Part shown: piece after piece, positions 1-64,000 of the stretch
Position numbering within the stretch: position 1 is the stretch's first letter
Layout of the letters: each line of letters begins with the position of its first letter
Assembly: GCF_003427025.1 (NCBI RefSeq)
Contig: NZ_QVAI01000001.1
Location: 558,001-622,000 of the forward strand
Origin: Jiangella endophytica
GTDB taxonomy: Bacteria; Actinomycetota; Actinomycetes; Jiangellales; Jiangellaceae
Length of the DNA: 64,000 bases
Direction of reading: 5' to 3'
Made by a program: the position numbers and the translations under genes
Notes under the pieces: generated by a model
Seen by the model: only the letters and a program-made list of their open reading frames with translations
What the model was told of the DNA's origin: nothing
Database searches by the model: none

Positions 1-540
1 GCCATCGGCCGCATCGGCGACGCGCCGCTGCTGGCCGCGCCCGCGTCCGTCGGGTTCGCCGACCTCGTCTCGTTCACCCGGCTCTCCCGCGGCCTCAGCG
101 TCGACGAGCTCGGCGAACTGGTCGAGCGGTTCGAGGCCACCACGAACGACGTCATCTTCGGCACCGGTGGGCGGGTCGTCAAGACGCTCGGCGACGAGGT
201 CGTGTTCACCGCCGACGACACGGAGACGGCGGCGCGCATCGGCTGCCGGCTGGTCGAGGAGATCGGCGAGAACGGCGACCTGCCCGACATCCGCGTCGGC
301 ATCGCGACCGGTCCGGTGGTGGCCCGGCTCGGCGACGTCTTCGGCACCCCGACGAACCTCGCCGCCCGGCTGACCGCGCTGGCCGAGCGCAACACCGTCC
401 TCGTCGACGACGTCACGGCGAAGGAGCTGGCCGACGCGCCGGCCTTCGCGCTGCGCGCCCTGCCGCCGACGACGGTGCGCGGCCTGGGCACCGTCAACGC
501 GTTCACCGTCACCCCGCGCCGGCCCGCACATGAGGATTGA
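1..540 (+). CDS. Class III adenylate/guanylate cyclase, C-terminal part (5' end outside window)
   Basis: The frame is open from base 1 and ends in TGA at 538-540, so only the last 179 residues are present. They form a class III nucleotide cyclase catalytic domain. The metal-binding Asp lies in the segment GFADLVSFTR, the second metal-binding region in GGRVVKTLGDEVVF, and the late conserved strand in RVGIATGPVVARLGD followed by TPTNLAARL. This matches actinobacterial cyclases that make cAMP from ATP, often fused to an N-terminal regulatory domain. That N-terminal half is not visible, so the membrane topology and input domain cannot be stated. The stop codon overlaps the next gene by 11 bases, suggesting co-transcription. 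Cyclase family assignment is firm; cAMP rather than cGMP is family knowledge. Confidence 0.9.
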   Translation, partial: AIGRIGDAPLLAAPASVGFADLVSFTRLSRGLSVDELGELVERFEATTNDVIFGTGGRVVKTLGDEVVFTADDTETAARIGCRLVEEIGENGDLPDIRVGIATGPVVARLGDVFGTPTNLAARLTALAERNTVLVDDVTAKELADAPAFALRALPPTTVRGLGTVNAFTVTPRRPAHED

Positions 541-928
541 GCACCGGGTCGCCGTCGCGGTCCTGGCCGACGGCGGCCGCGTCCTGATGTGCCACCGCCG
601 CGCCGACCGCAGCTGGTACCCCGACGTCTGGGACTTCCCGGGCGGCCACCTGGAGGACGGCGAGTCCGCGGCCGAGGCGGCGCGGCGCGAGTGCGGTGAA
701 GAGCTCGGCATCGAGGCCGGGACGGCGCACCGCGAGCTGGCCCGGTGGGTCGAGCGCGACGAGGACATCACCTTCGTCCAGCTGCTGACTTGGGACGGCA
801 CGCCGCACAACCGTGCGCCCGAGGAGCACGACGACGTGCGCTGGTTCACGCTGGCCGAGGCGGTGGAGCTGACGCTGCCCGACCCGCGCTACCCGGAGCT
901 GCTGCGCGCGATCCTGGCGCCCCGGTGA
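530..928 (+). CDS. Nudix hydrolase
   Basis: A 132-residue single-domain Nudix protein. The Nudix box runs from GGHLEDGE to RRECGEELGI (about residues 38-61) and fits GX5EX7REUXEEXGU completely, so metal binding and pyrophosphohydrolase chemistry on a nucleoside-diphosphate-linked substrate are expected. The conserved N-terminal beta strands and the closing WFTLAEA segment are typical of the small MutT/8-oxo-dGTPase-like group. The exact substrate cannot be told from sequence. ATG at 530 lies within the end of the cyclase gene (11-base overlap), implying translational coupling. A second, unrelated Nudix gene lies at 46357-46773. Confidence 0.88.
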   Translation: MRIEHRVAVAVLADGGRVLMCHRRADRSWYPDVWDFPGGHLEDGESAAEAARRECGEELGIEAGTAHRELARWVERDEDITFVQLLTWDGTPHNRAPEEHDDVRWFTLAEAVELTLPDPRYPELLRAILAPR

Positions 929-980
929 CCACGGCCGTCCGCCGGTCGTTCCGTCACGCCGAGCGGGTAGGGTCCGCGGC

Positions 981-1703
981 ATGACGAGCGCAGCGACGGT
1001 GCGCCAGGCCGTGATCCTCGCCGGTGGGCAGGGCTCCCGGCTCAAGCCGTACACCGACACCGTCCCGAAGGTGATGATCGAGATCGCGGGCCGGTGCATC
1101 ATCGACCACCAGCTGGACTGGCTGGCCGAGGCCGGCGTCACCGACGTCGTCGTGTCGGCCGGGCATCTCAGCGACGTCCTGGTGGCCCACCTCGACTCCC
1201 GCGAGCTGCCGGTCCGCGTCCGCACGGTCGTCGAGGACCAGCCGCTGGGCCGCGGCGGCGGGCTGAAGTACGCCGGCAAGCAGCTGCCCGACCCCGCCCA
1301 GGGCTGGTATGCGCTCAACGGCGACATCTGGACCCGGTTCGACCTGCGCGGCATGACGTCGTACCACCTCGAGCGGCAGGCCGTCGCCACCATCGCGCTG
1401 GCCCGGCCGCGCATGCCGTGGGGCGTCGTCGAGCTCGACGAGCTGGGCCGCGTCACCGACTTCGTCGAGTCGCCGCCGTCGCCGTACCCGATCAACGGCG
1501 GGGTGTACGTGTTCTCGCCGCAGATCCTCGACCTGCTGCCCGACGTCGGCGACCACGAGCGCACGACGTTCCCGTCGCTGGCCAAGGAGCGGCTGCTCGC
1601 CGGCTACCCGATCGACACGTACTGGCGGGCCATCGACACCGCGAAGGACCTCTCCGAGGCCGCGAAGGAGCTGGCCGCGCTGCGGTCCACGCTGGGCGAG
1701 TGA
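981..1703 (+). CDS. Sugar-1-phosphate nucleotidyltransferase
   Basis: A 240-residue GT-A-fold NTP transferase. The N terminus holds the nucleotide-binding signature GGQGSRLKPYT followed by PKVMIEI; LNGDIW supplies the Asp used for metal binding, and PINGGVYVFS is a later substrate-pocket strand. Proteins of this size couple a sugar-1-phosphate to GTP, CTP or UTP; mannose-1-phosphate guanylyltransferase and D-glycero-manno-heptose-1-phosphate transferases look alike, so the sugar is not assigned. It probably supplies an activated sugar for envelope polysaccharide. TAGGGT at 968-973 lies 7 nt before the ATG, which looks like a leaderless -10 element and supports this start. Confidence 0.85.
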   Translation: MTSAATVRQAVILAGGQGSRLKPYTDTVPKVMIEIAGRCIIDHQLDWLAEAGVTDVVVSAGHLSDVLVAHLDSRELPVRVRTVVEDQPLGRGGGLKYAGKQLPDPAQGWYALNGDIWTRFDLRGMTSYHLERQAVATIALARPRMPWGVVELDELGRVTDFVESPPSPYPINGGVYVFSPQILDLLPDVGDHERTTFPSLAKERLLAGYPIDTYWRAIDTAKDLSEAAKELAALRSTLGE

Positions 1704-1732
1704 GGCGTCGCCGGGGCCGATAGGGTCTCGGC

Positions 1733-2518
1733 ATGGGCAGTGTGACGGTGAACCGGCTCGATGACGTCCCGGGTGTCACGGAGCTGGTCCTCGACCGGCC
1801 CGAGGCGCACAACGCGATCTCCACCGACCACGCGCGGCAACTGGTCGCGGCGACGGCCGACGTCGCCGCCGACCCCGGCGTCCGCGCCGTCGTGCTGTCG
1901 TCGTCGGCCCCTCGGGCATTCTGTGTGGGCGCCGACCTCAAAGAGCGCAACACCATCGACGACGACGGCCTGCGGGCGCAGCGGCTGCTGTTCCGCGCGA
2001 TGTTCACCGGGCTGCTGGAGCTGCCGGTGCCGACGATCGCGGCGGTGCACGGCTACGCGCTGGGCGGCGGGTTGGAGCTGGCGCTGTCCTGCGACCTCAT
2101 CGTCGCCGACGAGACCGCCGTCCTCGGCCTGCCGGAGGTGTCCGTCGGCCTCGTCCCTGGCGGCGGCGGGACGCAGCTGATGACCCGCCGGCTGGGCTGG
2201 AGCCGCGCCGCCGACCTGATCTTCACCGCCCGCCGGCTCGACGCCGCCGAGGCGCACCGGCTCGGGCTGGCCGACCGCCTGGTGCCCGCCGGCTCGGCGC
2301 GATCCGCCGCCCTGGAGCTCGCGACGGCGATCGCCGCTCACTCACCGGTGGGGGTCCGCAACGCCAAGCGGGCCATGCGCCAGGGCTTCGACGCTCCGCT
2401 CGCCGCCGGCCTGGACATCGAGGACGCCGCCTGGCGCGCCACGGCGTTCAGCGGCGACAGGACGGAAGGCGTGGCGGCCTTCAACGAGAAGCGCCGTCCG
2501 GAGTGGCCGGGTGAGTGA
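1733..2518 (+). CDS. Enoyl-CoA hydratase/isomerase family protein
   Basis: A 261-residue crotonase-superfamily protein. Visible marks are the CoA-binding oxyanion-hole segments FCVGADLKE (about residue 65) and YALGGGLELALSCD (about residue 105), and the catalytic loop region GLPEVSVGLVPGGGGTQ. The first Glu of a classical hydratase pair is present in GGGLELAL, and the second position falls in LPEVSVG, so hydratase chemistry is plausible. The C-terminal helix ends with the usual FNEKRRPEW. It would act in fatty-acid or amino-acid catabolism. TAGGGT at 1721-1726 is 6 nt upstream of ATG, another leaderless-type start. The gene is convergent with gtrA, with 11 bases between the stop codons. Confidence 0.88.
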   Translation: MGSVTVNRLDDVPGVTELVLDRPEAHNAISTDHARQLVAATADVAADPGVRAVVLSSSAPRAFCVGADLKERNTIDDDGLRAQRLLFRAMFTGLLELPVPTIAAVHGYALGGGLELALSCDLIVADETAVLGLPEVSVGLVPGGGGTQLMTRRLGWSRAADLIFTARRLDAAEAHRLGLADRLVPAGSARSAALELATAIAAHSPVGVRNAKRAMRQGFDAPLAAGLDIEDAAWRATAFSGDRTEGVAAFNEKRRPEWPGE

Positions 2519-2529
2519 CGGCGCGCGTC

Positions 2530-3048
2530 CTACGTCGTCTGCTCCTGGACCCGGTGCGCCGGAAACACCCACGTGCGGTACGACCAGAAGCGGAACAGCG
2601 TCCCGAGCAGCAGCCCGACGACGTTGGCGGCGATGTTGTCGGCCAGCGGGCCGGACAGCCCCAGCACGTAGCGCGAGAACCCGAGACAGGCCAGCGCGAT
2701 GCCCAGCCCGATGCCGTTGAGGACGAAGAACAACGTGTACTCGCGGGCCAGGCCGGTGCGGGCGCGGTGCCGGAAGGTCCACAGCCGGTTGCCGGTGTAC
2801 GTGACGGACGTGGCGCCGACGACCGCGATGGTCTTGGCCCACAGCGGGGAGTCGTGCAGAGGGCCGACACCGTCGGAGCCCCAGAACAGCAGCGCGTTGA
2901 AGATCGCGAGGTCGACGAGGAAGCCGATGCCACCGACGGTGGCGAACTTGGCGGCCTCGCGGATCAGGTGGTGCAGGCCGTACCAGATACGGGACACCGC
3001 ACCCGGCAGGCGCGGGGTGCGGCGTTTCGGAGGTGCGGTATCGAGCAC
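2530..3048 (-). CDS. GtrA family membrane protein
   Basis: A small polytopic protein with four hydrophobic segments. Typical GtrA features are KFATVGGIGFLVDL in the first membrane segment, the intramembrane FVLNGIGLG stretch and the closing FRFWSYRTWVF motif. The family acts in membrane translocation or flipping of lipid-linked sugars for glycopolymer decoration. The frame extends upstream to ATG at 3162, but the extra 38 residues are polar and unlike the family. GTG at 3048 is preceded on the minus strand by TACCCT (3055-3060) 6 nt away, the same leaderless layout as several neighbours, so the shorter form (172 residues) is preferred. It also leaves room for the divergent purK promoter. Confidence 0.8.
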   Translation of the reverse strand: MLDTAPPKRRTPRLPGAVSRIWYGLHHLIREAAKFATVGGIGFLVDLAIFNALLFWGSDGVGPLHDSPLWAKTIAVVGATSVTYTGNRLWTFRHRARTGLAREYTLFFVLNGIGLGIALACLGFSRYVLGLSGPLADNIAANVVGLLLGTLFRFWSYRTWVFPAHRVQEQTT

Positions 3049-3167
3049 GGGCCCAGGGTAAGGCACAACGCCCGGATCGGGATATCTCTCCGGGTTTGGG
3101 CAGGTCAGGCGTTGATCGTTCGTCTCACTGCGGGTGTCTGGCAGCTGGTGCCGTACGCTCATGGCCC

Positions 3168-4325
3168 GTGGGTGATGATGCGACGTGGCCCGTGGTGGGC
3201 ATGGTCGGCGGGGGCCAGTTGGCCCGGATGACTCAGCCGGCCGCCCTGGCGCTCGGGGTGCGGCTGAAGGTGCTCGCCGCCGGGCCGGACGAGTCTGCCG
3301 CGCAGGTGGTCAACAGCCCGGTGATCGCCGACGAGAAGGCGCTGGCCGACCTGCGCGCCTTCGCCGCCGGGTGTGACGTGCTGACGTTCGATCACGAGCA
3401 CGTGCCGCCGGCTCACCTCCAGGCGTTGGAGGCCGACGGCGTGCTGGTGCGGCCCGGATCGGAGGCGCTGCTGCACGCCCAGGACAAGGGCGTGATGCGG
3501 ACCCGGCTGACGGAGCTGGGCGTGCCGTGCCCGCGGCATCGCATCGTGGCCTCGCCCGCCGAGGCGGCGCAGTTCGCCGCGGCGCTGGGCGGCGACGTCG
3601 TGCTGAAGACGACGCGCGGTGGTTACGACGGCAAGGGTGTCTGGCTCGTGACGTCGTCGACGCCGCCCGAGGTGGTCGAGGAGCCGTTCCGGGCCGGTGT
3701 CCCGGTGCTGGCCGAGGAGCGCGTGGACTATGCGCGCGAACTGTCGGCCGTCGTCGCCCGCTCGCCGCACGGCCAGGCCGTCGCCTACCCCGTCGTCGAG
3801 TCGGTGCAGCGCGACGGCATCTGCGTCGAGGTGGTGGCACCCGCGCCGGGACTCGCTTCCGACCTCGCGATCGAGGCGCAGCGGGTGGCGCTGACGGTCG
3901 CGTCGTCGCTGGACGTCGTCGGCGTGCTGGCGGTCGAGCTGTTCGAGACGACGGACGGCCGGCTGCTGGTCAACGAGCTGGCGATGCGGCCGCACAACTC
4001 CGGGCACTGGTCCATCGACGGCGCCGTCACCAGCCAGTTCGAGAACCATCTGCGGGCCGTGCTGGACCTCCCGCTCGGCTCGCCGGTCGCGCGGGCGCCG
4101 TACACCGTCATGGTCAACCTGCTCGGCGGCGACCTGCCCGACGTCTACCCGGCGTACCGGCACGTCATGGCCCGCGATCCCGAGTTGAAGGTGCACTGGT
4201 ACGGCAAGGGCGTGCGGCCCGGCCGCAAGGTGGGACACGTGACGGCGTACGGCTCCGACCTCGCGTCGCTGCGGGAGCGGGCCTGGCACGCCGCCGACTA
4301 CATCCGAGGGGACATCGATGAGTGA
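3168..4325 (+). CDS. purK: N5-carboxyaminoimidazole ribonucleotide synthase PurK
   Basis: A 385-residue ATP-grasp enzyme that uses ATP and bicarbonate to convert AIR to N5-CAIR in purine biosynthesis. [11 protein letters not shown] is the N-terminal Rossmann-like AIR-binding loop; [15 protein letters not shown] is the ATP-grasp glycine-rich loop; [25 protein letters not shown] contains the Mg-binding Glu/Asn residues. The frame is open further upstream, but family length and homology begin at [11 protein letters not shown] at 3168 fits, with TACGCT at 3154-3159 8 nt before it. The gene overlaps purE by 8 bases, the usual purK-purE pair. Confidence 0.94.
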
Positions 4326-4860
4326 CGTCGCAGACCTGGTGACGGCTCAGGGCGATGGCGTGCCGCAGGTCGGCATCGTCATGGGGTCGGACTCCGACTG
4401 GCCGGTGATGTCGGCGGCCGCGGCGGCGCTGGACGAGCTGGCCGTGCCGTACGAGGTCGGCGTCGTGTCGGCGCACCGGATGCCGCAGGCGATGCTCGCG
4501 TACGGCGAGGCCGCGGCCGGGCGTGGGCTGCGGGTGCTGATCGCCGGCGCCGGTGGTGCCGCGCACCTGCCCGGCATGCTCGCGTCGGTGACGTCGCTGC
4601 CCGTGATCGGGGTGCCGGTGCCGCTGAAGTACCTCGATGGCATGGACTCCCTGCTGTCGATCGTCCAGATGCCGGCCGGCGTGCCGGTCGCCACGGTCTC
4701 CGTCGGCGGGGCCCGGAACGCCGGCCTGCTGGCCGCGCGCATCCTCGGCGCCTCGGACGACGCGCTGCGGCAGCGTCTGGACGCCTTCCGAGCGTCCCTG
4801 GAGGCGGCGGCCGCGGCGAAGGGCGCCGCCCTGCGTTCCCGCCTCACCTCCGACTCCTGA
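4318..4860 (+). CDS. purE: N5-carboxyaminoimidazole ribonucleotide mutase PurE
   Basis: A 180-residue class I PurE mutase that converts N5-CAIR to CAIR, the step after PurK. The active-site signature [13 protein letters not shown], the SAHRMP loop carrying the catalytic His, and the [13 protein letters not shown] loop are all present. [30 protein letters not shown] closes the octamer core. The ATG lies inside the last codons of purK, so translation is probably coupled. A set of nested inverted repeats starts 6 bases after the stop and probably terminates the purKE transcript. Confidence 0.95.
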
Positions 4861-4865
4861 CTCAG

Positions 4866-4965
4866 CCGACGTCACCCGCCCCCGGCGCACCTCACCCGTC
4901 TGAGGACCGCATGGGCTCGGGAACCGCTCGCCATGCGGTGTCCACGCGAGTGAGGTGCACGTCGG
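4866..4965. terminator. Triple nested inverted repeat after purE
   Basis: Three perfect inverted-repeat pairs are nested around a 16-nt loop: CCGACGT (4866-4872) with ACGTCGG (4959-4965), GCACCTCAC (4887-4895) with GTGAGGTGC (4950-4958), and ACCGCATGG (4906-4914) with CCATGCGGT (4931-4939). The structure would fold into a long interrupted stem right after the purE stop. No T-run follows, so it is a terminator, an mRNA-end stabiliser or a palindromic repeat element. Confidence 0.55.
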
Positions 4966-5013
4966 CCGGGTGAGGTCTGCCGATATCCACAGGGCAACCG
5001 GATCTCTGCGCTC

Positions 5014-5025
5014 GTCCACAGATCG
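5014..5025 (+). promoter_or_regulatory. GTCCACAGATCG box upstream of first DUF559-type gene
   Basis: This 12-mer lies 47 nt before the GTG at 5073. The identical 12-mer lies 46 nt before the start of the paralogue at 31278 (minus strand). A related ATATCCACAGG occurs just upstream at about 4983. The matched spacing implies a shared regulatory site. Confidence 0.5.
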
Positions 5026-5072
5026 GCCGGAGGCCCTGTCGTGCGGGGCGCATCGATGGCGACGCTGGGCCG

Positions 5073-6137
5073 GTGCCTGGACGACCGCGCCGACTTCCCG
5101 ACGACATCGCTGAGCTCATCGCGCGTGAGCATGGTGTGGTGACAGTCGCCGTCGCGCGTGCCGCGGGGGTCGATCCGCGGCGCCTCCACCGGCTCTGCGC
5201 AGCAGGCCTGCTGACGTTGCTGATGCCCGGCTGCTTCGGTGCGACGGTGGCAGCGGGCGTCGACGAGTGGGAGGAGTTCCGGCTCGGCGCGCGTGCGTTC
5301 GCGGGCTACTGTGGGCCGTCCGCCTTCCTGTCCGGGTGGTCGGCCGCGGTCACGTGGCGGCTTCCAGCCATCGGGCGGCCGCCTGCGCGCCACACTGCCG
5401 TCCGCCACGTCGATGCGGGCCACTCGGTGCGGAACACGCCCTTCGGTGACCTGCGTGCCGTCGTACTGGCGCCGGGCCACGCCCGTCGCGCCGCCAGGGT
5501 GCGGGTCGTGAGCCGAGCGTGGGCGGTGGCCGACCTCGCCCGCGCTGGGCCGATCCTGCCCGCGCTCGTCGCTGCGGATGCGGCCGCGGCGGCTGGTGCC
5601 GATCTCACCGATGCGACGCCGCACATGGAGCACTGGCCCGGGGTGGGGCGAGCCCGGTGGGTGGCCGAGCACGCCGACCCGCGGGCGGAGTCGCCGCTGG
5701 AGACGCTGGGGCGGTTCACCTGCCTGCAGTTCGACCTGCCGCTGCCGGTATCCAACGCCTGGGTCGGCGCCGACGAGCCGGAGTATCGCGTCGACGGGCT
5801 GTGGCCGTTCCACGGCGCGGTCTTCGAGGCGGACGGCGCGCTGAAGTATGACAACCGCCCCGACGCGTCGCGGATCGTGGCGCGGCAGGGGGAACGCGAG
5901 TGGCGGCTGCGTCGTCTGGGCCTCGACGTCGTCCGGTTCGGGTGGGACGTCGCCTGGCGGAACCGGGCCGAGCTGGCCGGCCGATTCGCCGTCGTGCTGC
6001 GCGACAACGCCGGGCGTGAGCGGCCGGTCCGGTGGTGGAAGCACGTGCCCGGCGTCGGCGCTGTCGAGCCCGAGCCGGCCGACTGGCCCTCGCCCGGTCC
6101 GAGCGGCATCGTCCTGCCCGCCGACTGGGACCGCTGA
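5073..6137 (+). CDS. AbiEi-type N-terminal domain plus DUF559-like C-terminal domain protein
   Basis: A 354-residue protein. The first ~50 residues (IAREHGVVTVAVARAAGVDPRRLHRLCAAGLL) look like the winged-helix of AbiEi-family type IV antitoxins. The C-terminal part, from ESPLETLGRF through YRVDGLWPFHGAVFEADG to LRRLGLDVVRFGWDV, resembles the DUF559/Vsr-like nuclease fold, with candidate acidic residues D in YRVDGLW and E in VFEADG and a basic EWRLRR strand. Family members are common singletons in actinomycetes and have no proven role. A paralogue sits at 30319-31278. GTG start at 5073 is supported by an upstream 12-mer box shared with that paralogue at nearly the same distance. No AbiEii toxin gene is adjacent. 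Confidence 0.7.
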   Translation: MPGRPRRLPDDIAELIAREHGVVTVAVARAAGVDPRRLHRLCAAGLLTLLMPGCFGATVAAGVDEWEEFRLGARAFAGYCGPSAFLSGWSAAVTWRLPAIGRPPARHTAVRHVDAGHSVRNTPFGDLRAVVLAPGHARRAARVRVVSRAWAVADLARAGPILPALVAADAAAAAGADLTDATPHMEHWPGVGRARWVAEHADPRAESPLETLGRFTCLQFDLPLPVSNAWVGADEPEYRVDGLWPFHGAVFEADGALKYDNRPDASRIVARQGEREWRLRRLGLDVVRFGWDVAWRNRAELAGRFAVVLRDNAGRERPVRWWKHVPGVGAVEPEPADWPSPGPSGIVLPADWDR

Positions 6138-6501
6138 AGCCACCCGCCTCGCGCCGCCGCAGACCGGTTCGCGCGCCGCGGCGACACGTCACCCGCGCGA
6201 TCGCCGCATGCAGCCGCCGGAACGGCGCCAGTGCGGCCCTGCCGCGGGTGAGGAGCGCTGGCGGCGGGTGGAGCCGCCCGGAAATTCGGTTGCGCCGCCG
6301 GCTGTCGAACCGGTTGGCTGGAGGGCGCACGGCCGGGGTCAGGGAGACGTCCGGCGGAGGCGAAGGGAGGCGTGACCGATGGCTGCCCACTCGAGGCGGC
6401 GCGTTGTCGTCTGCGCGCCATACCGCCCTCACTTCGCCGTTCCCACCGCCTGAACCACGCAACCGGCAGCGGTGGGGACCTCCTCGTAGGAGACCACCGC
6501 A
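6138..6501. other. Intergenic leader region before RIO kinase
   Basis: A 364-base gap. The first ~220 bases show only GC-rich sequence without a gene I can support. The second part holds a Shine-Dalgarno-equipped 24-codon frame (6379-6453) and, at 6479-6491, CTCCT-cgt-AGGAG, a small hairpin that would pair the RIO kinase ribosome-binding site. No tRNA or clear terminator was seen. Confidence 0.4.
6379..6453 (+). CDS. Possible 24-residue upstream reading frame
   Basis: ATG at 6379 is preceded at 8 nt by AGGGAGG (6364-6370), one of the better Shine-Dalgarno matches in the window. The frame encodes 24 residues, beginning MAAHSRRRVVVC and ending in TGA 48 bases before the RIO kinase start. It has no recognisable family. 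It could be a regulatory upstream frame or chance; conservation is unknown. Confidence 0.3.
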   Translation: MAAHSRRRVVVCAPYRPHFAVPTA

Positions 6502-7470
6502 GTGCCGAACCACGATGAGTTCCGCCCCATGCGCTCCCGCGGCCGCGCCCGCACCCGTGAGGACCGCGCCGAGGTCGCCGAGCGCAGCCTCGACAACACG
6601 TTCGCCGAGTACGCCGCGAAGTACGGCTTCACCGCGCCCGGCGAAGAGGCCTTCACCGACGGCCCGCCGGCCGGGGACCGGTGGACTACCTGGGACGACT
6701 CGACGGCGGGCCAGCGCGGCCCGCAGCCGTACCCCAGCTGGGTCATCACCGACCTCGGCGCCGTCGACACCGAGCTGGGCATCCTCAAGACCGGCAAGGA
6801 GGCCGACGTCTTCCTGCTGGAGCGCTCGGTCCCCGAGACCGGAACCGCCGTGACGACGGCGGCCAGACGGACGCTCATGGCGGCCAAGCGCTACCGCGAC
6901 CCGAAGCATCGCATGTTCCACCGCGACGACGGCTACCGCGAGGGCCGGCGCGACCGCGAGTCCCGGGTCAACCGGGCCATGGCCAAGGGCAGCGCGTTCG
7001 GCCGCGAGGCCGTCGCCGGCCAGTGGGCGCACGCCGAGTTCGCCGCGCTCACGTCGCTGTGGACGGCCGGGGTCGCCGTCCCGTACCCGGTGCAGATCGT
7101 CGGCACCGAGCTGCTCATGGAGTTCGTCGGCGGCGACGACGGGGTCGCGGCGCCGCGGCTGGCCCAGCTGCGTCCCGACGCCGGCGAACTGGCCGACCTC
7201 TGGGCCCAGCTGGCGCACAACCTGTCGCTGCTGGCGTTGGCGGGGTACGCGCACGGCGACCTGTCCGCGTACAACCTGCTGGTGCACGACGGCCGGCTGG
7301 TGGTCATCGACGTGCCGCAGATCGTCGACGTCATCGGCAATCCGCACGGGCGCGAGTTCCTCGACCGCGACGTCCGCAACGTCGGCGGCTGGTTCACCGC
7401 CCGCGGCCTCGACCCGCACCACGTCGGCGCGCTCAGCGAGGCGCTGGCCAGGGACGCCCGGCTGTCCTGA
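6502..7470 (+). CDS. RIO-type serine/threonine kinase
   Basis: A 322-residue RIO-like kinase. The nucleotide loop is KTGKEADVFL (residues 96-105), the probable ATP-anchoring Lys is in MAAKRYRD (about 129), the catalytic loop is HGDLSAYNLL (251-260, Asp253 and Asn258), and the metal-binding Asp is in VVIDVPQIVD (Asp270). This set is RIO1/RIO2 type, with no activation-loop APE motif. Archaeal and eukaryotic RIO proteins act in small-subunit ribosome maturation; the role of the actinobacterial form is not settled. GTG start at 6502 has AGGAG (6487-6491) upstream, which can be masked by a hairpin. Convergent with the protease gene; a strong terminator lies between them. Confidence 0.85.
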   Translation: MPNHDEFRPMRSRGRARTREDRAEVAERSLDNTFAEYAAKYGFTAPGEEAFTDGPPAGDRWTTWDDSTAGQRGPQPYPSWVITDLGAVDTELGILKTGKEADVFLLERSVPETGTAVTTAARRTLMAAKRYRDPKHRMFHRDDGYREGRRDRESRVNRAMAKGSAFGREAVAGQWAHAEFAALTSLWTAGVAVPYPVQIVGTELLMEFVGGDDGVAAPRLAQLRPDAGELADLWAQLAHNLSLLALAGYAHGDLSAYNLLVHDGRLVVIDVPQIVDVIGNPHGREFLDRDVRNVGGWFTARGLDPHHVGALSEALARDARLS

Positions 7471-7506
7471 CGCCTGAGCCCGGACGCCGGACGCGGAACG
7501 ACGAAC

Positions 7507-7536
7507 GGCGGCGGGTTCCCGGAGGAACCCGCCGCC
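7507..7536. terminator. Bidirectional terminator hairpin
   Basis: A perfect 13-bp stem, GGCGGCGGGTTCC (7507-7519) and GGAACCCGCCGCC (7524-7536), closes on the tetraloop CGGA. It lies between the convergent RIO kinase (stop 7470) and protease (stop 7557) genes, where a two-way terminator is expected. No U-run follows, as is common in high-GC actinomycetes. Confidence 0.75.
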
Positions 7537-7556
7537 GCGGCGACAGCTCAGACCGA

Positions 7557-10500
7557 CTAGCGGCCGTCGCTGACGATGTCGACCGTGGCCGAGGCCGGGT
7601 CGCCGACGGTGTAGCCCGAGCCGTCCGAGACGGTGACGCTCACCGAGCGCGGCCGCGGGCTGGGCCCGCGCCGGTCGATCACCCCGACGGACTCGACCAC
7701 CGTGGTCTGGCCGGGGGCGAACGTGACGGTGCCGTCGAGCGGCTCGTAGTCGCGGCCCGGCTTGGTGTAGCGGCCGTCGGCGATCGAGTACGTCACCGTC
7801 AGCTCACCGGCCGCCGACCCCGCCGGACGGGTGAACGTGAACGCGCCGTCCGTCGCCGGCTCGACCGCGTCGGCCGTCGCCGCCACCGTGATGGCCGGCA
7901 GCGACACCGTCACGCTGTCGGAGACGGTGACCTCCTGCGCGCCCGGGTTGTCGGTGACGTGCACCGCCGAGTTCGTCAGCACGGTGCCGTCGGCGACGTC
8001 GGCGTCGACGGTGACGTCGTAGGTGACGACGACGGGGTCGAGGTCCGGCCCGGCGTAGTTCGCGCAGACGATGGTGTCGTTGGCGATGACACCGGCCGCG
8101 CTGCCCGCGTCGACCAGCGCCGTCGCCGACGTGCCGGTGGCGTTCTCGGTGCCGATGGTGATCGGCCCGGCCAGCGGCCCGGTGATGTTGTCGTAGGCGA
8201 ACACCAGGTCGTTGCTGCCGGTGAAGAGGAACGCCTCCATGTCGTACGTGCCCTGAGCGCCGGTCGGGTCGCCGGCCAGCCGCAGGTCGTCGTACTCGAG
8301 GACGGCGAGGTCGGCGCCGGCCGTCGCGACCGAGACGCCGGAGTTGGCGGCCTGGTCGTAGACGATCTGCATGTCCTGCCAGAGCATCGCCGCGACGTTG
8401 TTCGGCCGCGCCGACGAGGGCAGCGTCTGCGGCGTGCCCGGCTGGCCGCCGCCGTTGCTGGCGAAGTCGTAGATCAGGAACCCGTCGTCGGACATCCCGA
8501 CACCGGCGTACGGCCGGTCGTAGAAGCCGAACGTCCGGCTCGTCAGGGCGGTGATGACGATGCCGTCGCCCTCGAGGCCCGCCTGCGTCAGGATGCCGAA
8601 GTCCTGCAGGTTCGTGTACTCCTGCGTCCCGGTGAACGGGTTGACGCACTGGGGGTCAGTGGCGCTGGTGGTGATCGTGTACGCGCCCTCGGCGCCGACC
8701 GCGGTGGGCAGCGTTCCCTCCCAGGTCAGGACGCCGTCCTCGACGGTGGCCCCCTCGGTCGCCGAGCCCTCCACGTAGGTCGTCCCCTCGGGCAGGGTGT
8801 CGGTGATCGTGTAGGCGAGGTCCTCGGGTGTGACGTTCGGCGCGACCGTCAGGGTGTACCGGATCGTGTCGCCCGGCCCGGCGGTGTCGACGGACGCCGT
8901 CTTGGTGACGTCGTCGGCGTGCCGGGTGACGGTGACCGGGATGACGCCGATGTCGCCCGCCGAGTCCGGCGCGGAACCCAGCGCGATGGCGCCGTACCAG
9001 GTCTCGCCCGGGTCGAGGTCGGCTTCGTCGTAGTAGGCGCGGACGGTGAACGGCTCACCGCCCGGCTGCGAGGCCGGGCCCTCGACCGTCAGGTTGCCCT
9101 CGTCACCGGCCACGACGGCGGTGCCCAGCGTGACGGTGTCGGTGCCGCCCGGAGTGGAGGCGTCCCAGTTCTGCACCAGGATCCACCAGGTGCCGGCTTC
9201 GGGGTTGCCGACGTCGCAGAACTCGTCGGCGGTGCCGGTGGCGCTGGAGCAGACCTGGGTCGCGGCGCTCGGCGTGCTGCCGGTGCCGACGAACAGGTCG
9301 AGATCCGGCGCCGTCGAGTCCGAGAGGTCCGCGATCAGCCGGGCCGCGTTCTCGGGCACGTCGACCAGGATCGTCTGGGTGCCGTTGCCGTCGAACGGGT
9401 CGGTGTTGGTGGTGTCCTCAGGGATCGAGAGCTGCTGCTCCTGCACCGGGACCAGGCCCGACACCGACGCGGTGAACTCGTCGATCTCGATCGCCTCGAT
9501 CGGCGCGGACTCCTGCGAGCCGGCGTCGCGGCGGGTGTCGATGTCGACGCCGTCGGGCAGCACGCCCGTGGACGGCAGCGCCGCCACCGGCAGGTGCGCC
9601 GCCGGCGCCTCCGAGCCCTCCTCCGGCGTCAGGACGACCGAGCCGAACAGGTAGGCGTCGGTCGGCGAGCCGGAGACGTCGGCGGTGATGGTGAGCTCGA
9701 CGTCCTCGCCCTCGGCGATGGTGAACTCCGACGGCTCGACGGTGACCGTGATGCCGTCGCTCTGCGACTCGGTGCTGACCGTCCACGTGCCGGCGCCGGT
9801 CTCGGTGCCGGTGACGGTCCGGGTCCACTCGCAGGTCTGCAGGCATTGCCGGTCGGCCATGCTGGGCAGGTTGAGGTCCTTGACGTCGCCGCCCGCGGCC
9901 GGGTTGGCCGCGACGTACTCGGCCGGTGTGACGTCCAGGACCAGGCCGGCCTTCGCGGCGACGTTGAGGTCGATGCGGCCGGACCCCATGTCGAACCAGT
10001 CGGCCACGGTGCCGTCGTTGTCGGTGACGGTGGTCTTCGCCGTCGTCATGGCGGCGGACTGCGCCTCGGCCGGCGTCCAGTCGCCGTGGACCGACTTGAG
10101 CAGCGCGTACGACCCGGCCATGTGCGGGCTGGCCATCGAGGTGCCGGAGATGAAGCCCCAGCTGGTCTCGTTGCCGGTGCCGTTGGCGGCGATAATGTCG
10201 ACGCCCGGGGCGGTGATGCTGGGCGAGACGATCTCGACCGCGCGGTTCGGGCCGCGGCTGGAGAACGCGGCCATGATGTCGCCGACGCTGTCGGAGATCA
10301 CCTCGATGCCGCCGGACAGCGACGCCTGCTCGCCGGTGACCGACGCCATCCACGTCTTCAGCTCGACACCGTCGTCGAACGTGACGTGGACGGCCGGCAG
10401 GACGTGGGCGTCGGCGTTGAGCGAGGTGCCGCTGGCGGCGTCATTGGCGAGGATCATGCCCTCGGCGCCGAGTGCGGCGACGACCTGGCCCTTCTCCACC

Positions 10501-11975
10501 CGGCCGTTGTTGCCGCGGTCGCAGATCACGATCTCGCCGGTGAAGTCGGTGCCGGCCGGGAACGCGCCGGTCAGGCAGAGCGGGTTGCCGAGGTCGCCGG
10601 CGTTGACCAGCGGGAGCGCCCCGGTGGTCGGGCCGCTGAAGCCGAGGCCGCGGACCGGGTCGTGCGTGGCGCCGCCGTCGGCGGTGACGTTCTGCACCTC
10701 GGCCTGCCACTGCCGGTCGTGCTGGGCCGCGCCGGTCGACGTGCTCCACGGGATGTCCGCGGGGGAGCCGACGGTGGCTTCGCCCGGGCCCTCGTTGCCG
10801 GCCGACTGCGCGACGTAGATGCCGGCCGCGCGAGCGTTCAGGAAGGCGACCGCGTCGGTGTCGGTCCACGGGTCGGGCGAGGCCGCCGGGCTGCCGATCG
10901 AGTAGTTGATGACGTCGACGCCGTCGGCGATGGCCTGGTTGATGGAGGCGAGCGTGGCGGCGCCGGGGCAGCCGGCCGCGCAGGCGTCGTAGGCGATGAC
11001 GTTGGCGTGCGGCGCGACGCCGCGGATGGTGCGGGTGACGCTGAACTCGTGCTCGGTGCCCTCGGCGCTGTAGACCGTGGCGTCGGTCTGGTTGCCGGCC
11101 GCCGTGCTGGCGGTGTGGCTGCCGTGGCCGTCGTTGTCGTAGGGGTTGGTGCCGTCGGCGCTGGTGAAGTCCCACGCGCCGATCAGCTTGTCGTTGCAGC
11201 CCCAGTTCGGGAGGTGCGCGGGGTTCGCCGGGTCGCAGACACCGACGTAGTTGCCGGCGCCGCGCGGGTTGGTGTGGTCGTAGCCGTCGCCACCGGTCGA
11301 CTCGGCCGCGACGTCGGCGAACGACGGGTTGGCCGGGTTGATGCCGGTGTCGATGATGCCGACGACGATGCCCTCGCCCTTGGTGCCGGTGTCGCTCGCG
11401 TCGGGGGTGCCCGAGCCGTCCCAGATGGCCGGCGCGCCGATCCACCCGGGACCGCGGTCCGTGTGCAGCTCGCGCACCTGGTCGACCAGCACCGAGGTGA
11501 CACCCGGCAGCTCGGCGACCGCCAGCGCCTCGTCCTTCGTCAGCTCGACGGCGATGCCGTTGAGCGCGTAGGTGTAGGTGAACCGGACCTCGGGGGCGCG
11601 GCCGATCTCGTCGTCGATCTGGTCGACCAGCTCGGCCTGCGCCGCCTCGAGGTGGCCGGTGTAGGCCTGGGCGGCGCGGCTCTCGACGTCGAGCGGCTCG
11701 GCGCCGCGGGCCTCGGGGCCGGTGGCGGCGAGATCCTCGATGCCGCCGTCGTACGCGGGGACGGCGGGCTGGTCGAGCTGGACGATGTACAGCTCCGGCG
11801 CGGCGGCCGTGCCGAGACGAAGCGCGACGCCCTTCTCCTGTTGCTGGACGGAGAGGTCGGTCACCGCCTCGAGCTGATCGGCGGAGGGAGGTTCGGCGGG
11901 GGCGGCACCGGCGCCCTGGGTGAGTCCCAGGGCCAGGGCCACCGCCGCCGGAAGGGTCAAGCTGCGACGCAACAT
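7557..11975 (-). CDS. Secreted S8 (subtilisin-like) serine protease, multidomain
   Basis: A 1472-residue exported subtilase. Order: Sec signal peptide (residues 1-25, MLRRSLTL then a hydrophobic core ending AGAA); inhibitor-I9-like propeptide (about 60-170); catalytic domain with Asp209 (GIIDTGINP), His284 (NDGHGSHTAS), Asn394 (SAGNEGPG) and Ser613 (SGTSMASPH); a protease-associated domain inserted at about 455-560; then a long C-terminal region with a PPC-like beta domain, a DUF11-like repeat (TYVEGSATEGA) and a Calx-beta-like end. All catalytic residues are intact. The frame runs open to 12083, but ATG 11975 is directly followed by the signal peptide and preceded by GAAGGAG, so it is chosen. 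A good promoter lies about 200 nt upstream and overlaps a palindrome shared with the divergent TrmB-type regulator, its likely controller. Large extracellular proteases like this feed peptide scavenging or modify surface proteins. Confidence 0.92.
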   Translation of the reverse strand: MLRRSLTLPAAVALALGLTQGAGAAPAEPPSADQLEAVTDLSVQQQEKGVALRLGTAAAPELYIVQLDQPAVPAYDGGIEDLAATGPEARGAEPLDVESRAAQAYTGHLEAAQAELVDQIDDEIGRAPEVRFTYTYALNGIAVELTKDEALAVAELPGVTSVLVDQVRELHTDRGPGWIGAPAIWDGSGTPDASDTGTKGEGIVVGIIDTGINPANPSFADVAAESTGGDGYDHTNPRGAGNYVGVCDPANPAHLPNWGCNDKLIGAWDFTSADGTNPYDNDGHGSHTASTAAGNQTDATVYSAEGTEHEFSVTRTIRGVAPHANVIAYDACAAGCPGAATLASINQAIADGVDVINYSIGSPAASPDPWTDTDAVAFLNARAAGIYVAQSAGNEGPGEATVGSPADIPWSTSTGAAQHDRQWQAEVQNVTADGGATHDPVRGLGFSGPTTGALPLVNAGDLGNPLCLTGAFPAGTDFTGEIVICDRGNNGRVEKGQVVAALGAEGMILANDAASGTSLNADAHVLPAVHVTFDDGVELKTWMASVTGEQASLSGGIEVISDSVGDIMAAFSSRGPNRAVEIVSPSITAPGVDIIAANGTGNETSWGFISGTSMASPHMAGSYALLKSVHGDWTPAEAQSAAMTTAKTTVTDNDGTVADWFDMGSGRIDLNVAAKAGLVLDVTPAEYVAANPAAGGDVKDLNLPSMADRQCLQTCEWTRTVTGTETGAGTWTVSTESQSDGITVTVEPSEFTIAEGEDVELTITADVSGSPTDAYLFGSVVLTPEEGSEAPAAHLPVAALPSTGVLPDGVDIDTRRDAGSQESAPIEAIEIDEFTASVSGLVPVQEQQLSIPEDTTNTDPFDGNGTQTILVDVPENAARLIADLSDSTAPDLDLFVGTGSTPSAATQVCSSATGTADEFCDVGNPEAGTWWILVQNWDASTPGGTDTVTLGTAVVAGDEGNLTVEGPASQPGGEPFTVRAYYDEADLDPGETWYGAIALGSAPDSAGDIGVIPVTVTRHADDVTKTASVDTAGPGDTIRYTLTVAPNVTPEDLAYTITDTLPEGTTYVEGSATEGATVEDGVLTWEGTLPTAVGAEGAYTITTSATDPQCVNPFTGTQEYTNLQDFGILTQAGLEGDGIVITALTSRTFGFYDRPYAGVGMSDDGFLIYDFASNGGGQPGTPQTLPSSARPNNVAAMLWQDMQIVYDQAANSGVSVATAGADLAVLEYDDLRLAGDPTGAQGTYDMEAFLFTGSNDLVFAYDNITGPLAGPITIGTENATGTSATALVDAGSAAGVIANDTIVCANYAGPDLDPVVVTYDVTVDADVADGTVLTNSAVHVTDNPGAQEVTVSDSVTVSLPAITVAATADAVEPATDGAFTFTRPAGSAAGELTVTYSIADGRYTKPGRDYEPLDGTVTFAPGQTTVVESVGVIDRRGPSPRPRSVSVTVSDGSGYTVGDPASATVDIVSDGR

Positions 11976-12181
11976 GCGGGCTCCTTCAACGACGAACCCG
12001 CCGGCCGGTCCGGGGTGTGGTGGCGGCGGGTCTGCTGTACGCGCGTACGTGCTGGCTGGGTGGAGGTGCGGCGCCGGTGACAACGCGTTGGCGTCGGCAT
12101 CACCGGCCTCCTACGAAGCGTGCCTTCCCGGCAGATGACGTGCGGAGATGCACATTGTCACGAGCTGTCCGGTAACCGGTG

Positions 12182-12211
12182 AAACTAGACGAACCCTGTC
12201 ACCACTGTCAA
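12182..12211 (-). promoter_or_regulatory. Promoter of the S8 protease
   Basis: On the minus strand TTGACA (12206-12211) is followed after 18 nt by TAGTTT (12182-12187), a near-consensus sigma-70-type promoter directed at the protease. Transcription would start near 12175 and give a leader of about 200 nt. Its -35 hexamer lies inside the palindrome at 12196-12220. Confidence 0.65.
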
Positions 12212-12220
12212 TGGTGACAG
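12196..12220. promoter_or_regulatory. Operator palindrome between protease and TrmB-type regulator
   Basis: CTGTCACCA (12196-12204) and TGGTGACAG (12212-12220) form a perfect 9-bp inverted repeat around a 7-nt spacer that contains a third CTGTCA. It covers the protease -35 and sits 2 bases before the TAGGGT -10 of the regulator, so one bound dimer could control both genes. The likely binder is the adjacent TrmB-type protein. Confidence 0.65.
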
Positions 12221-12234
12221 ACTAGGGTGAGCCG

Positions 12235-13041
12235 ATGGATACCGCCGCGAACGTCGCCGGGCTGGTCGACCTCGGCCTGACCAGCTACGAGGCGCGGGCC
12301 TACGTCGCTCTCGTCGGCCGCCGCGACGCCACCCCGGCGGAGATCTCGCGCATGACGTCCGTTCCGCGGCAGCGCGCGTACGACGTCCTGGCGACGTTGT
12401 CCGAGCGCGGGCTGGTGGTGCAGGTGCCCGGCCAGGCGGTGCGCTACCGTGCGCAGCCGCCGGACCACGTCACCGACCTGCTCCTCGCCGTGCGCCGGCG
12501 CGAGCTGGACCGGCTGGCGCAGGCGTCCACCGACATCGCCGGCCGGCTGCGGTCGCTCTTCCAGCGCGGACAGGACCACGGCCACCCGCTGGACTACGTC
12601 GAGGTGCTGCGCGACCGCGAGCACGCCGTCGAGCGGGTGCAGCAGCTGTGGGCCGACGCCCGGCACGAGGTGCTGACGTTCGTCCACCCGCCCTACCTGG
12701 GCGCGTCGACGCCGTCGACCGACGCGGTGCCGCCGGGCATCGTGCATCGGGCCATCTACGAGACGTCCATCCTCGACGACCCGCAGATGGCCGAGCGGGT
12801 ACGGACGTGGGCGACGCTGGGCGAGCAGATCAGGCTCACCACTGAGCTGCCGCTCAAACTGACCATCGTCGACGGCCGGTCGGTGACGTTCAACATGCCC
12901 GACTCCGCCGAGGGCGACGGCTCCGTGACGACGCTCGTCGTGCAGCACGAGGCGCTCGCGGCGACCCTGAAGATCGCGTTCGAGAGCCTGTGGTCGCAGG
13001 CCCGCACGCTGGAGGACGTCGCGGCGACGCGCTCGTACTAG
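12235..13041 (+). CDS. TrmB-family transcriptional regulator
   Basis: A 268-residue regulator with an N-terminal winged helix-turn-helix typical of TrmB (LGLTSYEARAYVAL at about 13-26, then PRQRAYDVLATLSERGLV at about 44-61), a coiled linker near 85-115, and a C-terminal domain (LDYVEVLRDREHAVERVQQLWADA onward) like the effector domain of TrmB proteins. TrmB relatives bind sugars or other small ligands. TAGGGT at 12223-12228 lies 6 nt before the ATG, so the transcript is probably leaderless and the palindrome just upstream would autoregulate it. The stop codon shares the CTAG tetranucleotide with the convergent CoA-binding gene. Confidence 0.85.
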   Translation: MDTAANVAGLVDLGLTSYEARAYVALVGRRDATPAEISRMTSVPRQRAYDVLATLSERGLVVQVPGQAVRYRAQPPDHVTDLLLAVRRRELDRLAQASTDIAGRLRSLFQRGQDHGHPLDYVEVLRDREHAVERVQQLWADARHEVLTFVHPPYLGASTPSTDAVPPGIVHRAIYETSILDDPQMAERVRTWATLGEQIRLTTELPLKLTIVDGRSVTFNMPDSAEGDGSVTTLVVQHEALAATLKIAFESLWSQARTLEDVAATRSY

Positions 13042-13469
13042 ACGCCGGCGCGCGGCGCCTCGATGGCGGGGCAGGTGTCCATGACGACGTCCAGTCCGGC
13101 CGCCTTCGCCCGCTGCGCCGCCTCCTCGTCGACGACGCCCAGCTGCAGCCAGACGGCCGTGATGCCGAGTCGCTCCTTTTCCGCGATGGCGTCGTCGACC
13201 ACCTCACCGACCCGCCGGCTGTTCACGAAGCAGTCCACGACGTCGACCGGTCCCGGCACGTCGGCCAGCGTCTTGTAGCCGGTCGTGCCGTGAGCGTCCT
13301 CGGCGCGCGGGTTCACCGGCACGATCGTCATGCCGAGGTGGTCGCGGACGAACCGCGCGACCCCGTACGCCGCCCGTTCCCGGTTCTGCGACAGGCCGAC
13401 GACCGCCCAGGTCGCGGGGGTTGTCAGGAGACGGCGAATGGTGTGGGGGTCGTTCACGTGCGTGGTCAC
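13038..13469 (-). CDS. CoA-binding (Rossmann-fold) protein
   Basis: A 143-residue single-domain protein of the CoA_binding family (YccU-like). The glycine-rich nucleotide loop appears as WAVVGLSQNRERAAYGVARF, followed by IVPVNPRAEDAHG, the VDVVDCFVN strand and a C-terminal VVMDTCPAIEA segment. Its cellular role is unknown; related domains form the N-terminal part of succinyl-CoA synthetase and acyl-CoA synthetases. A much longer open frame exists upstream but homology begins here. GTG at 13469 has TACGCT (13476-13481, minus strand) 6 nt upstream, a leaderless layout. Confidence 0.85.
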   Translation of the reverse strand: MTTHVNDPHTIRRLLTTPATWAVVGLSQNRERAAYGVARFVRDHLGMTIVPVNPRAEDAHGTTGYKTLADVPGPVDVVDCFVNSRRVGEVVDDAIAEKERLGITAVWLQLGVVDEEAAQRAKAAGLDVVMDTCPAIEAPRAGV

Positions 13470-13552
13470 GCTTCGAGCGTATGTCTCTGCTTCGCGCTGT
13501 GAGGCGCGGCGTCGCGCTGGGCCGTACACGGGGGGTGGGGTCGGTGGCGTTG

Positions 13553-14491
13553 TCAGGTGGCGAGGGCGGTGGTGGCGTGGCGGAGCTCGGCGGCGACCGT
13601 TCCCTCGGCGGAGGCGTGGCCGGCGTCGGCGACGACGAGGCGGGCGTCGGGCCAGGTCCGGGCCAGCTCCCACGCCGTGCGGACCGGGGTCTGCACGTCG
13701 CCGCGGCCGGCCACCAGCACGCCGGGGATGCCCCTCAGCCGATCGGCGTCGCGCAGCAGCTGGTTCTCCGTCAGCCAGCCGTCGTGGCGGAAGTAGTGCA
13801 GCGCCAGCCGCACCAGCGTCGCCGCGAACCGCGGGTCGGCGAGCGCCGAGGTGGCGTGCGGGTCCGGGTGCAGGCTCAGCGTCGCCGCCTCCCACGCGCA
13901 CCAGGCCGCCACGGCCCCGTCGCGGACGGCGGGATCGGGGTCGTGCAGCAGCCGGTGGTACGCCTCGAACACCGCGCCGGCACCGGTCGCCGCGGGCGTC
14001 GGCGCGCTGAAAGCCGACCAGGCCTCGGGGAAGAACCGCCCGGCGCCGCCGCCGTAGAGCCAGTCGGCCTCGTCCGGACGCAGCAGCGCGACGCTGGTCA
14101 GCACCATCGCCGTCACGCGGTCCGGATGCGCCTGCGCGTAGGCCAGCCCGAGCGTGCTGCCCCACGACCCGCCGAGCACCAGCCAGCGGTCGATGCCGCG
14201 GTGCTCGCGCAGCCGCTCGAGATCGTCGACCAGCGCCCAGGTGTGGTTGGCGGACAGGTCGGCGCGGTGGTCCAGGACGCGCGGCGTGCTGCGGCCGCAG
14301 CCGCGCTGGTCGAGCAGCACGATGCGGTAGACCGCCGGGTCGAACAGGCCGCGGTGCGCCGGGGAGCAGCCGCTGCCCGGCCCGCCGTGCAGCACCACCG
14401 CGGGCCGGCCCTCGGGGTTGCCGCACTCCTCCCAGTACACGCGGTGCCCGTCGCCGACCTCGAGCAGGCCGTGGGCGTACGGCTCGATCAC
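13553..14491 (-). CDS. pip: Prolyl aminopeptidase-like alpha/beta hydrolase
   Basis: A 312-residue alpha/beta hydrolase of peptidase family S33. HGGPGSGCSP forms the oxyanion-hole loop, LGGSWGSTLGLAYAQ contains the nucleophile Ser in GGSWGS, VAGRGDVQTPV carries the acid, and VVADAGHASAE the His. DQRGCGRSTP is diagnostic of proline iminopeptidases, which remove N-terminal proline from peptides in the cytoplasm. GTG at 14491 overlaps the SMC gene stop (GTGA), so it is the last, translationally coupled gene of the SMC operon. That is an unexpected neighbour for a housekeeping peptidase. Confidence 0.87.
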   Translation of the reverse strand: MIEPYAHGLLEVGDGHRVYWEECGNPEGRPAVVLHGGPGSGCSPAHRGLFDPAVYRIVLLDQRGCGRSTPRVLDHRADLSANHTWALVDDLERLREHRGIDRWLVLGGSWGSTLGLAYAQAHPDRVTAMVLTSVALLRPDEADWLYGGGAGRFFPEAWSAFSAPTPAATGAGAVFEAYHRLLHDPDPAVRDGAVAAWCAWEAATLSLHPDPHATSALADPRFAATLVRLALHYFRHDGWLTENQLLRDADRLRGIPGVLVAGRGDVQTPVRTAWELARTWPDARLVVADAGHASAEGTVAAELRHATTALAT

Positions 14492-17400
14492 GCGGTACCG
14501 GCGCCCTCGACGTCCAGGGTGCCGGGGCGGTAGGAGGACATCCACGAGCGCAGCAGCTCGACGCGGTCGGTGTTGGCGTCGTTGCCGACGACGACCGGCT
14601 CCTCGTTGTAGGCCATGGTGTCCGAGCGGCGGCGCAGCTTGACGTAGAGGCCGGACGCCTCGATGGCGTAGCGCTCCATGTCGTCCTGCAGGGCGCCGAC
14701 GACGGTGATGTTGTGGTCGTTGCCGATGCGCTCGAACAGCGCGACGGCCTCGCGGCGGTGCTGCTTGCCGAGGTTGCGGCCGAGTTCGTCGAGGATCAGC
14801 AGCAGCGGCCGGTCGCCACCGCGGGCCAGCGCCGCGGCGCAGACCAGCTTGACCGCCTTCTCGTCCATCTGGGCGGTGTTGCTGCGCAGCGTGTACGCGG
14901 ACATCCGCTGGCCCTCGGCGCGCCGCCACTTCGGGCTGACCGTCCACCGCCACGGCTTGTCCGGCTCCGACGGCGGCTCGGGCTCGGGGTAGTCCAGGCC
15001 GGCGCCGTAACCGCCGTACTCCTGGTCCAGCCGGTCGAACTCGGTGGCCACCTTCTTCAGCATGGTCTTGATACCGGCCGCCAGCGACGTGCGGTGCGCG
15101 CGCACCGTCTGCTCCGCCTCGCTGTACCCGAGCCGCGCGGCGTCGAGGTCGGCGGTGCGCCGGGAACGCTGCTCGGCGATCTGCTTGAGCTGGTGCCGGT
15201 CGTGGTCCTCGTGGTCACGCAGGTGGGTGTCCAGCGCCCGCAGCAGGGCCGCGACCAGCGAGACGCGCGTCTCCAGCGCCGCGCCGGACCAGTTCGGCGT
15301 GACGAGCAGCTCGCGCAGCTCCGCGGTCAGCTCCTCCGGCGGCGTGCCGGGCGGGAAGCAGCGGACGGCGACCTCGTCGGTCAGGCGCGTGGCGTCCTCG
15401 TCCCACGCCGTGGTGGTGCGGGACTGCAGATCGGCGGGCAGCTCGACGAGGTGGCGGCGCGCGGCGTCGGGGGAGTCGCCCCAGGCCTTCTCGCGGTCGA
15501 GCAGGGCGAGGCCGTCGCGCTCCTCGATCAGTTCGATCCGCTCGTTCCCCTTGTCGCGCAGCGTCACCGTCAGCCGCTTGCGGGTGTCGCGCAGGCTGGT
15601 GATGCGCTCCTCGCGCGAGTTGTGCACGCCCAGCTCGTGGGCGTATGCCGACTCGGCCGCGGTCAGGTCGGGGGCGAGCGCGTCGCGGTGTTCCTGGCGC
15701 TCCGCGTTGGCCGCGCGCAGGTCGCCGATCTCGTCCTGCAGTGCCGCGGCCCGCTCGGCGGCGTCGGCGGCCTTGGCGCGGGTCTCGGCCCGGGCCAGTG
15801 TGGTCCGGGCCTGCTCGACGACGGTGACGGCCGCGTCGAGCGCCTCGGTCAGCTCGCGGTGCGCCTCCTGCGCGGCGGCGACGCGGGCCGGCTGGCCGGT
15901 GATCGGCTCGGCGAACCCGCCGATGGCCAGCACCCCGGCCGCCTCGTCGACGACGGCGCCCTTGCCGGCCCGCGCGGCGACGGCGTCGAGGAAGGTCGTG
16001 AGGTCGCGCTTGCCGTCGGCCAGCACCAGCAGCGACCCGGGCAGCCCGGCCAGCGCCTTCGCCGCCTTCGTCGCGTCCTTCCGGCCGACCACCACCGCCT
16101 CGCGGTACGGCGACAGCCGCGGCTCCCACACGTCGCGTTCGGCGGGGTCGACGGCGACGACGTCGACCAGCGCGGCCGCGTCGACGCCGGCCGCACGCAG
16201 CCGTTCCACCTGCTCGGCGGCGACGTCGTCGCCGGACTCGGCCGCCGTGACCCTGCGGCCCGCCTCGTTCGCCGCGGCCCGGGCGACGGCCTGCCCGGCG
16301 ATCGCCTCCTCCAGCGCCGTCCGCGCCTGCGCCAGCTCCGTGGCGGCGACGTCCGGGGTGCGGCCGTCGGTGGCGCGTGCCTCGTCGGTGAGCGATCGGA
16401 CAGCCGAGCTGAGTCTTTCCAAGTGCTGGGTGGCGGCCAGCTGGGCGGCCTCCAGCTCGCGGTCGCGAGCGATCAGCTCGTTGCGTTTGCGCTGGGCGAC
16501 CTCGAACCGGCGCGCGGACTCGTCGTCGTCGGTCAGCGCGGCCAGCCGGTCCTCGACGCCGTCGAGCTCCTGGCGAAGCGCCGCCTCGGTGTCGTCGAGC
16601 TCGGCCAGCGCCTGCCGCAGCTCCGACGTCCGCTCGACGCCGTCGAGCAGGTGTCGCGCGCACCGCGACCGCCAGGCCGTCCGCGCCTCGCCGAGCAGCT
16701 CACGGGCCGCGAGCCGGCGGGCGATGCCGGCCTCGATGACGGCGACCTCGCTCTCCCACTCGGCGATCTGCCGCTCGGTCTCCTCGACCTCGCTGCGGTG
16801 CCGGTGCTCCGCCGAGCGGAGCACCTGCTCGTGCTCCAGCTCGCGGTCCAGCCCGGTGAGCGTGGCGATGGCGTCGAAGATGCGGTGCGGCGGGAGGTCG
16901 TTCAGTGGCTGGGCCAGCAGGTTCGCCGCCTGGCTGGAGCGCACCGACGTCGACAGGAACGACACGCAGCGCGCGTTCTGGCCGAACAGCACCCGCGACA
17001 GCTGACCGGCGTGGAAGTCGGTGCGGCCGTTGCTGCGCGGCAGTTGCGCCCACAGTTCGTCGACCCGTGCGGCCCGCTCGGACTCAGTCGCGCCGTACGG
17101 GACGTGCAGTCCGCCGGTCCAGCGCAGGTCGAGGTAGGGCGCCTTGCGGTTGATGCGCAGCCAGACGGTGACGGCGTCGTCCTGCGGCGCGCTGCCGCCG
17201 GGCGGCGCGAAGACGCCGATGACGTAGCCGCGGTCGACGTTGGACCAGCGGCCCTCCTGCGCGGCCAGCTCGGCGGTGAACAGCAGCTCGGCCGCTCCCG
17301 CGGCGCCGCTGGCCAGCTTCCACTGCTCGTCGGCGTGCAGCAGGCTCAGCGCGGCGATGAACGAGGACTTCCCGGCGCCGTTGGAGTCCTTCGGTCCCTG

Positions 17401-17535
17401 CCCGGCGACCGTGACCAGCCCCTGGCCGATCATCGGGACCGGGTGGGTGGACAGCCGGGAGATGTCGACGACCTGGACGCCGACGAGCACCCGCTCGCCG
17501 ACGACGTCGAAGGCGCCCGGTGCGGCAGCGCTCAC
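14488..17535 (-). CDS. SMC/MukB/JetC-like coiled-coil ATPase
   Basis: A 1015-residue SMC-type protein. The N-terminal head has the P-loop DSNGAGKSS (residues 50-58) after VTVAGQGPK. About 250-445 is a long Glu/Arg/Ala-rich coiled coil. At about 446-550 there is a compact globular hinge-like segment (VWEPRLSPYREAVVVG, LPGSLLVLADGKR). A second coiled coil runs to about 840. The C-terminal head ends with Walker B LLLILDELGRN (about 911-921) and a D-loop-like NLGKQHRREA. The canonical LSGGE signature is replaced by LRSNTAQMDEK. Length and layout match MukB/MksB/JetC more than bacterial Smc. It overlaps both neighbours by 4 bases (GTGA). Together with the three small genes upstream it should form an SMC complex acting on chromosome organisation or plasmid/phage exclusion. 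Which of these is not decidable here. Confidence 0.8.
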   Translation of the reverse strand: MSAAAPGAFDVVGERVLVGVQVVDISRLSTHPVPMIGQGLVTVAGQGPKDSNGAGKSSFIAALSLLHADEQWKLASGAAGAAELLFTAELAAQEGRWSNVDRGYVIGVFAPPGGSAPQDDAVTVWLRINRKAPYLDLRWTGGLHVPYGATESERAARVDELWAQLPRSNGRTDFHAGQLSRVLFGQNARCVSFLSTSVRSSQAANLLAQPLNDLPPHRIFDAIATLTGLDRELEHEQVLRSAEHRHRSEVEETERQIAEWESEVAVIEAGIARRLAARELLGEARTAWRSRCARHLLDGVERTSELRQALAELDDTEAALRQELDGVEDRLAALTDDDESARRFEVAQRKRNELIARDRELEAAQLAATQHLERLSSAVRSLTDEARATDGRTPDVAATELAQARTALEEAIAGQAVARAAANEAGRRVTAAESGDDVAAEQVERLRAAGVDAAALVDVVAVDPAERDVWEPRLSPYREAVVVGRKDATKAAKALAGLPGSLLVLADGKRDLTTFLDAVAARAGKGAVVDEAAGVLAIGGFAEPITGQPARVAAAQEAHRELTEALDAAVTVVEQARTTLARAETRAKAADAAERAAALQDEIGDLRAANAERQEHRDALAPDLTAAESAYAHELGVHNSREERITSLRDTRKRLTVTLRDKGNERIELIEERDGLALLDREKAWGDSPDAARRHLVELPADLQSRTTTAWDEDATRLTDEVAVRCFPPGTPPEELTAELRELLVTPNWSGAALETRVSLVAALLRALDTHLRDHEDHDRHQLKQIAEQRSRRTADLDAARLGYSEAEQTVRAHRTSLAAGIKTMLKKVATEFDRLDQEYGGYGAGLDYPEPEPPSEPDKPWRWTVSPKWRRAEGQRMSAYTLRSNTAQMDEKAVKLVCAAALARGGDRPLLLILDELGRNLGKQHRREAVALFERIGNDHNITVVGALQDDMERYAIEASGLYVKLRRRSDTMAYNEEPVVVGNDANTDRVELLRSWMSSYRPGTLDVEGAGTA

Positions 17536-18269
17536 GTGTCCTCGTTCCTCTCGGGTGTGCTCGTCTCGTCGGCCGGAGCCGCCGGTTCTGCCTGGCCGGC
17601 CGGCGCCTTCGGGGGCGGTGCCGGGGCCGGTGCCGGGCGGCGGGCCCGGATCGCCGCCGCCAGTGGGCTGTCCGGCGCGGCGGCCAGGATGAGCTCGTGC
17701 TCCAGCCGCTCGCGCGCCGCCTTGGTGAGCCGGTGCAGCGCCGGTCCGGGCAGGTAGGCCGGGCCGTCGACGACCGCGGACCGGCCGCGCGGCGGGGCGA
17801 TCTGCACCAGCCCGGCGGCCCGCAGCCGCTGCAGCGACGGCCGGATCTCGCCGCGCGGCAACTGCGTGTACCGGGTCAGCTCGTCGACCGACGTCGGGTG
17901 CGCCGACGTCCACGAGTCGCCGCTGACCAGCCCCTGGCTGCGCGGGATCGCGACGGAGTGGACGAGCACCAGTACCAGGACGGCGCGGTCCATGCGCGAC
18001 TGCGCGGTGGCGCCCTCGGCGGCCAGCCGCTCCGTGACGTCGTCGCGGAACCCGGACGTCCAGTGCGTGCTGCCGGCCCGGACCAGCGTCCGGCCGAGGC
18101 GGTACAGCAGCCGTTGCAGGTCGCGGCGGACGGTCGCGTCGCGCAGCGCGAGCAGTTGCGCCTCGGGCACCGGCTCGCGGCCGTGCTCCAGCGCGGCGAA
18201 CGCGGCCAGCACCTCGTCGCGGTGGCGCTCGTTCAGCTCGGCGAGGGCGCTGTCGAAGACGGTGCTCAT
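17532..18269 (-). CDS. Winged-helix SMC partner protein (MukE/JetB-like by position)
   Basis: A 245-residue soluble protein of no named family I can assign. Residues about 20-110 are helical and charged (LNERHRDEVLAAFAALEHG; QRLLYRLGRTLVRAG). At about 125-190 there is a plausible winged helix (SVDELTRYTQLPRGEIRPSLQRLRAAGLVQI). The C-terminal ~40 residues are a Pro/Ala-rich tail (PAPAPAPPPKAPAG). Its place directly before the SMC gene, with GTGA overlap, matches the MukE/MksE/JetB position in SMC operons, and winged helices are the hallmark of those KITE-type subunits. It starts at ATG 18269, overlapping the previous gene (ATGA). Confidence 0.6.
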   Translation of the reverse strand: MSTVFDSALAELNERHRDEVLAAFAALEHGREPVPEAQLLALRDATVRRDLQRLLYRLGRTLVRAGSTHWTSGFRDDVTERLAAEGATAQSRMDRAVLVLVLVHSVAIPRSQGLVSGDSWTSAHPTSVDELTRYTQLPRGEIRPSLQRLRAAGLVQIAPPRGRSAVVDGPAYLPGPALHRLTKAARERLEHELILAAAPDSPLAAAIRARRPAPAPAPPPKAPAGQAEPAAPADETSTPERNEDT

Positions 18270-18799
18270 GCGGCCCCCGCGGGCGGTGCGGGCAGCGAGC
18301 GCCACAGCTCGCGCAGGGTGCTCAGCTCGGCGGCGCTCCACGACGCGACCCGCGGCCCGAGCCGGACGACGCGGGTGTCCTCGTCGAACAGCACCCAGCC
18401 GGCGCCGGCCAGCCGGCGGACGGCGCCCATCGCGGCGGCATGCAGCGCGCGTTCGTCGCGGCTGCCGGTGATGCCCCGGAAGACGCCGATGACGTGGTCG
18501 AACGGCGCCGGGACGGCGGGCCAGACCGGGCCGCTGGGCTCGGTCCAGCAGCAGCGCAGACAGGCGGCCAGCACACGCGCGGTGTCGTTCGGCTGGTCGA
18601 CGGCGACACCCGGCAGCCCGAGCTCGTCGAGCACGTCCGGGCGGGCGTTGTCGGGCAGCTCGGGCAGCAGCCAGACGGCGCTCGCGTCGGGCTCGACCAG
18701 GCGGATCATGCCGGTGGGGTGGGCGCTGGCGGGTGGGACGCGCTGCGGACCGGCCGCGCGGTGCCGCGCCCACCAGAGGGCGGTGTCGTCGGTGCTCAT
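18266..18799 (-). CDS. Hypothetical protein of the SMC operon
   Basis: A 177-residue acidic/neutral protein with no recognised domain. Segments such as PNDTARVLAACLRCCW and ALHAAAMGAVRRLAGAGWVLFDEDTRVVRLG suggest a small helical domain followed by a wing-like beta hairpin, compatible with a KITE or winged-helix subunit, but this is inference. It starts one base after the stop of the upstream gene and overlaps the downstream gene by ATGA, so it is almost certainly translated in fixed ratio with them. A helper or second small subunit of the SMC complex is the most likely role. Confidence 0.55.
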   Translation of the reverse strand: MSTDDTALWWARHRAAGPQRVPPASAHPTGMIRLVEPDASAVWLLPELPDNARPDVLDELGLPGVAVDQPNDTARVLAACLRCCWTEPSGPVWPAVPAPFDHVIGVFRGITGSRDERALHAAAMGAVRRLAGAGWVLFDEDTRVVRLGPRVASWSAAELSTLRELWRSLPAPPAGAA

Positions 18800-18800
18800 G

Positions 18801-20021
18801 TCAGGCGGCGTCCCCGGCGCGGCCGCGGCGGAACGTCCCGTCGGACACCCACGACGGCTCGCCGCCGGGGTCGACGCGCAGGCCGTCGGACCAGGTCAGC
18901 TCGTAGGCGAGATCGGGATGGTGGTGGATCGCCGTGAGGTCGGCGAGCAGCCGGCGCGCGGCCGGCCAGTCGCCGGCGCCGTCGAGCACGTCGGCGACCG
19001 CTATCGCGTCGCCGTCGCCGAGCAGTCGCTCGGCGGTCTCGCCCAGGTTCGCGGCGTCGTCGGCCGGGCGGATGTCGTCGGGCGGTGGCGCCGTGGCGCC
19101 TTCGGGGCGGGGTGGCGGCTGGCGGACGGTGTTCGCGCCGCGGCCGCTCTCGACCGCCTCGGTGAGCAGGTTCGGCGAGAACCACGGCGCCGGCGCGTCG
19201 AAGACGAAGGTGTCCAGCACGCCGGCGAGGTCGTCCTCGTCGGCCGTCCGGGCGAAACTCAGCCACGTCTCGACCGACAGCAGCCCGAGCGCGCGCGTCG
19301 TCCCGGCCCGCTCGATCAGCCGCCCGGCCGCCTTCTCGACGGCGTCGCCGTAGGCGGCCAGCGCGACCCGCAGCGCGGTGCACTCGCGGTCCAGCTGCGG
19401 CCAGCGGGTCAGCACGACGGTGTGGACCTCTTCGGCCTGGCTGATCAGGCCCTTGTTGCCCCAGAGCAGCTGCGCGTGGTCGCCCAGCTGCTCGGCGGTG
19501 CTGCCGGCGGCCAGGATGGCCAGCTCGTTGCCGAGGTGGCGGAAGATCCTGGTCAGCCGGCTGATCGTGGTCTGCCCGGTCTCGGGCTCGGCGTCGGGCG
19601 CGGTGACACTGACGTGCTCGAGCGTCAGCAGCTGGTGCAGCTCGGCCTGGCCGCCCTGCTCGGCCAGCCGGCGCAGGAACAGCAGCATGACGTACGGCGC
19701 GAACGCCGCCCGGTGGAACCGCTCGTTGGGGCGCTCGACGACCTTGCTGATGGCGCCGTACTCGCGCAGCACCTCGAACCGGCGGTGGATCAGGCTCGGG
19801 GCGATCGGCCGGCAGGCCGCGGCCGCCTGGTCGACGGTGAGGCCGTCGCGCCCGGCGTCGGCGAACGCGTCGAGGATCGCCTCGTCGACGTCGAGCAGTT
19901 CGAGGTCGCTGATCATCGCGCCGGACTCGCGCGCGAGCACCGCGAAGACCTGCCGGTAGAGCCGTTCGACGGCGGCGTCGCCGGCGAGCTGATCGATGGT
20001 CAGCTCGGGCCCGGCGGTCAT
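18801..20021 (-). CDS. Hypothetical protein, first gene of SMC operon (kleisin-like by position)
   Basis: A 406-residue protein. The region at about 55-105 reads as a winged helix (GLTVDQAAAACRPIAPSLIHRRFEVLREYGAISKV). The middle is mostly helical (LLFLRRLAEQGGQAELHQLLTLEHV; ISRLTRIFRHLGNELAIL), and a Pro-rich low-complexity linker near 300-320 precedes a last helical domain. MukF, MksF and JetA, the kleisins of MukBEF-type systems, are encoded first in their operons and also begin with a winged helix, so this is the best kleisin candidate, but sequence homology was not recognised. The frame is open 65 codons further upstream; ATG 20021 is preferred because the extension overlaps the divergent lipoprotein gene. 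Confidence 0.55.
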   Translation of the reverse strand: MTAGPELTIDQLAGDAAVERLYRQVFAVLARESGAMISDLELLDVDEAILDAFADAGRDGLTVDQAAAACRPIAPSLIHRRFEVLREYGAISKVVERPNERFHRAAFAPYVMLLFLRRLAEQGGQAELHQLLTLEHVSVTAPDAEPETGQTTISRLTRIFRHLGNELAILAAGSTAEQLGDHAQLLWGNKGLISQAEEVHTVVLTRWPQLDRECTALRVALAAYGDAVEKAAGRLIERAGTTRALGLLSVETWLSFARTADEDDLAGVLDTFVFDAPAPWFSPNLLTEAVESGRGANTVRQPPPRPEGATAPPPDDIRPADDAANLGETAERLLGDGDAIAVADVLDGAGDWPAARRLLADLTAIHHHPDLAYELTWSDGLRVDPGGEPSWVSDGTFRRGRAGDAA

Positions 20022-20082
20022 CGGGACAGCATGCCATCCGAGGTGGGCCGTCTGTCCACCCGGACCGATAGGCTGCTCCGGC

Positions 20083-20661
20083 ATGTCGAAGACCCTGACG
20101 TGGACCGTCGCCGTCGTCGCCGCCGTCGCCCTGGTCGGCACCGCCTGTTCGTCCTCCTCCGACGATGACGACGGCGGCAGCGTGCCGTCAGGCGCCGCCG
20201 ACCCATCCGGCACCACCGAGGCGCCGCCGAGCGGACGCTACGGCGTGCCCGAGACGCCGCTGCCGGTGGGCGAGCCGATCGCCTTCGAACGGTGGACCTT
20301 GACGGTGGGCCCGTCCGAGCAGCGCGAGGGTTCGGCCGACCCCGCCCGGCCCGATCTCGGCGGGCCCGAGGCGGGCTGGACGTACATGGTCGCCGAGTTC
20401 GACCTCGTCTCGACCTATCAGCAGGGACAGGCGCTGGAGGCGTTCGGCGGGCTGGAGTTCACGGTGCAGGGGGCGTCCGGCGAGCGCTACACACAGCCGT
20501 GCGTGCCCGACAACCCGATGAACATGTCGACCTTCCTGCCCGCCACGGTGCAGCAGATCGCCAACGTCTGTGTCGAGGTGCCGCTCGACGACGTCGACGG
20601 CGCGGTGTGGCGCATCGGGCAGCGCGGTGTCGGCGAGGACGCGTACGTCGCGCTGTCCTGA
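20083..20661 (+). CDS. Secreted lipoprotein, DUF4352-like
   Basis: A 192-residue predicted lipoprotein. Residues 1-22 are a signal peptide ending in the lipobox VGTAC, followed by an Asp/Ser-rich linker (SSSSDDDDGG). The mature part, from PVGEPIAFERWTLTVGPSE through WTYMVAEFDLVST to LEFTVQGASGERY, has the strand pattern of the immunoglobulin-like DUF4352 group found on actinobacterial surfaces. Function is unknown. Two Cys residues in the mature part could form a disulphide. TAGGCT at 20069-20074 is 8 nt before the ATG. It is divergent from the SMC operon. Confidence 0.78.
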   Translation: MSKTLTWTVAVVAAVALVGTACSSSSDDDDGGSVPSGAADPSGTTEAPPSGRYGVPETPLPVGEPIAFERWTLTVGPSEQREGSADPARPDLGGPEAGWTYMVAEFDLVSTYQQGQALEAFGGLEFTVQGASGERYTQPCVPDNPMNMSTFLPATVQQIANVCVEVPLDDVDGAVWRIGQRGVGEDAYVALS

Positions 20662-20666
20662 CCGGC

Positions 20667-21368
20667 TCAGTGCCGCTGACCGACCGGCCGGACGACGATC
20701 TCGTTGACGTCGACGTGCGGCGGCTGCCCGATGGCGTAGAGGACGGCGGCGGCGACGTCGTCAGGGTCGAGCTTGGGGTCGTCCACGCGGCTCGGCGGGA
20801 TCGACTCCGTGTCGACGAGGCCCGGCTGCACCAGCGTGACCCGGATGCCGGTGTCGACGCACTCCGCGCGGATCGCCTGCGCCAGGCCGGTGACGGCCCA
20901 TTTCGTCGCGGAGTAGAGGTTGCCGGGCCGGACGGTGCGCCCGGCGGCCGAGCCGGTGAGCAGCAGGTGGCCCTTCGTCGTGCGCAGCGCCGGGAGGGTC
21001 GCACGGGCGGTCAGCGCCGGTCCGTGGACGTTCGTGAGGACGAGGTCGCGCCAGTCCTCCGGCGGCGCTCCGCCGTCGCCGAGGAAGGACGTGACGACGC
21101 TGGCGCCGGCGTTCGCGAGGACGACGTCCAGCCGGCTCCACACCCGCTCGACCTCGGCGACGACGCCGGTCAGCGCCGCCCAGTCGGTGACGTCGGCGAC
21201 GCGGGCGAGCGCCCGGGACGGCCCGCCGAGCTCGTCGGCCAGGGCCTCGAGCGGGCCGGGCGTCCGGCCGACGAGGACGAGACGGTACCCGGCGGCCGCG
21301 GCCCGCCGGGCGACGGCGGCGCCGATGCCGCGGGACGCGCCGGTGATCAGGAAGACCTGGTCGGTCAT
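20667..21368 (-). CDS. Short-chain dehydrogenase/reductase
   Basis: A 233-residue classical SDR. Cofactor-binding TGASRGIG lies at residues 9-16, the structural motif NAGAS follows, and the catalytic Ser and the YSATK motif (Tyr and Lys) are present. VGRTP at the end of strand 2 with an Arg suggests NADP(H). The substrate is unknown. On the minus strand TAAGGT (21375-21380) lies 6 nt before the ATG, a leaderless-type start. It is convergent with the lipoprotein gene, with only 5 bases between stops, and divergent from the ROK regulator. Confidence 0.88.
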   Translation of the reverse strand: MTDQVFLITGASRGIGAAVARRAAAAGYRLVLVGRTPGPLEALADELGGPSRALARVADVTDWAALTGVVAEVERVWSRLDVVLANAGASVVTSFLGDGGAPPEDWRDLVLTNVHGPALTARATLPALRTTKGHLLLTGSAAGRTVRPGNLYSATKWAVTGLAQAIRAECVDTGIRVTLVQPGLVDTESIPPSRVDDPKLDPDDVAAAVLYAIGQPPHVDVNEIVVRPVGQRH

Positions 21369-21427
21369 GACGCGACCTTAGGGTGTGGGGGTCGCGCGGC
21401 GCGGCCTCGGATCGGTAATCTTTTTCA

Positions 21428-21446
21428 CCGGAAGGTCTCTTTCCGG
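21428..21446. promoter_or_regulatory. ROK operator at regulator's own promoter
   Basis: CCGGAA-GGTCTCT-TTCCGG, 6-bp arms with a 7-nt spacer, lies between a TAATCT -10 (21416-21421) and the ATG at 21447. A matching site, CTGGAA-N7-TTCCAG, precedes the transporter operon. Position near the transcription start suggests autorepression. Confidence 0.6.
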
Positions 21447-22649
21447 ATGGAGCGAACAGACGTGTCGCAACGACCTGGCACTCCGAGCCTGCTGCGGGCG
21501 ATGAACGACCGCAGCGCGCTCGAGCTGTTGCTCGCCGCCGGGCCGCTGACGCGCGTCGACCTCGGCCGCATGACCGGCCTGTCCAAGGTGACCGCGTCGC
21601 AGCTGCTCGCACGGCTGCAGGGGCGCGACCTCGTGGAGGTCGTCGGCACGCGGTCGGCCGGCCGCGGGCCCAACGCCGAGCTGTACGCCGTCCGGCCCGG
21701 GTGCTCGTACTCCATCGGGGTCGAGCTGAACCCCGACGTCGCCGAGGCGGCGGTCGCCGACGTCACCGGCGCGGTCATCGGCACCGTGACGGCGCCGGTC
21801 GCGGCCGAGATCACCGCCGCCGGCGACGCCGACGCCCGCCGGCTGGTGCACGACATGGCGCTGGCCGCGGCCGACGATGCCGGCATCGCCCTGGCCGACG
21901 TCGACGACGTCGTCATCGGCATGCCCGGCGTCGTCGACCCCTCGACCGGCGACATCGAACTCTCCTTCGACCTCCCCGGCTGGCACCGCGGCATGCGCGA
22001 CCTGCTCGCGGCCGACCTCGGCTGCGACGTCACGTTCGAGAACGACGTCAACCTCGCCGCCGTCGCCGAGCGCTCCGAGGGCGCCGGCCGCGACGTCGAC
22101 GACATGGTGCTGCTGTGGGTCGGCCGCGGCGTGGGCCTGGCGGTCGTGCTCAGCGGCCACCTGCACCGCGGCGCGACCGGCGCGGCCGGCGAGATCGGCT
22201 ACCTCCCCATGCCCGGCGTCCCGTCCCCGGCCAGCGTCGAGCGGCCGGCGAGGGGTGCGTTCCAGGCACTGGTCGGCGCCGGCGCCGTCGACGAACTCGC
22301 CGGCGAGTACGGCATCGTCGCCGACGGCGCGGCCGCCGCGGTCCGGGCCGCCCTGGCCGGCGGTGGCGCGGCGGCCGACGGTTTCCTGCAGGCGTTCTCG
22401 CATCGGCTGGCGCTCGGTGTCGCCTCGGTGTGCGCGGTCGTCGACCCGGCGCTCGTGGTCGTGGCCGGTGAGGTGGGGGCGGCGGGTGGGGAGCGGCTGT
22501 GCGACATGGTCGGCGACGACGTCCGGCGCATCGCCCCGGTCAACCCCCGCGTCGTCCCGACGACCGTCCCCGGCGCCCCGGTGCTGCGCGGCGCCGTGCT
22601 GACCGCGGTCGAGCACGCCCGGCAGACCCTCTTCGCCTCGACGGAGTAA
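21447..22649 (+). CDS. ROK-family transcriptional repressor
   Basis: A 400-residue ROK regulator. The N-terminal winged helix (LLLAAGPLTRVDLGRMTGLSKVTASQLLARL, about residues 27-57) is followed by the actin-like ROK fold with the sugar-kinase-type loop WVGRGVGLAVVLSGHLHRGATGAAGEIGY. The usual zinc motif of NagC/Mlc-type ROK proteins (CXCGXXGCXE) is absent, and GEIGH reads GEIGY. ROK repressors of this type sense sugars or sugar phosphates. It precedes an ABC sugar transporter and a GH3 enzyme, and both it and that operon carry a CYGGAA-N7-TTCCRG palindrome. ATG 21447 is chosen over GTG 21462; the frame is open far upstream but outside homology. Confidence 0.88.
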   Translation: MERTDVSQRPGTPSLLRAMNDRSALELLLAAGPLTRVDLGRMTGLSKVTASQLLARLQGRDLVEVVGTRSAGRGPNAELYAVRPGCSYSIGVELNPDVAEAAVADVTGAVIGTVTAPVAAEITAAGDADARRLVHDMALAAADDAGIALADVDDVVIGMPGVVDPSTGDIELSFDLPGWHRGMRDLLAADLGCDVTFENDVNLAAVAERSEGAGRDVDDMVLLWVGRGVGLAVVLSGHLHRGATGAAGEIGYLPMPGVPSPASVERPARGAFQALVGAGAVDELAGEYGIVADGAAAAVRAALAGGGAAADGFLQAFSHRLALGVASVCAVVDPALVVVAGEVGAAGGERLCDMVGDDVRRIAPVNPRVVPTTVPGAPVLRGAVLTAVEHARQTLFASTE

Positions 22650-22772
22650 CGCACCCCCGGCCGCACTCGCGGCCCGAAACGTTGTCTTCTCCATGATCAA
22701 CCTGGTCCGTGGCGGGACGTTACGGAAACGTGATCACCCAGACTGGCAAGAAACCTTACAGTAGGCACAATT

Positions 22773-22793
22773 ACTGGAAGGTTAGCTTCCAGT
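22773..22793. promoter_or_regulatory. ROK operator upstream of sugar ABC operon
   Basis: ACTGGAAG-GTTAG-CTTCCAGT, an 8-bp-arm palindrome, lies 44 bases before the GTG of the substrate-binding protein. Written as CTGGAA-N7-TTCCAG it has the same arm length, spacer length and GGT spacer start as the site at 21428-21446 before the ROK gene. It is the probable repressor site of the operon. Confidence 0.65.
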
Positions 22794-22836
22794 TCACCGT
22801 CACGCGCCCTGCTCGGGCCGAACCGGAGGAACCGCC

Positions 22837-24132
22837 GTGAACAGAGCACTTCGTCTCACCGCCGGCCTGGCCGCCGCGGCGCTCGCCCTCTCCGCATGTG
22901 GCGGCGACGGCGACGACAGCACCGAACCCGCCGCCGGCGGCGAATCCGCCGGTACGCCGGAGCCCGCCGACCTGCGGCTGTGGCTCAACGGCCCGGACAC
23001 GCCTCAGTCGATGCGCGACTGGCTGGTCGCCGAGTTCGAGGAGCAGAACCCGGGCTCGACGCTGACGATCGAGGAGCAGGAGTGGGAGGGCCTGGTCGAC
23101 CGTCTGACGACGTCGCTGGGCAGCGAGTCCGAGACCCCGGACGTGGTCGAGGTCGGCAACACGCAGGCGCCGACGTTCACGACGGTCGGGGCGTTCACCG
23201 ACATCACCGACCTGCTGCCGGACCTGGGCGGCGACGACCTGCTGCAGGGCTTCGTCGACGCGGGCAGCGCCGACGGCAGCACGTATGCCGTCCCGCTGTA
23301 CGCCGGCTCGTCCTACGTCTTCTACCGCAAGGACCTCTTCGCGGCGTCGGGCCTCGAGGTGCCGACGACGATGCAGGAGTTCGTCGACGCGGCGGTGAAG
23401 CTGAAGCAGGACAACGCGAGCGTGCCGAACTTCTCCGGCTTCTGGCTGCCGGGCCAGGACTGGCGTGACGGCGCCGCGTTCCTGTGGGACGCGGGCGGCG
23501 ACTTCGCCGTCGAGGACGGCGGTGAGTGGAGCGGCGCCCTCTCCAGCCCGGAGTCGCAGGAGGGCCTGCAGCTGGTGCAGCGCCTGTTCACCGAGGCCTC
23601 CGGTGCGCCGAAGGACGGCAACGAGGCCGATGGCCACGTCCCGTTCTGCGCCGGTGAGGTCGGCATGGCGCTGCGGCCGGGCTGGCTGCGCGGCAGTCTC
23701 GAGGACCCGGAGATCGGCTGCCCGGACCTGATGGCGAACGTCGGCGTCTTCGCCCTGCCCGGCACCGACGGCGAGCCGGCCCCGGTCCTGCTCGGCGGCT
23801 CGAACGTCGCCGTCTCCGCCAAGTCGCCGAACCAGGAGCTGTCCGCGAAGCTGCTCGAGCTGATCCTGAGCGACGAGTTCCAGAGCCAGTACGCCGAGAA
23901 CGGCCTCACGCCGGCGAAGGTCTCGCTGGCCGACGGCCTGGGCACCGACGAGTTCGCCGCCGCCACGATCGAGGCCGTCACGAACGCCAAGCTGACCCCT
24001 GCGGCCGCCGCCTGGGCCACCGTCGAGGGCTCCCGCGTGCTCGAGGACCTGTTCGTCGCCATCGCCAACGGCGGCGACGTGCAGCAGCTGGCTGAGGACG
24101 CCGATGCCGCCATCGCCGACCAGCTCGGCTAA
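22837..24132 (+). CDS. Sugar ABC transporter substrate-binding lipoprotein
   Basis: A 431-residue extracellular solute-binding protein of family 1. Residues 1-21 form a lipoprotein signal peptide with lipobox LSAC (Cys21), followed by an acidic linker. The mature domain has the typical ADLRLWLNGPDTPQSMRDWLVAEFEEQNPG start, the VVEVGNTQ and YAVPLYAGSSYVFYRKDLF segments, and a closing GGDVQQLAEDADAAIADQL. The ligand is probably an amino-sugar oligosaccharide or another sugar, inferred from the GH3 gene in the same operon. GTG start with GGAGG 6 nt upstream. It is the first gene of the operon; a hairpin follows its stop. Confidence 0.92.
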   Translation: MNRALRLTAGLAAAALALSACGGDGDDSTEPAAGGESAGTPEPADLRLWLNGPDTPQSMRDWLVAEFEEQNPGSTLTIEEQEWEGLVDRLTTSLGSESETPDVVEVGNTQAPTFTTVGAFTDITDLLPDLGGDDLLQGFVDAGSADGSTYAVPLYAGSSYVFYRKDLFAASGLEVPTTMQEFVDAAVKLKQDNASVPNFSGFWLPGQDWRDGAAFLWDAGGDFAVEDGGEWSGALSSPESQEGLQLVQRLFTEASGAPKDGNEADGHVPFCAGEVGMALRPGWLRGSLEDPEIGCPDLMANVGVFALPGTDGEPAPVLLGGSNVAVSAKSPNQELSAKLLELILSDEFQSQYAENGLTPAKVSLADGLGTDEFAAATIEAVTNAKLTPAAAAWATVEGSRVLEDLFVAIANGGDVQQLAEDADAAIADQLG

Positions 24133-25153
24133 GGCGGCGGGGGCGGCCGGCCGGGACCAGGGACCCGGCCGGCCGATCCCCGCGGCCTCGCCGCACGAGC
24201 CGCCGCTCGACCCACCGACCGGCCGGGGGCCGGCGGGTGACGTCGCACCCCGCCGGCCCCGACGGCCTCGACGCTCGCCGCTGCCGTACGTGCTGCTGCT
24301 GCCGGCGCTGGCGATCCTGGTCGCCGCGCTCGGCTACCCGCTCTACCGCCAGGCGGTGATGTCGTTCCAGGAGTACGGCCTGGCCCAGCAGTTCGGGCAG
24401 CCGGCGGAGTGGGTCGGCCTGGACAACTACGTCACGCTGGTCACCGACTCGTACCTGTGGACGGTCATCCTCCGGTCGATCGTGTTCTGCTTCGCCAACG
24501 CCGCCATCACGATGGTGATCGGGGTCGCGCTGGCGGTGCTGATGACGGTGATCGGGCGCGGACCGCGGCTGATCCTGCAGATCGGGCTGCTGCTGGCGTG
24601 GGCGATGCCGCACCTCGCGTCGCTGACGGTGTGGCAGTGGCTGTTCGACTCGCAGTACGGCGTCATCAACTGGCTGCTGGTGAACCTCGGGTTCGACCGG
24701 TTCGCCGGGCACTCGTGGCTGATCGACCAGCTGTCGTTCTTCGTCGTCGCGACGGTGATCGTGGTCTGGATGAGCGTGCCGTTCGTCGCGTTCGCCGTCT
24801 ACGCGGGCCTGACGCAGGTGCCCGGCGAGCTGTACGAGGCGGCGGAGATCGACGGCGCGTCGGCGTGGGCACGGTTCCGCGCCGTGACCGTCCCGCTGGT
24901 GAAGCCGGTGCTGCTGATCGTCATGCTGCTGCAGATCATCTGGGACCTGAAGGTGTTCACCCAGATCTTCGTGCTGCAGGACGCCGGCGGCATCACCGCC
25001 CAGACGAACCTCATCGGCACGTACATCTACCGGCTCGGGCTGGGCGAGGGCGAGTTCGGGCTCGCGGCGGCCGCGTCATGGTTCGTGCTGCTGCTGACGG
25101 TCGTGCTGAGCCTGTACTACGTCCGGGTTCTGGTCCGCGAGGAGGAGCTGTGA
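24104..25153 (+). CDS. Sugar ABC transporter permease (MalF-like)
   Basis: A 349-residue inner-membrane permease with six predicted membrane segments from YVLLLPALAILVAALGYPLY onward. The EAA loop, which contacts the ATPase, reads YEAAEIDGASAWARFRAVTVPLV. The N-terminal ~57 residues are Pro/Arg-rich and lie over a strong inverted repeat (24144-24175). ATG 24104, inside the substrate-binding protein gene and preceded by GAGGA, is the only start codon upstream of the first membrane segment, so this odd extension may be real. No ATPase gene is present in the operon; these transporters usually borrow MsiK. Confidence 0.9.
   Translation: MPPSPTSSAKAAGAAGRDQGPGRPIPAASPHEPPLDPPTGRGPAGDVAPRRPRRPRRSPLPYVLLLPALAILVAALGYPLYRQAVMSFQEYGLAQQFGQPAEWVGLDNYVTLVTDSYLWTVILRSIVFCFANAAITMVIGVALAVLMTVIGRGPRLILQIGLLLAWAMPHLASLTVWQWLFDSQYGVINWLLVNLGFDRFAGHSWLIDQLSFFVVATVIVVWMSVPFVAFAVYAGLTQVPGELYEAAEIDGASAWARFRAVTVPLVKPVLLIVMLLQIIWDLKVFTQIFVLQDAGGITAQTNLIGTYIYRLGLGEGEFGLAAAASWFVLLLTVVLSLYYVRVLVREEEL
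24144..24175 (+). promoter_or_regulatory. Intercistronic stem-loop after substrate-binding protein gene
   Basis: CGGCCGGCCGGG (24144-24155) and CCCGGCCGGCCG (24164-24175) form a perfect 12-bp stem with an 8-nt loop, 11 bases after the substrate-binding protein stop. In malEFG-like operons such structures protect or shorten the upstream mRNA so that binding protein is made in excess over permeases. Confidence 0.5.
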
Positions 25154-25983
25154 GTACGCGCACCCGCACGCGGCAGCGGGCGTTCGGCGCGCTGGCCGTC
25201 GTCATCGCGCTGATCTGGATGTTCCCGGTCTACTGGATGCTCAACAGCTCCTTCCTGCCGTACAACCGGATCCGCGCCGCCGAGCCGAGCTTCCTGCCCT
25301 TGAACGGGACGCTGTCGGCGTACGGCCGCGTGTTCGACAGCAACTTCTTCGACACGCTGCGGATCAGCGCGATGGTCACCGGGATCACGGTCGTCGCGGC
25401 CCTGCTGTTCGCGTTCCTGGCCGCGCTGGCGCTGTCGCGGTTCCGGTTCAAGGGCCGGCGCAGCTTCATCCTGGCCGTCCTGATCATCCAGATGATCCCG
25501 GCCGAGGGCCTGTTCATCTCGCAGTTCAAACTGCTGGAGGGCTGGCAGTTGCTGAACAGCGTCATCGGCCTGTCGCTGCTCTACATCGCGGCGGTGGTGC
25601 CGTTCACCATCTGGATGCTGCGCGGGTTCGTCAACGGCGTCCCGCGCGACCTGGAGGAGGCGGCGCTGGTGGACGGCTGCAGCCGGCTGCAGGCGTTCTT
25701 CCGCATCACCTTCCCACTGCTGGCGCCGGGTCTGGTGGCCAGCGGGGTGTACGCGTTCCTGCAGGCCTGGAACGAGTTCACCCTCTCCCTCGTGATCATG
25801 ACAAGACCGGAGAACATGACTCTTCCACTGTGGCTGCGCTCGTTCACGGAGGCGAACCGCGTCAGTGACTGGGCCGGTATCATGGCCGGATCCGTCCTCG
25901 TGGCGGTGCCGGTGATGATCTTCTTCCTGCTCGTCCAGCACCGCATGACCTCGGGTCTGGTGTCCGGGGCGGTGAAGGGCTGA
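25150..25983 (+). CDS. Sugar ABC transporter permease (MalG-like)
   Basis: A 277-residue permease, the partner of the preceding MalF-like protein. It begins with a hydrophobic segment (ALAVVIALIWMFPVYWML), has six predicted membrane spans, and the EAA loop LEEAALVDGCSRLQAFFRITFPLL. The C-terminal LFFL-rich span ends in QHRMTSGLVSGAVKG, typical of MalG-type proteins. GTG 25150 overlaps the upstream stop as GTGA. The two permeases form the membrane channel. Confidence 0.92.
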   Translation: MSTRTRTRQRAFGALAVVIALIWMFPVYWMLNSSFLPYNRIRAAEPSFLPLNGTLSAYGRVFDSNFFDTLRISAMVTGITVVAALLFAFLAALALSRFRFKGRRSFILAVLIIQMIPAEGLFISQFKLLEGWQLLNSVIGLSLLYIAAVVPFTIWMLRGFVNGVPRDLEEAALVDGCSRLQAFFRITFPLLAPGLVASGVYAFLQAWNEFTLSLVIMTRPENMTLPLWLRSFTEANRVSDWAGIMAGSVLVAVPVMIFFLLVQHRMTSGLVSGAVKG

Positions 25984-25984
25984 C

Positions 25985-27463
25985 ATGAACGCGAGTGACC
26001 TGCGAGGCCTCGCCCTCGCCACGCTGTTCCCTGGCTTCCTCGGTGCTCACGAGGTCCCGCCGTGGCTGGCGTCCATGGCGGCCGAGGGTCTCGGCGGCGT
26101 CGTGCTGTTCGGCCGCAACGTCGACCCCGACCGCGGTGACGCCGGAGTGGCCGCCCTCACCGGCGCGCTGCACGCGATCAACCCGGACCTGCTGATCGGC
26201 ATCGACGAGGAGGGCGGCGACGTCACGCGGCTCGACGTCGCGGCCGGGTCCATGCTGCCCGGCAACGCTGCGCTCGGCGCGCTGGACGACCCGGAGGCGA
26301 CGGAGCGGGTGGCGGCCGAGGTGGCCGCGCGGCTGCGGGCCTGTGGCATCGACCTCAACTTCGCGCCCGTCGCCGACGTCGACTCCAACCCGCTGAACCC
26401 GGTCATCGGGGTCCGCTCGTTCGGCTTCGACCCCGACCTCGTCGCGCGGCACGTCGCCGCGTACATCGCGGGGCAGCAGGCGCAGGGTGTCGGCGCCACG
26501 GCCAAGCACTTCCCGGGCCACGGCGGCACCAGCGAGGACAGCCACCTCACGGTGCCGTCCATCGACGACCCGCTGGACGTCATCCAGGCCCGCGACCTGC
26601 CGCCCTTCCGGGCGGCGGTGAAGGCCGACGTCAAGATCGTCATGACGGCGCACATCCGGTTCCCCGCCATCGACGGCGACCGTCCGGCCACGCTCTCGCG
26701 GCCGGTCGTCACGGGCGTGCTGCGCGACGAGCTCGGCTACGACGGCCTGGTCATGACCGACGGCATGGACATGCACGCCATCAGCCAGACCGTCGGCCAC
26801 CCGGAGGGCGCGGTGCTGGCCCTGCTGGCCGGCGTCGACGCGCTGTGCGTGGGTGGCGACACCGTGGACCCCGAGACGCTCGAGTCGATGGTGTCCGCCC
26901 TGGTCGACGCCGTGCGCACCGGACGGCTCCCGGAGGAGCGGCTGGCCGAGGCGGCCGGCCGGGTCCGCGCGCTGCGCCGCTGGGTGCGCGACGCGTCGCC
27001 GTCGCCGGTGCTGCACGGGTCGGCCACCGACGCCGCACGGCGCGCCGTCACCGTCCACGGCGACGTCACGCTCACCGCGCCGCCACTGGTGGTCGAGCTC
27101 GACGACGACCCCACCATCGCCGCCGGTCCCATCCCGTGGGGCATCGGCCGGCACCTGGTCGACCGCGTCCCGGGCACCGTCCTCGCCCGGCTGACGGAGT
27201 CGACGGCCGACCGCGACGCGGTGCTCGCGGCGCTGCCCGAGCGCCGGCTCGTCGTCGGCGTCCGCGGCGTGCGACGGCGCCCGTGGCAGGTCGCGGTCGT
27301 CCAGGCCGCCCGGGCCGCCCGGCCGGACCTCATCGTCGTCGACCACGACGTCAACCCGCTGCCCGAGGTGCTGGGCGAGCACTATCTGCTCACCCACGGC
27401 GCCGCCCGGGTCACGGCGGAGGCCGCGGCCGAGCGGCTGGCCGGGGGGCTGGCCGCGGGCTGA
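25985..27463 (+). CDS. GH3 beta-N-acetylhexosaminidase-like glycosidase
   Basis: A 492-residue cytoplasmic glycoside hydrolase family 3 enzyme without signal peptide. The NagZ-type signature KHFPGHGGTSEDSH (residues 174-187) carries the Asp/His acid-base dyad specific to beta-N-acetylglucosaminidases, and MTDGMDM contains the nucleophile Asp259. IGIDEEGGDVTRL (residues 71-83) is the usual substrate-pocket loop. A C-terminal domain of about 120 residues follows. It starts one base after the permease stop, so it is the last gene of the ROK-controlled operon. It would split imported chitobiose-like or muropeptide sugars. Confidence 0.88.
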   Translation: MNASDLRGLALATLFPGFLGAHEVPPWLASMAAEGLGGVVLFGRNVDPDRGDAGVAALTGALHAINPDLLIGIDEEGGDVTRLDVAAGSMLPGNAALGALDDPEATERVAAEVAARLRACGIDLNFAPVADVDSNPLNPVIGVRSFGFDPDLVARHVAAYIAGQQAQGVGATAKHFPGHGGTSEDSHLTVPSIDDPLDVIQARDLPPFRAAVKADVKIVMTAHIRFPAIDGDRPATLSRPVVTGVLRDELGYDGLVMTDGMDMHAISQTVGHPEGAVLALLAGVDALCVGGDTVDPETLESMVSALVDAVRTGRLPEERLAEAAGRVRALRRWVRDASPSPVLHGSATDAARRAVTVHGDVTLTAPPLVVELDDDPTIAAGPIPWGIGRHLVDRVPGTVLARLTESTADRDAVLAALPERRLVVGVRGVRRRPWQVAVVQAARAARPDLIVVDHDVNPLPEVLGEHYLLTHGAARVTAEAAAERLAGGLAAG

Positions 27464-27538
27464 AATCGGGCCGCCGCCTCGCCCCGTCACCCCCGTCATC
27501 CGGCCGTACGGTGGTGCTGAGGCCCTGGGGGAAACGGG

Positions 27539-29275
27539 GTGGGACCCATGGCGCAGACCACGCACACCACGGCGGCCGGGACGGCGGACGGCCAACGGCG
27601 GCTCAACGGCCCGCAGACGACCGGCAGGGAGTACCGCAACCTCTCCGAGGCGACCCATCACATGGTGGGCCAGCGCGATGTGGGCATACCGATGCGCGAC
27701 GGCACGGTCCTGCTGGCCGACGTCCGCCGGCCGGCCGCCGGCGGGCGGTTCCCGGCGCTGCTGGCGGCGGCACCGTACCCGCGCCAGCTCCAGGACCTCG
27801 GCGCGCCGGCGGGCGTGATCGAGGCCGGCGCCAGTGACTTCTGGGTGCCGCGCGGGTACGTCCACGTCATCGCCAACCTGCGCGGCACCGTGGGCTCGGG
27901 CGGCACCTGGGGCATCTTCGACGACCAGGAACGCCGCGACCTGTACGACCTGGTCGAGTGGGTCGCGGCGCAACCCTGGTGCGACGGCACCGTCGGCATG
28001 ATCGGCATCAGCTACTACGCGATGACCCAGCTGGCCGCCGCGAGCCAGCGGCCGCCGCACCTGAAGGCCGTGTTCCCGTTCGACGTCACCGTGTCGCTGT
28101 GGGACGCGGCCTACCACCACGGGCTGTTCAGCAACGCGTTCATCACCCCGTGGCTGCGGACGCTCGGCGTGCTCTCGGCCCACGGCGACGCCGTGTATCG
28201 CGGCCCGGTGGCCGACCTGCTGCGCCGGGTGTTCGCCGCCCCCTCCGTCCACCGCCGGTTCGCCGACACCGGCGGTGAGACCGTCGTGCGAACGCTGCGC
28301 GCGGCCGCCCGACTGCCGTACCCCGACCACCCGTGGAACGACCTCTTGAACTCCATCGCGGTCGACCATCCGACGCGCGACGAGTGGTGGGACGAGCGCG
28401 ACGTGGCCCCGTTGCTCGCCGACGTCGACATCCCCGTCTACCTCGGCTCGGAGTGGACCAACGTGCCGCTGCACCTGCCCGGCGCCTTCGCCGCGTGGGA
28501 CGCGCTGGCCGCGAACCCGAACGTCCGCATGGGCATCCTCGGCGAGCACGGGCTGCCGTGGCCCTGGGAGAGCATGCACGTCGAGGCACTGGCCTGGTTC
28601 GACCAGTGGCTCAAGGACCGCGACACCGGCACCCTGGAGGGCCCGCCGATCCGGTACTGGCTGCCCGGCGCCGACGAGTGGCACACCAGCGACGTCTGGC
28701 CGCCCGTCGCCGACCCCACCGAACTGGCGCTCAACGCGGACGGCACCCTGGGCGGCAGCGAGCGCCCCGGCGACCGTCTGTACGCCACCCCCGATCGGAC
28801 CGGGCCCGGTGTGCCGGACGTCCTCGCCTGGACCTCCGGGCCGCTGAGCACCGACGTCGACCTGGTCGGCCACGGCGAGCTGCAGCTCTCGGCGTCCAGC
28901 AGCGCCACCGACACCGCGTGGATCGCGCTGCTGCAGGACGTCGCGCCGGACGGCACCGCCACCGATGTCACCCAGGGCTGGCTGCGCGCCGGCCTGCGCG
29001 AGGTCGACGACGCGGCCAGCACGCTCGGCCGGCCGGTGCTGCCACAACGCCACGTCGATCCCGTGCCGCCGGGCGAGTCCGTCCGCTACCGGATCCCGCT
29101 GGTCGCGGGCGCTCGCCGGTTCGCCCGAGGCCACCGCATCCGGCTCGCTCTGACCAGCGACGACACCAGCCGGAACGCTCACGCCATGCTGAAGTTCACC
29201 CACACGCCGGTCGGCACCGGCACGGTCAACACGGTGCACTCGACGTCCCGGCTGCTGGTGCCGGTCCTGCGCTAG
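27539..29275 (+). CDS. CocE/NonD family hydrolase (X-Pro dipeptidyl-peptidase-like)
   Basis: A 578-residue alpha/beta hydrolase of the CocE/X-prolyl dipeptidyl-peptidase S15 family. The start of the hydrolase domain is DVGIPMRDGTVLLADVRRP; the nucleophile is Ser158 in GMIGISYYAMTQ. The C-terminal jelly-roll domain (GPLSTDVDLVGHGELQLSAS to IPLVAGARRFARGHRIRLALTSDD) is typical. Members hydrolyse esters or X-Pro peptides; the real substrate is unknown. No signal peptide is visible. Either GTG 27539 or ATG 27548 could be the start; both have G-rich Shine-Dalgarno-like sequence. A TACGGT element lies at about 27507. Confidence 0.85.
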   Translation: MGPMAQTTHTTAAGTADGQRRLNGPQTTGREYRNLSEATHHMVGQRDVGIPMRDGTVLLADVRRPAAGGRFPALLAAAPYPRQLQDLGAPAGVIEAGASDFWVPRGYVHVIANLRGTVGSGGTWGIFDDQERRDLYDLVEWVAAQPWCDGTVGMIGISYYAMTQLAAASQRPPHLKAVFPFDVTVSLWDAAYHHGLFSNAFITPWLRTLGVLSAHGDAVYRGPVADLLRRVFAAPSVHRRFADTGGETVVRTLRAAARLPYPDHPWNDLLNSIAVDHPTRDEWWDERDVAPLLADVDIPVYLGSEWTNVPLHLPGAFAAWDALAANPNVRMGILGEHGLPWPWESMHVEALAWFDQWLKDRDTGTLEGPPIRYWLPGADEWHTSDVWPPVADPTELALNADGTLGGSERPGDRLYATPDRTGPGVPDVLAWTSGPLSTDVDLVGHGELQLSASSSATDTAWIALLQDVAPDGTATDVTQGWLRAGLREVDDAASTLGRPVLPQRHVDPVPPGESVRYRIPLVAGARRFARGHRIRLALTSDDTSRNAHAMLKFTHTPVGTGTVNTVHSTSRLLVPVLR

Positions 29276-29378
29276 CGCGCAACCGGGCAGGGCGGTAGCT
29301 CTCCGGTGGTAACGCCGGACGCACCGTTCCCTCCTGCGGGGGAGGCCGGGCGCCGGCGCGGACCGGAAGATCGTCGGT

Positions 29379-30296
29379 ATGACGACAGTGCGCACCCGCC
29401 CAGGTCCGGTCCGGCCTCGTCAACTGGCCGGCGACGTCCTCGCCATCGGCCGGCCGTGGTTCTGGTTCGTCTCGCTGGTGCCGTACTACCTGGGCGTCGT
29501 GCTGGCGACCCGGCAGCTGGTCCCGCCGGTGGCGGACTGGCCGGTGCTGGCGCTCGGCGCGGTGGTGATCGGGCCACTGGTGTGGATCTCGGTGCTGGCC
29601 GTCAACGACGCGCACGACCTGCGCGGCGACCGGCTGAACCCGCGCAAGGCCGGGTCGCCGCTGGTCGGCGGCCGATTGACGCCCGTCGCGGCGCAGGTGA
29701 TCGCGCTGGTGGCCGGTGCGCTCGCGGTGGCGGCGGCGCTGTTCGCGGGGCCGCTGTTCGCGCTCGGGACGGCGATCGTGCTGCTGGTCGGCTGGGCGTA
29801 CAGCGCGCCGCCGCTGCGGCTCAAGGCCCGCCCGGGCTTCGACGTCGCCGTCAACGCGCTGGCCATCGGCGCCGCGGGGCAGCTGGCCGGGTGGTCGCTG
29901 CTGCAGCCGCTGTCGGAGTTCCCGTGGCCGATGGCCGTGCTCGGGACGCTGGTCGGCGCCGCGCTCTACGTCCCGACGACGCTGGCCGACCTGGAGGCGG
30001 ACCGGATCAGCGGCTATACGACGGTCGCGGTGCGGCTCGGGCCGCGGCGGGCGTACCTGCTGGGACTGGCGCTGTGGCTGGCGGCCGGACTGCTGTCGCT
30101 GGTCATGTCGGCCGCGGACGTGGTGATCCCGCGGTCGATGCTGCCGATGGAGATCGTGCTGGTGCCGCTGCTGGTGATCGCCTACCGGCGGCTGGTCCGG
30201 GCCGAGCGCACCTTCCGCGGCATCGTCGCCGTGGCCGTCCTGTTCCTGGTGCCGAGCCTGACGTTCGTCCTCACCTACACCGGCACCGTCTCATGA
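29379..30296 (+). CDS. UbiA-family prenyltransferase
   Basis: A 305-residue integral membrane protein with about nine hydrophobic segments. The first Asp-rich motif NDAHDLRGDRLN (residues 76-87; NDxxDxxxD) and the second, DLEADRISGY, bind the prenyl diphosphate through Mg ions. The family attaches isoprenoid chains to aromatic or sugar-like acceptors (quinones, chlorophyll, decaprenyl-phosphoribose). The acceptor here is unknown, and no adjacent quinone or terpenoid genes help. The stop codon is part of the left arm of a perfect 15-bp inverted repeat that separates it from the convergent gene. Confidence 0.88.
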   Translation: MTTVRTRPGPVRPRQLAGDVLAIGRPWFWFVSLVPYYLGVVLATRQLVPPVADWPVLALGAVVIGPLVWISVLAVNDAHDLRGDRLNPRKAGSPLVGGRLTPVAAQVIALVAGALAVAAALFAGPLFALGTAIVLLVGWAYSAPPLRLKARPGFDVAVNALAIGAAGQLAGWSLLQPLSEFPWPMAVLGTLVGAALYVPTTLADLEADRISGYTTVAVRLGPRRAYLLGLALWLAAGLLSLVMSAADVVIPRSMLPMEIVLVPLLVIAYRRLVRAERTFRGIVAVAVLFLVPSLTFVLTYTGTVS

Positions 30297-30343
30297 TCAT
30301 CAAGGATCCGCTGCGTCATCACCCCACCGATCCTTGATGATCA
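30294..30343. terminator. Perfect 15-bp inverted repeat between convergent genes
   Basis: TGATCATCAAGGATC (30294-30308) and GATCCTTGATGATCA (30329-30343) form a perfect 15-bp stem around 20 nt. The left arm contains the UbiA stop codon and the right arm lies in the 3' end of the DUF559-type gene. It can serve as a two-way terminator. The same 15-mer recurs at 31377-31391 and, with one change, at 63123-63137, so it is also a dispersed repeat. Confidence 0.65.
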
Positions 30344-31278
30344 AGGGCGCGGCAGGACAGCCCGCACGACCGCGGGTGGCCGGGCCAACCGCGGGCTCTG
30401 AGCACGCGCGCCTGCTCCTCGGCGACGCCGCAGGGGTCGCCGAAGACGTCGGCGTGGCCGTAGCGCAGGGTGGCGTGGCCGTCGACGGTCGCGTGGTTGT
30501 CGCGACGGCGGTCGCGGAAGCGGCCTTCGCCGGTGTGGCCGATGCGTCCGTCGAGTTCGACTCGGACTCGGTAGGGCTGGTAGTCGACGTCGATCCAGGC
30601 GACGCGGGTGCCGGCGACGCGGCGTTGCCGGCATCCGGCCGGGAGGCCGTGGGCGCGCTCGACGCGACGCAGGTGGCGTAGCTCCAGGGGCGACTGCGCG
30701 CCGTGGGCGACGTCGGCGAGCATGGCCTCGATCAGGGGGCGCCAGCGGATCTTCTTGCGCCGTGCGAGCGCGTCGGCGAGCCGGTCGGGGGTGGTGAGGC
30801 GACGTTGGCAGGCGGCGGTCACCCATCCCTCGGCGTCGCGCGCCTGCGGGGCGACGTCGACGAGGTCGAGCACGGTCTCGTCGAGCCGGGTGCGGGGTGG
30901 GTTCTTGGACGGGTGCCGGGTCCGTGGCAACCGGTGGGCGAAGTGCACCCGGACCCCGTCGATGCGGGGCTCCACGTACCGGTCGGCGGGCACGGTCACG
31001 TGGATGACCGGCCCGGCGTCGTCGCACAAGCCGTCGAGGAACGCCGCCGTCCCATGGCTGGCCGCCGCGCCTGGGCCAGCCCTCAGGATCGCGGCCCACA
31101 CCTGCGCCGCGTAGGGCAGCGGCCCGGTGAACGTCGCATACACACCGGCGTGCACGCGCCGCCAACGTCCGGATCGCACCGACCACAGCAGTGCGTCGAC
31201 CGTCACGCCGGCGGCCAGTACCTGGGCGCGACTGATGACGCCGTGCTGGAGCGCGGCCAGCTGATCGAGATCGGACAC
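30319..31278 (-). CDS. AbiEi-type N-terminal domain plus DUF559-like C-terminal domain protein (second copy)
   Basis: A 319-residue protein of the same architecture as that at 5073-6137. The N terminus LDQLAALQHGVISRAQVLAAGV is an AbiEi-like winged helix; TFTGPLPYAAQVWAAILRAGPGAAASHGTAAFL follows. The C-terminal DUF559 fold contains SPLELRHLRRVERAHGLP, VAWIDVDYQPYRVRVELDG (acidic candidates) and RRRDNHATVDGHATLRYG. GTG 31278 is preferred over TTG 31338 because the GTCCACAGATCG box then lies 46 nt upstream, as in the first copy (47 nt). The gene is bracketed on both sides by the GATCCTTGATGATCA palindrome, as if it were a transferable cassette. Function is unproven; no toxin partner is adjacent. 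Confidence 0.72.
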   Translation of the reverse strand: MSDLDQLAALQHGVISRAQVLAAGVTVDALLWSVRSGRWRRVHAGVYATFTGPLPYAAQVWAAILRAGPGAAASHGTAAFLDGLCDDAGPVIHVTVPADRYVEPRIDGVRVHFAHRLPRTRHPSKNPPRTRLDETVLDLVDVAPQARDAEGWVTAACQRRLTTPDRLADALARRKKIRWRPLIEAMLADVAHGAQSPLELRHLRRVERAHGLPAGCRQRRVAGTRVAWIDVDYQPYRVRVELDGRIGHTGEGRFRDRRRDNHATVDGHATLRYGHADVFGDPCGVAEEQARVLRARGWPGHPRSCGLSCRALDHQGSVG

Positions 31279-31324
31279 CCGTCCAGCCTGGTCGGGCGAC
31301 GGTGGCTGTGCCAGACCCCGTGCG

Positions 31325-31336
31325 CGATCTGTGGAC
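31325..31336 (-). promoter_or_regulatory. GTCCACAGATCG box upstream of second DUF559-type gene
   Basis: The minus strand reads GTCCACAGATCG, identical to 5014-5025 and at almost the same distance (46 against 47 nt) from the start codon. TTGACA lies a little further upstream on the same strand (31345-31350). Confidence 0.5.
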
Positions 31337-31348
31337 AACGGTCACTGT

Positions 31349-31391
31349 CAAGGATCCGTGGCGTCACCACGCTATTGATCCTTGATGATCA
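31349..31391. terminator. Hairpin and palindromic repeat between aldo-keto reductase and DUF559-type genes
   Basis: CAAGGATC (31349-31356) pairs with GATCCTTG (31377-31384), with an inner GTGG/CCAC pair. The right arm extends as GATCCTTGATGATCA, the same 15-mer as at 30329-30343. It lies just after the aldo-keto reductase stop (31389-31391, minus strand) and can terminate that transcript. Confidence 0.55.
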
Positions 31392-32363
31392 TGGTGTGAC
31401 CTGTGCCGAGACGGCGGCGAGGCGGTCCAGCTCGGCGACGCTGAGCCGCAGGGCCATGGCGCCGGCGCTCTCCTCGGCGTGCCGCGGCTTCGACGCTCCC
31501 GGGATCGCGACGACGGTGTCGCCGTAGTAGCTGGTCAGCCACGCCAGCGCGACCTGGCTCGGCGTCGCGCCGTGTGCGGCGGCGAGGGTGCGCAGCTCGT
31601 CGATCAGCGGCGCCGTGCGGGTGAGCGTCGCGGGGGAGAACCCGGCCAGTCGCCGCCGGATCCGTCGCACGTCGCGGAACTGCCCGGGATCGTCGTGGAA
31701 CCGGCCGGTGAGCAGCCCGGTGTGCAGCGGCGCCATCGCGATGAGCGTCACCCCGAGCCGCCGGGCGGTGTCGAGGACGCCGTCGCGCTCGATGCGCCGC
31801 TCCAGCAGGCTGGCCTGGACCTGGTTGGACGCGAGCGGGATGCCGTAGCCCGCGAGGACGGCGTGGGCGCGCTCCAGCTGTGCGGCGGAGAAGTTGCTGA
31901 CGCCGACCGCGCCGATGCGCCGCTGCCGGTGCAGGTCGGCCATGGCGCGGACCTGGGCGGCGATCGAGGAGAAGCCGCCGTGCGGCATGTGGATCTGGTG
32001 CAGGCCGAGCGGGTAGCCCTGCAGTGCCTCCAGCCGGTCGCCGATGGTGCGTCCGATGCTCGCCGCGGTGCGGAACCACGGGGTCCACTTGCTGGCGATG
32101 ACGACGTCGTCCCCGCCCACGCCGAGGCTGCGCAGCGCCGTCGTCAGAGTCCGCTCGGAGTGCCCCCTGCCGTACATCTCGGCGGTGTCGAACCAGGTCA
32201 CGCCGCCGTCGAGCGCGGTGCGGACGATCGCCGTGGCGGCGGTCTGGTCGAGCGTCGCGTAGTAGCGGTTCGCGAGTCCGGGGCCGCCGAACGGCAGGCA
32301 GCCCAGCCCGATCGGGGTGATCTCGAGGTCGGTGCGGCCGAGCCGCCGGGTCGTCGTGGTCAT
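31389..32363 (-). CDS. Aldo/keto reductase
   Basis: A 324-residue TIM-barrel oxidoreductase. LGRTDLEITPIGLGCLPFGG opens the barrel; WFDTAEMYGRGHSE carries the catalytic Asp and Tyr; VIASKW holds the Lys; HQIHMPHG the His position; GVSNFSAAQLE and the late VVAIPGASKPRHAEES bind NADP(H). The substrate is unknown, an aldehyde or keto compound. It is divergent from a TetR gene, with palindromic TGAGA/TCTCA elements between them, so it is probably the target of that repressor. ATG 32363 has GGGAG 9 nt upstream. Confidence 0.9.
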   Translation of the reverse strand: MTTTTRRLGRTDLEITPIGLGCLPFGGPGLANRYYATLDQTAATAIVRTALDGGVTWFDTAEMYGRGHSERTLTTALRSLGVGGDDVVIASKWTPWFRTAASIGRTIGDRLEALQGYPLGLHQIHMPHGGFSSIAAQVRAMADLHRQRRIGAVGVSNFSAAQLERAHAVLAGYGIPLASNQVQASLLERRIERDGVLDTARRLGVTLIAMAPLHTGLLTGRFHDDPGQFRDVRRIRRRLAGFSPATLTRTAPLIDELRTLAAAHGATPSQVALAWLTSYYGDTVVAIPGASKPRHAEESAGAMALRLSVAELDRLAAVSAQVTP

Positions 32364-32385
32364 GCGAGAAGCTCCCGTCTGATGA

Positions 32386-32432
32386 TGAGACATCACTATC
32401 TCAACACGAGGCGTGGCAATCTCGCAATGAGA
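32386..32432. promoter_or_regulatory. TetR operator elements between aldo-keto reductase and TetR genes
   Basis: TGAGACATCACTATCTCA (32386-32403) is a TGAGA-N8-TCTCA palindrome. TCTC-N5-GAGA (32420-32432) follows, and the 10-mer ATGAGACATC occurs twice, in the first element and from 32427. The pair covers the region in front of both divergent genes. Confidence 0.5.
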
Positions 32433-32453
32433 CATCGCCCGTAGGATGGCGCT

Positions 32454-33017
32454 ATGGTCCGGCACCCTGCCCTGCGCGACCGCATCGCCGCGGGCATCCT
32501 CGACACCGCGGCGGCGGTGCTGGCCGAGCGCGGCGAGTCGGCGAGCATGGCCGACATCGCCCTGGCGGCCGGCGTCGGCCGGGCCACGCTGTACCGCTAC
32601 TTCCCGACCCGCGACGCACTGCTGCTCGGCCTCACCCGGGTGGCGTTCGAGGAGCTGCGCGACCGCATCGCCGACGCCGAGCTGGACGCCGTCCCGCTCC
32701 GCGAGGGCGTCGCCCGGGCGGCGCGCGCCTTCATCGCGGCCGGCCGCCGCTACGCCGCCGTCGTGCACGTCGGCAAGACCTACGTCGAGGACCCCGCCGA
32801 GTTCGACCGCGCGGTGGCCGAGCCGGTGCGCGAGCTGATCCGCCGCGGCGTCGCCGACGGCCAGCTACGGGCGGACGTGCCGGCCGAGGTGCTGTTCGAG
32901 ATGTTCACGGCGCTGCTCGAGCGGGCGCTGCAGCTGGTCGGCCACGATCGCCTCGGCATCGAGCAGGCCGGCGCCGTCATCACCACCATGTTCCTCGACG
33001 GCGCCTCCGCGCGCTGA
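32454..33017 (+). CDS. TetR-family transcriptional regulator
   Basis: A 187-residue TetR repressor. The helix-turn-helix is SMADIALAAGVGRATLYRYFPTRDAL (about residues 31-56); the rest is the all-helical ligand and dimer domain, with PAEVLFEMFTALLERALQLVG near the C terminus. TAGGAT (32442-32447) lies 6 nt before the ATG, so the mRNA is probably leaderless. Palindromes just upstream are shared with the aldo-keto reductase promoter. The stop codon abuts that of the convergent reductase gene (TGATCA at 33015-33020). Confidence 0.9.
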   Translation: MVRHPALRDRIAAGILDTAAAVLAERGESASMADIALAAGVGRATLYRYFPTRDALLLGLTRVAFEELRDRIADAELDAVPLREGVARAARAFIAAGRRYAAVVHVGKTYVEDPAEFDRAVAEPVRELIRRGVADGQLRADVPAEVLFEMFTALLERALQLVGHDRLGIEQAGAVITTMFLDGASAR

Positions 33018-33905
33018 TCACTCCTCGGGCGACCGCCCGGAGAGCTGCTCGACCTGCAGCAGCAGGGCGCCGTGGTCGAGGTCGCCGTGGCCCTGGGCGC
33101 GCAGCGCGCCCATGAGCGTCGCCGCGAGGGAGCCGGCCGGGATGGCGACGCCGGCCTCGCGGGCGGCGGCGGTGACGATGCCGAGGTCCTTGTGGTGCAG
33201 GTCGACCCGGAAGCCGGGCCGGAAGTTGCGCCCCAGCATGGCCGCCGCCTTGCGGTCGAGGACGGCGCTGCCGGCCAGGCCCCCGGCCAGCACCTCCACC
33301 GCCCGGGACCGGTCGACGCCGTGGGCGTCGAGGAAGACCAGCGCCTCGGCGACCAGCTGCAGGGTGCCCGCGACGATCAGCTGGTTGGCCGCCTTGACGG
33401 TCTGGCCGGCGCCGGGCGGCCCGACGTGCACGATGGTGCGGCCGACGGCGTCGAGCACCGGCCGTGCGGCCTCGAACGTCGACGCCTCGCCACCCACCAT
33501 GATCGACAGCGTCGCGTCGATGGCGCCCTGCTCACCGCCGCTGACCGGGGCGTCCAGCACGCCGACCCCGCGGGCGGCGCCCGCAGCCGCCAGCGACCGG
33601 GCGACGTCGGGGCGGATGGTGCTCATGTCGACGAGGACCGTGCCGGGCGCCAGGCCGTCCAGCACGCCGCCGTCGCCCAGCAGTACCGCCTCGACGTCGG
33701 GGGAGTCGGGCAGCATCGTGACGACGACGTCGGCGCCCTCGGCGGCGTCCGCGGCCGACGCCGCGCCCCGCCCGCCGGCGTCGACGAGTCGCTGGACCTT
33801 CTCCGGGCTGCGGTTGAACCCGGTGACCTCGAACCCGGCCTTGACCAGGTTCGCCGCCATCGGCCCGCCCATGACGCCCAGTCCGATGAAGCCGATGGCC
33901 GTCAT
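33018..33905 (-). CDS. garR: 2-hydroxy-3-oxopropionate (tartronate semialdehyde) reductase-like
   Basis: A 295-residue beta-hydroxyacid dehydrogenase. FIGLGVMGGPMAANL is the NAD(P)-binding loop with family signature; DAPVSGGEQGAIDATLSIMVGG is the substrate-binding segment; KAANQL contains the catalytic Lys; HKDLGIVTAAARE is near the C terminus. Size and motifs fit GarR/GlxR, which reduces tartronate semialdehyde to D-glycerate, although 3-hydroxyisobutyrate dehydrogenases are similar. Its start overlaps the hydroxypyruvate isomerase stop (ATGA), the classical hyi-glxR pairing of glyoxylate/glycerate metabolism, which favours this call. Confidence 0.87.
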   Translation of the reverse strand: MTAIGFIGLGVMGGPMAANLVKAGFEVTGFNRSPEKVQRLVDAGGRGAASAADAAEGADVVVTMLPDSPDVEAVLLGDGGVLDGLAPGTVLVDMSTIRPDVARSLAAAGAARGVGVLDAPVSGGEQGAIDATLSIMVGGEASTFEAARPVLDAVGRTIVHVGPPGAGQTVKAANQLIVAGTLQLVAEALVFLDAHGVDRSRAVEVLAGGLAGSAVLDRKAAAMLGRNFRPGFRVDLHHKDLGIVTAAAREAGVAIPAGSLAATLMGALRAQGHGDLDHGALLLQVEQLSGRSPEE

Positions 33906-34696
33906 CGCCAGCTCCCTTCCGCGCGCCACGCGAACGGGTCCGCGTCGTCGCTCACGTGTTCCAGTGCCATCCATCCGTCGTACCCACCGGCGAGCAGGTC
34001 GTCGACCCAGGCGCGCAGCGGCAGCGTGCCGGTGCCGGGCGCGCCCCGGCCGGGCGCGTCGGCCAGCTGGACGTGTGCGACGCGGTCGCGGAACCGCTCG
34101 ATCGCGGCAGCGACGTCGTCGCCGTTGATGGACAGGTGATAGACGTCGAGCAGCAGTCCGACGTTGGTGGCGCCGACCCGGTCGGCGACGGCGACCACCT
34201 GCGCCGCCGTGCGCAAGGGGTAGGCGTCGATGCCGCTGACCGGTTCGATCAGCACCGTGCCGCCGATGCCGGCCAGCCCGGCGGCCGCCGCGGCGAGGTT
34301 GTGGTCGGCGACGGCGTCCTGCTCGGCGGGGTCGCGGCCGGGCAGCCGATTGCCGTACAGCGCGTTGAAGTTGCGGCAGCCGAGCTCGGCGCCGACGTAG
34401 GCGGCCACCCGAACGCTGGCCAGCAGCTCGTCCTCGCGGCCGGGCCACGACACCACGCCGCGGTCGCCCCCGGGCATGTCGCCGGCGAACAGGTTCAGCC
34501 CGGCCAGTCGCAGCCCGGACGCCCGGATCGCGTCGACGAACGCCTCGATCTCGGCGTCGCCGGGCGTCGCGGTGGGGAACGGCCACCAGAACTCGGCCGC
34601 CTCGAAGCCCGCCGCGCGGACGGCGTCGAGTCGCTCGCGCAGCGGCAGCCGGGTCAGGAGGATCGAGCAGTTGACGGCGAATCGCGGCTCAGGCAT
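33902..34696 (-). CDS. hyi: Hydroxypyruvate isomerase-like TIM-barrel protein
   Basis: A 264-residue xylose-isomerase-like barrel protein. RFAVNCSILLTRLPLRERLDAVRAAGFEAAEFWWP opens the barrel; LIEPVSGID has the first metal-binding Glu, LLLDVYHLSINGD the Asp/His pair, and VQLADAPGRGAPGTG and MALEH the later ligands. It would interconvert hydroxypyruvate and tartronate semialdehyde, upstream of the adjacent reductase. ATG 34696 is chosen; the upstream frame includes the operator. ATTGGTCTAACCACC at 34728-34742 lies 31 bases before the start and is probably bound by the FCD-GntR regulator encoded next. Confidence 0.85.
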   Translation of the reverse strand: MPEPRFAVNCSILLTRLPLRERLDAVRAAGFEAAEFWWPFPTATPGDAEIEAFVDAIRASGLRLAGLNLFAGDMPGGDRGVVSWPGREDELLASVRVAAYVGAELGCRNFNALYGNRLPGRDPAEQDAVADHNLAAAAAGLAGIGGTVLIEPVSGIDAYPLRTAAQVVAVADRVGATNVGLLLDVYHLSINGDDVAAAIERFRDRVAHVQLADAPGRGAPGTGTLPLRAWVDDLLAGGYDGWMALEHVSDDADPFAWRAEGSWR

Positions 34697-34727
34697 CACA
34701 TTCCCGTCGTAGTCTGTCCCGTCGTGG

Positions 34728-34742
34728 ATTGGTCTAACCACC
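34728..34742. promoter_or_regulatory. FCD-GntR operator upstream of hyi-garR
   Basis: ATTGGTCTAACCACC contains TGGT-N3-ACCA, the core of FadR/FCD-family GntR sites. Its reverse-complement twin, with one mismatch in 15, is at 35713-35727 on the other side of the regulator gene. Confidence 0.7.
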
Positions 34743-34780
34743 CATCCGATATCGACCATAGGAGCGCCCTGACCGCACTG

Positions 34781-35518
34781 TCAACCGTCGTGCCCCAGCT
34801 CGGCCAGCAGGCCGGTCTCGATGGCGCTCATGTGCATGACCATGAGCTGGCCGGCCCGCCGGGGGTCGTGCTGGCGGATCGCCTCGAGCACCAGCTGGTG
34901 GTGCTCGAGGTAGGCCTCCGAGGCATGGGACCGCGACCGGGACCGGTGCTTGAGGTCGCTCCACGTCTGCTCGTGCATGAGGTCGTTCAGCGTGCGCTGC
35001 AGCGCCACCAGGACGCCGTTGTGCGTGGCCACCGCGACGGCCAGGTGGAAGGCGGCGTCGGCTTCGCTGGGGTCGCCGCCGGCGCGGGTGACGTCGGCCT
35101 GCTCGGTGACGGCGTCCTCGATGGCCTGCAGGTCACTGGGGTGGTGCGACCGTGCCGCGTGCTCGGCGCAGACCGGCTCGATGGCGGCGCGGGCGACGAT
35201 GAGGTCGAGCGGGCTGTGCTCGCCGATCATCGCCGCCTGAGCGCGCAGGATGGTGGTGTCGGAGCCGCTGTCCATGGTGACGTAGGTGCCGCTGCCGACC
35301 CGCACGTCCAGCACGCCGGCGTGCTCGAGCACCCGGATGGCCTCGCGCAGCGAGCCGCGGCTCACCTGCAACTGGTTGGCCAGGACGCGTTCGGCCGGCA
35401 GCGCGCTGCCCGGGGGCAGCCGGCCGTCGCGGATGCTGGCGAGGATCTGGTCGACGACCGAGGAGTACACCTTCGACCGTTCGACCGCGTGGAACGCGGG
35501 GCCGTCTGGTTGAGTCAC
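34781..35518 (-). CDS. GntR-family regulator with FCD domain
   Basis: A 245-residue FadR-subfamily GntR protein. The winged helix runs VVDQILASIRDGRLPPGSALPAERVLANQLQVSRGSLREAIRVLEHAGVL (described in part here; residues about 20-70), including the GntR signature PAERVLA. The FCD domain at about 95-230 has the metal-binding residues D and H in the order ADAAFHLAVAVATHN, DLMHE and LEHHQLVLEAIRQHD. Such repressors respond to organic or sugar acids. Two TGGT-N3-ACCA operators flank the gene, one before hyi-garR and one before the truncated enolase-superfamily gene. GTG 35518 with AGAGGA upstream is chosen over longer frames. Confidence 0.88.
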   Translation of the reverse strand: MTQPDGPAFHAVERSKVYSSVVDQILASIRDGRLPPGSALPAERVLANQLQVSRGSLREAIRVLEHAGVLDVRVGSGTYVTMDSGSDTTILRAQAAMIGEHSPLDLIVARAAIEPVCAEHAARSHHPSDLQAIEDAVTEQADVTRAGGDPSEADAAFHLAVAVATHNGVLVALQRTLNDLMHEQTWSDLKHRSRSRSHASEAYLEHHQLVLEAIRQHDPRRAGQLMVMHMSAIETGLLAELGHDG

Positions 35519-35842
35519 CTGATGTCGATCCTCTCGTCTCCGGTGAGGCCACTGTAGCCGTCGACCCATGCCGATGTGGAACCGCGAACGCACAGGTCAG
35601 AACCGGTGCGGCGAGCCCGGTCCCGCCGCCGTGGCCGTCGCGCCGACCGCGTCGTCGCAGCTCAGGGGCCCGTTGACAGTGGTCTGGGTCACACCTATGC
35701 TCTGACTGGCTGGGTGGTTGGACCAATTTGCGACGAAGCAGGTCATCACCACGAGAGCTTGCGACGACGCACCGGCGGGCGCCTCCGTGCGCCCTGGTCC
35801 ACCCTCCTGGGGCCGCCGGTCCGACGTCGAAAGGACACCCCC
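35519..35842. other. Intergenic region between GntR regulator and Tat-enolase gene
   Basis: A 324-base divergent intergenic region. It holds the GntR promoter side (TACAGT on the minus strand near 35549-35554), the operator at 35713-35727, and AAAGGAC just before the ATG at 35843. No other gene is supported. Confidence 0.4.
35713..35727. promoter_or_regulatory. FCD-GntR operator upstream of the Tat-enolase gene
   Basis: GGTGGTTGGACCAAT contains TGGT-N3-ACCA. Its reverse complement ATTGGTCCAACCACC differs from the hyi operator at 34728-34742 by one base. Confidence 0.7.
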
Positions 35843-36586
35843 ATGGCTGCGCACGACGGAGCTGGGTCCCGGCACCACCTTCCCGTGGCCGCGGCCGCGG
35901 CCGATACCACCGCGATGACCCACCGGCGCACGGGCGCCACCGGGTCCAGCGCCCTCTCACGGCGCGGTTTCCTGCAGGCGGCGGGCGCGGCCGAGGGAGC
36001 GGCCGGGCGCATGGACGTCATGACCGACCCCGGCAAGTCGCTGCGCACGCTGGCCGACGCCCTCGCGCTCGGCCGCGCCTGCGACGACGTCGGCGCCTAC
36101 TGGTGGGAGGACCCCATGCGCGACGACGCCGCGTTCGGCCACCGGATCCTGCGGCAGCGGGTGCGCACGCCGCTGCTCATGACGGAGTTCGTCCGCGGCC
36201 TGGAGCAGCGGGTCGCCGTCGCGCTGGACGGCGGCACCGACTTCCTGCGCTCGGACCCGGAGCTCGACATGGGCATCACCGGCGTCATGAAGACGGCGCA
36301 CGCGGCCGAGGCGCTGGGCATCGACCTCGAGGTGCACGCGTCCGGGCCGGCGCAACGGCACTGCATGGCGGCGATCCGCAACACCAACTACTACGAGCTC
36401 GGCCTGCTCGACCCGGAGACCGGCAACCCGCTGCACCCGCCCGTCTACACCGACGACTACGCCGAGGACGTGACGGCGCTCGGCCCGGACGGGTGCGTCG
36501 GCGTGCCGTCCGGTCCCGGTCTCGGCGTCCACTACGACTGGGACTGGATGGAGGCGCACCGCACCGATCGTGCGGTCTTCACCTGA
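35843..36586 (+). pseudogene. Truncated enolase-superfamily (mandelate racemase-like) gene joined to a Tat-type signal
   Basis: A 247-residue frame with two unrelated parts. Residues about 38-55 read SRRGFLQAAGAA, a twin-arginine signal core (Arg40-Arg41). From residue 57 it is the C-terminal two-thirds of an enolase-superfamily barrel: MDVMTDPGKSLRTLADAL, YWWEDPM (metal-ligand Glu at about 89), VALDGGTDFLRSD, and VHASGPAQRHCMAAIRNTNYYEL. The N-terminal capping domain and the strand with the KxK catalytic lysines are missing. Enolase-superfamily sugar-acid dehydratases are cytoplasmic, so a Tat signal is out of place. An internal deletion that fused two genes is the simplest explanation. It keeps a GntR operator upstream (35713) and AAAGGAC before ATG, so it may still be expressed. 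Confidence 0.6.
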
Positions 36587-36658
36587 CGCGTATGCTGCTC
36601 CCGCGGTGTCGAACGGGCACAGACGATTCCGCCGTCGTCGACCCAGGGGAGCCCGTTC

Positions 36659-38044
36659 GTGAAACGCACCAGCCGGCTGGGCGCAGCGCTCGCCGTCCTC
36701 GTCGCCTCCGCGACCCTGTCCGGTCCGACCGCCGCGGCCGGCGCCGAGCTGCCGGACCACGCCGTCGAGCCGCTGCCACGCATCGCCGCCGGCCCGGACC
36801 GGACGCTGGTGAACGCCGAGACCGGCGAGCAGTTCCGTCCGCGCGGCTTCAACTACGTGCGCCTGACCCCGATGCCGTCGAAGCCGGCTGCTCCGTACCA
36901 CTCGACGTTCGAGCCCGGGCTGTACGACGCCGCCCGCGCCGAGGCCGCGTTGCGCGACAGTTGGCTGCGTGGCTACGACACCGTCCGGGTGTTCATCGAC
37001 CCCGGCAACGGGCAGGACAACGTGATCGGCCGGCCGCACGGGCTGGGCCGCGGCAACGCCGACCTGAGCCCGGCCGACGCCACCTACCTCGACAACGTCG
37101 CCGACTTCGTCCGCCTCGCGGCGGCCTACGGCATCTACGTGCTGCCGTCGCTCGACGTGTTCCCGCAGAACGGCTACTACCGCGACATCATCGTGAACAG
37201 CCCGCACCCGGTGAACATCGAAGGCCGGAACCGGTCGTTCATGTACGAGGGGTACGTCCGGGCCAAGGAGGAGTACCTCCGCGTCTTCACCCAGGAGATG
37301 AAGGAACGCCTCGGCCCCTTCATGAGCACGTTCCTCGCGCTGCAGCTGGACAACGAGGCCTATCTCACCTTCGCCGAGGCGCCGTTCCACCGGTTCGGCG
37401 GGACGGTGACGGTGGCCGGCCGCAGCTACGACATGGCCGTGCCGGCGCAGCGGCAGGCCGCCGCCGACAACGCCTTCATCGCCTACGCCGACCGCGGCGT
37501 GGCCGCCGTCAAGGCCGTCGACCCGGAGCTCATGGTCACCATGGGTGCGTTCACCAACCTGGCGGTCGGCAAGTCGTTCGACGGGCTGTCCGGCCGGTGC
37601 GGCGCGGCGGCGTGCGCGGATCCCCGGTACCCGGTGCGCGTGTCGGCCGTCACCCGCGAGTCCGACCTCGACTTCTTCGACATCCACACCTACCTCTCCA
37701 CTGGCCGCACGTTGGCGGCGTCGCTGGGTTCGATGGAGTGGTCCCAGGTCGTCGGGCCGGTGATCAACGGCGAGTTCGGCACCGAGCGGCGCTGGTTCGC
37801 CAGCATCGAACAGGCCCGCGGCGCGCTGGTGACGCACCAGGTCGACAGCTGCGACTTCGGGATCTCCGGCTGGCTGTACTGGACCTGGGACACCACCGAG
37901 GACGCGACGCAGCGGCTGTTCTTCAGCGGGGTGGAGTCCGGCGGCGTGCTCGCCACCGCGCTCTCGCCGAAGTACCGGCCGGACCCGTGCGCGGGCCTCT
38001 CGGGCCGCGTGCCCGGGCCGCTCGTGCCGCCACGGGTCGGCTGA
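36659..38044 (+). CDS. Secreted GH5-like (clan GH-A) glycoside hydrolase
   Basis: A 461-residue exported protein. Residues 1-29 are a Sec signal peptide. The barrel starts at FRPRGFNYVRL; candidate acid-base Glu233 lies in QLDNEAYL and nucleophile Glu372 in VINGEFGTER, the NE/GE pair of clan GH-A. Aromatic-rich GISGWLYWTWDTTEDATQRLF ends the barrel. Pairs of Cys residues suggest disulphides. It is close to the anchored paralogue at 44454-46160 but lacks its linker and LPXTG tail, so it is released. The substrate is unknown (beta-glucan, mannan or glycan). GTG start with GGGGAG 8 nt upstream. Confidence 0.8.
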   Translation: MKRTSRLGAALAVLVASATLSGPTAAAGAELPDHAVEPLPRIAAGPDRTLVNAETGEQFRPRGFNYVRLTPMPSKPAAPYHSTFEPGLYDAARAEAALRDSWLRGYDTVRVFIDPGNGQDNVIGRPHGLGRGNADLSPADATYLDNVADFVRLAAAYGIYVLPSLDVFPQNGYYRDIIVNSPHPVNIEGRNRSFMYEGYVRAKEEYLRVFTQEMKERLGPFMSTFLALQLDNEAYLTFAEAPFHRFGGTVTVAGRSYDMAVPAQRQAAADNAFIAYADRGVAAVKAVDPELMVTMGAFTNLAVGKSFDGLSGRCGAAACADPRYPVRVSAVTRESDLDFFDIHTYLSTGRTLAASLGSMEWSQVVGPVINGEFGTERRWFASIEQARGALVTHQVDSCDFGISGWLYWTWDTTEDATQRLFFSGVESGGVLATALSPKYRPDPCAGLSGRVPGPLVPPRVG

Positions 38045-38064
38045 GCGGGCCTGCTCAGGCCGGG

Positions 38065-38514
38065 TCAGGCGGTCGCGTAGAGGCCGCTCAACGCACCGAC
38101 CAGCGGCTCGAGCTCCGGTGACTCGGCGGCCTCGTCGAGCGCGGCCCGCAGCGCCTGGTCGTGCGTCGACCGGGCATCGGCCAGCAGCGCGCAGCCGGCC
38201 TCGGTGACCTCGGTGTAGATGCCGCGCCGGTCGGTGTCGCACAGGTAGCGGCCGAGATAGCCCTGGTTCTCCAGCCGGGTCACCAGCCGTGTCGTAGCGC
38301 TCTGGCTCAGCACGACGGCTTCGGCCAGCTGCTGCATGCGCATGTGCCAGCCGTCCTGGCGGCTGAGCACGTCGAGCACGGTGTACTCGCTCACGCTGAG
38401 GCCGTGTGCCGCCTGCAACGCGCGCTCGATGCGCGTCTCGAGCCGTGCGTGCAGCGCCGCCAGCACCCGCCAGCCCTGCGCCCGCGCATCCACGGCGTCG
38501 TCGACGAGGACCAT
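38065..38514 (-). CDS. MarR-family regulator
   Basis: A 149-residue winged-helix regulator. LSVSEYTVLDVLSRQDGWHMRMQQLAEAVVLSQSATTRLVTRLENQGYLGRYLC (described in parts: recognition helix near SQSATTRLVTRL, wing near CDTDRRGIYTEVT) is typical MarR. It is divergent from an MFS exporter and likely represses it, with derepression by a small aromatic or toxic compound. The ATG has GGAGG 8 nt upstream. A 11-bp AT-rich palindrome (38594-38604) lies between the two genes. Confidence 0.88.
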   Translation of the reverse strand: MVLVDDAVDARAQGWRVLAALHARLETRIERALQAAHGLSVSEYTVLDVLSRQDGWHMRMQQLAEAVVLSQSATTRLVTRLENQGYLGRYLCDTDRRGIYTEVTEAGCALLADARSTHDQALRAALDEAAESPELEPLVGALSGLYATA

Positions 38515-38593
38515 CGCGGCACCTCCTTCGGATCCGTTGCTCGGAGTTTACCTGAGCGAGGGGGTAGCCTGCTTTCGCAGATATGAAGCGTGT

Positions 38594-38604
38594 GCAATTA
38601 TTGC
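38594..38604. promoter_or_regulatory. Candidate MarR operator before MFS gene
   Basis: GCAAT-T-ATTGC is a perfect palindrome within GTGCAATTATTGCTCAC. It is an island of AT in GC-rich DNA, 38 bases before the exporter ATG. MarR sites often look like this. Confidence 0.5.
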
Positions 38605-38642
38605 TCACGCCTGATACTTCGCACAGACTCCCAGGGATCACC

Positions 38643-39839
38643 ATGCCTCTCGCTCTGCTCGCACTGGCCATCGGCGCCTTCGGCATCGGCACGACGGAGT
38701 TCGTCATCGCCGGTCTGCTCCCGGAGGTGGCCGCCGACTTCGACGTCTCCATCCCGACGGCCGGCTGGCTGATCTCGGGCTACGCCCTCGGTGTGGCGGC
38801 CGGTGCGCTGCCGATGACGGTGCTCGGCGCGCGCATGCGCCGCAAGCACCTCCTGCTGCTGCTCATGGTCGTCTTCATCGCCGGGAACGCGATCTCCGCC
38901 CTGGCCCCGTCGTACGCGGTCATGATGACCGGCCGGATCGTCGCGGCGTTCTGCCATGGCGCGTTCTTCGGCATCGGCTCGGTGGTCGCGGCCGACCTCG
39001 TCGCGCCGAACAAGCGGGCCAGCGCGATCGCGTTCATGTTCACCGGGCTCACGCTGGCCAACGTGCTGGGCGTGCCGATGGGCACGTTCCTCGGGCAGGA
39101 GTTCGGCTGGCGGTCGACGTTCTGGGCCGTCGTGGCGCTCGGGGTGATCGGGTTCGCCGGCATCGCTGCCCTGGTCCCGGACCTGCCGCGGGTCGCGTCG
39201 GGCGGTGTGCTGCACGAACTGCGCGTGTTGCGCAGCGGGCGGGTCTGGCTGGCCGTCGCGATGACCGTGCTCGGCTTCGGCGGCGTGTTCGCCTCGTTCA
39301 CCTACGTCGCGCCGATGATGACCGAAGAGGCCGGGTTCTCCGAGGGGGCGGTGAGCTGGCTGCTCGTGCTGTTCGGCGCCGGCCTGGTGCTCGGCAACCT
39401 GCTCGGCGGCCGGTTCGCCGACCGGCGGCTGATGCTCAGCCTCTATGTGCTGCTCGGCGGGCTCACGGTCGTGCTGGCGGTGTTCACGGTGACGGCGACC
39501 GCGCCGGTGCCGGCAGCCGTGACGCTGTTCCTGCTCGGCGCCTTCGGGTTCGCGACCGTCCCGCCGCTGCAGATGCGCGTCCTCGACAGCGCGGCGGCGG
39601 CGCCCACGATCGCGTCGGCGGTCAACATCGGCGCGTTCAACGCCGGCAACGCCCTGGCGGCCTGGCTCGGCGGGGTGGTGATCTCCGCGGGGTACGGCTA
39701 TACCGCGCCGAACTGGGTGGGCGCGCTGATGGCGTTCGGTGCGCTGCTGCTCGCCGTCGTCGCCGGCCGGCTGGACCGGCTCCGGGCCGGCGAGCGGCCG
39801 GACGTCGCCACCGCGGTGCGGGTGCCGACGCCCTGCTGA
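38643..39839 (+). CDS. MFS transporter (DHA1, AraJ/arabinose-efflux-like)
   Basis: A 398-residue major-facilitator protein with 12 predicted membrane helices. LALAIGAFGIGTTEFVIAGLLPEVAADF is the signature first helix of the AraJ/PbuE/chloramphenicol-efflux group; RMRRKHLLLLLMV is the loop 2-3 basic motif; the second half restarts at GRVWLAVAMTVLGFGG. It would act as a proton-driven drug or metabolite exporter. Start ATG 38643 begins exactly with MPLALLAL; the frame is open 20 codons further but that stretch is not family-like. The divergent MarR gene is its probable regulator. Confidence 0.9.
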   Translation: MPLALLALAIGAFGIGTTEFVIAGLLPEVAADFDVSIPTAGWLISGYALGVAAGALPMTVLGARMRRKHLLLLLMVVFIAGNAISALAPSYAVMMTGRIVAAFCHGAFFGIGSVVAADLVAPNKRASAIAFMFTGLTLANVLGVPMGTFLGQEFGWRSTFWAVVALGVIGFAGIAALVPDLPRVASGGVLHELRVLRSGRVWLAVAMTVLGFGGVFASFTYVAPMMTEEAGFSEGAVSWLLVLFGAGLVLGNLLGGRFADRRLMLSLYVLLGGLTVVLAVFTVTATAPVPAAVTLFLLGAFGFATVPPLQMRVLDSAAAAPTIASAVNIGAFNAGNALAAWLGGVVISAGYGYTAPNWVGALMAFGALLLAVVAGRLDRLRAGERPDVATAVRVPTPC

Positions 39840-39846
39840 CGACGGG

Positions 39847-41733
39847 TCAGGCCGCGGCCGGCGCGAGCGGCTCCTGCGACCGGAACTGCGTCCGGTAGAG
39901 GTCGGCGTACGCGCCGCCCACGGCGAGCAGCTCGTCGTGGGTGCCGCGCTCGACGATGCGGCCGTCGTCGACGACGAGGATCTGGTCGGCGTCGCGGACG
40001 GTGGACAGCCGGTGTGCGATGACCAGCGACGTCCGCCCGGCGAGCGCGGTCTCGAGGGCCTGCTGCACGGCGGCCTCGGACTCGGAGTCGAGGTGCGCCG
40101 TGGCTTCGTCGAGCACGACGACGCGCGGTGCCTTGAGCAGTAGCCGGGCGATGGCCAGGCGCTGCTTCTCGCCGCCCGAGAGCCGGTAGCCGCGCTCGCC
40201 GACGACGGTGTCGAGGCCGTCGGGCAGCGACCGGACCAGCGGCGCGATCTGCGCCGCCTCGAGTGCCGCCCAGATCTCGTCGTCGGTGGCTCCGGGCCGG
40301 GCGTAGCCCAGGTTGGCGCGCAGCGTGGTGTGGAACAGGTGCGCCTCTTGCGTGACGACGCCGATCGCGTCGCGCAGCGACTGCTGGCCGACGTCGCGGA
40401 CGTCGTGGCCGCCGACGCGCACGGCGCCGCCGGTGACGTCGTACAGGCGGGACACCAGGTGGGTGAGCGTCGACTTGCCGGCGCCGGACGGGCCGACCAG
40501 CGCGATCATCTCGCCCGGACGCGCGGTGAACGTGACGTCACGCAGCACCGGGCCGCCCGGCGTGCTGGGCAGGCCGGCGACCGATTCGAGCGAGGCCAGC
40601 GACACGTCGGACGCGGCGGGGTAGCCGAAGTCGACGTGGTCGAACTCGACGGACGCCGCGCCGGCCGGCAGCGGTTTCGCGTCGGGGGCGTCGCGGACCA
40701 TGGGCTCCAGGTCGAGGACCTCGAGCACGCGCTCGAAGCTGACCAGCGTCGTCATGATGTCGACCTGCAGGTTCGAGAGCGACGTGATGGGGCCGTAGAG
40801 CCGGCCGAGGTACGCCGTCAGCGCGACGATGGTGCCGACACCCAGCGTGCCGGCGATGGCGAGCGCGCCGCCGAGGCCGTAGACGAACGCCGTGGCCAGC
40901 GCGGCGAGCAGGCCGAGCGACGTCATGAGCACCCGCGAGTACACGGCGGTCGTGACGCCGATGTCGCGGACCCGGGCGGCCCGCTCGTCGAACTCGGCGG
41001 ACTCGGCCTCGGGCCGGCCGAACACCTTGACCAGCAGCGCGCCGGCGACGTTGAACCGCTCGGTCATGGTCTGGCCCATGTCGGCGGTGAGCTCGTACCG
41101 CTCGCGGGTGAGGTCGGCGAGCCTGCGGCCGACCAGCTTGGCCGGCAGGACGAACAGCGGCACCAGGACGAGCGCCGCGACGGTGATCTGCCACGAGAGC
41201 ACGAACATGGCGGCCAGCACGGTCGCCGTCGTCGCGATGTTCCCGACCACGGTCGACAGCGTCGAGGTGAACGCCTGCTGGGCGCCCTGCACGTCGCCGT
41301 TGAGGCGGCTGACCAGTGCGCCGGTCTGGGTGCGGCTGAAGAAGGCGATGGGCATGCGCTGGACGTGCGCGAAGACCTGGCTGCGCAGGTCGTGCACCAG
41401 CCCCTGGCCGATGCGCGCGGAGACGTAGCGCTGCGTGAGCCCGACGGCCGCCGTGACGACGGCGAGGCCGGCGACCGCGAGGGCCAGGCCGATGACCAGG
41501 CCCTGGTCGCCCTTGAGGACGCCCTCGTCGATGATCAGCTTGAACAGCAACGGCTGGGCGGCCCCGAGCAGCGCGTCGACCAGGATCAGGCCCAGGAAAA
41601 CGGCGAGCTGCCTCTTGTAGGGGCGGGCGAAGGTGAGGATGCGCCGGAGGGTGCCCGGCGCGAGCTTGTGGGCGGTGACGGAGCGGTCCTTGACGAAGGA
41701 GCGAGCGTTCCGGCCGCGTGTGGAGTCATCCAA
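39847..41733 (-). CDS. ABC-type multidrug/lipid exporter (fused permease-ATPase)
   Basis: A 628-residue half-transporter. An N-terminal ABC transporter membrane domain (about residues 35-330, six helices from LAVFLGLILVDALLGAAQPLLFKLI) is fused to an ATPase with Walker A GPSGAGKST, Q-loop VTQEAHLFH, signature LSGGEKQRLAIARLLLK, Walker B VVVLDEATAHLD and H-loop IAHRLSTV. It would dimerise and export a drug, lipid or peptide. ATG 41733 is preceded by AGGAGG. It is divergent from a MarR gene, with a palindrome between them, and so probably under its control. Confidence 0.92.
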   Translation of the reverse strand: MDDSTRGRNARSFVKDRSVTAHKLAPGTLRRILTFARPYKRQLAVFLGLILVDALLGAAQPLLFKLIIDEGVLKGDQGLVIGLALAVAGLAVVTAAVGLTQRYVSARIGQGLVHDLRSQVFAHVQRMPIAFFSRTQTGALVSRLNGDVQGAQQAFTSTLSTVVGNIATTATVLAAMFVLSWQITVAALVLVPLFVLPAKLVGRRLADLTRERYELTADMGQTMTERFNVAGALLVKVFGRPEAESAEFDERAARVRDIGVTTAVYSRVLMTSLGLLAALATAFVYGLGGALAIAGTLGVGTIVALTAYLGRLYGPITSLSNLQVDIMTTLVSFERVLEVLDLEPMVRDAPDAKPLPAGAASVEFDHVDFGYPAASDVSLASLESVAGLPSTPGGPVLRDVTFTARPGEMIALVGPSGAGKSTLTHLVSRLYDVTGGAVRVGGHDVRDVGQQSLRDAIGVVTQEAHLFHTTLRANLGYARPGATDDEIWAALEAAQIAPLVRSLPDGLDTVVGERGYRLSGGEKQRLAIARLLLKAPRVVVLDEATAHLDSESEAAVQQALETALAGRTSLVIAHRLSTVRDADQILVVDDGRIVERGTHDELLAVGGAYADLYRTQFRSQEPLAPAAA

Positions 41734-41778
41734 GGCGACCTCCTGAGAGTGGTGCGTGCACGTCTGATACAGAGGTTA

Positions 41779-41791
41779 CCTCTTAAAGAGG
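41779..41791. promoter_or_regulatory. Candidate MarR operator between ABC exporter and MarR gene
   Basis: CCTCTTAAAGAGG is a 13-base palindrome with a single central base. GAGGTTACCTC (41772-41782) overlaps it as a second palindrome. The pair lies 20 bases upstream of the MarR -10 element (TAGGCT, 41811-41816). Confidence 0.55.
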
Positions 41792-41822
41792 CTGGATCGC
41801 AAATCGGTGCTAGGCTGGGGCG

Positions 41823-42248
41823 GTGGAGAGGGAATCCGCGGCACGCATCGCCGACCTGCTGGCCAGGACCAACCGGCGGTTGCGCCGGCTGTCCGGTCCC
41901 GAGCTGGAGCGTTCCGGCGTCACGCCGAGTCAGGTGCGGGTGCTACGCCTGCTGTCGGCGGCCGGTGAGCCGCTGCGCATCAGCGAACTGGCTCGGCGCC
42001 TCGACGTCATCCCGCGCTCCGCCACCTCCGTCGTCGACCTGCTCGAGGAGCGCGACCTCGTCGCGCGGCAGCCCGATCCCGGCGACCGGCGGGCCACCCT
42101 GGTCGCGCTGACCCCGTCGGGCACGCAGCTGCTCCACTCGCTGCGGGCGCAGCGCGCCGCCGGCCTGGCCGAGCTGCTCGGCCGACTCACCCCGGAAGAC
42201 CAGGCCGAGCTGGTCCGCCTGCTCACCGTCCTCACCGCCGACGACTGA
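41823..42248 (+). CDS. MarR-family regulator
   Basis: A 141-residue winged-helix repressor. VTPSQVRVLRLLSAAGEPLRISELARRLDVIPRSATSVVDLLEERDLV covers the DNA-binding part (recognition helix near IPRSATSVVDLL) and RQPDPGDRRATLVALT is the wing with the conserved DxR. GTG 41823 has TAGGCT 6 nt upstream, a leaderless-type start. Divergent from the ABC exporter, its probable target. The palindromes at 41772-41791 would let it control both promoters. Confidence 0.9.
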   Translation: MERESAARIADLLARTNRRLRRLSGPELERSGVTPSQVRVLRLLSAAGEPLRISELARRLDVIPRSATSVVDLLEERDLVARQPDPGDRRATLVALTPSGTQLLHSLRAQRAAGLAELLGRLTPEDQAELVRLLTVLTADD

Positions 42249-42483
42249 CGGCGAGGGTGGGCACGGCCTGCTCGCCGGTAGGTGACCGCGCCGCGGGCCG
42301 GTCCGGTGCACGGAGCGCGGCGGCCGTTGCACGCGCTGCCGCTGCGTCGTTGACATGAAACGCCGCTGGTCAGAGGGTTCGATGCACCACCCGTCCGCCT
42401 GTCGACATCCACCCGGCCGCCGTCGCGTCCGGGCCTCTCGCGGTTCCCGCCCCAGTGGGCGGCCGACTCCCAGGAGGACCGAC

Positions 42484-44304
42484 ATGGCAGTTCATCGACG
42501 ACCCCTCCGGCAGGCGCTGGCCCGCGGTGTGCTCGCGGTCGCCGTCACGGCCGGGGTGATGGTCTCCGCCGGCCCGCCGAGCGTCTCCGCGCCGGAATCC
42601 GAGCCGCCCGCGCCAGCGGCACTCGCGGGCAGCGTCACCGTCCCGACCGGCACGATGTTCACCGTCGCCAACGACCACTTCATGGGCTTCCCCGGGCTGT
42701 TCAACGGCTCGTCGACCAACGGCGAGGGGGTGCGCGGCTCGCGGATGATCGCGGGCTACAACGCGAACCGCGACGCCGTCGGCGCCGCGTCCGTGGTGCT
42801 GCGCGAGTCGACGGACGGTGGCGGGGTGTGGGACATGTTCCCCTCGGCCGACGGCCGGCTGCAGCCGATGAACTTCTACCGGATGTCCGTCGCCAGCGGC
42901 GCCGTCTACGCGATCGACTTCGAGGACCTCTACACGACGCGCGGCGAGGACGCGAACGGCAACCGGAACTGCGCCGTCCAGTGGTGCCGCGAGGTGTTCA
43001 ACCGGCGGATGCTCGCCGGAAGCACCTGGGTGGACGTCGACGACGCCAAGGTGTATTTCGGCGGCAAGACCGTCGCCTGGGCGCGCTTCCACCAGGGCCC
43101 GGTCCTGATGAGCGACGCGAAGACCCTGCTGAGCACGATCTACGGCCGCTACAACGGCGACCACGGCTGGGCCTGGTTCACGGGCGTCGTGAGGAGCACC
43201 AACGCCGGCAAAGACTGGAACCTCGTCCACGAGTTCTCGCTGAGCCCGGCGCAGGGGTTCACGGAGCCGAGTCTCGCGCCGACGAGCGACGGCGGGCTGA
43301 TCGCGGTGCTGCGCAAGGACGAGGACTTCAAGAGCAGGAACATCCCGTCGAACCTCGCGCTCTACACCGTCCGGTCGGACGACCAGACGGGCGAGAACTG
43401 GGACGCTCCCGTCGAGCTCTCCGAGGTCGGCGGCAACTCGCCGAGCGTCGAACTGCTCGGCAACGGCTCACTGGTGCTCGCCTCCGGGCGCCCCAACAAC
43501 CAGTTGCGCTTCTCCTACGACGGCACCGGCGCGACGTGGGACGGACCGTACGTGCCGTGGATCAACGTCCCGACGACCGGCGGCGAGACCGCGCCTGAGG
43601 AGTTCGTCGACTGGTACAAGTACGACCAAGACTCGGCCGGCTGCTGCCTCTATCGGCCGATGGAGCATCTCGGCTCCAGCGGCACCATGGGCGTCGAGGC
43701 CGTCTCGGGCAACCAGGCGTTCGTCATCGGCGACAACTGCGGTTCCGGCTGGGGCTGCCCGTGTCCATGGGGCGCCGGCTGGATGTGCCCGCAACGAGCC
43801 GGCGGATACCCCCGCGGCACCACGCACGGCCTGTGGAAGACCACCGTCACGGTGAACAACGGCCGCCCCGGCCGGCTCGACCTGCCGTCGATGTTCCGCA
43901 GCGACCAGCTGACCGTGGTGGAGACGTCGTTCAGCCGGTACGGGTGGTGCCCGGACGGCATCTCCGGCTGCCGGCAGTCGTACGCGGCGTTCGCCTTCGA
44001 CGGCGACATCCGCTCGGACACCAGCCTGGTCACGGCCGGCCGATCGGTGACGCTGCGGCTGCCGCGGTCGTACCAGCTCACCGGGGTCGGTCTGCACCTG
44101 CACCTGCAGGGCGCGTCGGATGTTCGGATTCAGGTGTCGACCGACGGCGTCACCTTCACGACGCCGGCCCGGGCGGCCCGCGACGGCTATCTCCGTCCGT
44201 TCGCCGGCCCGGTGACGGCGCAGTACGTCCGGATCAGCGACCCCAACGCCATCACCGACCCCACGGCCGCCTTCCTCCACGAGGTGGAGCTGTACGGCTC
44301 CTGA
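42484..44304 (+). CDS. Secreted sialidase-like (BNR repeat) protein with C-terminal F5/8-type domain
   Basis: A 606-residue exported protein. Signal peptide about residues 1-36. A beta-propeller follows, with Asp boxes STDGGGVW (109-116) and STNAGKDW (238-245) and the FTEPSLAPTSDGGLIAVLR strand characteristic of exo-sialidase-like folds. An unusual Cys/Trp-rich insertion (CGSGWGCPCPWG, then MCPQ) sits near residues 418-438. The C-terminal ~130 residues (FAFDGDIRSDTSL to FLHEVELYG) look like a discoidin/F5-8C carbohydrate-binding module. No clear sialidase Arg triad was traced, so the true substrate is open. ATG 42484 has AGGAGG upstream. It is next to an anchored GH5-like protein, suggesting extracellular glycan breakdown. 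Confidence 0.75.
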   Translation: MAVHRRPLRQALARGVLAVAVTAGVMVSAGPPSVSAPESEPPAPAALAGSVTVPTGTMFTVANDHFMGFPGLFNGSSTNGEGVRGSRMIAGYNANRDAVGAASVVLRESTDGGGVWDMFPSADGRLQPMNFYRMSVASGAVYAIDFEDLYTTRGEDANGNRNCAVQWCREVFNRRMLAGSTWVDVDDAKVYFGGKTVAWARFHQGPVLMSDAKTLLSTIYGRYNGDHGWAWFTGVVRSTNAGKDWNLVHEFSLSPAQGFTEPSLAPTSDGGLIAVLRKDEDFKSRNIPSNLALYTVRSDDQTGENWDAPVELSEVGGNSPSVELLGNGSLVLASGRPNNQLRFSYDGTGATWDGPYVPWINVPTTGGETAPEEFVDWYKYDQDSAGCCLYRPMEHLGSSGTMGVEAVSGNQAFVIGDNCGSGWGCPCPWGAGWMCPQRAGGYPRGTTHGLWKTTVTVNNGRPGRLDLPSMFRSDQLTVVETSFSRYGWCPDGISGCRQSYAAFAFDGDIRSDTSLVTAGRSVTLRLPRSYQLTGVGLHLHLQGASDVRIQVSTDGVTFTTPARAARDGYLRPFAGPVTAQYVRISDPNAITDPTAAFLHEVELYGS

Positions 44305-44379
44305 GCCGTCCCGCCGCGGGCGGGTTTCAGCAGGCGTCCGCCGATGAAGCAGAAATGAAGTCGGTCGCGATGACAATCG

Positions 44380-44413
44380 GCCGTCCGGGCTCGGGGCACC
44401 GAGCCCGGACGGC
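44380..44413 (+). terminator. Terminator hairpin after sialidase-like gene
   Basis: GCCGTCCGGGCTCG (44380-44393) and CGAGCCCGGACGGC (44400-44413) form a perfect 14-bp stem with a 6-nt loop. It lies 75 bases after the sialidase-like stop and 40 bases before the next start. Confidence 0.7.
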
Positions 44414-44453
44414 TGTTCCATGCTCACGACAGACCGAGGACTGACCACACATC

Positions 44454-46160
44454 ATGAATCTGAGAACACTGACGGGTGCGGCCGGCGGGCTCGCTCTGGC
44501 GGTCGCGGCGCTGGCGGGGGCCTCCGCGCACGCCGTCGAGCCGCGCGCCGCCGACCTCGACGGGGTGGAGCCGCTGCCGCGGATCACCGCCTCCGACGAC
44601 CCCGCGGAGCGTTCGCTCGTCGACGCCGAGAGCGGTGAGCCGTTCGTCCCGCGCGGCAACAACTACGTGCGGCTGGCGCCGGTCGCCGACCGTCACCACC
44701 ACTCGACGTTCGAGCCGGGGGAGTACGACCCGGAGCGGACCGACGCCGCGCTCGCCTATATGAGCGAGAGCGGCTACAACGTCGTGCGCGTGTTCCTCGA
44801 CGCGGGGCACCCGCAGCACAGCGCCGACGGCATCCCGCACGGCCTCGGTCACGGTGACGACGACGACAGCGTCGGCAACGCGGGCTACCTCGACAACGTC
44901 GCCGACTTCATCGTCCGGGCGGCCGACCACGGGCTGTACGTGCTGCCGGCGATGGACTACTACCCGTTCAACGCCTACTACGCCGAGATCCAAGCCGGCA
45001 GCGCGCCGCAGCAGCCGAACATCGAGGGCTGGAACTCGTTCTACATGCAGCGGTCCTGGATCGACGCCAAGGCGGCCTACCTGACGAACTTCGTCACGGA
45101 GATCCGCGACCGGGTCGGCGAGCCGCTGATGACGACGCTGCTGGCGCTCGAGACGGACAACGAGGCCACCTACGAGGCCAATCGCAAGCCGTTCTCGCTG
45201 ACGTCGGGCCAGGTCACGGGGCCGAACGGGCAGACGTACGACATGGCGGTGCCGGCGCAGCGGCAGGCGCTCGGCGACGACTCCATGGTGGAGTACGCGA
45301 ACTCGCTGGTCGCCGCCGTCCGCGACGTCGACCCGGACCTGATGGTCACCACCGGCATGTTCACCTACGCCGCCGTCGACAAGGCGCCGGACGGGTTCAG
45401 CGTCCACTGCGACACCGGCGGCGACGCGGACGCCTGCCAGGACCGCGACTACCGCTACCCGGCGCGGCCGGCCAGCCTCGACGACTCCGACCTGTCCTTC
45501 CTGGACCTGCACCTCTACCCGGAGCCGAACAAGGACCTGGCCCGCAACCTCGCCTCCAGCGAGTGGGACGAGGTCACCGGGCCGGTCATCGTCGGCGAGT
45601 TCGGCGCCCAGCGGGCCCACCACGGCAACGACGTCCGGGCCGTGGCGATCGCCATGCGCGACCTGCGGGTGGCGACCTGCCAGGCCGGCTTCAGCGGCTG
45701 GGTGTACTGGACGTGGGACACCGACGAGGAGGAGATCCAGCGGCTGTTCGTCACCGCCACCGAGCAGGACGGCGCCGTGAACGGGCAGCTCGCGCCGGTC
45801 GTGCGCTACGACCCGTGCGTCGCCGAGCCCACCTCCCCGCCGCCGACGCCGGAGCCCACCGACGACCCGTCGGAGGAGCCCACCGAGGAGCCGTCGGAGG
45901 AGCCGACCGGGGAACCGTCGGAGGAACCGAGCGAGGAGCCGACCGGCGAGCCGTCGGAGGAACCGTCCGACGACACCACGGCCGAGCCGACCGCCGACCC
46001 GACCTCGGACGTCCCGGCGGACTCCGACGACGACTCGGCCGAGCCGCCGCTGCCGGACACCGGCGCCGGCGACGTGGCCACGATGGTCGCCCTGGCCGTC
46101 GTGGTGGCGGCGGCCGGTGTGCTGCTGGTCGCTCGCGGCCGCCTGCGTCACCAGCACTGA
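44454..46160 (+). CDS. Cell-wall-anchored GH5-like glycoside hydrolase (LPXTG)
   Basis: A 568-residue surface protein. Signal peptide about 1-27. The GH-A-clan-like barrel contains candidate catalytic Glu237 (ETDNEATYE) and Glu382 (VIVGEFGAQR) and ends in GFSGWVYWTWDTDEEEIQRLF, as in the paralogue at 36659-38044. About residues 455-525 form an acidic repeat linker of EEPS/EEPT/GEPS units. The C terminus carries LPDTG, then a hydrophobic span (VATMVALAVVVAAAGVLLVA) and a basic tail, the sorting signal for sortase. It should be covalently linked to peptidoglycan facing outward. The substrate is unknown. ATG 44454 is used; no strong Shine-Dalgarno is visible. Confidence 0.85.
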   Translation: MNLRTLTGAAGGLALAVAALAGASAHAVEPRAADLDGVEPLPRITASDDPAERSLVDAESGEPFVPRGNNYVRLAPVADRHHHSTFEPGEYDPERTDAALAYMSESGYNVVRVFLDAGHPQHSADGIPHGLGHGDDDDSVGNAGYLDNVADFIVRAADHGLYVLPAMDYYPFNAYYAEIQAGSAPQQPNIEGWNSFYMQRSWIDAKAAYLTNFVTEIRDRVGEPLMTTLLALETDNEATYEANRKPFSLTSGQVTGPNGQTYDMAVPAQRQALGDDSMVEYANSLVAAVRDVDPDLMVTTGMFTYAAVDKAPDGFSVHCDTGGDADACQDRDYRYPARPASLDDSDLSFLDLHLYPEPNKDLARNLASSEWDEVTGPVIVGEFGAQRAHHGNDVRAVAIAMRDLRVATCQAGFSGWVYWTWDTDEEEIQRLFVTATEQDGAVNGQLAPVVRYDPCVAEPTSPPPTPEPTDDPSEEPTEEPSEEPTGEPSEEPSEEPTGEPSEEPSDDTTAEPTADPTSDVPADSDDDSAEPPLPDTGAGDVATMVALAVVVAAAGVLLVARGRLRHQH

Positions 46161-46170
46161 CGCCACGACT

Positions 46171-46206
46171 GAACCGGCGGGGCGCCACCTGGCGCCCCGC
46201 CGGTTC
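46171..46206. terminator. Bidirectional terminator hairpin
   Basis: GAACCGGCGGGGCGCC (46171-46186) and GGCGCCCCGCCGGTTC (46191-46206) form a perfect 16-bp stem on the tetraloop ACCT, just after the LPXTG protein gene and ahead of the convergent Nudix gene. Confidence 0.75.
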
Positions 46207-46356
46207 GCACGGTTGGTGCGGACCGACAGCTGGATCGGCCCGCGTTCTGGATCATGATCAACATCGGCCACCGTGTCAAGGCCGTGACCGGCCGTCGGTC
46301 GGGAACCGTACGGATCCGCGCCGCCGGCCGCCTGGACCGGTGATCAGGCCGCGCGG

Positions 46357-46773
46357 TCAGCCGTCGAGGCCGGTCCGGACGGTGTCGAGCAGGTCGGCCG
46401 GCTTGCAGCGGTCGGCCACCCGCTCGACCGGCACCCACTCGGACGCGGTGTGCTCGGCGCTCAGCCGCACGGATGTGCCCCACGGCACCTCGAGCCGGTA
46501 GATCCCGACCTCGTCGGACTCGTCGACGCGGACGGGCGCTGGCTCGGCGACGATCCCGGTCTCCTCCCGCAGTTCGCGAGCGGCGCAGTCGGCGATCTTC
46601 TCGCCCGGCTGCCGGACGCCGCCCGGCGGCACCCAGGCCCATTCGCCGTCGAGAGTCTCGATGTCGGCCGGGTGCAGTAGCAGCACGTGCGGCCCCTTCG
46701 GCCCCTCGCTCGTCACCACGATGGTGGCGACGAACGGGGCCGTCTCGAGCGCCTCGTTGGTCGGGTCGGTCAT
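46357..46773 (-). CDS. Nudix hydrolase
   Basis: A 138-residue Nudix protein. The box GGVRQPGEKIADCAARELREETGI (in two parts: GGVRQPGE, then RELREETGI) fits the consensus fully. The N-terminal FVATIVVTSEGPKGPHVLLLHP and the late VRLSAEHTASEWVPVERV strands complete the fold. Substrate unknown; likely a nucleotide-sugar or damaged nucleotide. ATG 46773 is the start of the conserved part; the frame is open further upstream. It is convergent with the LPXTG protein gene, with a strong terminator between them. Confidence 0.85.
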   Translation of the reverse strand: MTDPTNEALETAPFVATIVVTSEGPKGPHVLLLHPADIETLDGEWAWVPPGGVRQPGEKIADCAARELREETGIVAEPAPVRVDESDEVGIYRLEVPWGTSVRLSAEHTASEWVPVERVADRCKPADLLDTVRTGLDG

Positions 46774-46883
46774 GGCGGACAAGTGTGACGCATGACGTGG
46801 CCGAATGTGGGCGGATCGCCCGACGCCACCCGTTCGGCGCGCCGCGATCGACCCCGCGACGTCACCCGCTGAGCGTCCTCGAA

Positions 46884-46899
46884 GTAGGGCTAGCCCTAC
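46884..46899. promoter_or_regulatory. 16-bp palindrome upstream of desaturase
   Basis: GTAGGGCTAGCCCTAC is a perfect palindrome, 60 bases before the desaturase ATG. Half-sites of the same kind (CCTACC and GGTAGG) flank the start of the TetR gene beyond the desaturase (48641-48646 and 48665-48671). Confidence 0.5.
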
Positions 46900-46946
46900 C
46901 CAAGGACTGGGGCCACCGTGGCTGCGGGCCTCAATCACACGTACGT

Positions 46947-46960
46947 ATGATCTCGATCAT
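46947..46960. promoter_or_regulatory. Palindrome over desaturase -10 and start codon
   Basis: ATGATC-TC-GATCAT overlaps the -10 element TATGAT (46946-46951) and the first bases of the ATG at 46959. A protein bound here would block transcription initiation directly. Confidence 0.45.
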
Positions 46961-48062
46961 GCCAGCTCTTGAGGTCACGACCAGCGCCGATGCCGTCTAC
47001 GACGCCCCGAGGCGGCGCTTCGTCAGCGACTATGGGGACCTGTCGAAGCGGATCCGGGACGCCGGTCTGCTGCGGCGCCGGCCGGTCTACTATGCGATCC
47101 GCGCGTCCATCCTGGCGTTGTCGTTCGCCGGGCTCGGCGTGGCGTTCTTCGCTCTGGGGGACTCGTGGTGGCAGTTGCTGCTGGCCGCCGGGCTGGGCCT
47201 GGTGCTCACCCAGACGGCCTACCTCGCGCACGACGCGGCCCATCGGCAGATCTTCGTCTCGGGCAGGCGCAACGAGCTGGCCGCGCTACTGCTCGGTGAC
47301 GTGGTGGTCGGACTGAGCCACGGCTGGTGGATGTCGAAGCACAGCCGCCACCACGCTAACCCGAACAAGGTGGAGGTCGATCCCGACGTGGAGGCCTCGG
47401 CGCTCGTGTTCACCAGCGACGTGGCGAAGGAGCGGCGCCGCCGCAAGGGGTTCTCCGGGTGGTGGGTGCAGCGGCAGGGGACGTTGTTCTTCCCGCTGCT
47501 GCTGCTCGCCGGCCTGAACATGCACGTCTCCGGGGTGCGGACGGTGTTCGGGCGCGGCCGGGTCAAGTTCCGTGCCGTGGAGATCCCGCTGCTGCTGGCC
47601 CGGCTCGTCCTCTATCCCGTCGTGTTGTTCTCCTTCCTCTCGCCGGGCATCGCCGGTGCGTTCCTGGCCGTCCAGCTGGCGGTGTTCGGGTTCACCATGG
47701 GCGCGACCTTCGCCCCGAACCACAAGGGGATGCCGATGATCCCCAAGGACCTGAGCCTGGACTTCCTGCGTCGGCAGGTGCTCACCAGCCGCAACGTGCG
47801 CGGCAGCCGGTTCGTGGACGTCGCCATGGGCGGGCTGAACTTCCAGATCGAGCATCACCTGTTCCCGAGCATGCCCAGCCCGACCCTGCGTGCGGCACGT
47901 CCGATCGTGCGCGAGTTCTGCGCCGAGCGCGGCGTCGACTACACCGAGGCGGGGGTGTTCGAGTCGTGGCAGATCGTGGTCCGGCACCTCAACCGGGTCG
48001 GCACCACGGACGTCGACCTGTTCGAGTGCCCCATGGCCGCCCAGCTGCGGGCGCCCGCCTGA
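46959..48062 (+). CDS. Membrane fatty-acid desaturase
   Basis: A 367-residue membrane di-iron desaturase. The three histidine boxes are HDAAH (about 87), HSRHH (about 128) and QIEHH (about 294), the last of the acyl-lipid/front-end-like type. Four hydrophobic segments lie between them. It introduces a double bond into membrane fatty acids using oxygen and a ferredoxin or flavoprotein. ATG 46959 is chosen because TATGAT lies 7 nt upstream (leaderless); ATG 46947 is an in-frame alternative but falls inside the -10. The TetR gene just downstream (convergent, 4 bases apart) may regulate it. Confidence 0.9.
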   Translation: MPALEVTTSADAVYDAPRRRFVSDYGDLSKRIRDAGLLRRRPVYYAIRASILALSFAGLGVAFFALGDSWWQLLLAAGLGLVLTQTAYLAHDAAHRQIFVSGRRNELAALLLGDVVVGLSHGWWMSKHSRHHANPNKVEVDPDVEASALVFTSDVAKERRRRKGFSGWWVQRQGTLFFPLLLLAGLNMHVSGVRTVFGRGRVKFRAVEIPLLLARLVLYPVVLFSFLSPGIAGAFLAVQLAVFGFTMGATFAPNHKGMPMIPKDLSLDFLRRQVLTSRNVRGSRFVDVAMGGLNFQIEHHLFPSMPSPTLRAARPIVREFCAERGVDYTEAGVFESWQIVVRHLNRVGTTDVDLFECPMAAQLRAPA

Positions 48063-48066
48063 GCGC

Positions 48067-48633
48067 TCACTCGTCGACGACGGCGCCGAGCGCGTCGGCG
48101 AGCAGCCCGGCGTCGGGCAGCGACTCAGGGTCCACGAGAGCCTGGGCGACGAGGCCCGTGACCAGCGCGTAGACGAGAGCGCCGAGACTCCGCACGGTGC
48201 GTGGGTCGGGCCCGGCGGACGACTCGCCGAGCACGATCGCGGCCAGGGCGGCGCGGGCGCGGGCGTGGCCGGCCGCGATCTCGGCGCGCAGCTCGTCGTC
48301 GAACTTCGACTGCGTCAGCGCCAGCAGGCTGGCCGACTGCAGGTCACCCGCCTGCGGGATCATGGCCAGCAGCTCGGTCAGCAGCGCGCCGAGCCGGTCG
48401 GCCCGCGTGCGGCCGCCCGCCGCCCGCGCGGCCGCCTCGAGGGTGTCGCCCCACTCGCCGCTCAGCTCGATCGCGGCGAGGTTCATCAGCCGGTCCTTCG
48501 AGCCGAAGTAGTAACTGATCGACCCCAGATTGGCCTCCGCCGCGGCGGCGATGTCCCGGGCCGTGGTACCGCTGTAGCCCTTCTCGACGAGACACTTCTT
48601 CGCTCCCGCGAGCAGGGCTTCGCGCTGAGACAT
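48067..48633 (-). CDS. TetR-family transcriptional regulator
   Basis: A 188-residue TetR protein. The helix-turn-helix is GTTARDIAAAAEANLGSISYYFGSKDRLM (about residues 22-50); the C-terminal domain is helical, of the TetR_C-33-like kind. It sits tail-to-tail with the fatty-acid desaturase and upstream of an acyl-CoA dehydrogenase on the same strand, so lipid metabolism is the likely regulon. CCTACC and GGTAGG half-sites lie just before its start and resemble the palindrome upstream of the desaturase. Confidence 0.88.
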   Translation of the reverse strand: MSQREALLAGAKKCLVEKGYSGTTARDIAAAAEANLGSISYYFGSKDRLMNLAAIELSGEWGDTLEAAARAAGGRTRADRLGALLTELLAMIPQAGDLQSASLLALTQSKFDDELRAEIAAGHARARAALAAIVLGESSAGPDPRTVRSLGALVYALVTGLVAQALVDPESLPDAGLLADALGAVVDE

Positions 48634-48694
48634 TGGCAGTCCTACCAGCGTTGATCGTGTGTATGGGTAGGTCGGAGTGTACGGCCGCCCCTGG

Positions 48695-49864
48695 TCAGAA
48701 CTTCGCGGTGGCTTTGAGGAGTTGGCGGGCCATGACGATGCGCTGGATCTGGTTGGTGCCTTCGTAGATCTGGGTGATTTTGGCGTCGCGCATCATGCGT
48801 TCGACGGGGTAGTCGCGGGTGTAGCCGGAGCCGCCGAACAGTTGCACCGCGTCGGTCGTCACGGCCATGGCGGTGTCGGAGGCGAAGCATTTGGCGGCGG
48901 CGCCGAGGAAGCCGAGGGTGGGTTCGTCGCGTTCGGAGGCGGCGGCCGCGCGGTAGACGAGGTGGCGGGCGGCTTCGGTTTTCATGGCCATGTCGGCGAG
49001 CATGAACTGGACGCCTTGGAAGTCGGCGATGGGGCGGCCGAACTGCTGGCGTTCCTGGACGTAGGTGGTCGCGGCGGCGACGGCGCCGGCGGCGATGCCG
49101 ACGGCTTGGGCGCCGATGGTGACGCGGGTGTGGTCGAGGGTGCGCAGCGCGATCTTCAGGCCCTGGCCGAGGTCGCCGACGACGCGGTCGGCGGGGATCC
49201 AGCACTGGTCGAACAGCAGCTCGCGGGTGGGGGAGCCTTTGATGCCGAGCTTGCGTTCGGGTGTGCCGTAGGTGAAGCCGTCGTCGGTGGCTTCGACGAC
49301 GAAGGCGGTGATGCCGCGGGAGCCGGCGGTGGGGTCGGTGACGGCCATGACGGTGTAGTACTGGGAGACGCCGGCGTTGGTGATCCATGATTTCTGGCCG
49401 GACAGCCGGAAACCGTCGCCGTCGGGGACGGCGCGGGTCTGCATGGACGCGGTGTCGGAGCCGGCCTCGCGCTCGGACAGCCCGTAGGAGAACATCGCCT
49501 GCCCGGCGGCGACGGGCGGCAGGTACTTCTCCTTCACCGAGGGGGAGGCGGCGAGCAGCAGCGGCATCGTGCCCAGCTTGTTGACCGCGGGGATGAGCGA
49601 CGTCGACGCGCAGGCGCGGGCGACCTCTTCGATGACGATGCAGGTGGCCAGCGCGTCGGCGCCGGCACCGCCGTACTCCTCGGGGATGTGCGGCGCGTGG
49701 AAGTCGGCCGAGCGCAGCGCGTCGTACGAGGCCTGCGGGAACGTGGCGGTCTCGTCGGCCTCGGCGGCGTGCGGCGCCACCTTGTCGGTGCACAACTCGC
49801 GCACCGCGGACCGGATCGCCTCGTGCTCGTCGCTGAGCCGGTACAGGTCGAAGTCGGCGTCCAT
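48695..49864 (-). CDS. Acyl-CoA dehydrogenase
   Basis: A 389-residue flavoenzyme. The FAD/substrate signatures [14 protein letters not shown] and [18 protein letters not shown], the central [17 protein letters not shown] and the catalytic-base region [11 protein letters not shown] (Glu) are all present. It performs alpha,beta-dehydrogenation of an acyl-CoA in fatty-acid or branched-chain amino-acid breakdown, passing electrons to ETF. TAGCAT (49871-49876, minus strand) lies 6 nt before the ATG and is covered by the palindrome CTACTCGCGAGTAG, so it is probably repressed by a TetR-type protein. Confidence 0.93.
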
Positions 49865-49873
49865 GCACCGATG

Positions 49874-49887
49874 CTACTCGCGAGTAG
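49874..49887. promoter_or_regulatory. Operator palindrome at acyl-CoA dehydrogenase promoter
   Basis: CTACTCGCGAGTAG is a perfect 14-bp palindrome that overlaps the leaderless -10 element of the acyl-CoA dehydrogenase gene. Location and symmetry indicate a repressor site. Confidence 0.6.
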
Positions 49888-49978
49888 GGTCGTTGTCGCA
49901 AGTGCGGCATGGCGGCTCCGCCCGCTGACTTGTACCCTCGACGCGTCCGACGTTCGGCCTCACGGGTGGGAACTGATC

Positions 49979-51295
49979 GTGTCCATGCGCATCTCCGTCA
50001 TCGGCAACGGATATCTGGGTGCCGTCCACGCCGCCGGCATGGCCGAGCTCGGCTACACCGTCGTCGGCATCGACGTCGACGAAGAGAAGGTGGCGGCCCT
50101 CGCCCGCGGCGAGGCCCCGATCTACGAGCCCGGCCTGGACGACCTGCTGGTCAAGCACCTGGGCAACGGCCGGTTGACGTTCACCACCGACTTCGCCGCG
50201 GCCGCCGGCGCCGACGTCCACTTCGTGTGCGTCGGCACCCCGCAGCGCCGCGACGGTCTGGCCGCCGACATGCGCTACGTCGAGGCGGCCATCGACTCCC
50301 TCGCGCCGCACCTCGACAGCGAGTGCCTGGTCGTGGGGAAGTCGACGGTGCCGGTCGGCACCGCCACGGCGCTGGCCGACCGGCTGGCCAAGACGGCGCC
50401 CGTGGGGGCCGGCGCCGAGCTCGCGTGGAACCCCGAGTTCCTGCGCGAGGGGTTCGCCGTCGAGGACACCCTGCACCCGGACCGCCTGGTGTTCGGCGTG
50501 ACGTCCGGCGACGCCGAGCGGACGCTGCGCGAGGTCTACGCGAGCACCATCGCCGACGGCACGCCGGTCATCGTCACCGACCTCCCCACGGCGGAGCTGG
50601 TGAAGGTGTCCGCGAACGCCTTCCTGGCGACGAAGATCTCCTTCATCAACGCGATGGCCGAGATCGCCGAGGTCGCCGGCGCCGACGTCACCAAGCTGGC
50701 CGACGCCATCGGGCACGACGCCCGCATCGGCCGCAAGTTCCTCAACGCCGGCATCGGCTTCGGCGGCGGCTGCCTGCCGAAGGACATCCGCGCCTTCATG
50801 GCTCGCGCCGGTGAGCTGGGCGCGTCGCAGTCGCTGGCGTTCCTCGCCGAGATCGACGCCATCAACCTGCGGCGCCGGCAGTACGTCGTCGACCTCACCC
50901 GCGACCTCGTCGGCGGCAGCGTCGCCAACCGCCGCATCGCGGTGCTGGGCGCGGCCTTCAAGCCGCAGTCCGACGACGTCCGCGACTCGCCCGCGCTGAA
51001 CATCGCCGGCCAGCTGCACCTGCAGGGCGCCCGGGTGTCGGTGTACGACCCGAAGGCCGCGGCCAACGCGCGCAAGGTCTTCCCGACGCTCCCGTACGCC
51101 GAGTCCGCCCTCGAGGCGTGCCGCGACGCCAGCGTCGTCCTGCACCTCACCGAGTGGCCGGAGTTCCGCGAGCTCGACCCCGCCGAGCTGGCCGGCATCG
51201 TCGCGACCCCGGTGGTCGTCGACGGCCGCAACTGCCTCGACGCCGACGCCTGGCGGGCGGCGGGCTGGACCTACCGCGGGCTCGGCCGCCCCTGA
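49979..51295 (+). CDS. ugd: UDP-glucose 6-dehydrogenase
   Basis: A 438-residue UDP-sugar dehydrogenase. The N-terminal NAD-binding loop is ISVIGNGYLGAVHAAGMAELG; FLREGFAVED and the catalytic Cys segment GFGGGCLPKD follow, and the C-terminal UDP-binding domain starts near IAVLGAAFKPQSDDVRDSPA. It oxidises UDP-glucose to UDP-glucuronate for envelope polysaccharides. GTG 49979 is chosen over ATG 49985 for its spacing from GTGGGA. TACCCT (49932-49937) is a possible -10. Its 3' end overlaps the convergent FkbM methyltransferase gene by 25 bases. Confidence 0.93.
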   Translation: MSMRISVIGNGYLGAVHAAGMAELGYTVVGIDVDEEKVAALARGEAPIYEPGLDDLLVKHLGNGRLTFTTDFAAAAGADVHFVCVGTPQRRDGLAADMRYVEAAIDSLAPHLDSECLVVGKSTVPVGTATALADRLAKTAPVGAGAELAWNPEFLREGFAVEDTLHPDRLVFGVTSGDAERTLREVYASTIADGTPVIVTDLPTAELVKVSANAFLATKISFINAMAEIAEVAGADVTKLADAIGHDARIGRKFLNAGIGFGGGCLPKDIRAFMARAGELGASQSLAFLAEIDAINLRRRQYVVDLTRDLVGGSVANRRIAVLGAAFKPQSDDVRDSPALNIAGQLHLQGARVSVYDPKAAANARKVFPTLPYAESALEACRDASVVLHLTEWPEFRELDPAELAGIVATPVVVDGRNCLDADAWRAAGWTYRGLGRP

Positions 51296-52692
51296 CCACC
51301 GCCGGGTGACGGGGTCGCGGCCAGCGCCGCGGCCCATGCCGTCGCCGCGGCCAGCAGCGGCCGTCCCAGCGGGGCGGGCGCGAACAGATAGTTGAGGTGC
51401 GCGTAGGCCGGGTCGCCCCGGACGACGTCGCGTGCGGGCGGCGGGATCGCGCCGTCGAGTTGGTGGAAGCGGTAGCCGAGCCCGCCCATCAGCCCGGTCA
51501 GCACCCGCTCCGGCGCCCGGCCCGCCAGCACCTCGCAGATGATCCACGGCCGGTGCCGGGCCAGTACCTCGCGGGCGCCGCTCAGGACCAGGTGCTCCGT
51601 CGTCTCGGTGTCGACCTTCACCACCGCCGGCACCGAGCCGGTGCGCCGCGCATACCGGTCCAGCGGCTCCACCAGCACGTCGAGCTGCCGCTTGGAGGCG
51701 CGGAAGCCGCGGGCGAGCGAGTTCGACGAGTCGCTGACCTCCGACAGGTAGAGCGTCGCGGTCTCGGCGGCGGCACCGGCCGCCAGTTGCTCGAGCCGGT
51801 AACCGAGGCCATTGCCGGCGGCCAGCCGCCGAGCCCACGCGGCGAGGTCCGGCGTCGGCTCGAACGCGACCACCTCGCGCGACGAGTACGCACGAGCCAG
51901 CAGCGCGTAGACGCCGATGTTCGCACCGACGTCCCAGACGGCGCCCGCGGGCGCGACGTCGCACAGCGCCAGGAACCAGGGCAGCGTCGACGCCTCGTAC
52001 CGGCCGATGCCACCGTCGCGCAGGTCGCGCGCGACGACCGACGACGAGGGCAAGTCGACGTGCAGGGCCGCGGCTCGCGGCCGGGTGTCCGGCGGGACGG
52101 GCATCGGGAGGTCGAACTCCAGCCACGCCCGGCCGGTCCGGGCCGCGGCCCCGGGACGGCGGTGGGCCCGCCAGGCGGCGCGGAGCAACCCGGCCGACCG
52201 GCGTGCGTTGCGGACCGGCTGCCTGACCAGCTCGGCGGCGGCCCGTCCGACGAGGCCGCTCGCGGAGCCGCGGGCCGCCTCTGCCGCGGCCAGGGCCTGC
52301 GCGGCCGACTCGTACCGCGTCGCCAGGGCGCCGAACGCCGCGCGGGCGCGCACCCAGTCGGGTCCGCCGTCGGCGGTGACCGCTCGGAGGTTCGCACCGG
52401 GCAACCCGGCGGTGCCGGCGGCGGCGCGCCGCAGCGACAGCCCGCCGGCCATCCCGAGGCTGCCGCCGTCGTCGAGGTACACGGCGTGCAGCAGCTCGAA
52501 CCCGCGCTCGCCCAGGGCGACGGCGAGGTCGCGGGCGACGGGCTCGGCCGGCAGCGCGTCGATCAGCAGCACGACCTGCCCGCCGGCCGGCACGTCGTCC
52601 AGCCACGCGAGGTCGAGCGGCGCGTCCGTGCGCACCTGCTCCACCCGCACAGCGTCGGGCGACTGCGCGGCGAGTAGATCGCGCAGTCGCAT
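51271..52692 (-). CDS. FkbM-family methyltransferase
   Basis: A 473-residue protein. Residues about 1-200 are Ala/Arg-rich, with a possible Rossmann-like start (VVLLIDALPAEP), not assigned. The C-terminal ~220 residues are an FkbM-type SAM-dependent methyltransferase: AVWDVGANIGVYALLARAYSSREVVAFEPTPD is motif I with the acidic residue, then VVKVDTETTEHLVLSGAREVLARHRPWIICEVL. Such enzymes O-methylate sugars of surface glycans. It follows the LCP gene by 14 bases on the same strand, suggesting a two-gene unit. Convergent overlap with ugd is 25 bases. Confidence 0.8.
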   Translation of the reverse strand: MRLRDLLAAQSPDAVRVEQVRTDAPLDLAWLDDVPAGGQVVLLIDALPAEPVARDLAVALGERGFELLHAVYLDDGGSLGMAGGLSLRRAAAGTAGLPGANLRAVTADGGPDWVRARAAFGALATRYESAAQALAAAEAARGSASGLVGRAAAELVRQPVRNARRSAGLLRAAWRAHRRPGAAARTGRAWLEFDLPMPVPPDTRPRAAALHVDLPSSSVVARDLRDGGIGRYEASTLPWFLALCDVAPAGAVWDVGANIGVYALLARAYSSREVVAFEPTPDLAAWARRLAAGNGLGYRLEQLAAGAAAETATLYLSEVSDSSNSLARGFRASKRQLDVLVEPLDRYARRTGSVPAVVKVDTETTEHLVLSGAREVLARHRPWIICEVLAGRAPERVLTGLMGGLGYRFHQLDGAIPPPARDVVRGDPAYAHLNYLFAPAPLGRPLLAAATAWAAALAATPSPGGGQGRPSPR

Positions 52693-52706
52693 CGCCGGCC
52701 GCCTCG

Positions 52707-53978
52707 CTAGGGTTGGGCGTCGAGCACCGACTGCGGGATGTCGGCGCCGTTCTGCAGCGCCGTCCACAACTCGCCGGCCAGCTCGGGATCCCAGCTGACG
52801 GTGTTGCCGACGCGGCCGAGCGGGACGGTGATGGTGTCGCCGGAGCCGCCGGAGACCGAGCCCATGCCGCGGGCGAACGCGAACATGTCCATGGGGCCGG
52901 TGTTCTCGTCCAGCACCAGCGCGTCGCCGCCGGCCAGGGCCGTGCGGGTGAGCTCGATCGGGTTGACCAGGGTGCCCGGCGACGTCGCCTTGTCGGCGAT
53001 GGCGGAGATGAGCTCGCGCTGCCGCTGCACCCGGCCGATGTCGGCCGTGGGGTCGAAGTAGCGGGCGCGGGCGTAGCCGAGCGCGTTCGTGCCGTTCAGC
53101 GTCTGGCAGCCGGCCGGGAGGTCGATGTGGGCCTTGTCGTCCTGGATGGCTTCGTCGAGGCACATCTCGACGCCGCCGAGGGCGTCGACGATGCCGGCGA
53201 AGCCACCGAAGCCGATCTGCACGTAGTCGTCGATGGCGACGCCCGTGGCCCCCTCGATCGTTTCGACCAGCAGCGGGGCGCCGCCGAACGCGAACGCGGC
53301 GTTGATGCGGTTCTCGCCGTGGCCGGGGATGTCGACGACAGAGTCGCGCGGGATGCTGATCAGCGAGTTGCGCCCGCCGCCGCCGGGGACGCTCAGCAGC
53401 ATGATGGTGTCAGTGCGCTGGCCCTCGACGCTGCCGGTGCCCAGCTCGCTCTGCTCCTCGGCGGAGAGGTCTTCACGGCTGTCGGATCCGACCAGCAGGA
53501 ACACCCGGCCCTCGGAGACCGCCGAGCCGTGGTCGGACGGGATGGCGTCGACCTTCTCGATGCGCCCCCAGACGTACCAGAGGAGCACACCGAGCGCGAC
53601 GAGCACGACCAGCCAGAACGCCAGGAACCAGCGCAGGAAGCGGACGAAGCCGGAGCGCTTCTTCTTCGGCCGGCCCGGCGGCTCGGCTCCCTCGCGGCGA
53701 CGACGGGTCGGTGGCGGCGGCGACGCGGGCGGTGCGCCGGCGCCGTCGGTGTCGGCCCGGCCGTAGGGCTCGGCAGGCATGACGCTGGTGCCGCCCGGGG
53801 CTGCCGCGGCCTGCGCCGGCGCCGGTACGGCCTCACTCTCGTGCGGGCTGTGTGCCACGCCGCCGCGATAGGAGACGCCCGGGACCTGGCCGGCCTGGTA
53901 CGCGGTGACCTTGACCTCGGTCCCGCGTCCGCCGTCCGCCCCGTACGCCGCCATTCCTGCCTCGCCGTCTGGTCGCAT
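52707..53978 (-). CDS. LytR-CpsA-Psr (LCP) family glycopolymer ligase
   Basis: A 423-residue membrane-anchored LCP protein. The N-terminal ~110 residues are cytoplasmic, Pro/Arg-rich; one membrane span follows (WFLAFWLVVLVALGVLLWYV). The outside LCP domain has FLLVGSDSRED, RTDTIMLLSV, ISIPRDSVVDIPGHGENRINAAFAFGG and YARARYFDPTADIGRVQRQREL, with the Arg/Asp set that binds the polyprenyl diphosphate. It transfers glycopolymers from lipid carrier to peptidoglycan. ATG 53978 has TATGGT (53987-53992, minus strand) 8 nt upstream; GTG 53981 is an alternative. Confidence 0.92.
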   Translation of the reverse strand: MRPDGEAGMAAYGADGGRGTEVKVTAYQAGQVPGVSYRGGVAHSPHESEAVPAPAQAAAAPGGTSVMPAEPYGRADTDGAGAPPASPPPPTRRRREGAEPPGRPKKKRSGFVRFLRWFLAFWLVVLVALGVLLWYVWGRIEKVDAIPSDHGSAVSEGRVFLLVGSDSREDLSAEEQSELGTGSVEGQRTDTIMLLSVPGGGGRNSLISIPRDSVVDIPGHGENRINAAFAFGGAPLLVETIEGATGVAIDDYVQIGFGGFAGIVDALGGVEMCLDEAIQDDKAHIDLPAGCQTLNGTNALGYARARYFDPTADIGRVQRQRELISAIADKATSPGTLVNPIELTRTALAGGDALVLDENTGPMDMFAFARGMGSVSGGSGDTITVPLGRVGNTVSWDPELAGELWTALQNGADIPQSVLDAQP

Positions 53979-54031
53979 CACGCTCGACCATACCTTCGCC
54001 GGACGGCTCTGTAACCTGCCGATCTCGTCGC

Positions 54032-54838
54032 TCAGCCCTGCAGAACGACGGCGTCGCCGGCGCGCAGGCCGAACTCCGCGGCCGCCGAGCCGCCGTTCAC
54101 GACCAGCTCCAGCAGGCCCGGCCCGGAGCTGCCGGTGACCACCGCGGCAGTGCCGACGGGCACGTCGGAGAGCCGGCGGCGGTAGGGCACCTTCGTGGGC
54201 CCCACGGCGACCCGGTCGCCTTCCACGACGCCCAGGTCGGCGGCGGTGCAGGTGAGCTTGCAGTTGCCGAAGTTGTCGACCAGCGCGACGTGGACGGCGT
54301 CCGGCCGGTCCGGAGCCGGGAGCTCGACCGCCGTGAACGGCACCGGCCGGTCGTCGAGCACCCACTTCGCCAGCAGCGGCAGGTACCAGAGGCTGCGGAA
54401 CTGGGTGGCCGCGACGTCGACGGCGTCCGGCTCGCCGATCGCGGCCCACTCGGCCGCCGCCAGCACCGTCCGCGCGTCCGTCACCGAGACCGACGTCACG
54501 CCGAGATGGCGGCGCACCGGCTCCAGCAGCACCGGGTCGTACGTCGTGAACACGGTGTGCCGGCCGTGCCGGAACCAGCCGAACGGCGCGCCGTTGGGCC
54601 ACCGGCCGTCCCGCGGCGCCACGTTGACCAGCGTGGCCGTCGCGAACCCGTCCTCGCCGAGCAGCCGCGTCGACAGCAGCACGTCCAGCAGCGTCAGCCC
54701 GGCCGCCTCGACCGGCGCCGGGCCGTCCAGCGGCAGCAGCACCGGCGACCGTCCGAACAGCGCCGCCATGCGAGTGGCCAGCCGGGCCCGCGCGTTGGTG
54801 TCCGAACAGTCGGTGAGGTAGGTGATCGGCGGATACAT
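54032..54838 (-). CDS. SAM hydroxide adenosyltransferase (DUF62) family protein
   Basis: A 268-residue two-domain protein. The N-terminal part ITYLTDCSDTNARARLATRMAALFG, then LVNVAPRDG, and the C-terminal beta-barrel strands VHVALVDNFGNCKLT and LELVVNGGSAAAEFGL match the family that converts S-adenosylmethionine and water to adenosine and methionine, and includes the fluorinase/chlorinase enzymes. The usual TTDFG opening reads LTDCSD, a variant. No halogenase-specific loop was recognised. Upstream lies a leader with a Met-rich 21-codon frame, alternative hairpins and a terminator, so expression is probably attenuated. ATG 54838 with GAGAGGA upstream. Confidence 0.8.
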   Translation of the reverse strand: MYPPITYLTDCSDTNARARLATRMAALFGRSPVLLPLDGPAPVEAAGLTLLDVLLSTRLLGEDGFATATLVNVAPRDGRWPNGAPFGWFRHGRHTVFTTYDPVLLEPVRRHLGVTSVSVTDARTVLAAAEWAAIGEPDAVDVAATQFRSLWYLPLLAKWVLDDRPVPFTAVELPAPDRPDAVHVALVDNFGNCKLTCTAADLGVVEGDRVAVGPTKVPYRRRLSDVPVGTAAVVTGSSGPGLLELVVNGGSAAAEFGLRAGDAVVLQG

Positions 54839-54884
54839 GGTTCCTCTCGGGGCCGGGTGCGGGCAGTGACGTCGTGGGCACGAC

Positions 54885-54914
54885 AAAAAGGGCCCCCGCG
54901 GAGTGCGGGAGCCC
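54885..54914 (-). terminator. Leader terminator of the SAM-hydrolase-family gene
   Basis: On the minus strand GGGCTCCCGC (54914-54905) pairs with GCGGGGGCCC (54899-54890), with one mismatch, and is followed by TTTTT (54889-54885). This is an intrinsic terminator placed between the leader frame (stop 54940) and the gene (start 54838), not at a gene end. Confidence 0.75.
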
Positions 54915-54973
54915 GGTGAGCTGACGAAAAGGGGACGCGTCAGGTCAGCATGGATCGGCCGCACCTGGGGTGC
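54902..54973 (-). promoter_or_regulatory. Alternative hairpins of the leader attenuator
   Basis: On the minus strand GCACC (54973-54969) and GGTGC (54965-54961) form hairpin 1 inside the leader frame. The 3' arm with its next bases, GTGCGG (54964-54959), can instead pair with CCGCAC (54908-54903). That segment is part of the 5' arm and loop of the terminator, so hairpin 1 favours termination, and the alternative pairing prevents it. Confidence 0.6.
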
Positions 54974-55005
54974 AGCATTCGCATCATGGCCTGGCCGTGC
55001 GTCAC
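54940..55005 (-). CDS. Met-rich 21-residue leader peptide
   Basis: GTG at 55005 starts a 21-codon frame ending in TGA at 54942-54940. TAGCGT lies 7 nt upstream of the GTG, so translation would be leaderless. Met occurs at positions 1, 7, 8, 10 and 19, with the run MMRML at 7-11; the first three internal Met codons stand just before hairpin 1. A ribosome waiting at codon 10 would cover the 5' arm of that hairpin. This is the design of amino-acid attenuators (trp, ilv, leu leaders), here with methionine as the probable signal. Confidence 0.6.
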   Translation of the reverse strand: MTHGQAMMRMLHPRCGRSMLT

Positions 55006-55012
55006 GGCGACG

Positions 55013-55042
55013 ACGCTATCGGCGCCCGTTCGCGGCGGTCAA
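55013..55042 (-). promoter_or_regulatory. Promoter of the leader peptide and SAM-hydrolase-family gene
   Basis: On the minus strand TTGACC (55042-55037) and TAGCGT (55018-55013) are separated by 18 nt. The predicted transcription start falls at the GTG of the leader frame. The divergent thioesterase promoter (TACGCT, 55068-55073) is 26 bases away. Confidence 0.65.
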
Positions 55043-55079
55043 GCGGATCGGTGCCGGCCGCGCGGCCTACGCTGGCCGC

Positions 55080-55592
55080 ATGAGTCCAGAGGGCCGGCCT
55101 GCCTCGGCCGCGCAGACCAGCCTGTCGCGCATCATGACCGCGCTCGACACCAACCTGCTCGGCACGGTGCACGGCGGCGTCATCATGAAACTGGTCGACG
55201 ACGTCGCCGGCGCGGTCGCGCAGCGGCACTCCGGCGGCCCGGCCGTCACGGCGTCGATGGACGAGATGACGTTCCTCGAGCCGGTGCACGTCGGCAACCT
55301 CGTGCACGCGCACGCGAAGGTGAACTGGACCGGCCGGACGTCGATGGAGGTCGGCGTGCGGGTGGTCGCCGAGCCGTGGAACGAGGTCCGCCCGGCCACG
55401 GCGGTGGCCACCGCCTATCTCGTGTTCGTCGCGCTCGGGCCGGACGGCTCGCCGCGCGAGGTGCCGCCGGTGCTCCCCGAGACCGACGAGGACCGCCGCC
55501 GGTTCGCCGAGGCCGAGATCCGGCGCACTCACCGGCTGGCCCGGCGCCAGGCGATCCTGCGTTCCCGCGAACAGGGTCACGCCGCGGTCTGA
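55080..55592 (+). CDS. Hotdog-fold acyl-CoA thioesterase
   Basis: A 170-residue single hotdog-domain protein of the YciA/BFIT acyl-CoA hydrolase group. LLGTVHGGVIMKLVDDVAGAVAQRH contains the substrate-pocket HGG and the Asp region; SMDEMTFLEPVHVGNLVHAHAKVNWTGRTSMEVGVRV completes the fold (cited in parts). It would hydrolyse acyl-CoA esters in the cytoplasm. ATG 55080 has TACGCT 6 nt upstream, a leaderless-type start, and is preferred over the longer open frame from 54903, which covers the divergent leader. Confidence 0.87.
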   Translation: MSPEGRPASAAQTSLSRIMTALDTNLLGTVHGGVIMKLVDDVAGAVAQRHSGGPAVTASMDEMTFLEPVHVGNLVHAHAKVNWTGRTSMEVGVRVVAEPWNEVRPATAVATAYLVFVALGPDGSPREVPPVLPETDEDRRRFAEAEIRRTHRLARRQAILRSREQGHAAV

Positions 55593-55610
55593 CGTCCGGC
55601 CGCCGCCCGT

Positions 55611-55708
55611 GTGCCCCGGGTCCGGCTCGCGCGCCGTCCGCTGGCCCGGGTCCGGCCGCCGGCCGCGTGCCCAGGGTCCGGCCGCCGGCCGCGTGCCCGG
55701 GGTCCGGC
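55611..55708. repeat. GC-rich tandem repeat, unit about 25-26 bp
   Basis: Units beginning GCCCRGGGTCCGGC occur at 55644-55668, 55669-55694 and, partly, 55695-55708; a diverged copy starts at 55611. The complete units share GGTCCGGCCGCCGGCCGCGT. Copy number is low and there is no spacer variation, so this is not CRISPR. Confidence 0.6.
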
Positions 55709-55731
55709 GTCGTCCAGCCCCGGTCATCACG

Positions 55732-55767
55732 AGGCCTTCTCCCGCTCCACCAGGCATGCATGCCTCG
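55732..55767. repeat. 36-bp dispersed repeat, copy 1 (AGGCATGCATGCCT core)
   Basis: A 36-base segment ending CCACCAGGCATGCATGCCTCG. The same segment occurs at 63150-63185 with 3 mismatches. The core AGGCATGCATGCCT (55752-55765) is a perfect palindrome. Both copies lie in non-coding DNA. Confidence 0.65.
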
Positions 55768-55996
55768 TCAAGCGGGGAGAACCCTCCTTCACGTGATCAT
55801 TTGCGGGTGGTGCCGCGCGGGCGAATTGGGGCAATAGCGGGGGATGTCCCGGTAAGGGCTAGTCGTGTGACTGATGTGACAGAAGAGGCGCTTGGGCTCG
55901 GCGTGCCGCCCGTGAAATCGACTCGGCCTGTGGTGATACTGGCGAAGCGGTGAGCACGGGGGCTCGCCGGCACGTCCGGTTCGATGGGGGAAGTGC

Positions 55997-57577
55997 ATGA
56001 CCACAGCGGCACGTCCGCCGGATCCACGGCGGGTGCGGGCCCGTCGCGAAGCCATGGCCGCGCTCCGCGCTCAGCGGGCCGAGGCGGCACGGTTCCGTCG
56101 TTCGGTGACGCTCGTCGCCCTGTCCGTCGTCGCTCCCGGCAGCGCGCAGCTGATCGCCGGCCACAAGAGGACCGGCAAGATCGCGCTCGGCGTCTACGGC
56201 GGCCTGGTCGGCATCGCGCTGCTGGTGCTCTGGCTGGTGCCGCTGCAGGACCTCGCCGGGCTGGCCGTCCGGCCCTGGCTGCTGACGACGTTCAAGCTGC
56301 TGGCGTTCGGGCTCGCGGCGGCGTGGGTCGTGCTGCTGCTCGACGCGTGGCGGCTCGGCCATCCGCCGGGGCTGAATCAGAAGCACCGGCTGATCATGAT
56401 CGGCGCGACGCTCGCGCTGGCCGCGATGGTGTCGACGCCGTTCGTCGTCGCCGCCCGGTACGCGACGGCCGCGCACGACGCCGTCGTCGAGATGTTCCCG
56501 TCGGGCGAGGTCGCGGCCGCCAGCGACGGCCGGCTCAACATCCTGCTGCTCGGCGTCGACGCGGGCGACGGCCGGGTCGGCGTGCGTCCCGACAGCATCA
56601 ACCTGGTCTCCATCGACGTCCGCACGGGCGAGCCGGCGATGATCAGCCTGCCGCGCAACCTGGAGAACGCCCGCTTCCCCGACGGCACGCCGGCCGACGC
56701 GGAGTTCCCGCGGGGCTTCTCCGGCGACGGCGACGAGTCCGACTACATGCTGAACGCGACCTGGACGTTCGGCGAGGAGAACCCGGAGCTGTTCGAGGGC
56801 CCGTCCGGCCCCGGCCCCACCGCGGTGAAGCAGGCCGTCGAAGGCACCCTCGGCATCCCGGTGCACTACTACGTCGCCGTCGACCTGCAGGGGTTCCGCG
56901 ACATCGTCGACGCGATCGGCGGCGTGACGATCCGGGTCAACGAGGAGCTGCCGATCGGCGACAAGGGCCGCGTCCTCGAGCCCGGCCTGCAGGAGCTCGA
57001 CGGCTACCACGCGCTCTGGTACGCCCGGTCGCGCGAGGGGTCGTCGGACTACGCCCGCATGGCCCGGCAGCGCTGCGTCATCGGCGCGCTGGTCAACCAG
57101 GCCGACCCGCAGACCGTGCTGTCGAACTTCGTCGAGCTGGCCGACGCGTCGAAGTCGGTCATTACCACCGACATCCCGCGCCAGGACCTCGCCAACCTCG
57201 TCGACCTCGCGTTGAAGGCGAAGGACCAGGAGATCACGTCGCTGCAGTTCGTGCCGCCGCTGATCGTGCCCGCCGACCCGGACATCGGGCTCATCCACGA
57301 CCGGGTCGACGCGCTGCTGTCCGGCGACGCGAAGCCGGCGGCGTCGGAGTCCGCCTCCGACGAGCCGAGCGAGCAGCAGCCGGAGGAGAAGCCCAGCGAC
57401 GAGGCGAGCGACGAGCCGAGTGACGAGCCGAGTGACGAGCCGAGCGAGGAGTCCCGTGACGAGCCGTCCGACGACCCGTCCGACGAGCCCGCGGACCGTC
57501 CCGCCGACGACACCGGCGACGAGGAACCGGACGAGACGGCGCCGGTCGAGATGTCGTCGGTCTGCTCCTACGAGTGA
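55997..57577 (+). CDS. LCP family protein with polytopic N terminus and acidic tail
   Basis: A 526-residue LCP ligase relative. The N-terminal ~150 residues hold about four hydrophobic segments (LVALSVVAPGSAQLIAG, ALGVYGGLVGIALLVLWLVP, FKLLAFGLAAAWVVLLL, LIMIGATLALAAMV), more than the single span usual for LCP proteins. The LCP domain has ILLLGVDAGDGRVGVRPDSINLVSI, MISLPRNLENARFP, HYYVAVDLQGFRDIVDAIGGV and LWYARSREGSSDYARMARQR. The C-terminal ~80 residues are an acidic DEPS/DEPSD repeat. It probably joins glycopolymers to the wall. GGGGGAAG lies just before the ATG. The polysaccharide genes follow on the same strand. Confidence 0.88.
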   Translation: MTTAARPPDPRRVRARREAMAALRAQRAEAARFRRSVTLVALSVVAPGSAQLIAGHKRTGKIALGVYGGLVGIALLVLWLVPLQDLAGLAVRPWLLTTFKLLAFGLAAAWVVLLLDAWRLGHPPGLNQKHRLIMIGATLALAAMVSTPFVVAARYATAAHDAVVEMFPSGEVAAASDGRLNILLLGVDAGDGRVGVRPDSINLVSIDVRTGEPAMISLPRNLENARFPDGTPADAEFPRGFSGDGDESDYMLNATWTFGEENPELFEGPSGPGPTAVKQAVEGTLGIPVHYYVAVDLQGFRDIVDAIGGVTIRVNEELPIGDKGRVLEPGLQELDGYHALWYARSREGSSDYARMARQRCVIGALVNQADPQTVLSNFVELADASKSVITTDIPRQDLANLVDLALKAKDQEITSLQFVPPLIVPADPDIGLIHDRVDALLSGDAKPAASESASDEPSEQQPEEKPSDEASDEPSDEPSDEPSEESRDEPSDDPSDEPADRPADDTGDEEPDETAPVEMSSVCSYE

Positions 57578-57634
57578 CCGGGCGGTGGATCAACGGCTCC
57601 GACCGGCCCGGCACCGGGTAAGGTGCCTGCCGAC

Positions 57635-58723
57635 ATGAACGCCGCCGATCACACCCGCCCCGGCCGGCCGGTCGCGCCCGACGAGCGCGCGTGGCCGGCC
57701 GTCTCGGTCATCATGCCCGTGCTCGACGAGGAGCGGCACCTGGCCGAGGCCGTGTCCGGCGTGCTCGCACAGGAGTACCCGGGCGAGCTCGAGCTGCTCC
57801 TCGCGCTGGGGCCGTCGCGCGACCGCACCGACGACATCGCCCGCGAGCTGGCCGCCGCCGACCCGCGCATCCGGCTGGTCGCCAACCCGGCCGGCCGCAC
57901 GCCGGTCGGCCTCAACGCCGCGCTGGGCGCCGCCCGCCACGGCGTCGTCGTGCGCGTCGACGGCCACGGCGTGCTGTCCGACCACTACATCCGCACCGCC
58001 GTCGCGGAGCTGGAACGCACCGGCGCGGCCAACGTCGGCGGCATCATGAACGCCGAGGGGCAGACCGACTTCGAGCGGGCCGTCGCCTGGGCGTACACGT
58101 CGCCGTTCGGGCTGGGCGGGGCGAAGTTCCACCTCGGCGGGCAGGCCGGCCCCGCGGACACCGTTTACCTGGGGGTGTTCCGGCGCGAGGTGCTCGACCG
58201 CCTGGGCGGCTTCGACGAGCACTTCGTCCGGGCCCAGGACTGGGAGCTCAACTACCGCATCAGGGCGGCCGGCGAGACCGTCTGGTTCACCCCCGACCTC
58301 GTCGTCAGCTACCGGCCGCGGCCCCACCTGCGCGCGCTGGCCCGGCAGTTCCTCAAGACCGGGCAGTGGCGCCGCGAGGTGGTCCGCCGCTACCCGGACA
58401 CCGCGAGCGTCCGCTACCTCGCCGCCCCCGCCGTGACGGTCGCCGTCGCCGCCGGGACGGTCGCCGGGCTGGCCGGCCTCGTCGGCCCGTCGTGGCTGCT
58501 GATCGGCTGGCTGGCGCCGGCCGGGTACGCCGTCGGGGTCACCGGCGCCGCGGCGCTGTTCGGCCGCGGGCTGCCCGCCCGAGCGCGCGCCTGGCTGCCG
58601 CCCGTCCTCGCGACGATGCACCTGACCTGGGGCGCCGGGTTCCTCATGGGGTCCCGCGACGCCGCCCGGTCCCGGCGGGCGGCCGCTCAGGACGCCGCGG
58701 CCTCGGGAGGACCGGCGACGTGA
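57635..58723 (+). CDS. Glycosyltransferase family 2
   Basis: A 362-residue GT-A enzyme. VSVIMPVLDEERHLAEAVSGVLAQEYPG is the nucleotide-binding start; VRVDGHGVLSDHY provides the metal-binding DxH-like motif; DTVYLGVFRREVLDRLGGFDEHFVRAQDWELNYRIRAAG carries the acceptor and ED-like residues (quoted in part). The C-terminal 90 residues have two or three membrane segments, as in ExoA-like membrane glycosyltransferases. Start ATG 57635; TAAGGT at 57619-57624 is a possible -10. The stop overlaps the next gene (GTGA). Confidence 0.88.
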   Translation: MNAADHTRPGRPVAPDERAWPAVSVIMPVLDEERHLAEAVSGVLAQEYPGELELLLALGPSRDRTDDIARELAAADPRIRLVANPAGRTPVGLNAALGAARHGVVVRVDGHGVLSDHYIRTAVAELERTGAANVGGIMNAEGQTDFERAVAWAYTSPFGLGGAKFHLGGQAGPADTVYLGVFRREVLDRLGGFDEHFVRAQDWELNYRIRAAGETVWFTPDLVVSYRPRPHLRALARQFLKTGQWRREVVRRYPDTASVRYLAAPAVTVAVAAGTVAGLAGLVGPSWLLIGWLAPAGYAVGVTGAAALFGRGLPARARAWLPPVLATMHLTWGAGFLMGSRDAARSRRAAAQDAAASGGPAT

Positions 58724-59886
58724 AGGTCCTGATGCTCGTGCAGTCACCGGTGGCCGGCGACTCGCGGGTGCTCCGGGAGGCTGCCACGCTGACGGCCGAG
58801 GGGCACTCCGTCCACATCGTCGGCCGCGACGTCCCGGACGGCTTCGACCCCGGCGACGGCGTCACCGTCGAGTCGGTCAGCCGGTCCCGCGGCATGCGCC
58901 CGCCGGGCACCCCGCGCGGCGTGGCCGTCACGTCGTCGTCCGGTCCCAAGACGCTGGTGCGCCGGGCGGGGCGCTGGCTGCTGCTGCCGGAGCACCGCGA
59001 GCGCACCGAGCGGCGCTGGCGCGACGACGCCGCCCGGCTGCTGGCCGGCCGGCCCGCCCATGACGCCGTCCACGCGCACGACTACAACACGCTGGAGCTC
59101 GGCGCGGAGCTGGCCCGGCGGTGGAACGCGCGGCTGGTGTACGACAGCCACGAGCTCTGGTTCGACCGGGGACTCCCCGGCCGGCCCACCCCGCTGGCCC
59201 GCAGGCGAGGGCGGCGCATCGAGACCCGGCTGGCCGCGCAGGCGCAGGTCGTGCTCACCGTCAGCGAGGGCATCGCCACCCGGCTGCGCAACCGCGGGCT
59301 GCGCGACGTCCGCGTCCTGCGCAACACGTTCCCGCTGGCCGAGCACGAGCCGCCGGACCTGCCCGACCAGCCCGCGGGCTTCGCCTACGCCGGGCGCATC
59401 GGCCCCGGGCGCGACCTCGAGGCCGTCGTCGGCGCCGCCGCCCGGCTGTCCTCGCTGCGCACGGTGGTCGCCGGCCCGGCCGATCCCGGCTACCGCCTGG
59501 ACACCACCGGCGTCGAGGTGCTGCCGCCGATGTCGCTGACCGACGTCGACCGGCTGTACCAGGACGTGGGTGTGGCCGTGGTCACGCTCACCGACACCTG
59601 TGAGAACCATCGGCTGGCGTTGCCGAACAAACTCTTCCACGCCGTCCGGGCGGGCGTCCCGGTGGTGGCGGCGAACCTGCCGGAACTCCACGCGGTCGTG
59701 CTCCGTTACGGTCTGGGCCGCTTGTACCAGCCCGGCGACGCATCGTCGCTGGCCACAGCCGTGGAAGCGGTGGCCGCCGACTACACTGGACACGTCGAGG
59801 CGGTGCGTAAGGCCCGCTCGGAACTGTCCTGGGAACACGACTCCCGCGTGCTCGCCGGCGCGTACGCGGACCTGGAGGCGGCGTGA
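58720..59886 (+). CDS. Glycosyltransferase family 4-like
   Basis: A 388-residue GT-B protein. The N-terminal domain starts VLMLVQSPVAGDSRVLREAATLTAEGHSV; HAHDYNTLELG and YDSHELWFDRG lie in the acceptor half; the C-terminal donor domain contains FAYAGRIGPGRDLEAVVGAA, then NHRLALPNKLFHAVRAGVPVVAANLPE with the conserved Glu/Lys region. It builds a surface glycan with its neighbours. GTG start overlaps the preceding stop (GTGA). A gap of 127 bases with a TACCCT -10 follows, so the ABC exporter genes may have their own promoter. Confidence 0.86.
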   Translation: MKVLMLVQSPVAGDSRVLREAATLTAEGHSVHIVGRDVPDGFDPGDGVTVESVSRSRGMRPPGTPRGVAVTSSSGPKTLVRRAGRWLLLPEHRERTERRWRDDAARLLAGRPAHDAVHAHDYNTLELGAELARRWNARLVYDSHELWFDRGLPGRPTPLARRRGRRIETRLAAQAQVVLTVSEGIATRLRNRGLRDVRVLRNTFPLAEHEPPDLPDQPAGFAYAGRIGPGRDLEAVVGAAARLSSLRTVVAGPADPGYRLDTTGVEVLPPMSLTDVDRLYQDVGVAVVTLTDTCENHRLALPNKLFHAVRAGVPVVAANLPELHAVVLRYGLGRLYQPGDASSLATAVEAVAADYTGHVEAVRKARSELSWEHDSRVLAGAYADLEAA

Positions 59887-60013
59887 GATGGTCGACTTCG
59901 TCGCGTCCCGCCCACGGGTGCGATATTTCGTCTGTGTGTCGTCTACCCTTGACCCGATCCGGTACGGATCCACTCGGTCCAGCGCCCGGCCGCGGTAGAA
60001 AGGCAAGCCTTCG

Positions 60014-60877
60014 ATGAACGCCACTCGTGTCGATGAGGACTTCACCTCGTCGGTGCACGTGTACGAGCCGCACCGGGCAGGGCTGCCCCGGCTCGGGCCG
60101 TACGTCCGCACCCTGTGGCACCGCAGGCAGTTCGCCGCGGAGATGTCGCGGTCCAACATCCGCGCAGCCAACACCAACACGTTCTTCGGCCAGATCTGGC
60201 TGGTGATCAACCCGCTACTGCTGGCCTGCGTCTACTACGTCCTGATCACCATCCTGCGGGGCGGGGACGACACCGACGCGGCGGAGCGGTTCGTGCACCT
60301 GTGCGCCGGGCTGTTCGCGTTCTACTACTTCTCCGGTGCGCTGACGACCGGTGCGTCCAGCGTCGTCGCGGGCGGCAAACTGCTGCTCAACATGTCGTTC
60401 CCGCGGCTGCTGCTGCCACTCTCGGCCGTGCGCACGGCGTTCTTCCGGTTCCTCCCCACGCTCCTCGTCTACATCCCGATCCACCTCGGTTTCGGGCAGC
60501 CGCTGCGCTGGGAGATGCTGCTGGCACCGGCGTTCCTGCTGATGCTGACGGTCTTCGGCGCCGGCATGGCGATGATCTTCGCGACGCTGCAGGTGTACTT
60601 CCGCGACACCTCCAGCTTCCTGCCGTACTTCGTGCGCATGTGGCTGTACCTGTCGCCCGTTCTGTGGTTCCCCGAGGACGCCCCCGAGCGGTTCGAGAGC
60701 CTGATGATCTTCAACCCGCTCTACTCGCTGCTGGGCGGCTGGACCGACCTGCTGGTGCGGGGCCAGATCCCGGACCTGTCGCTGTGGATCGGCGGGATCG
60801 CCTGGGCCGTCGCGGCGGCCGTCGTCGGAAGCCTGTTCTTCATGTCGAGGGAGCGCGAGTTTGTCGTCCGTCTCTGA
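60014..60877 (+). CDS. Polysaccharide ABC exporter permease (Wzm/TagG-like)
   Basis: A 287-residue ABC-2 type permease with six predicted membrane segments. LRPYVRTLWHRRQF-like cytoplasmic N terminus (here GPYVRTLWHRRQFAAEMSRSNIRAANTNTFFGQIWLVINPLL, quoted in part), aromatic FYYFSGALTTGASSVV and SSFLPYFVRMWLYLSPVLWFPE are typical of Wzm/TagG/RfbA proteins that move lipid-linked polysaccharide or teichoic acid out. AAAGG precedes the ATG. The palindrome GATCCG-gta-CGGATC (59956-59970) lies in its leader. The ATPase gene overlaps its 3' end. Confidence 0.9.
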   Translation: MNATRVDEDFTSSVHVYEPHRAGLPRLGPYVRTLWHRRQFAAEMSRSNIRAANTNTFFGQIWLVINPLLLACVYYVLITILRGGDDTDAAERFVHLCAGLFAFYYFSGALTTGASSVVAGGKLLLNMSFPRLLLPLSAVRTAFFRFLPTLLVYIPIHLGFGQPLRWEMLLAPAFLLMLTVFGAGMAMIFATLQVYFRDTSSFLPYFVRMWLYLSPVLWFPEDAPERFESLMIFNPLYSLLGGWTDLLVRGQIPDLSLWIGGIAWAVAAAVVGSLFFMSREREFVVRL

Positions 60878-61673
60878 GATGAGCGCTGTGACCACGACCG
60901 GACCAGTCGGCAAGGCCGTCCAGGTCGAGAACGTCTCGCTGACCTACCGCACCACGTTCGAGCGGGTCCCGACGTTCAAGACCGCCATCGTGCGCTTCGG
61001 CCGCGGTGAGCGTGCGGTCAAGGAGGTCGAGGCCGTCCAGGAGATCTCCTTCGAGGTCCCGCACGGCACCTCCATCGGCATCATCGGCGCCAACGGTGCC
61101 GGCAAGTCGACGCTGATGCGCATGATCGCCGGCATCCTGCCGCCCACCAAGGGCCGCATCCAGGTCAACGGCCGGGTCAGCACGCTGCTGGCGCTGGGCG
61201 TCGGCTTCAACGCCCAGCTGTCCGGGCGCGAGAACGTCGTGCTCGGCGGGCTGGCCGCGGGGCTGAGCCGCAAGGAGATCCAGGAGCGCTACGAGGAGAT
61301 CGCCGACTTCGCCGAACTCGGCGAGTTCATCGACATGCCCATGCGCACCTACTCCTCCGGCATGTTCCAGCGGCTGGCGTTCTCCGTCGCCGTGCACATG
61401 GACCCCGACATCCTGCTCATCGACGAGGCGCTGTCGGCCGGCGACGCCAAGTTCAAGCAGAAGGCCGCGGCCAAGATGAAGGACCTGGTGACCAACGCGC
61501 GCACCATGTTTCTCGTCAGCCACGCCATGGGCAGCGTCAAGGACCTCTGCAACGACGCCCTGTGGATGCACAAGGGCAAGCTGATGATGCACGGCGAACC
61601 CGACGAGGTCATCGCGGCGTACAGCAAGTTCCTCAAGGTCGGTGAGGACGCCTTCAGCCTCGAGGATCTGTAG
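60861..61673 (+). CDS. Polysaccharide ABC exporter ATPase (Wzt/TagH-like)
   Basis: A 270-residue ATPase (264 if ATG 60879 is used). Walker A is GANGAGKST, the signature region is YSSGMFQRLAFSVA with the variant SSGM typical of Wzt/TagH/KpsT proteins, Walker B is ILLIDEALSAGD, and the H-loop is LVSHAM. VSLTYRTTFERVPTFKTAIVRF at the N terminus is characteristic of polysaccharide exporters. TTG 60861 with GGGAG 7 nt upstream overlaps the permease gene; ATG 60879 is the alternative. It energises the preceding permease. Confidence 0.92.
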   Translation: MSSVSEMSAVTTTGPVGKAVQVENVSLTYRTTFERVPTFKTAIVRFGRGERAVKEVEAVQEISFEVPHGTSIGIIGANGAGKSTLMRMIAGILPPTKGRIQVNGRVSTLLALGVGFNAQLSGRENVVLGGLAAGLSRKEIQERYEEIADFAELGEFIDMPMRTYSSGMFQRLAFSVAVHMDPDILLIDEALSAGDAKFKQKAAAKMKDLVTNARTMFLVSHAMGSVKDLCNDALWMHKGKLMMHGEPDEVIAAYSKFLKVGEDAFSLEDL

Positions 61674-62780
61674 GTGACACCGCGCGGGTCGGACGGCGCC
61701 GGCAACGGCCGCGCCGATGTCGTCGTGCTCTCCTCGGGCCACGACGTCGCCGACGCGCGCCTGCACAAGATCAGCGGCGCGCTCTGCCGTCAGGGCCTGC
61801 GGGTCGACGTCTGCGGGCTCGGCGATGCCACCGCGGGACCGGCCGGCGCCCGCGTCCGCACCCGCGCCCGTGGCGGCCTGGCCAGCCGGGCCTGGCGCGC
61901 GCTGACGCTGCCGTGGCGAGCCCGCGGGTCCGTCCTGATCACGCTCGACCCCGACCTCGTGCCGATGGCCACGCTGGCCGCGCGGTTCCGGCGGCGCCGG
62001 CTGGTGGTCGACGTCCACGAGGACTATCTGCGGCTGCTCTCCGACCGCACGTGGGCACGTGGCGCCGCGGGCGCCGTCGCCTCCGGAGTCGTTCGCCTGA
62101 GCAACCGGCTGGCCGCCAAGGCCGACCTCACCGTCGTCGCCGACGGCCACATCCCGCCGCGCGAGGCCCGCCGGCGCCTCGTCGTCGAGAACATGCCCGA
62201 CCTCGGGCTGCTGCCGGCGCCCGGCCCCCGCGACGCGACGCCGCGGGCCATCTACATCGGCGACCTCCGGGCCAGCCGCGGCCTGTTCGACATGCTCGAC
62301 GCCGTCGCCGCCGCACCCGGGTGGCGCCTCGACCTCATCGGCCCGGTCGCCGCCGCCGACAGTGACGCCCTGCGCGAGCGGCTGCAGCGCGACGACCTCG
62401 CCGGCCGCGTCGACCTGCCCGGCCGGTTGCCACCCGCCGAGGCGTGGCGGCGGGCCGAGGGCGCCTGGGCCGGTCTGGTGTTCCTGCGCGAGACGCCCGC
62501 GTTCCGCGAGGCGATCCCGACGAAGCTGTACGAGTACCTCGCCACCGGGCTGCCGTTCCTCACCACCCGGCTGCCGCGGCAGGTCGAGATGGTCGAGCTC
62601 ACCGGCGCCGGCGTGGTCATCGACGACCCCGCCGACGCCGCCGACGTGCTGCGCCGCTGGGCCGACGACACCGCACTGCTGGACGACTACCGCAAGCGGG
62701 CCATCGCCTGGGCCGACTCCCACCTCGAGACCAGTCCGTACGACACCCTCGCGGGCGCGGTGGCGGGCCTCGCTCGTTGA
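61674..62780 (+). CDS. Glycosyltransferase, GT4/GT-B type
   Basis: A 368-residue GT-B protein starting at GTG 61674 directly after the ATPase stop. VVVLSSGHDVADARLHKISGALCRQGLRVDVCGLG opens the N-terminal domain; VLITLDPDLVPMATLAARF and VVDVHEDYLRLLSDR follow; the donor domain contains AIYIGDLRASRGLFDMLDAV and AFREAIPTKLYEYLATGLPFLTTRLPRQVEMVE with the Glu of the EX7E-like motif (quoted in part). It extends or modifies the exported glycan. It is the last gene of the run; a 726-base repeat-rich region follows. Confidence 0.85.
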   Translation: MTPRGSDGAGNGRADVVVLSSGHDVADARLHKISGALCRQGLRVDVCGLGDATAGPAGARVRTRARGGLASRAWRALTLPWRARGSVLITLDPDLVPMATLAARFRRRRLVVDVHEDYLRLLSDRTWARGAAGAVASGVVRLSNRLAAKADLTVVADGHIPPREARRRLVVENMPDLGLLPAPGPRDATPRAIYIGDLRASRGLFDMLDAVAAAPGWRLDLIGPVAAADSDALRERLQRDDLAGRVDLPGRLPPAEAWRRAEGAWAGLVFLRETPAFREAIPTKLYEYLATGLPFLTTRLPRQVEMVELTGAGVVIDDPADAADVLRRWADDTALLDDYRKRAIAWADSHLETSPYDTLAGAVAGLAR

Positions 62781-62855
62781 CGGTTGGCTGGTCTGTTCGG
62801 TGGGCCGGGGTTCTGGTGGGCCGGGCGTACGTGCGTTGGGTCTGCCGCGTTCGCC

Positions 62856-62902
62856 GTCCCCCTGCTGCCCATTCTCTTAGCCGCGGGTGCGCGCCTCAAG
62901 CG
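62856..62902 (+). repeat. 48-bp repeat, copy A
   Basis: Begins GTCCCCCTGCTGCCCATTC and ends GCGCGCCTCAAGCG. Nearly identical to the reverse complement of copy D (63407-63451) and clearly related to copies B and C. Confidence 0.65.
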
Positions 62903-62931
62903 GACTTGTTGGCGCTTCGCGCGGCGACGAC

Positions 62932-62981
62932 CGCTTGACCCGCGCACCCGCGGCCAAGAACGTGGCAGCTATCAGGGGGAC
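62932..62981 (-). repeat. 48-bp repeat, copy B
   Basis: The reverse complement begins GTCCCCCTGATAGCTGCCA and ends GCGCGGGTCAAGCG. It differs from copy C (63312-63360) by only a few bases and faces copy A with a 29-base loop. Confidence 0.65.
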
Positions 62982-63111
62982 GGGGCGAGTCTGGGCACAC
63001 CTCGGGCTCCGCAGCCGACTCACGGTCGTTCGCGGACGTGGACCGGCCCATCGACGGCCGTCGCCTCGACGCCACCGGTGCCGTTGGGGCTGCTGGTGCC
63101 GGTGGTGGCTT

Positions 63112-63139
63112 GTGGACAGCCATGATCATCAACGATCCG
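63112..63139. repeat. Orphan copy of the DUF559-gene flanking motif
   Basis: GTGGACA, 10 nt, then TCAACGATCCG. The sequence next to the second DUF559-type gene (31331-31358) has GTGGACA, 10 nt, then TCAAGGATCCG. No DUF559-type gene is present here, so this could be a remnant. Confidence 0.45.
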
Positions 63140-63149
63140 CTACCTCGCT

Positions 63150-63185
63150 AGGCGTTCTCCTCCTCCACCAGGCATGCATGCCTCG
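63150..63185. repeat. 36-bp dispersed repeat, copy 2
   Basis: 33 of 36 bases match 55732-55767; the palindromic core AGGCATGCATGCCT (63170-63183) is identical. It lies near the centre of the inverted-repeat block. Confidence 0.65.
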
Positions 63186-63311
63186 CAGAGCGAACACAGT
63201 CCTGGGCATGGCTCCCGAACCACCGTGAAATCTCACCACGTGGACACCACGGCGAACGGCCACCAACCCGGGCGACCGGTGCACTGGTGCGGCTGTGCCC
63301 GCACTTCCCCC

Positions 63312-63360
63312 GTCCCCCTGATAGCTGCCACGTTCTTGGCCGCGTGCGCGCGGGTCAAGC
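63312..63360 (+). repeat. 48-bp repeat, copy C
   Basis: Begins GTCCCCCTGATAGCTGCCA and ends CGCGGGTCAAGC. Inverted partner of copy B. Confidence 0.65.
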
Positions 63361-63406
63361 CCAAGGCCCCTCACCACAGCGAACAGCACCCAGCAGAGGC
63401 CGCGGA

Positions 63407-63451
63407 CTTGAGGCGCGCGTACGCGGCCAAGAGAATGGGCAGCAGGGGGAC
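63407..63451 (-). repeat. 48-bp repeat, copy D
   Basis: The reverse complement begins GTCCCCCTGCTGCCCATTC and ends CGCGCCTCAAG. Inverted partner of copy A; the outer boundary of the block. Confidence 0.65.
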
Positions 63452-63506
63452 GGCTGACTTGCGCCCCGGCGCACCGCAGCAAACCCCAAGGAACGCGCCA
63501 GACCCG

Positions 63507-64000
63507 CTAGTGACCCGCGTCCCCGCGGCCCACCCTCCGGGCCAGCGCGTCGAGGCGCGGGTCCAGCTGGAGGTCGCGGCGGTAGCGGGCGCCGAACTCG
63601 ACGGCGGCCCGGCGCTGCTCCGGCGTGGCCGTGACCGCCGCCTCGGCGGCCGCCACCAGCGCCGACGCCACGGCGTCCGGGTCGAGCGAGGCGACCGGGA
63701 ACCACAACGGGTGCCCGCGCAGCACGTCAGTGGCGGCGTTGTCGGGGTCGTGGACGGAGACGATCGGCAGCCCGGTCGCGAGGTACTCGAACACCTTGCC
63801 GCTGGTGACGTACCGCCCGGCGGCCAGGATCAGCAGCTGAACGTCGAAGCCGGCGTAGACCTTCGCGACCTCGCCCTTCCCGGCCGGGCCCTCGTAGCCC
63901 ACGCCGTCGCCCGCCGAGCCCTCGATGGCGGCCAGCATCTCCGGCCGTGGCTGCGCGTAGTAGCCGAGGTAGCCGTGGAAGCGGGCCGTGGCCGACGCGA
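63507..64000 (-). CDS. Glycosyltransferase, C-terminal part (5' end outside window)
   Basis: A minus-strand frame that stays open to base 64000 and ends with TAG at 63507-63509, giving the last ~164 residues. FHGYLGYYAQPRPEMLAAIEG, then YAGFDVQLLILAAGRYVTSGKVFEYLATGLPIVSVHDPDNAA (quoted in part) is the donor-binding half of a GT4-like GT-B enzyme, with the conserved KVFEYLATGLP segment. It probably belongs to a second polysaccharide cluster beyond the window, facing the first across the repeat block. Confidence 0.8.
   Translation of the reverse strand, partial: ASATARFHGYLGYYAQPRPEMLAAIEGSAGDGVGYEGPAGKGEVAKVYAGFDVQLLILAAGRYVTSGKVFEYLATGLPIVSVHDPDNAATDVLRGHPLWFPVASLDPDAVASALVAAAEAAVTATPEQRRAAVEFGARYRRDLQLDPRLDALARRVGRGDAGH

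Follow-up and report, generated by a model that had tools for sequence, protein, structure and literature searches.

The fused reading frame and its surroundings

The window, a 64,000-nucleotide stretch of DNA from the soil actinomycete Jiangella endophytica, contains on its forward strand a 247-codon open reading frame at positions 35843-36586. As read from the sequence, the frame begins with MAAHDGAGSRHHLPVAAAAADTTAMTHRRTGATGSSALSRRGFLQAAGA, continues with AEGAAGRMDVMTDPGK and runs on to a normal C-terminus without stop or frameshift. The features at the locus are as follows:

33018-33833, minus strand: 3-hydroxyisobutyrate dehydrogenase-like reductase (Pfam); kept in G002, G011 and G007
33902-34759, minus strand: sugar isomerase-like TIM barrel (AP_endonuc_2, Pfam); kept in all four congeners compared
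34728-34739, minus strand: second operator-like site, before the isomerase gene, with one mismatch to GGTTGGACCAAT
34781-35593, minus strand: GntR/FCD regulator, divergent from the operon (Pfam)
35673-35701, plus strand: sigma-70-like promoter TTGACA-N17-TATGCT of the former operon (pattern search: one found, mean of 0.0 in shuffles)
35716-35727, plus strand: operator-like palindrome GGTTGGACCAAT, identical in five of five aligned genomes
35830-35835, plus strand: Shine-Dalgarno-like AAAGGA before the ATG (sequence; conserved in L030 and L031)
35843-35989, plus strand: binding-protein part, the first 49 codons of an ABC-transporter binding protein (alignment to the intact parents)
35990, plus strand: deletion junction (alignment to both parents)
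35990-36586, plus strand: enzyme part, the last 198 codons and stop of an enolase-superfamily gene (Pfam and alignment)
36659-38044, plus strand: GH5-like secreted protein, downstream of the former operon (weak Pfam match, below the cut-off)

Residues 1-49 of the fusion, ALSRRGFLQAAGA, align to the N-terminus of the binding protein in two congeners, G009 and G007 (ALTRRTFLRAAGA and ALSRRTFLQASAA, respectively). This part holds only the n-region, the twin-arginine motif and the start of the h-region. The n-region ahead of the twin arginines is longer in the window than in either relative, a difference for which, judging from the alignments, the deletion gives no account. Residues 50-247 correspond to residues 190-387 of the enolase-superfamily protein at the G009 locus (L031); over residues 57-247 the identity to that protein is 96% in both G009 and G007. 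The alignments indicate that the frame is no chance one.

Pfam found a partial MR_MLE_C match in the fusion (profile positions 35-218 of 219, E 9.9e-26) and no match to the MR_MLE_N capping domain, whereas the intact L031 homologue carries both; the loss of the capping domain described in the initial annotation was thereby borne out. Everything before L031 residue 190 is gone, including strands 131-137 and 168-171, so that two of the eight barrel strands are missing. The second-strand base motif was lost as the initial annotation had stated, but it is KxH (YKIHG, K170/H172 of the L031 protein) and not KxK. Residues D62, E89 and E115 of the fusion, which we take to be the metal ligands on strands 3-5, are invariant in seven of seven aligned sequences, and their equivalents in the intact protein align with acidic residues of 1RVK.

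The promoter, operator and Shine-Dalgarno sequence were confirmed to be in place. G009 shares both promoter hexamers with the window, G007 departs from it at the -10 hexamer, and G002 and G011 carry changes in both. A search of the window with the operator pattern returned four matches at two or fewer mismatches, against a mean of 1.43 in shuffles, and sites matching 34728-34739 are present in place in L030 and L031. Two near-identical palindromes (34728-34739 and 35716-35727) flank the GntR gene, an ortholog of which was found in five of the 12 genus genomes, the window's own included. Since the palindrome at 35716-35727 is unchanged in all five genomes even where the operon is missing, this pattern suggests that the GntR regulator may still serve the isomerase side or itself.

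Downstream, the GH5-like gene is present in G002, G007 and G009 and absent at the locus in G011. Its product is 461 amino acids long in the window, 474 in G009 and 547 in G007, and its pairwise dN/dS (0.43-0.57) lies above that of the other genes compared, indicating either fast evolution or relaxed constraint. Between this gene and an ABC exporter, positions 38065-39839 of the window hold a MarR-like regulator and a major-facilitator-like transporter, both named from their translations. The loci of G007, G009, G002 and G011 leave no room for this pair at that place; it is either an insertion in the window lineage or was lost in the others.

Intact and empty loci in relatives, and the junction

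In G009 and G007 the operon runs, in order, through a Tat-lipoprotein binding protein, a 448-amino acid GHL10-like protein, two BPD_transp_1 permeases and the enzyme, with the GH5-like secreted protein gene after the enzyme and the GntR/FCD regulator divergent (family assignments were searched on the G009 proteins). The intact L031 binding protein passes the Pfam cut-offs of both SBP_bac_1 and SBP_bac_8. By BLAST, both flanks in the window are colinear with these two loci, and the operon interior is absent from the window. The enzyme was found at 94% identity or more in three of the 12 genus genomes, counting the window's own (window, G009 and G007), and the same three carry it in the family set of 22 genomes. 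The two congeners, of 11, with a close match both have it at full length (387 residues in G009, 386 in G007). Comparison with close relatives, which the initial annotation had proposed, thus recovered the intact two-gene arrangement at the same place, in agreement with its reading of two genes joined by a deletion; the same fusion was found in neither congener with a close match.

A wider scan returned five loci, in J. rhizosphaerae NEAU-YY265, Microlunatus parietis, M. endophyticus, Actinopolymorpha pittospori and Kribbella rubisoli. All five encode the enzyme at full length. It adjoins the 448-amino acid gene in each of the four non-Jiangella loci, one of which (Kribbella) has the full operon. 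The 448-amino acid protein (L031:3770-5116) is 66-76% identical in these four loci, which belong to three actinobacterial genera other than Jiangella, and its gene lies there directly before that of the enzyme; it had no NCBIfam match and a sub-threshold Pfam match to GHL10. From its gene order and conservation, it is a conserved, unnamed putative partner of the enolase-superfamily enzyme.

The left and right parental matches meet at 35990, where a single base fits both parents. The initial annotation was right that a fusion exists, but had placed the join at MDVMTDPGK; it lies slightly upstream, the residues AEGAAGR already belonging to the enzyme. The DNA between the corresponding junction points measures 5288 bp in G009 and 5062 bp in G007, and the longest shared words near the breakpoints are 12 and 9 bases. 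As aligned, the junction is nearly blunt and in frame; a random join keeps the frame with a one-in-three chance. Two matches to Ku genes over the cut-off in the window's genome make end joining possible, and it may have been used for the deletion.

A search for the deleted DNA elsewhere in the window's assembly, in which 40 of 1479 first-look candidates were scored, gave no near copy; the longest matches were paralogs of 67-73% identity over the permease part. The 448-amino acid protein query had no match in this assembly, although it matched in G007 and G009, and the best match to the binding-protein query was a distant paralog at 35%. About 16 of the 57 deleted-DNA matches in the window's genome fell in a GC-rich stretch ahead of the first permease gene of G009 (L031:5200-5275). 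These are mostly 45-60 bases long, 81-94% identical and scattered over many contigs, and the stretch resembles, in sequence, a dispersed extragenic repeat; the pattern tried for it gave none in the window.

Two further congeners lack the operon. In G002, a genome in a single contig, the alignment with the window breaks off at the operator and picks up again just past the enzyme stop codon; the operon is absent and the GH5-like gene present. G011 lacks the entire stretch from the operator to the ABC exporter. Among the five congeners compared, the locus is therefore intact in two, a fused remnant in one and empty in two. Two flank trees separated the window, G002 and G009 from G007 and G011 (support 100), and grouped the window with G009 weakly (support 48 and 88). 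The operon DNA was likely lost independently in the window and G002, a conclusion held at that strength because of the weak placement of the window with G009. Parsimony, which is not proof, favors loss from G002 and G011 over their never having had the operon. Because two congeners keep the regulator and operator without the operon, the window appears to represent one state of a locus that has eroded in several lineages.

These comparisons bear on whether the strain in fact has an intact operon, from which an assembly error dropped 5.3 kb and made a false join. The assembly is a draft of 89 contigs, as such an error would allow, but the join, with its one shared base, lies deep inside a 985-kb contig, and the window contains no N. 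A one-base overlap makes repeat collapse unlikely. In addition, the assembly is rated 99.99% complete and the missing DNA did not turn up in it, and neighboring species, including single-contig G002, lack the operon at the same locus. An assembly error was accordingly considered very improbable.

Selection, folding and export of the remnant

The dN/dS of the remnant was 0.083 to G009 and 0.110 to G007, compared with 0.097 between G009 and G007. Counted by codon, the window branch carries 11 synonymous and three nonsynonymous changes, with three ambiguous codons left out. Listed base by base, there are 13 synonymous and four nonsynonymous bases, two of the four in one codon (TAC to TGG). All nonsynonymous changes fall within codons 235-240, near the C-terminus. 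A Poisson estimate built on the codon counts limited any neutral period to at most about 15-20% of the window branch (P 0.026-0.072 at 20%). No relaxation of selection after the fusion was seen, a pattern compatible with a recent event. So little change (omega about 0.1) points either to a recent deletion or to constraint on the remnant; both fit the low dN/dS, and we favor a recent deletion because of the missing protein parts and the empty loci in relatives.

AlphaFold2 gave the fusion a mean pLDDT of 42.2 and a pTM of 0.32, against 66.6 and 0.67 for the intact protein modeled with the same relatives; the alignments were shallow (7 and 6 rows), so this comparison is weak evidence of misfolding and not proof.

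Continuing constraint would be expected if the remnant were a working gene, encoding a cytoplasmic half-barrel that is non-enzymatic or completes a multimer. The open frame, the intact promoter, operator and ribosome site, the low dN/dS and the confinement of nonsynonymous changes to six codons would all suit such a gene, as would the retention of every aligned position that we presume to be a metal ligand, His or Asp. Against it stand the loss of the capping domain, the first two barrel strands and the K170/H172 strand, the absence of such a fusion from the two of 11 congeners with a close match, the low model confidence, and the fact that the low dN/dS is just as well accounted for by a recent deletion; we regard a working gene as very unlikely. 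A more specific version, for which we hold out scant hope, is a new cytoplasmic protein already under selection, in which a twin-arginine n-region and a six-strand enolase part-barrel with intact metal-ligand residues have inherited a regulated promoter, for example as a sugar-acid-binding or regulatory protein under GntR.

The initial annotation had also proposed that a short barrel might be exported. The twin-arginine motif SRRGFLQ, which would carry the remnant out of the cell, is kept in the fusion, but the uncharged signal core is reduced to FLQAAGAA and is followed by Glu. The best 15-residue hydropathy after the arginine pair is 0.44, compared with 1.62 and 1.50 in the intact proteins. 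The lipobox, which reads LLAAC or LLAGC in the intact proteins, is deleted together with the cleavage region. Tat export normally requires folded cargo, and with two of eight strands missing and a mean pLDDT of 42 against 67, an exported barrel is scarcely credible.

A probably decaying catabolic operon

At the level of sequence, comparison with the intact loci establishes the missing segment, the junction and the retention of the promoter, operator and ribosome site. The reading that most probably accounts for them is that a single deletion fused two operon genes into a young, probably inactive scar. The ancestor would have had a GntR-controlled operon with which it took up and degraded a sugar or sugar acid. 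In the window lineage, one deletion of about 5.3 kb, with almost no homology at the join, would have begun at codon 50 of the binding-protein gene and ended at codon 189 of the enolase-superfamily gene, the frame being kept by luck. The fused frame would be transcribed once the regulator lets go. With the Tat core and lipobox gone, its product would stay in the cytoplasm; it would probably not close into a barrel and would have no enzyme activity. The empty locus in two congeners suggests that the fusion is a pseudogene that arose recently and is in the course of being lost. Counting against decay, the promoter is intact in the window, whereas those of G002 and G011 have changed. The deletion scar in a catabolic operon appears real, and it is probably recent.

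The locus would be a snapshot of operon loss, in which the regulator, operator and flanking isomerase gene persist. It offers a small example of the stepwise erosion of regulated catabolic operons, and cautions that a chimera may be in frame, have good signals around it and still be a mere scar.

Among solved structures, the best relatives are the isomerase/lactonizing enzymes 1RVK, 4HCD and 4MMW (E 1.1e-19 for the remnant, 1.4e-39 for the intact protein). These are full length, at 382-405 residues, whereas the remnant keeps 198 and aligns from 1RVK residue 214 on. The nearest NCBIfam model is the L-talarate/galactarate dehydratase NF047820, on which the remnant scored 33.7 bits and the intact protein 79.2 bits; both scores are far below the cut-off of 500 bits, so neither is a member. 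The first 49 residues derive from the carbohydrate ABC-transporter binding proteins (SBP_bac_1/SBP_bac_8) but, unlike these proteins, the window keeps none of the binding domain.

Chimeric pseudogenes that arise by deletion, and the decay of operons, are of a generally known kind in bacteria, and the present case looks like ordinary operon decay or gene loss. As in such pseudogenes, a large, low-homology deletion within an operon has joined two partial frames, and other lineages are without the whole operon. Unlike the usual examples, the fusion in the window is in frame and nearly unmutated.

Follow-up and report, generated by a model that had tools for sequence, protein, structure and literature searches.

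Attenuation by leader peptides has been well described for several amino acids, and methionine is usually controlled by riboswitches or repressors. To our knowledge, leader-peptide attenuation is hardly documented for methionine, whose starvation should stop translation initiation too. The conserved leaderless attenuator coded with Met codons that we describe here makes it directly testable whether, and how, methionine can be sensed despite this initiation block. In mycobacteria, leaderless attenuators with polycysteine frames have reportedly been described by Canestrari et al. in 2020. These attenuators, cited in two papers (PMC13236596, PMC9031893), share with our locus a short leaderless frame whose codons would sense a sulfur amino acid, but are set apart by their Cys codons and by the genes they control.

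The trp, leuS and ilvB leaders of Actinobacteria (Seliverstov et al. 2005, PMC1262725) are built in the same way, with a short and often leaderless frame of control codons, then competing hairpins and an intrinsic terminator ahead of the gene. Here, however, the control codons are Met codons set around an invariant CGA, and the target is a SAM-fold gene instead of a biosynthetic operon or a synthetase. Upstream of actinobacterial methionine operons, the same 2005 survey detected no RNA structure that was conserved, which mostly bears out the statement of the earlier note that a Met leader would be unusual in this position. The one candidate that tempers it is the 'metL' leader proposed ahead of metNIQ in S. 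lividans (PMC8079986). It is likewise a proposed leaderless, Met-containing leader peptide of an actinomycete, but its sequence is unrelated (MSTTSDRTPATEATTTPGARCMCRRMCAF), its Met codons are scattered, it lacks a typical terminator, and it precedes another gene.

The window, that is the whole stretch of 64,000 nucleotides of Jiangella endophytica DNA that was analysed, carries the locus on its minus strand. A -35-like hexamer TTGACC (55037-55042), visible too in most Jiangella orthologues, is separated by an 18-nt spacer from a -10 hexamer TAGCGT of the TANNNT type (55013-55018); this promoter was left unscored by the sigma-70 scan. The GTG start lies at 55005, 7 nt past the -10 box, so that the transcript is probably leaderless. 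It opens the frame V(M)THGQAMMRMLHPRCGRSMLT* (54940-55005), with 21 codons and Met at codons 7, 8, 10 and 19, and contains the control core ATG-ATG-CGA-ATG at codons 7-10 (54976-54987). Immediately after the core comes hairpin 1 (54959-54975), in which segment 1, CTGCACC (54975-54969), pairs with GGTGCGG of segment 2 (54965-54959), as an alternative to the antiterminator. Segment 2 as a whole (54951-54965) is the antiterminator arm and is predicted, from the masking computation, to be exposed when the ribosome has Met codon 10 in its A site; indeed, its GTGCGG (54964-54959) is able to pair with CCGCAC (54908-54903) in segment 3 (54903-54914), the 5' arm and loop start of the terminator. The intrinsic terminator itself (54885-54914) is made of a stem at 54914-54890 and a TTTTT run at 54889-54885, and it is followed by the structural gene (54032-54838, ATG at 54838), which encodes a protein of 268 aa assigned by profiles, a structural model and alignment to the SAM hydroxide adenosyltransferase/halogenase superfamily, with a divergent N-terminal domain. 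Re-reading of the minus strand thus confirmed the promoter, leaderless frame, hairpin 1, terminator and GTGCGG/CCGCAC pairing of the earlier note, coordinates included.

No other site in 2 kb resembles a terminator, for an expectation of 0.2, and the 141-nt leader folds better than 200/200 dinucleotide shuffles (z = -3.2). Two genes resembling the LytR-CpsA-Psr family lie on either side of the locus, at 52707-54000 and 55997-57577.

Orthologues of the gene were collected by a scan that recovered Kribbella, Streptomyces, Kitasatospora, Streptacidiphilus, Actinospica and Catellatospora, together with distant ones in Patescibacteria, from which the actinobacterial genes are separated as one clade with full support in the tree. 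Within Jiangella the gene is present in 11/12 genomes, and the frame, hairpin and terminator are kept in 11 sequences, window included. All 47 intact actinobacterial loci read for the gene, which belong to five families (Jiangella, Kribbella, Streptomycetaceae, Actinospica and Catellatospora), have a leaderless mini-frame whose core is [A/C]TG-CGA-ATG-[A/C]TG. The representative leaders read MTHGQAMMRMLHSMCGRSMLA in Jiangella, MTWYAAMRMLSPRCGRTSAA in Kribbella, MQHTATLAMMRMMPPPPEALR in Streptomyces, MTAGFAMMMRMMPRSPEALR in Actinospica and MTSPEPQPSLRMMRPVGRETAGA in Catellatospora. A TANNNT box stands 6-8 nt upstream of the conserved frame starts; at three loci (L035, L054, L063), where the script took a more distant start, the box was judged by eye. 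Taken over the 11 Jiangella genomes and the four other actinobacterial groups, the conservation of the leader is far beyond chance. Where related actinomycetes keep the gene, they conserve both the Met codons and the terminator, and the loss of these two, which the earlier note had envisaged as an argument against its own reading, is not what is seen. The sole exception to the core is a Kitasatospora locus (L090, 3000-4420) that lacks the leader as well as the 5' half of the gene and retains the transporter. In another record (L077), the leader goes out of frame past the core through the deletion of a single base; the gene in the same record is frame-shifted as well, and the leader frameshift may be a sequencing error. 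An indel past the core in Kribbella also shifts the frame and relocates the stop, so that selection is not acting on the C-terminal end of the peptide. The Patescibacterial orthologues of the divergent SAM-fold protein (L066-L088, many genomes) have no such leader and an ordinary Met content.

Across the 47 loci, position -1 is ATG in 45 and CTG in 2, position 0 is always CGA, position +1 is always ATG, and position +2 is ATG in 24 and CTG in 23. One core Met codon is therefore invariant, with flanking codons that are either ATG or CTG (Leu for Met at -1 and +2), and the Arg codon, CGA at 54979-54981 of the window, varies less than the Met codons next to it. In some lineages the Met runs grow by whole codons, reading MMRM, MMMRM and MMMMRM in Jiangella and MMMRMM in Actinospica, and the Kribbella leaders have no more than two internal Met codons. 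That the leader frame is translated is suggested by its conservation together with its spacing from the promoter.

The second conserved feature is the relation between the core and the terminator. The distance between them is 60-70 nt in the 46 loci scored automatically (at the remaining one, L043, the script chose the wrong stem and the terminator was assigned by hand), and the intervening sequences are unalignable across clades. In every clade, a segment that begins 13 nt past the Met codon in the A site pairs with the 5' arm of the terminator, through pairs that differ from clade to clade: GTGCGG/CCGCAC, CCGGAGG/CCTCCGG, CGGG-GG-CTTC/GAGGCCCCCG, and a further version in Catellatospora. As the alignments (A2, A3) were too conserved for within-clade covariation counts to be informative, segments were swapped across clades instead, and the native assignment of the four clade representatives ranks 1/24 among the permutations. 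In two Kribbella species (loci L043 and L051), a C of the terminator arm has become T, which strengthens the antiterminator and leaves a G-U pair in the terminator, and the loop-closing pairs of hairpin 1 alternate between C-G and T-A within Jiangella. Tested against shuffles, the antiterminator of single sequences gives p values of 0.09-0.44 in Jiangella, mostly 0.08-0.56 in Kribbella (0.007 for L043) and mostly 0.003-0.05 in Streptomycetaceae. These tests being weak in Jiangella and Kribbella, it is the cross-clade comparison of sequences that carries the case for an attenuator.

Masking of the leader up to the stalled position gives an occupancy of the antiterminator arm of 0.86-1.12, versus 0.07-0.65 when masking extends to the stop codon, the contrast being clearest in Streptomyces and Catellatospora. 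For the window sequence, antitermination is already favoured in the no-ribosome state (0.81). At equilibrium, the terminator, once complete, prevails in every case (P = 0.98-1.0), so that the switch must be kinetic, with timing deciding the outcome.

Thus, as far as sequences can establish it, the locus is a real ribosome-mediated transcription attenuator of the classical type, placed before a gene of the SAM-hydrolase superfamily, because the core and terminator are conserved, the pairing between them varies by clade, and no leaderless start is found at the core in the loci read outside this gene family. This part of the reading given in the earlier note stands; the role it assigned to the enzyme is not supported as stated. 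When Met-tRNA is plentiful, the ribosome would pass AUG-AUG-CGA-AUG and reach the stop codon, where segment 2 would be covered or paired with segment 1, so that the terminator would form and the gene would be off. With little charged Met-tRNA, it would instead stall with a Met codon in its A site and cover segment 1, and the segment 2 freed in this way would pair with the 5' arm of the terminator before the 3' arm is synthesised. With this antiterminator formed, RNA polymerase would continue into the SAM-hydrolase/halogenase-fold gene. Further along come a cystine-type amino-acid ABC transporter in Streptomycetaceae and Actinospica, and metK in Catellatospora. A shortage of charged Met-tRNA is the most economical reading of the signal and probably the right one, since the Met runs lengthen in some lineages, the transporter is Met-depleted in Streptomycetaceae and metK is a neighbour in Catellatospora. 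It counts against this reading that a lack of Met would hit initiation as well, and that CGA is the more constant codon. We likewise consider the explanation as a whole, a translation-coupled attenuator on a leaderless transcript that senses Met-tRNA and switches on the SAM-fold gene, to be a likely one. The anatomy, conservation, spacing, alternative pairings and gene association are read from the sequences themselves; that the leader is translated, that Met-tRNA is the signal, that the switch operates in vivo and that the enzyme takes part in methionine/SAM salvage is what we infer from them.

The same attenuator might respond to another signal, either by stalling at the invariant CGA or through a nascent [M/L]-R-M-[M/L] peptide acting with a small molecule. 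CGA is read by tRNA-Arg-ICG via a poor I-A pair, and this decoding might depend on a SAM-dependent tRNA modification. The codon is present in 47/47 leaders, though in Jiangella, Kribbella and Streptomycetaceae only about 2-4% of the Arg codons of the genes downstream are CGA, and the restriction of the codons flanking CGA-ATG to ATG and CTG would suit a stall of this kind. However, it is the Met codons that multiply next to CGA in several lineages, and the Arg codons do not, while the products are Met-depleted and the neighbours are related to sulfur or SAM; we therefore regard this other signal as rather unlikely. The rare CGA codon could also set the timing of the switch, or its decoding could itself be sensed. 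A combined form, which would make a new class of attenuator and in which the Met-CGA-Met core, instead of a plain run of Met codons, would sense Met-tRNA and SAM-dependent CGA decoding together, to control a Met-poor SAM-fold enzyme of uncharacterised reaction, is somewhat less probable still and is put forward as a speculation.

Conservation of the core at the nucleotide level, down to the third position of the Arg codon, and the SAM-enzyme fold of the controlled protein would both fit an RNA aptamer, perhaps one that binds SAM, in which the reading frame is incidental, but the Met codons are added as whole triplets, the Jiangella leaders carry synonymous changes (CGA/CGT and TCC/TCG at codons 17-18), the start codon and promoter box keep a fixed spacing, and the surroundings of the core show no conserved fold. 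Moreover, the Rfam search of the leader matched no family at threshold, SAM riboswitches included, its one sub-threshold match being to the terminator hairpin; a SAM riboswitch or another known RNA family was rejected on this ground, and the aptamer is very improbable. Ordinary hairpins, next to a chance start codon and the terminator of another transcript, come cheap in high-GC DNA, and the single-sequence p values of Jiangella would agree with them. Yet the core, start, terminator and spacing are conserved across five families, and the gene upstream of the leader is divergent, so no gene of the minus strand needs a terminator there; such a coincidence is hardly credible.

The attenuator is tied to its gene. 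The core pattern has a single occurrence in the Jiangella endophytica genome and is present in 131/395 genomes of a class-wide pattern search; a regulon of such leaders in the host genome was rejected, the core being there once only and the other occurrences read in the class having no leaderless start. Among 20 extra loci outside the SAM-fold gene family, none (0/20) has a leaderless start at the core, and the leader-plus-terminator layout was not seen at the other loci read outside the family. A longer core pattern is present in 5/247 Streptomyces genomes, with the leaderless frame and terminator in 5/5; because of this low count, the gene, common in Jiangella, is taken as accessory in Streptomyces. 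NCBIfam and Pfam yielded no known leader-peptide family model, and no plasmid carriage of the locus was found.

Three ABC transporter genes follow the enzyme gene in Streptomycetaceae and in one Actinospica locus (L035), with a permease and an ATPase whose best NCBIfam matches are cystine-transporter models, under their cut-offs; in Catellatospora, the enzyme gene is followed by metK, which passes its NCBIfam cut-off. Compared to paralogues from the same genomes, a few of which are also low for the ATPase, the transporter of Streptomycetaceae is strongly depleted in Met: 0.69% vs 3.0% for the ATPase, 0.44 vs 2.3% for the permease and 0 vs 0.9% for the binding protein. As for the enzyme itself, Met is absent (0%) from 12 Kribbella proteins totalling 3,261 residues and makes up 0.27% of the Streptomycetaceae and 0.45% of the Jiangella sequences, where the genes that neighbour it have 1.2-1.7% and the Patescibacterial orthologues 1.3%; its Cys content is not reduced. 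Such a Met-poor operon suggests selection for making these proteins under methionine scarcity. As independent proof of Met sensing, the depletion of the enzyme is weakened by the Met-poor canonical hydrolase of Jiangella: the ordinary SAM hydrolases of this genus have 0-1 Met, and the fold may be Met-poor anyway.

Between the gene and the transporter, many Streptomycetaceae (L048:4893-4980, for example), and L046, carry a small frame MLKxMSGTLxLVRRRHVDxxRCAADLCR, the end of which (RRRHVDxxRCAADLCR) may resemble the actinobacterial cysteine leader peptides. Some amino-acid-type ABC ATPase paralogues of Streptomyces (L194, L182, L184), each of about 250 residues, have no Cys and 0-2 Met and are perhaps sulfur-starvation transporters; no Met- or Cys-rich leaders were found near the low-Met ATPase paralogues.

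The locus finally points to a divergent family of SAM-fold enzymes, present in Patescibacteria as well, from which the hydrolytic motifs seem to have been lost. Only the C-terminal domain is matched by SAM_HAT_C (PF20257, 45.2 bits for a cut-off of 25.5); the N-terminal domain is unrecognised by Pfam or NCBIfam, and the NCBIfam SAM hydrolase model scores 36.7, far under its cut-off of 350. The predicted structure of the 268-aa protein (mean pLDDT 88) has PDB fold matches to 2zbv, SalL and PH0463 with TM values of about 0.62-0.68. The protein thus shares with the SAM hydrolases (DUF62), the SalL chlorinase and the fluorinase the fold, the C-terminal domain and, in a profile alignment against the ordinary SAM hydrolase of Jiangella, the DNFGN and SSG positions, but in a loosely aligned region VDP is replaced by VAP and F[H/D]GRD by FRS. 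We take the Asp of VDP and the F[H/D]GRD motif to be the hydrolytic residues of SAM hydrolases. The critical residues for hydrolysing SAM are likewise missing from fluorinases (PMC3999930), and even for ordinary DUF62 enzymes the role is a matter of debate (PMC12120602). For these reasons, the release of methionine by SAM hydrolysis, as the earlier note had it, is not supported as stated, and we do not claim this activity for a protein that appears to have the fold of SAM hydrolases and halogenases with the hydrolytic motifs replaced. The canonical SAM hydrolase paralogue of Jiangella (L001, L022-L025), for its part, reads FDGRD, with Asp for the His of FHGRD, and is nearly Met-free.
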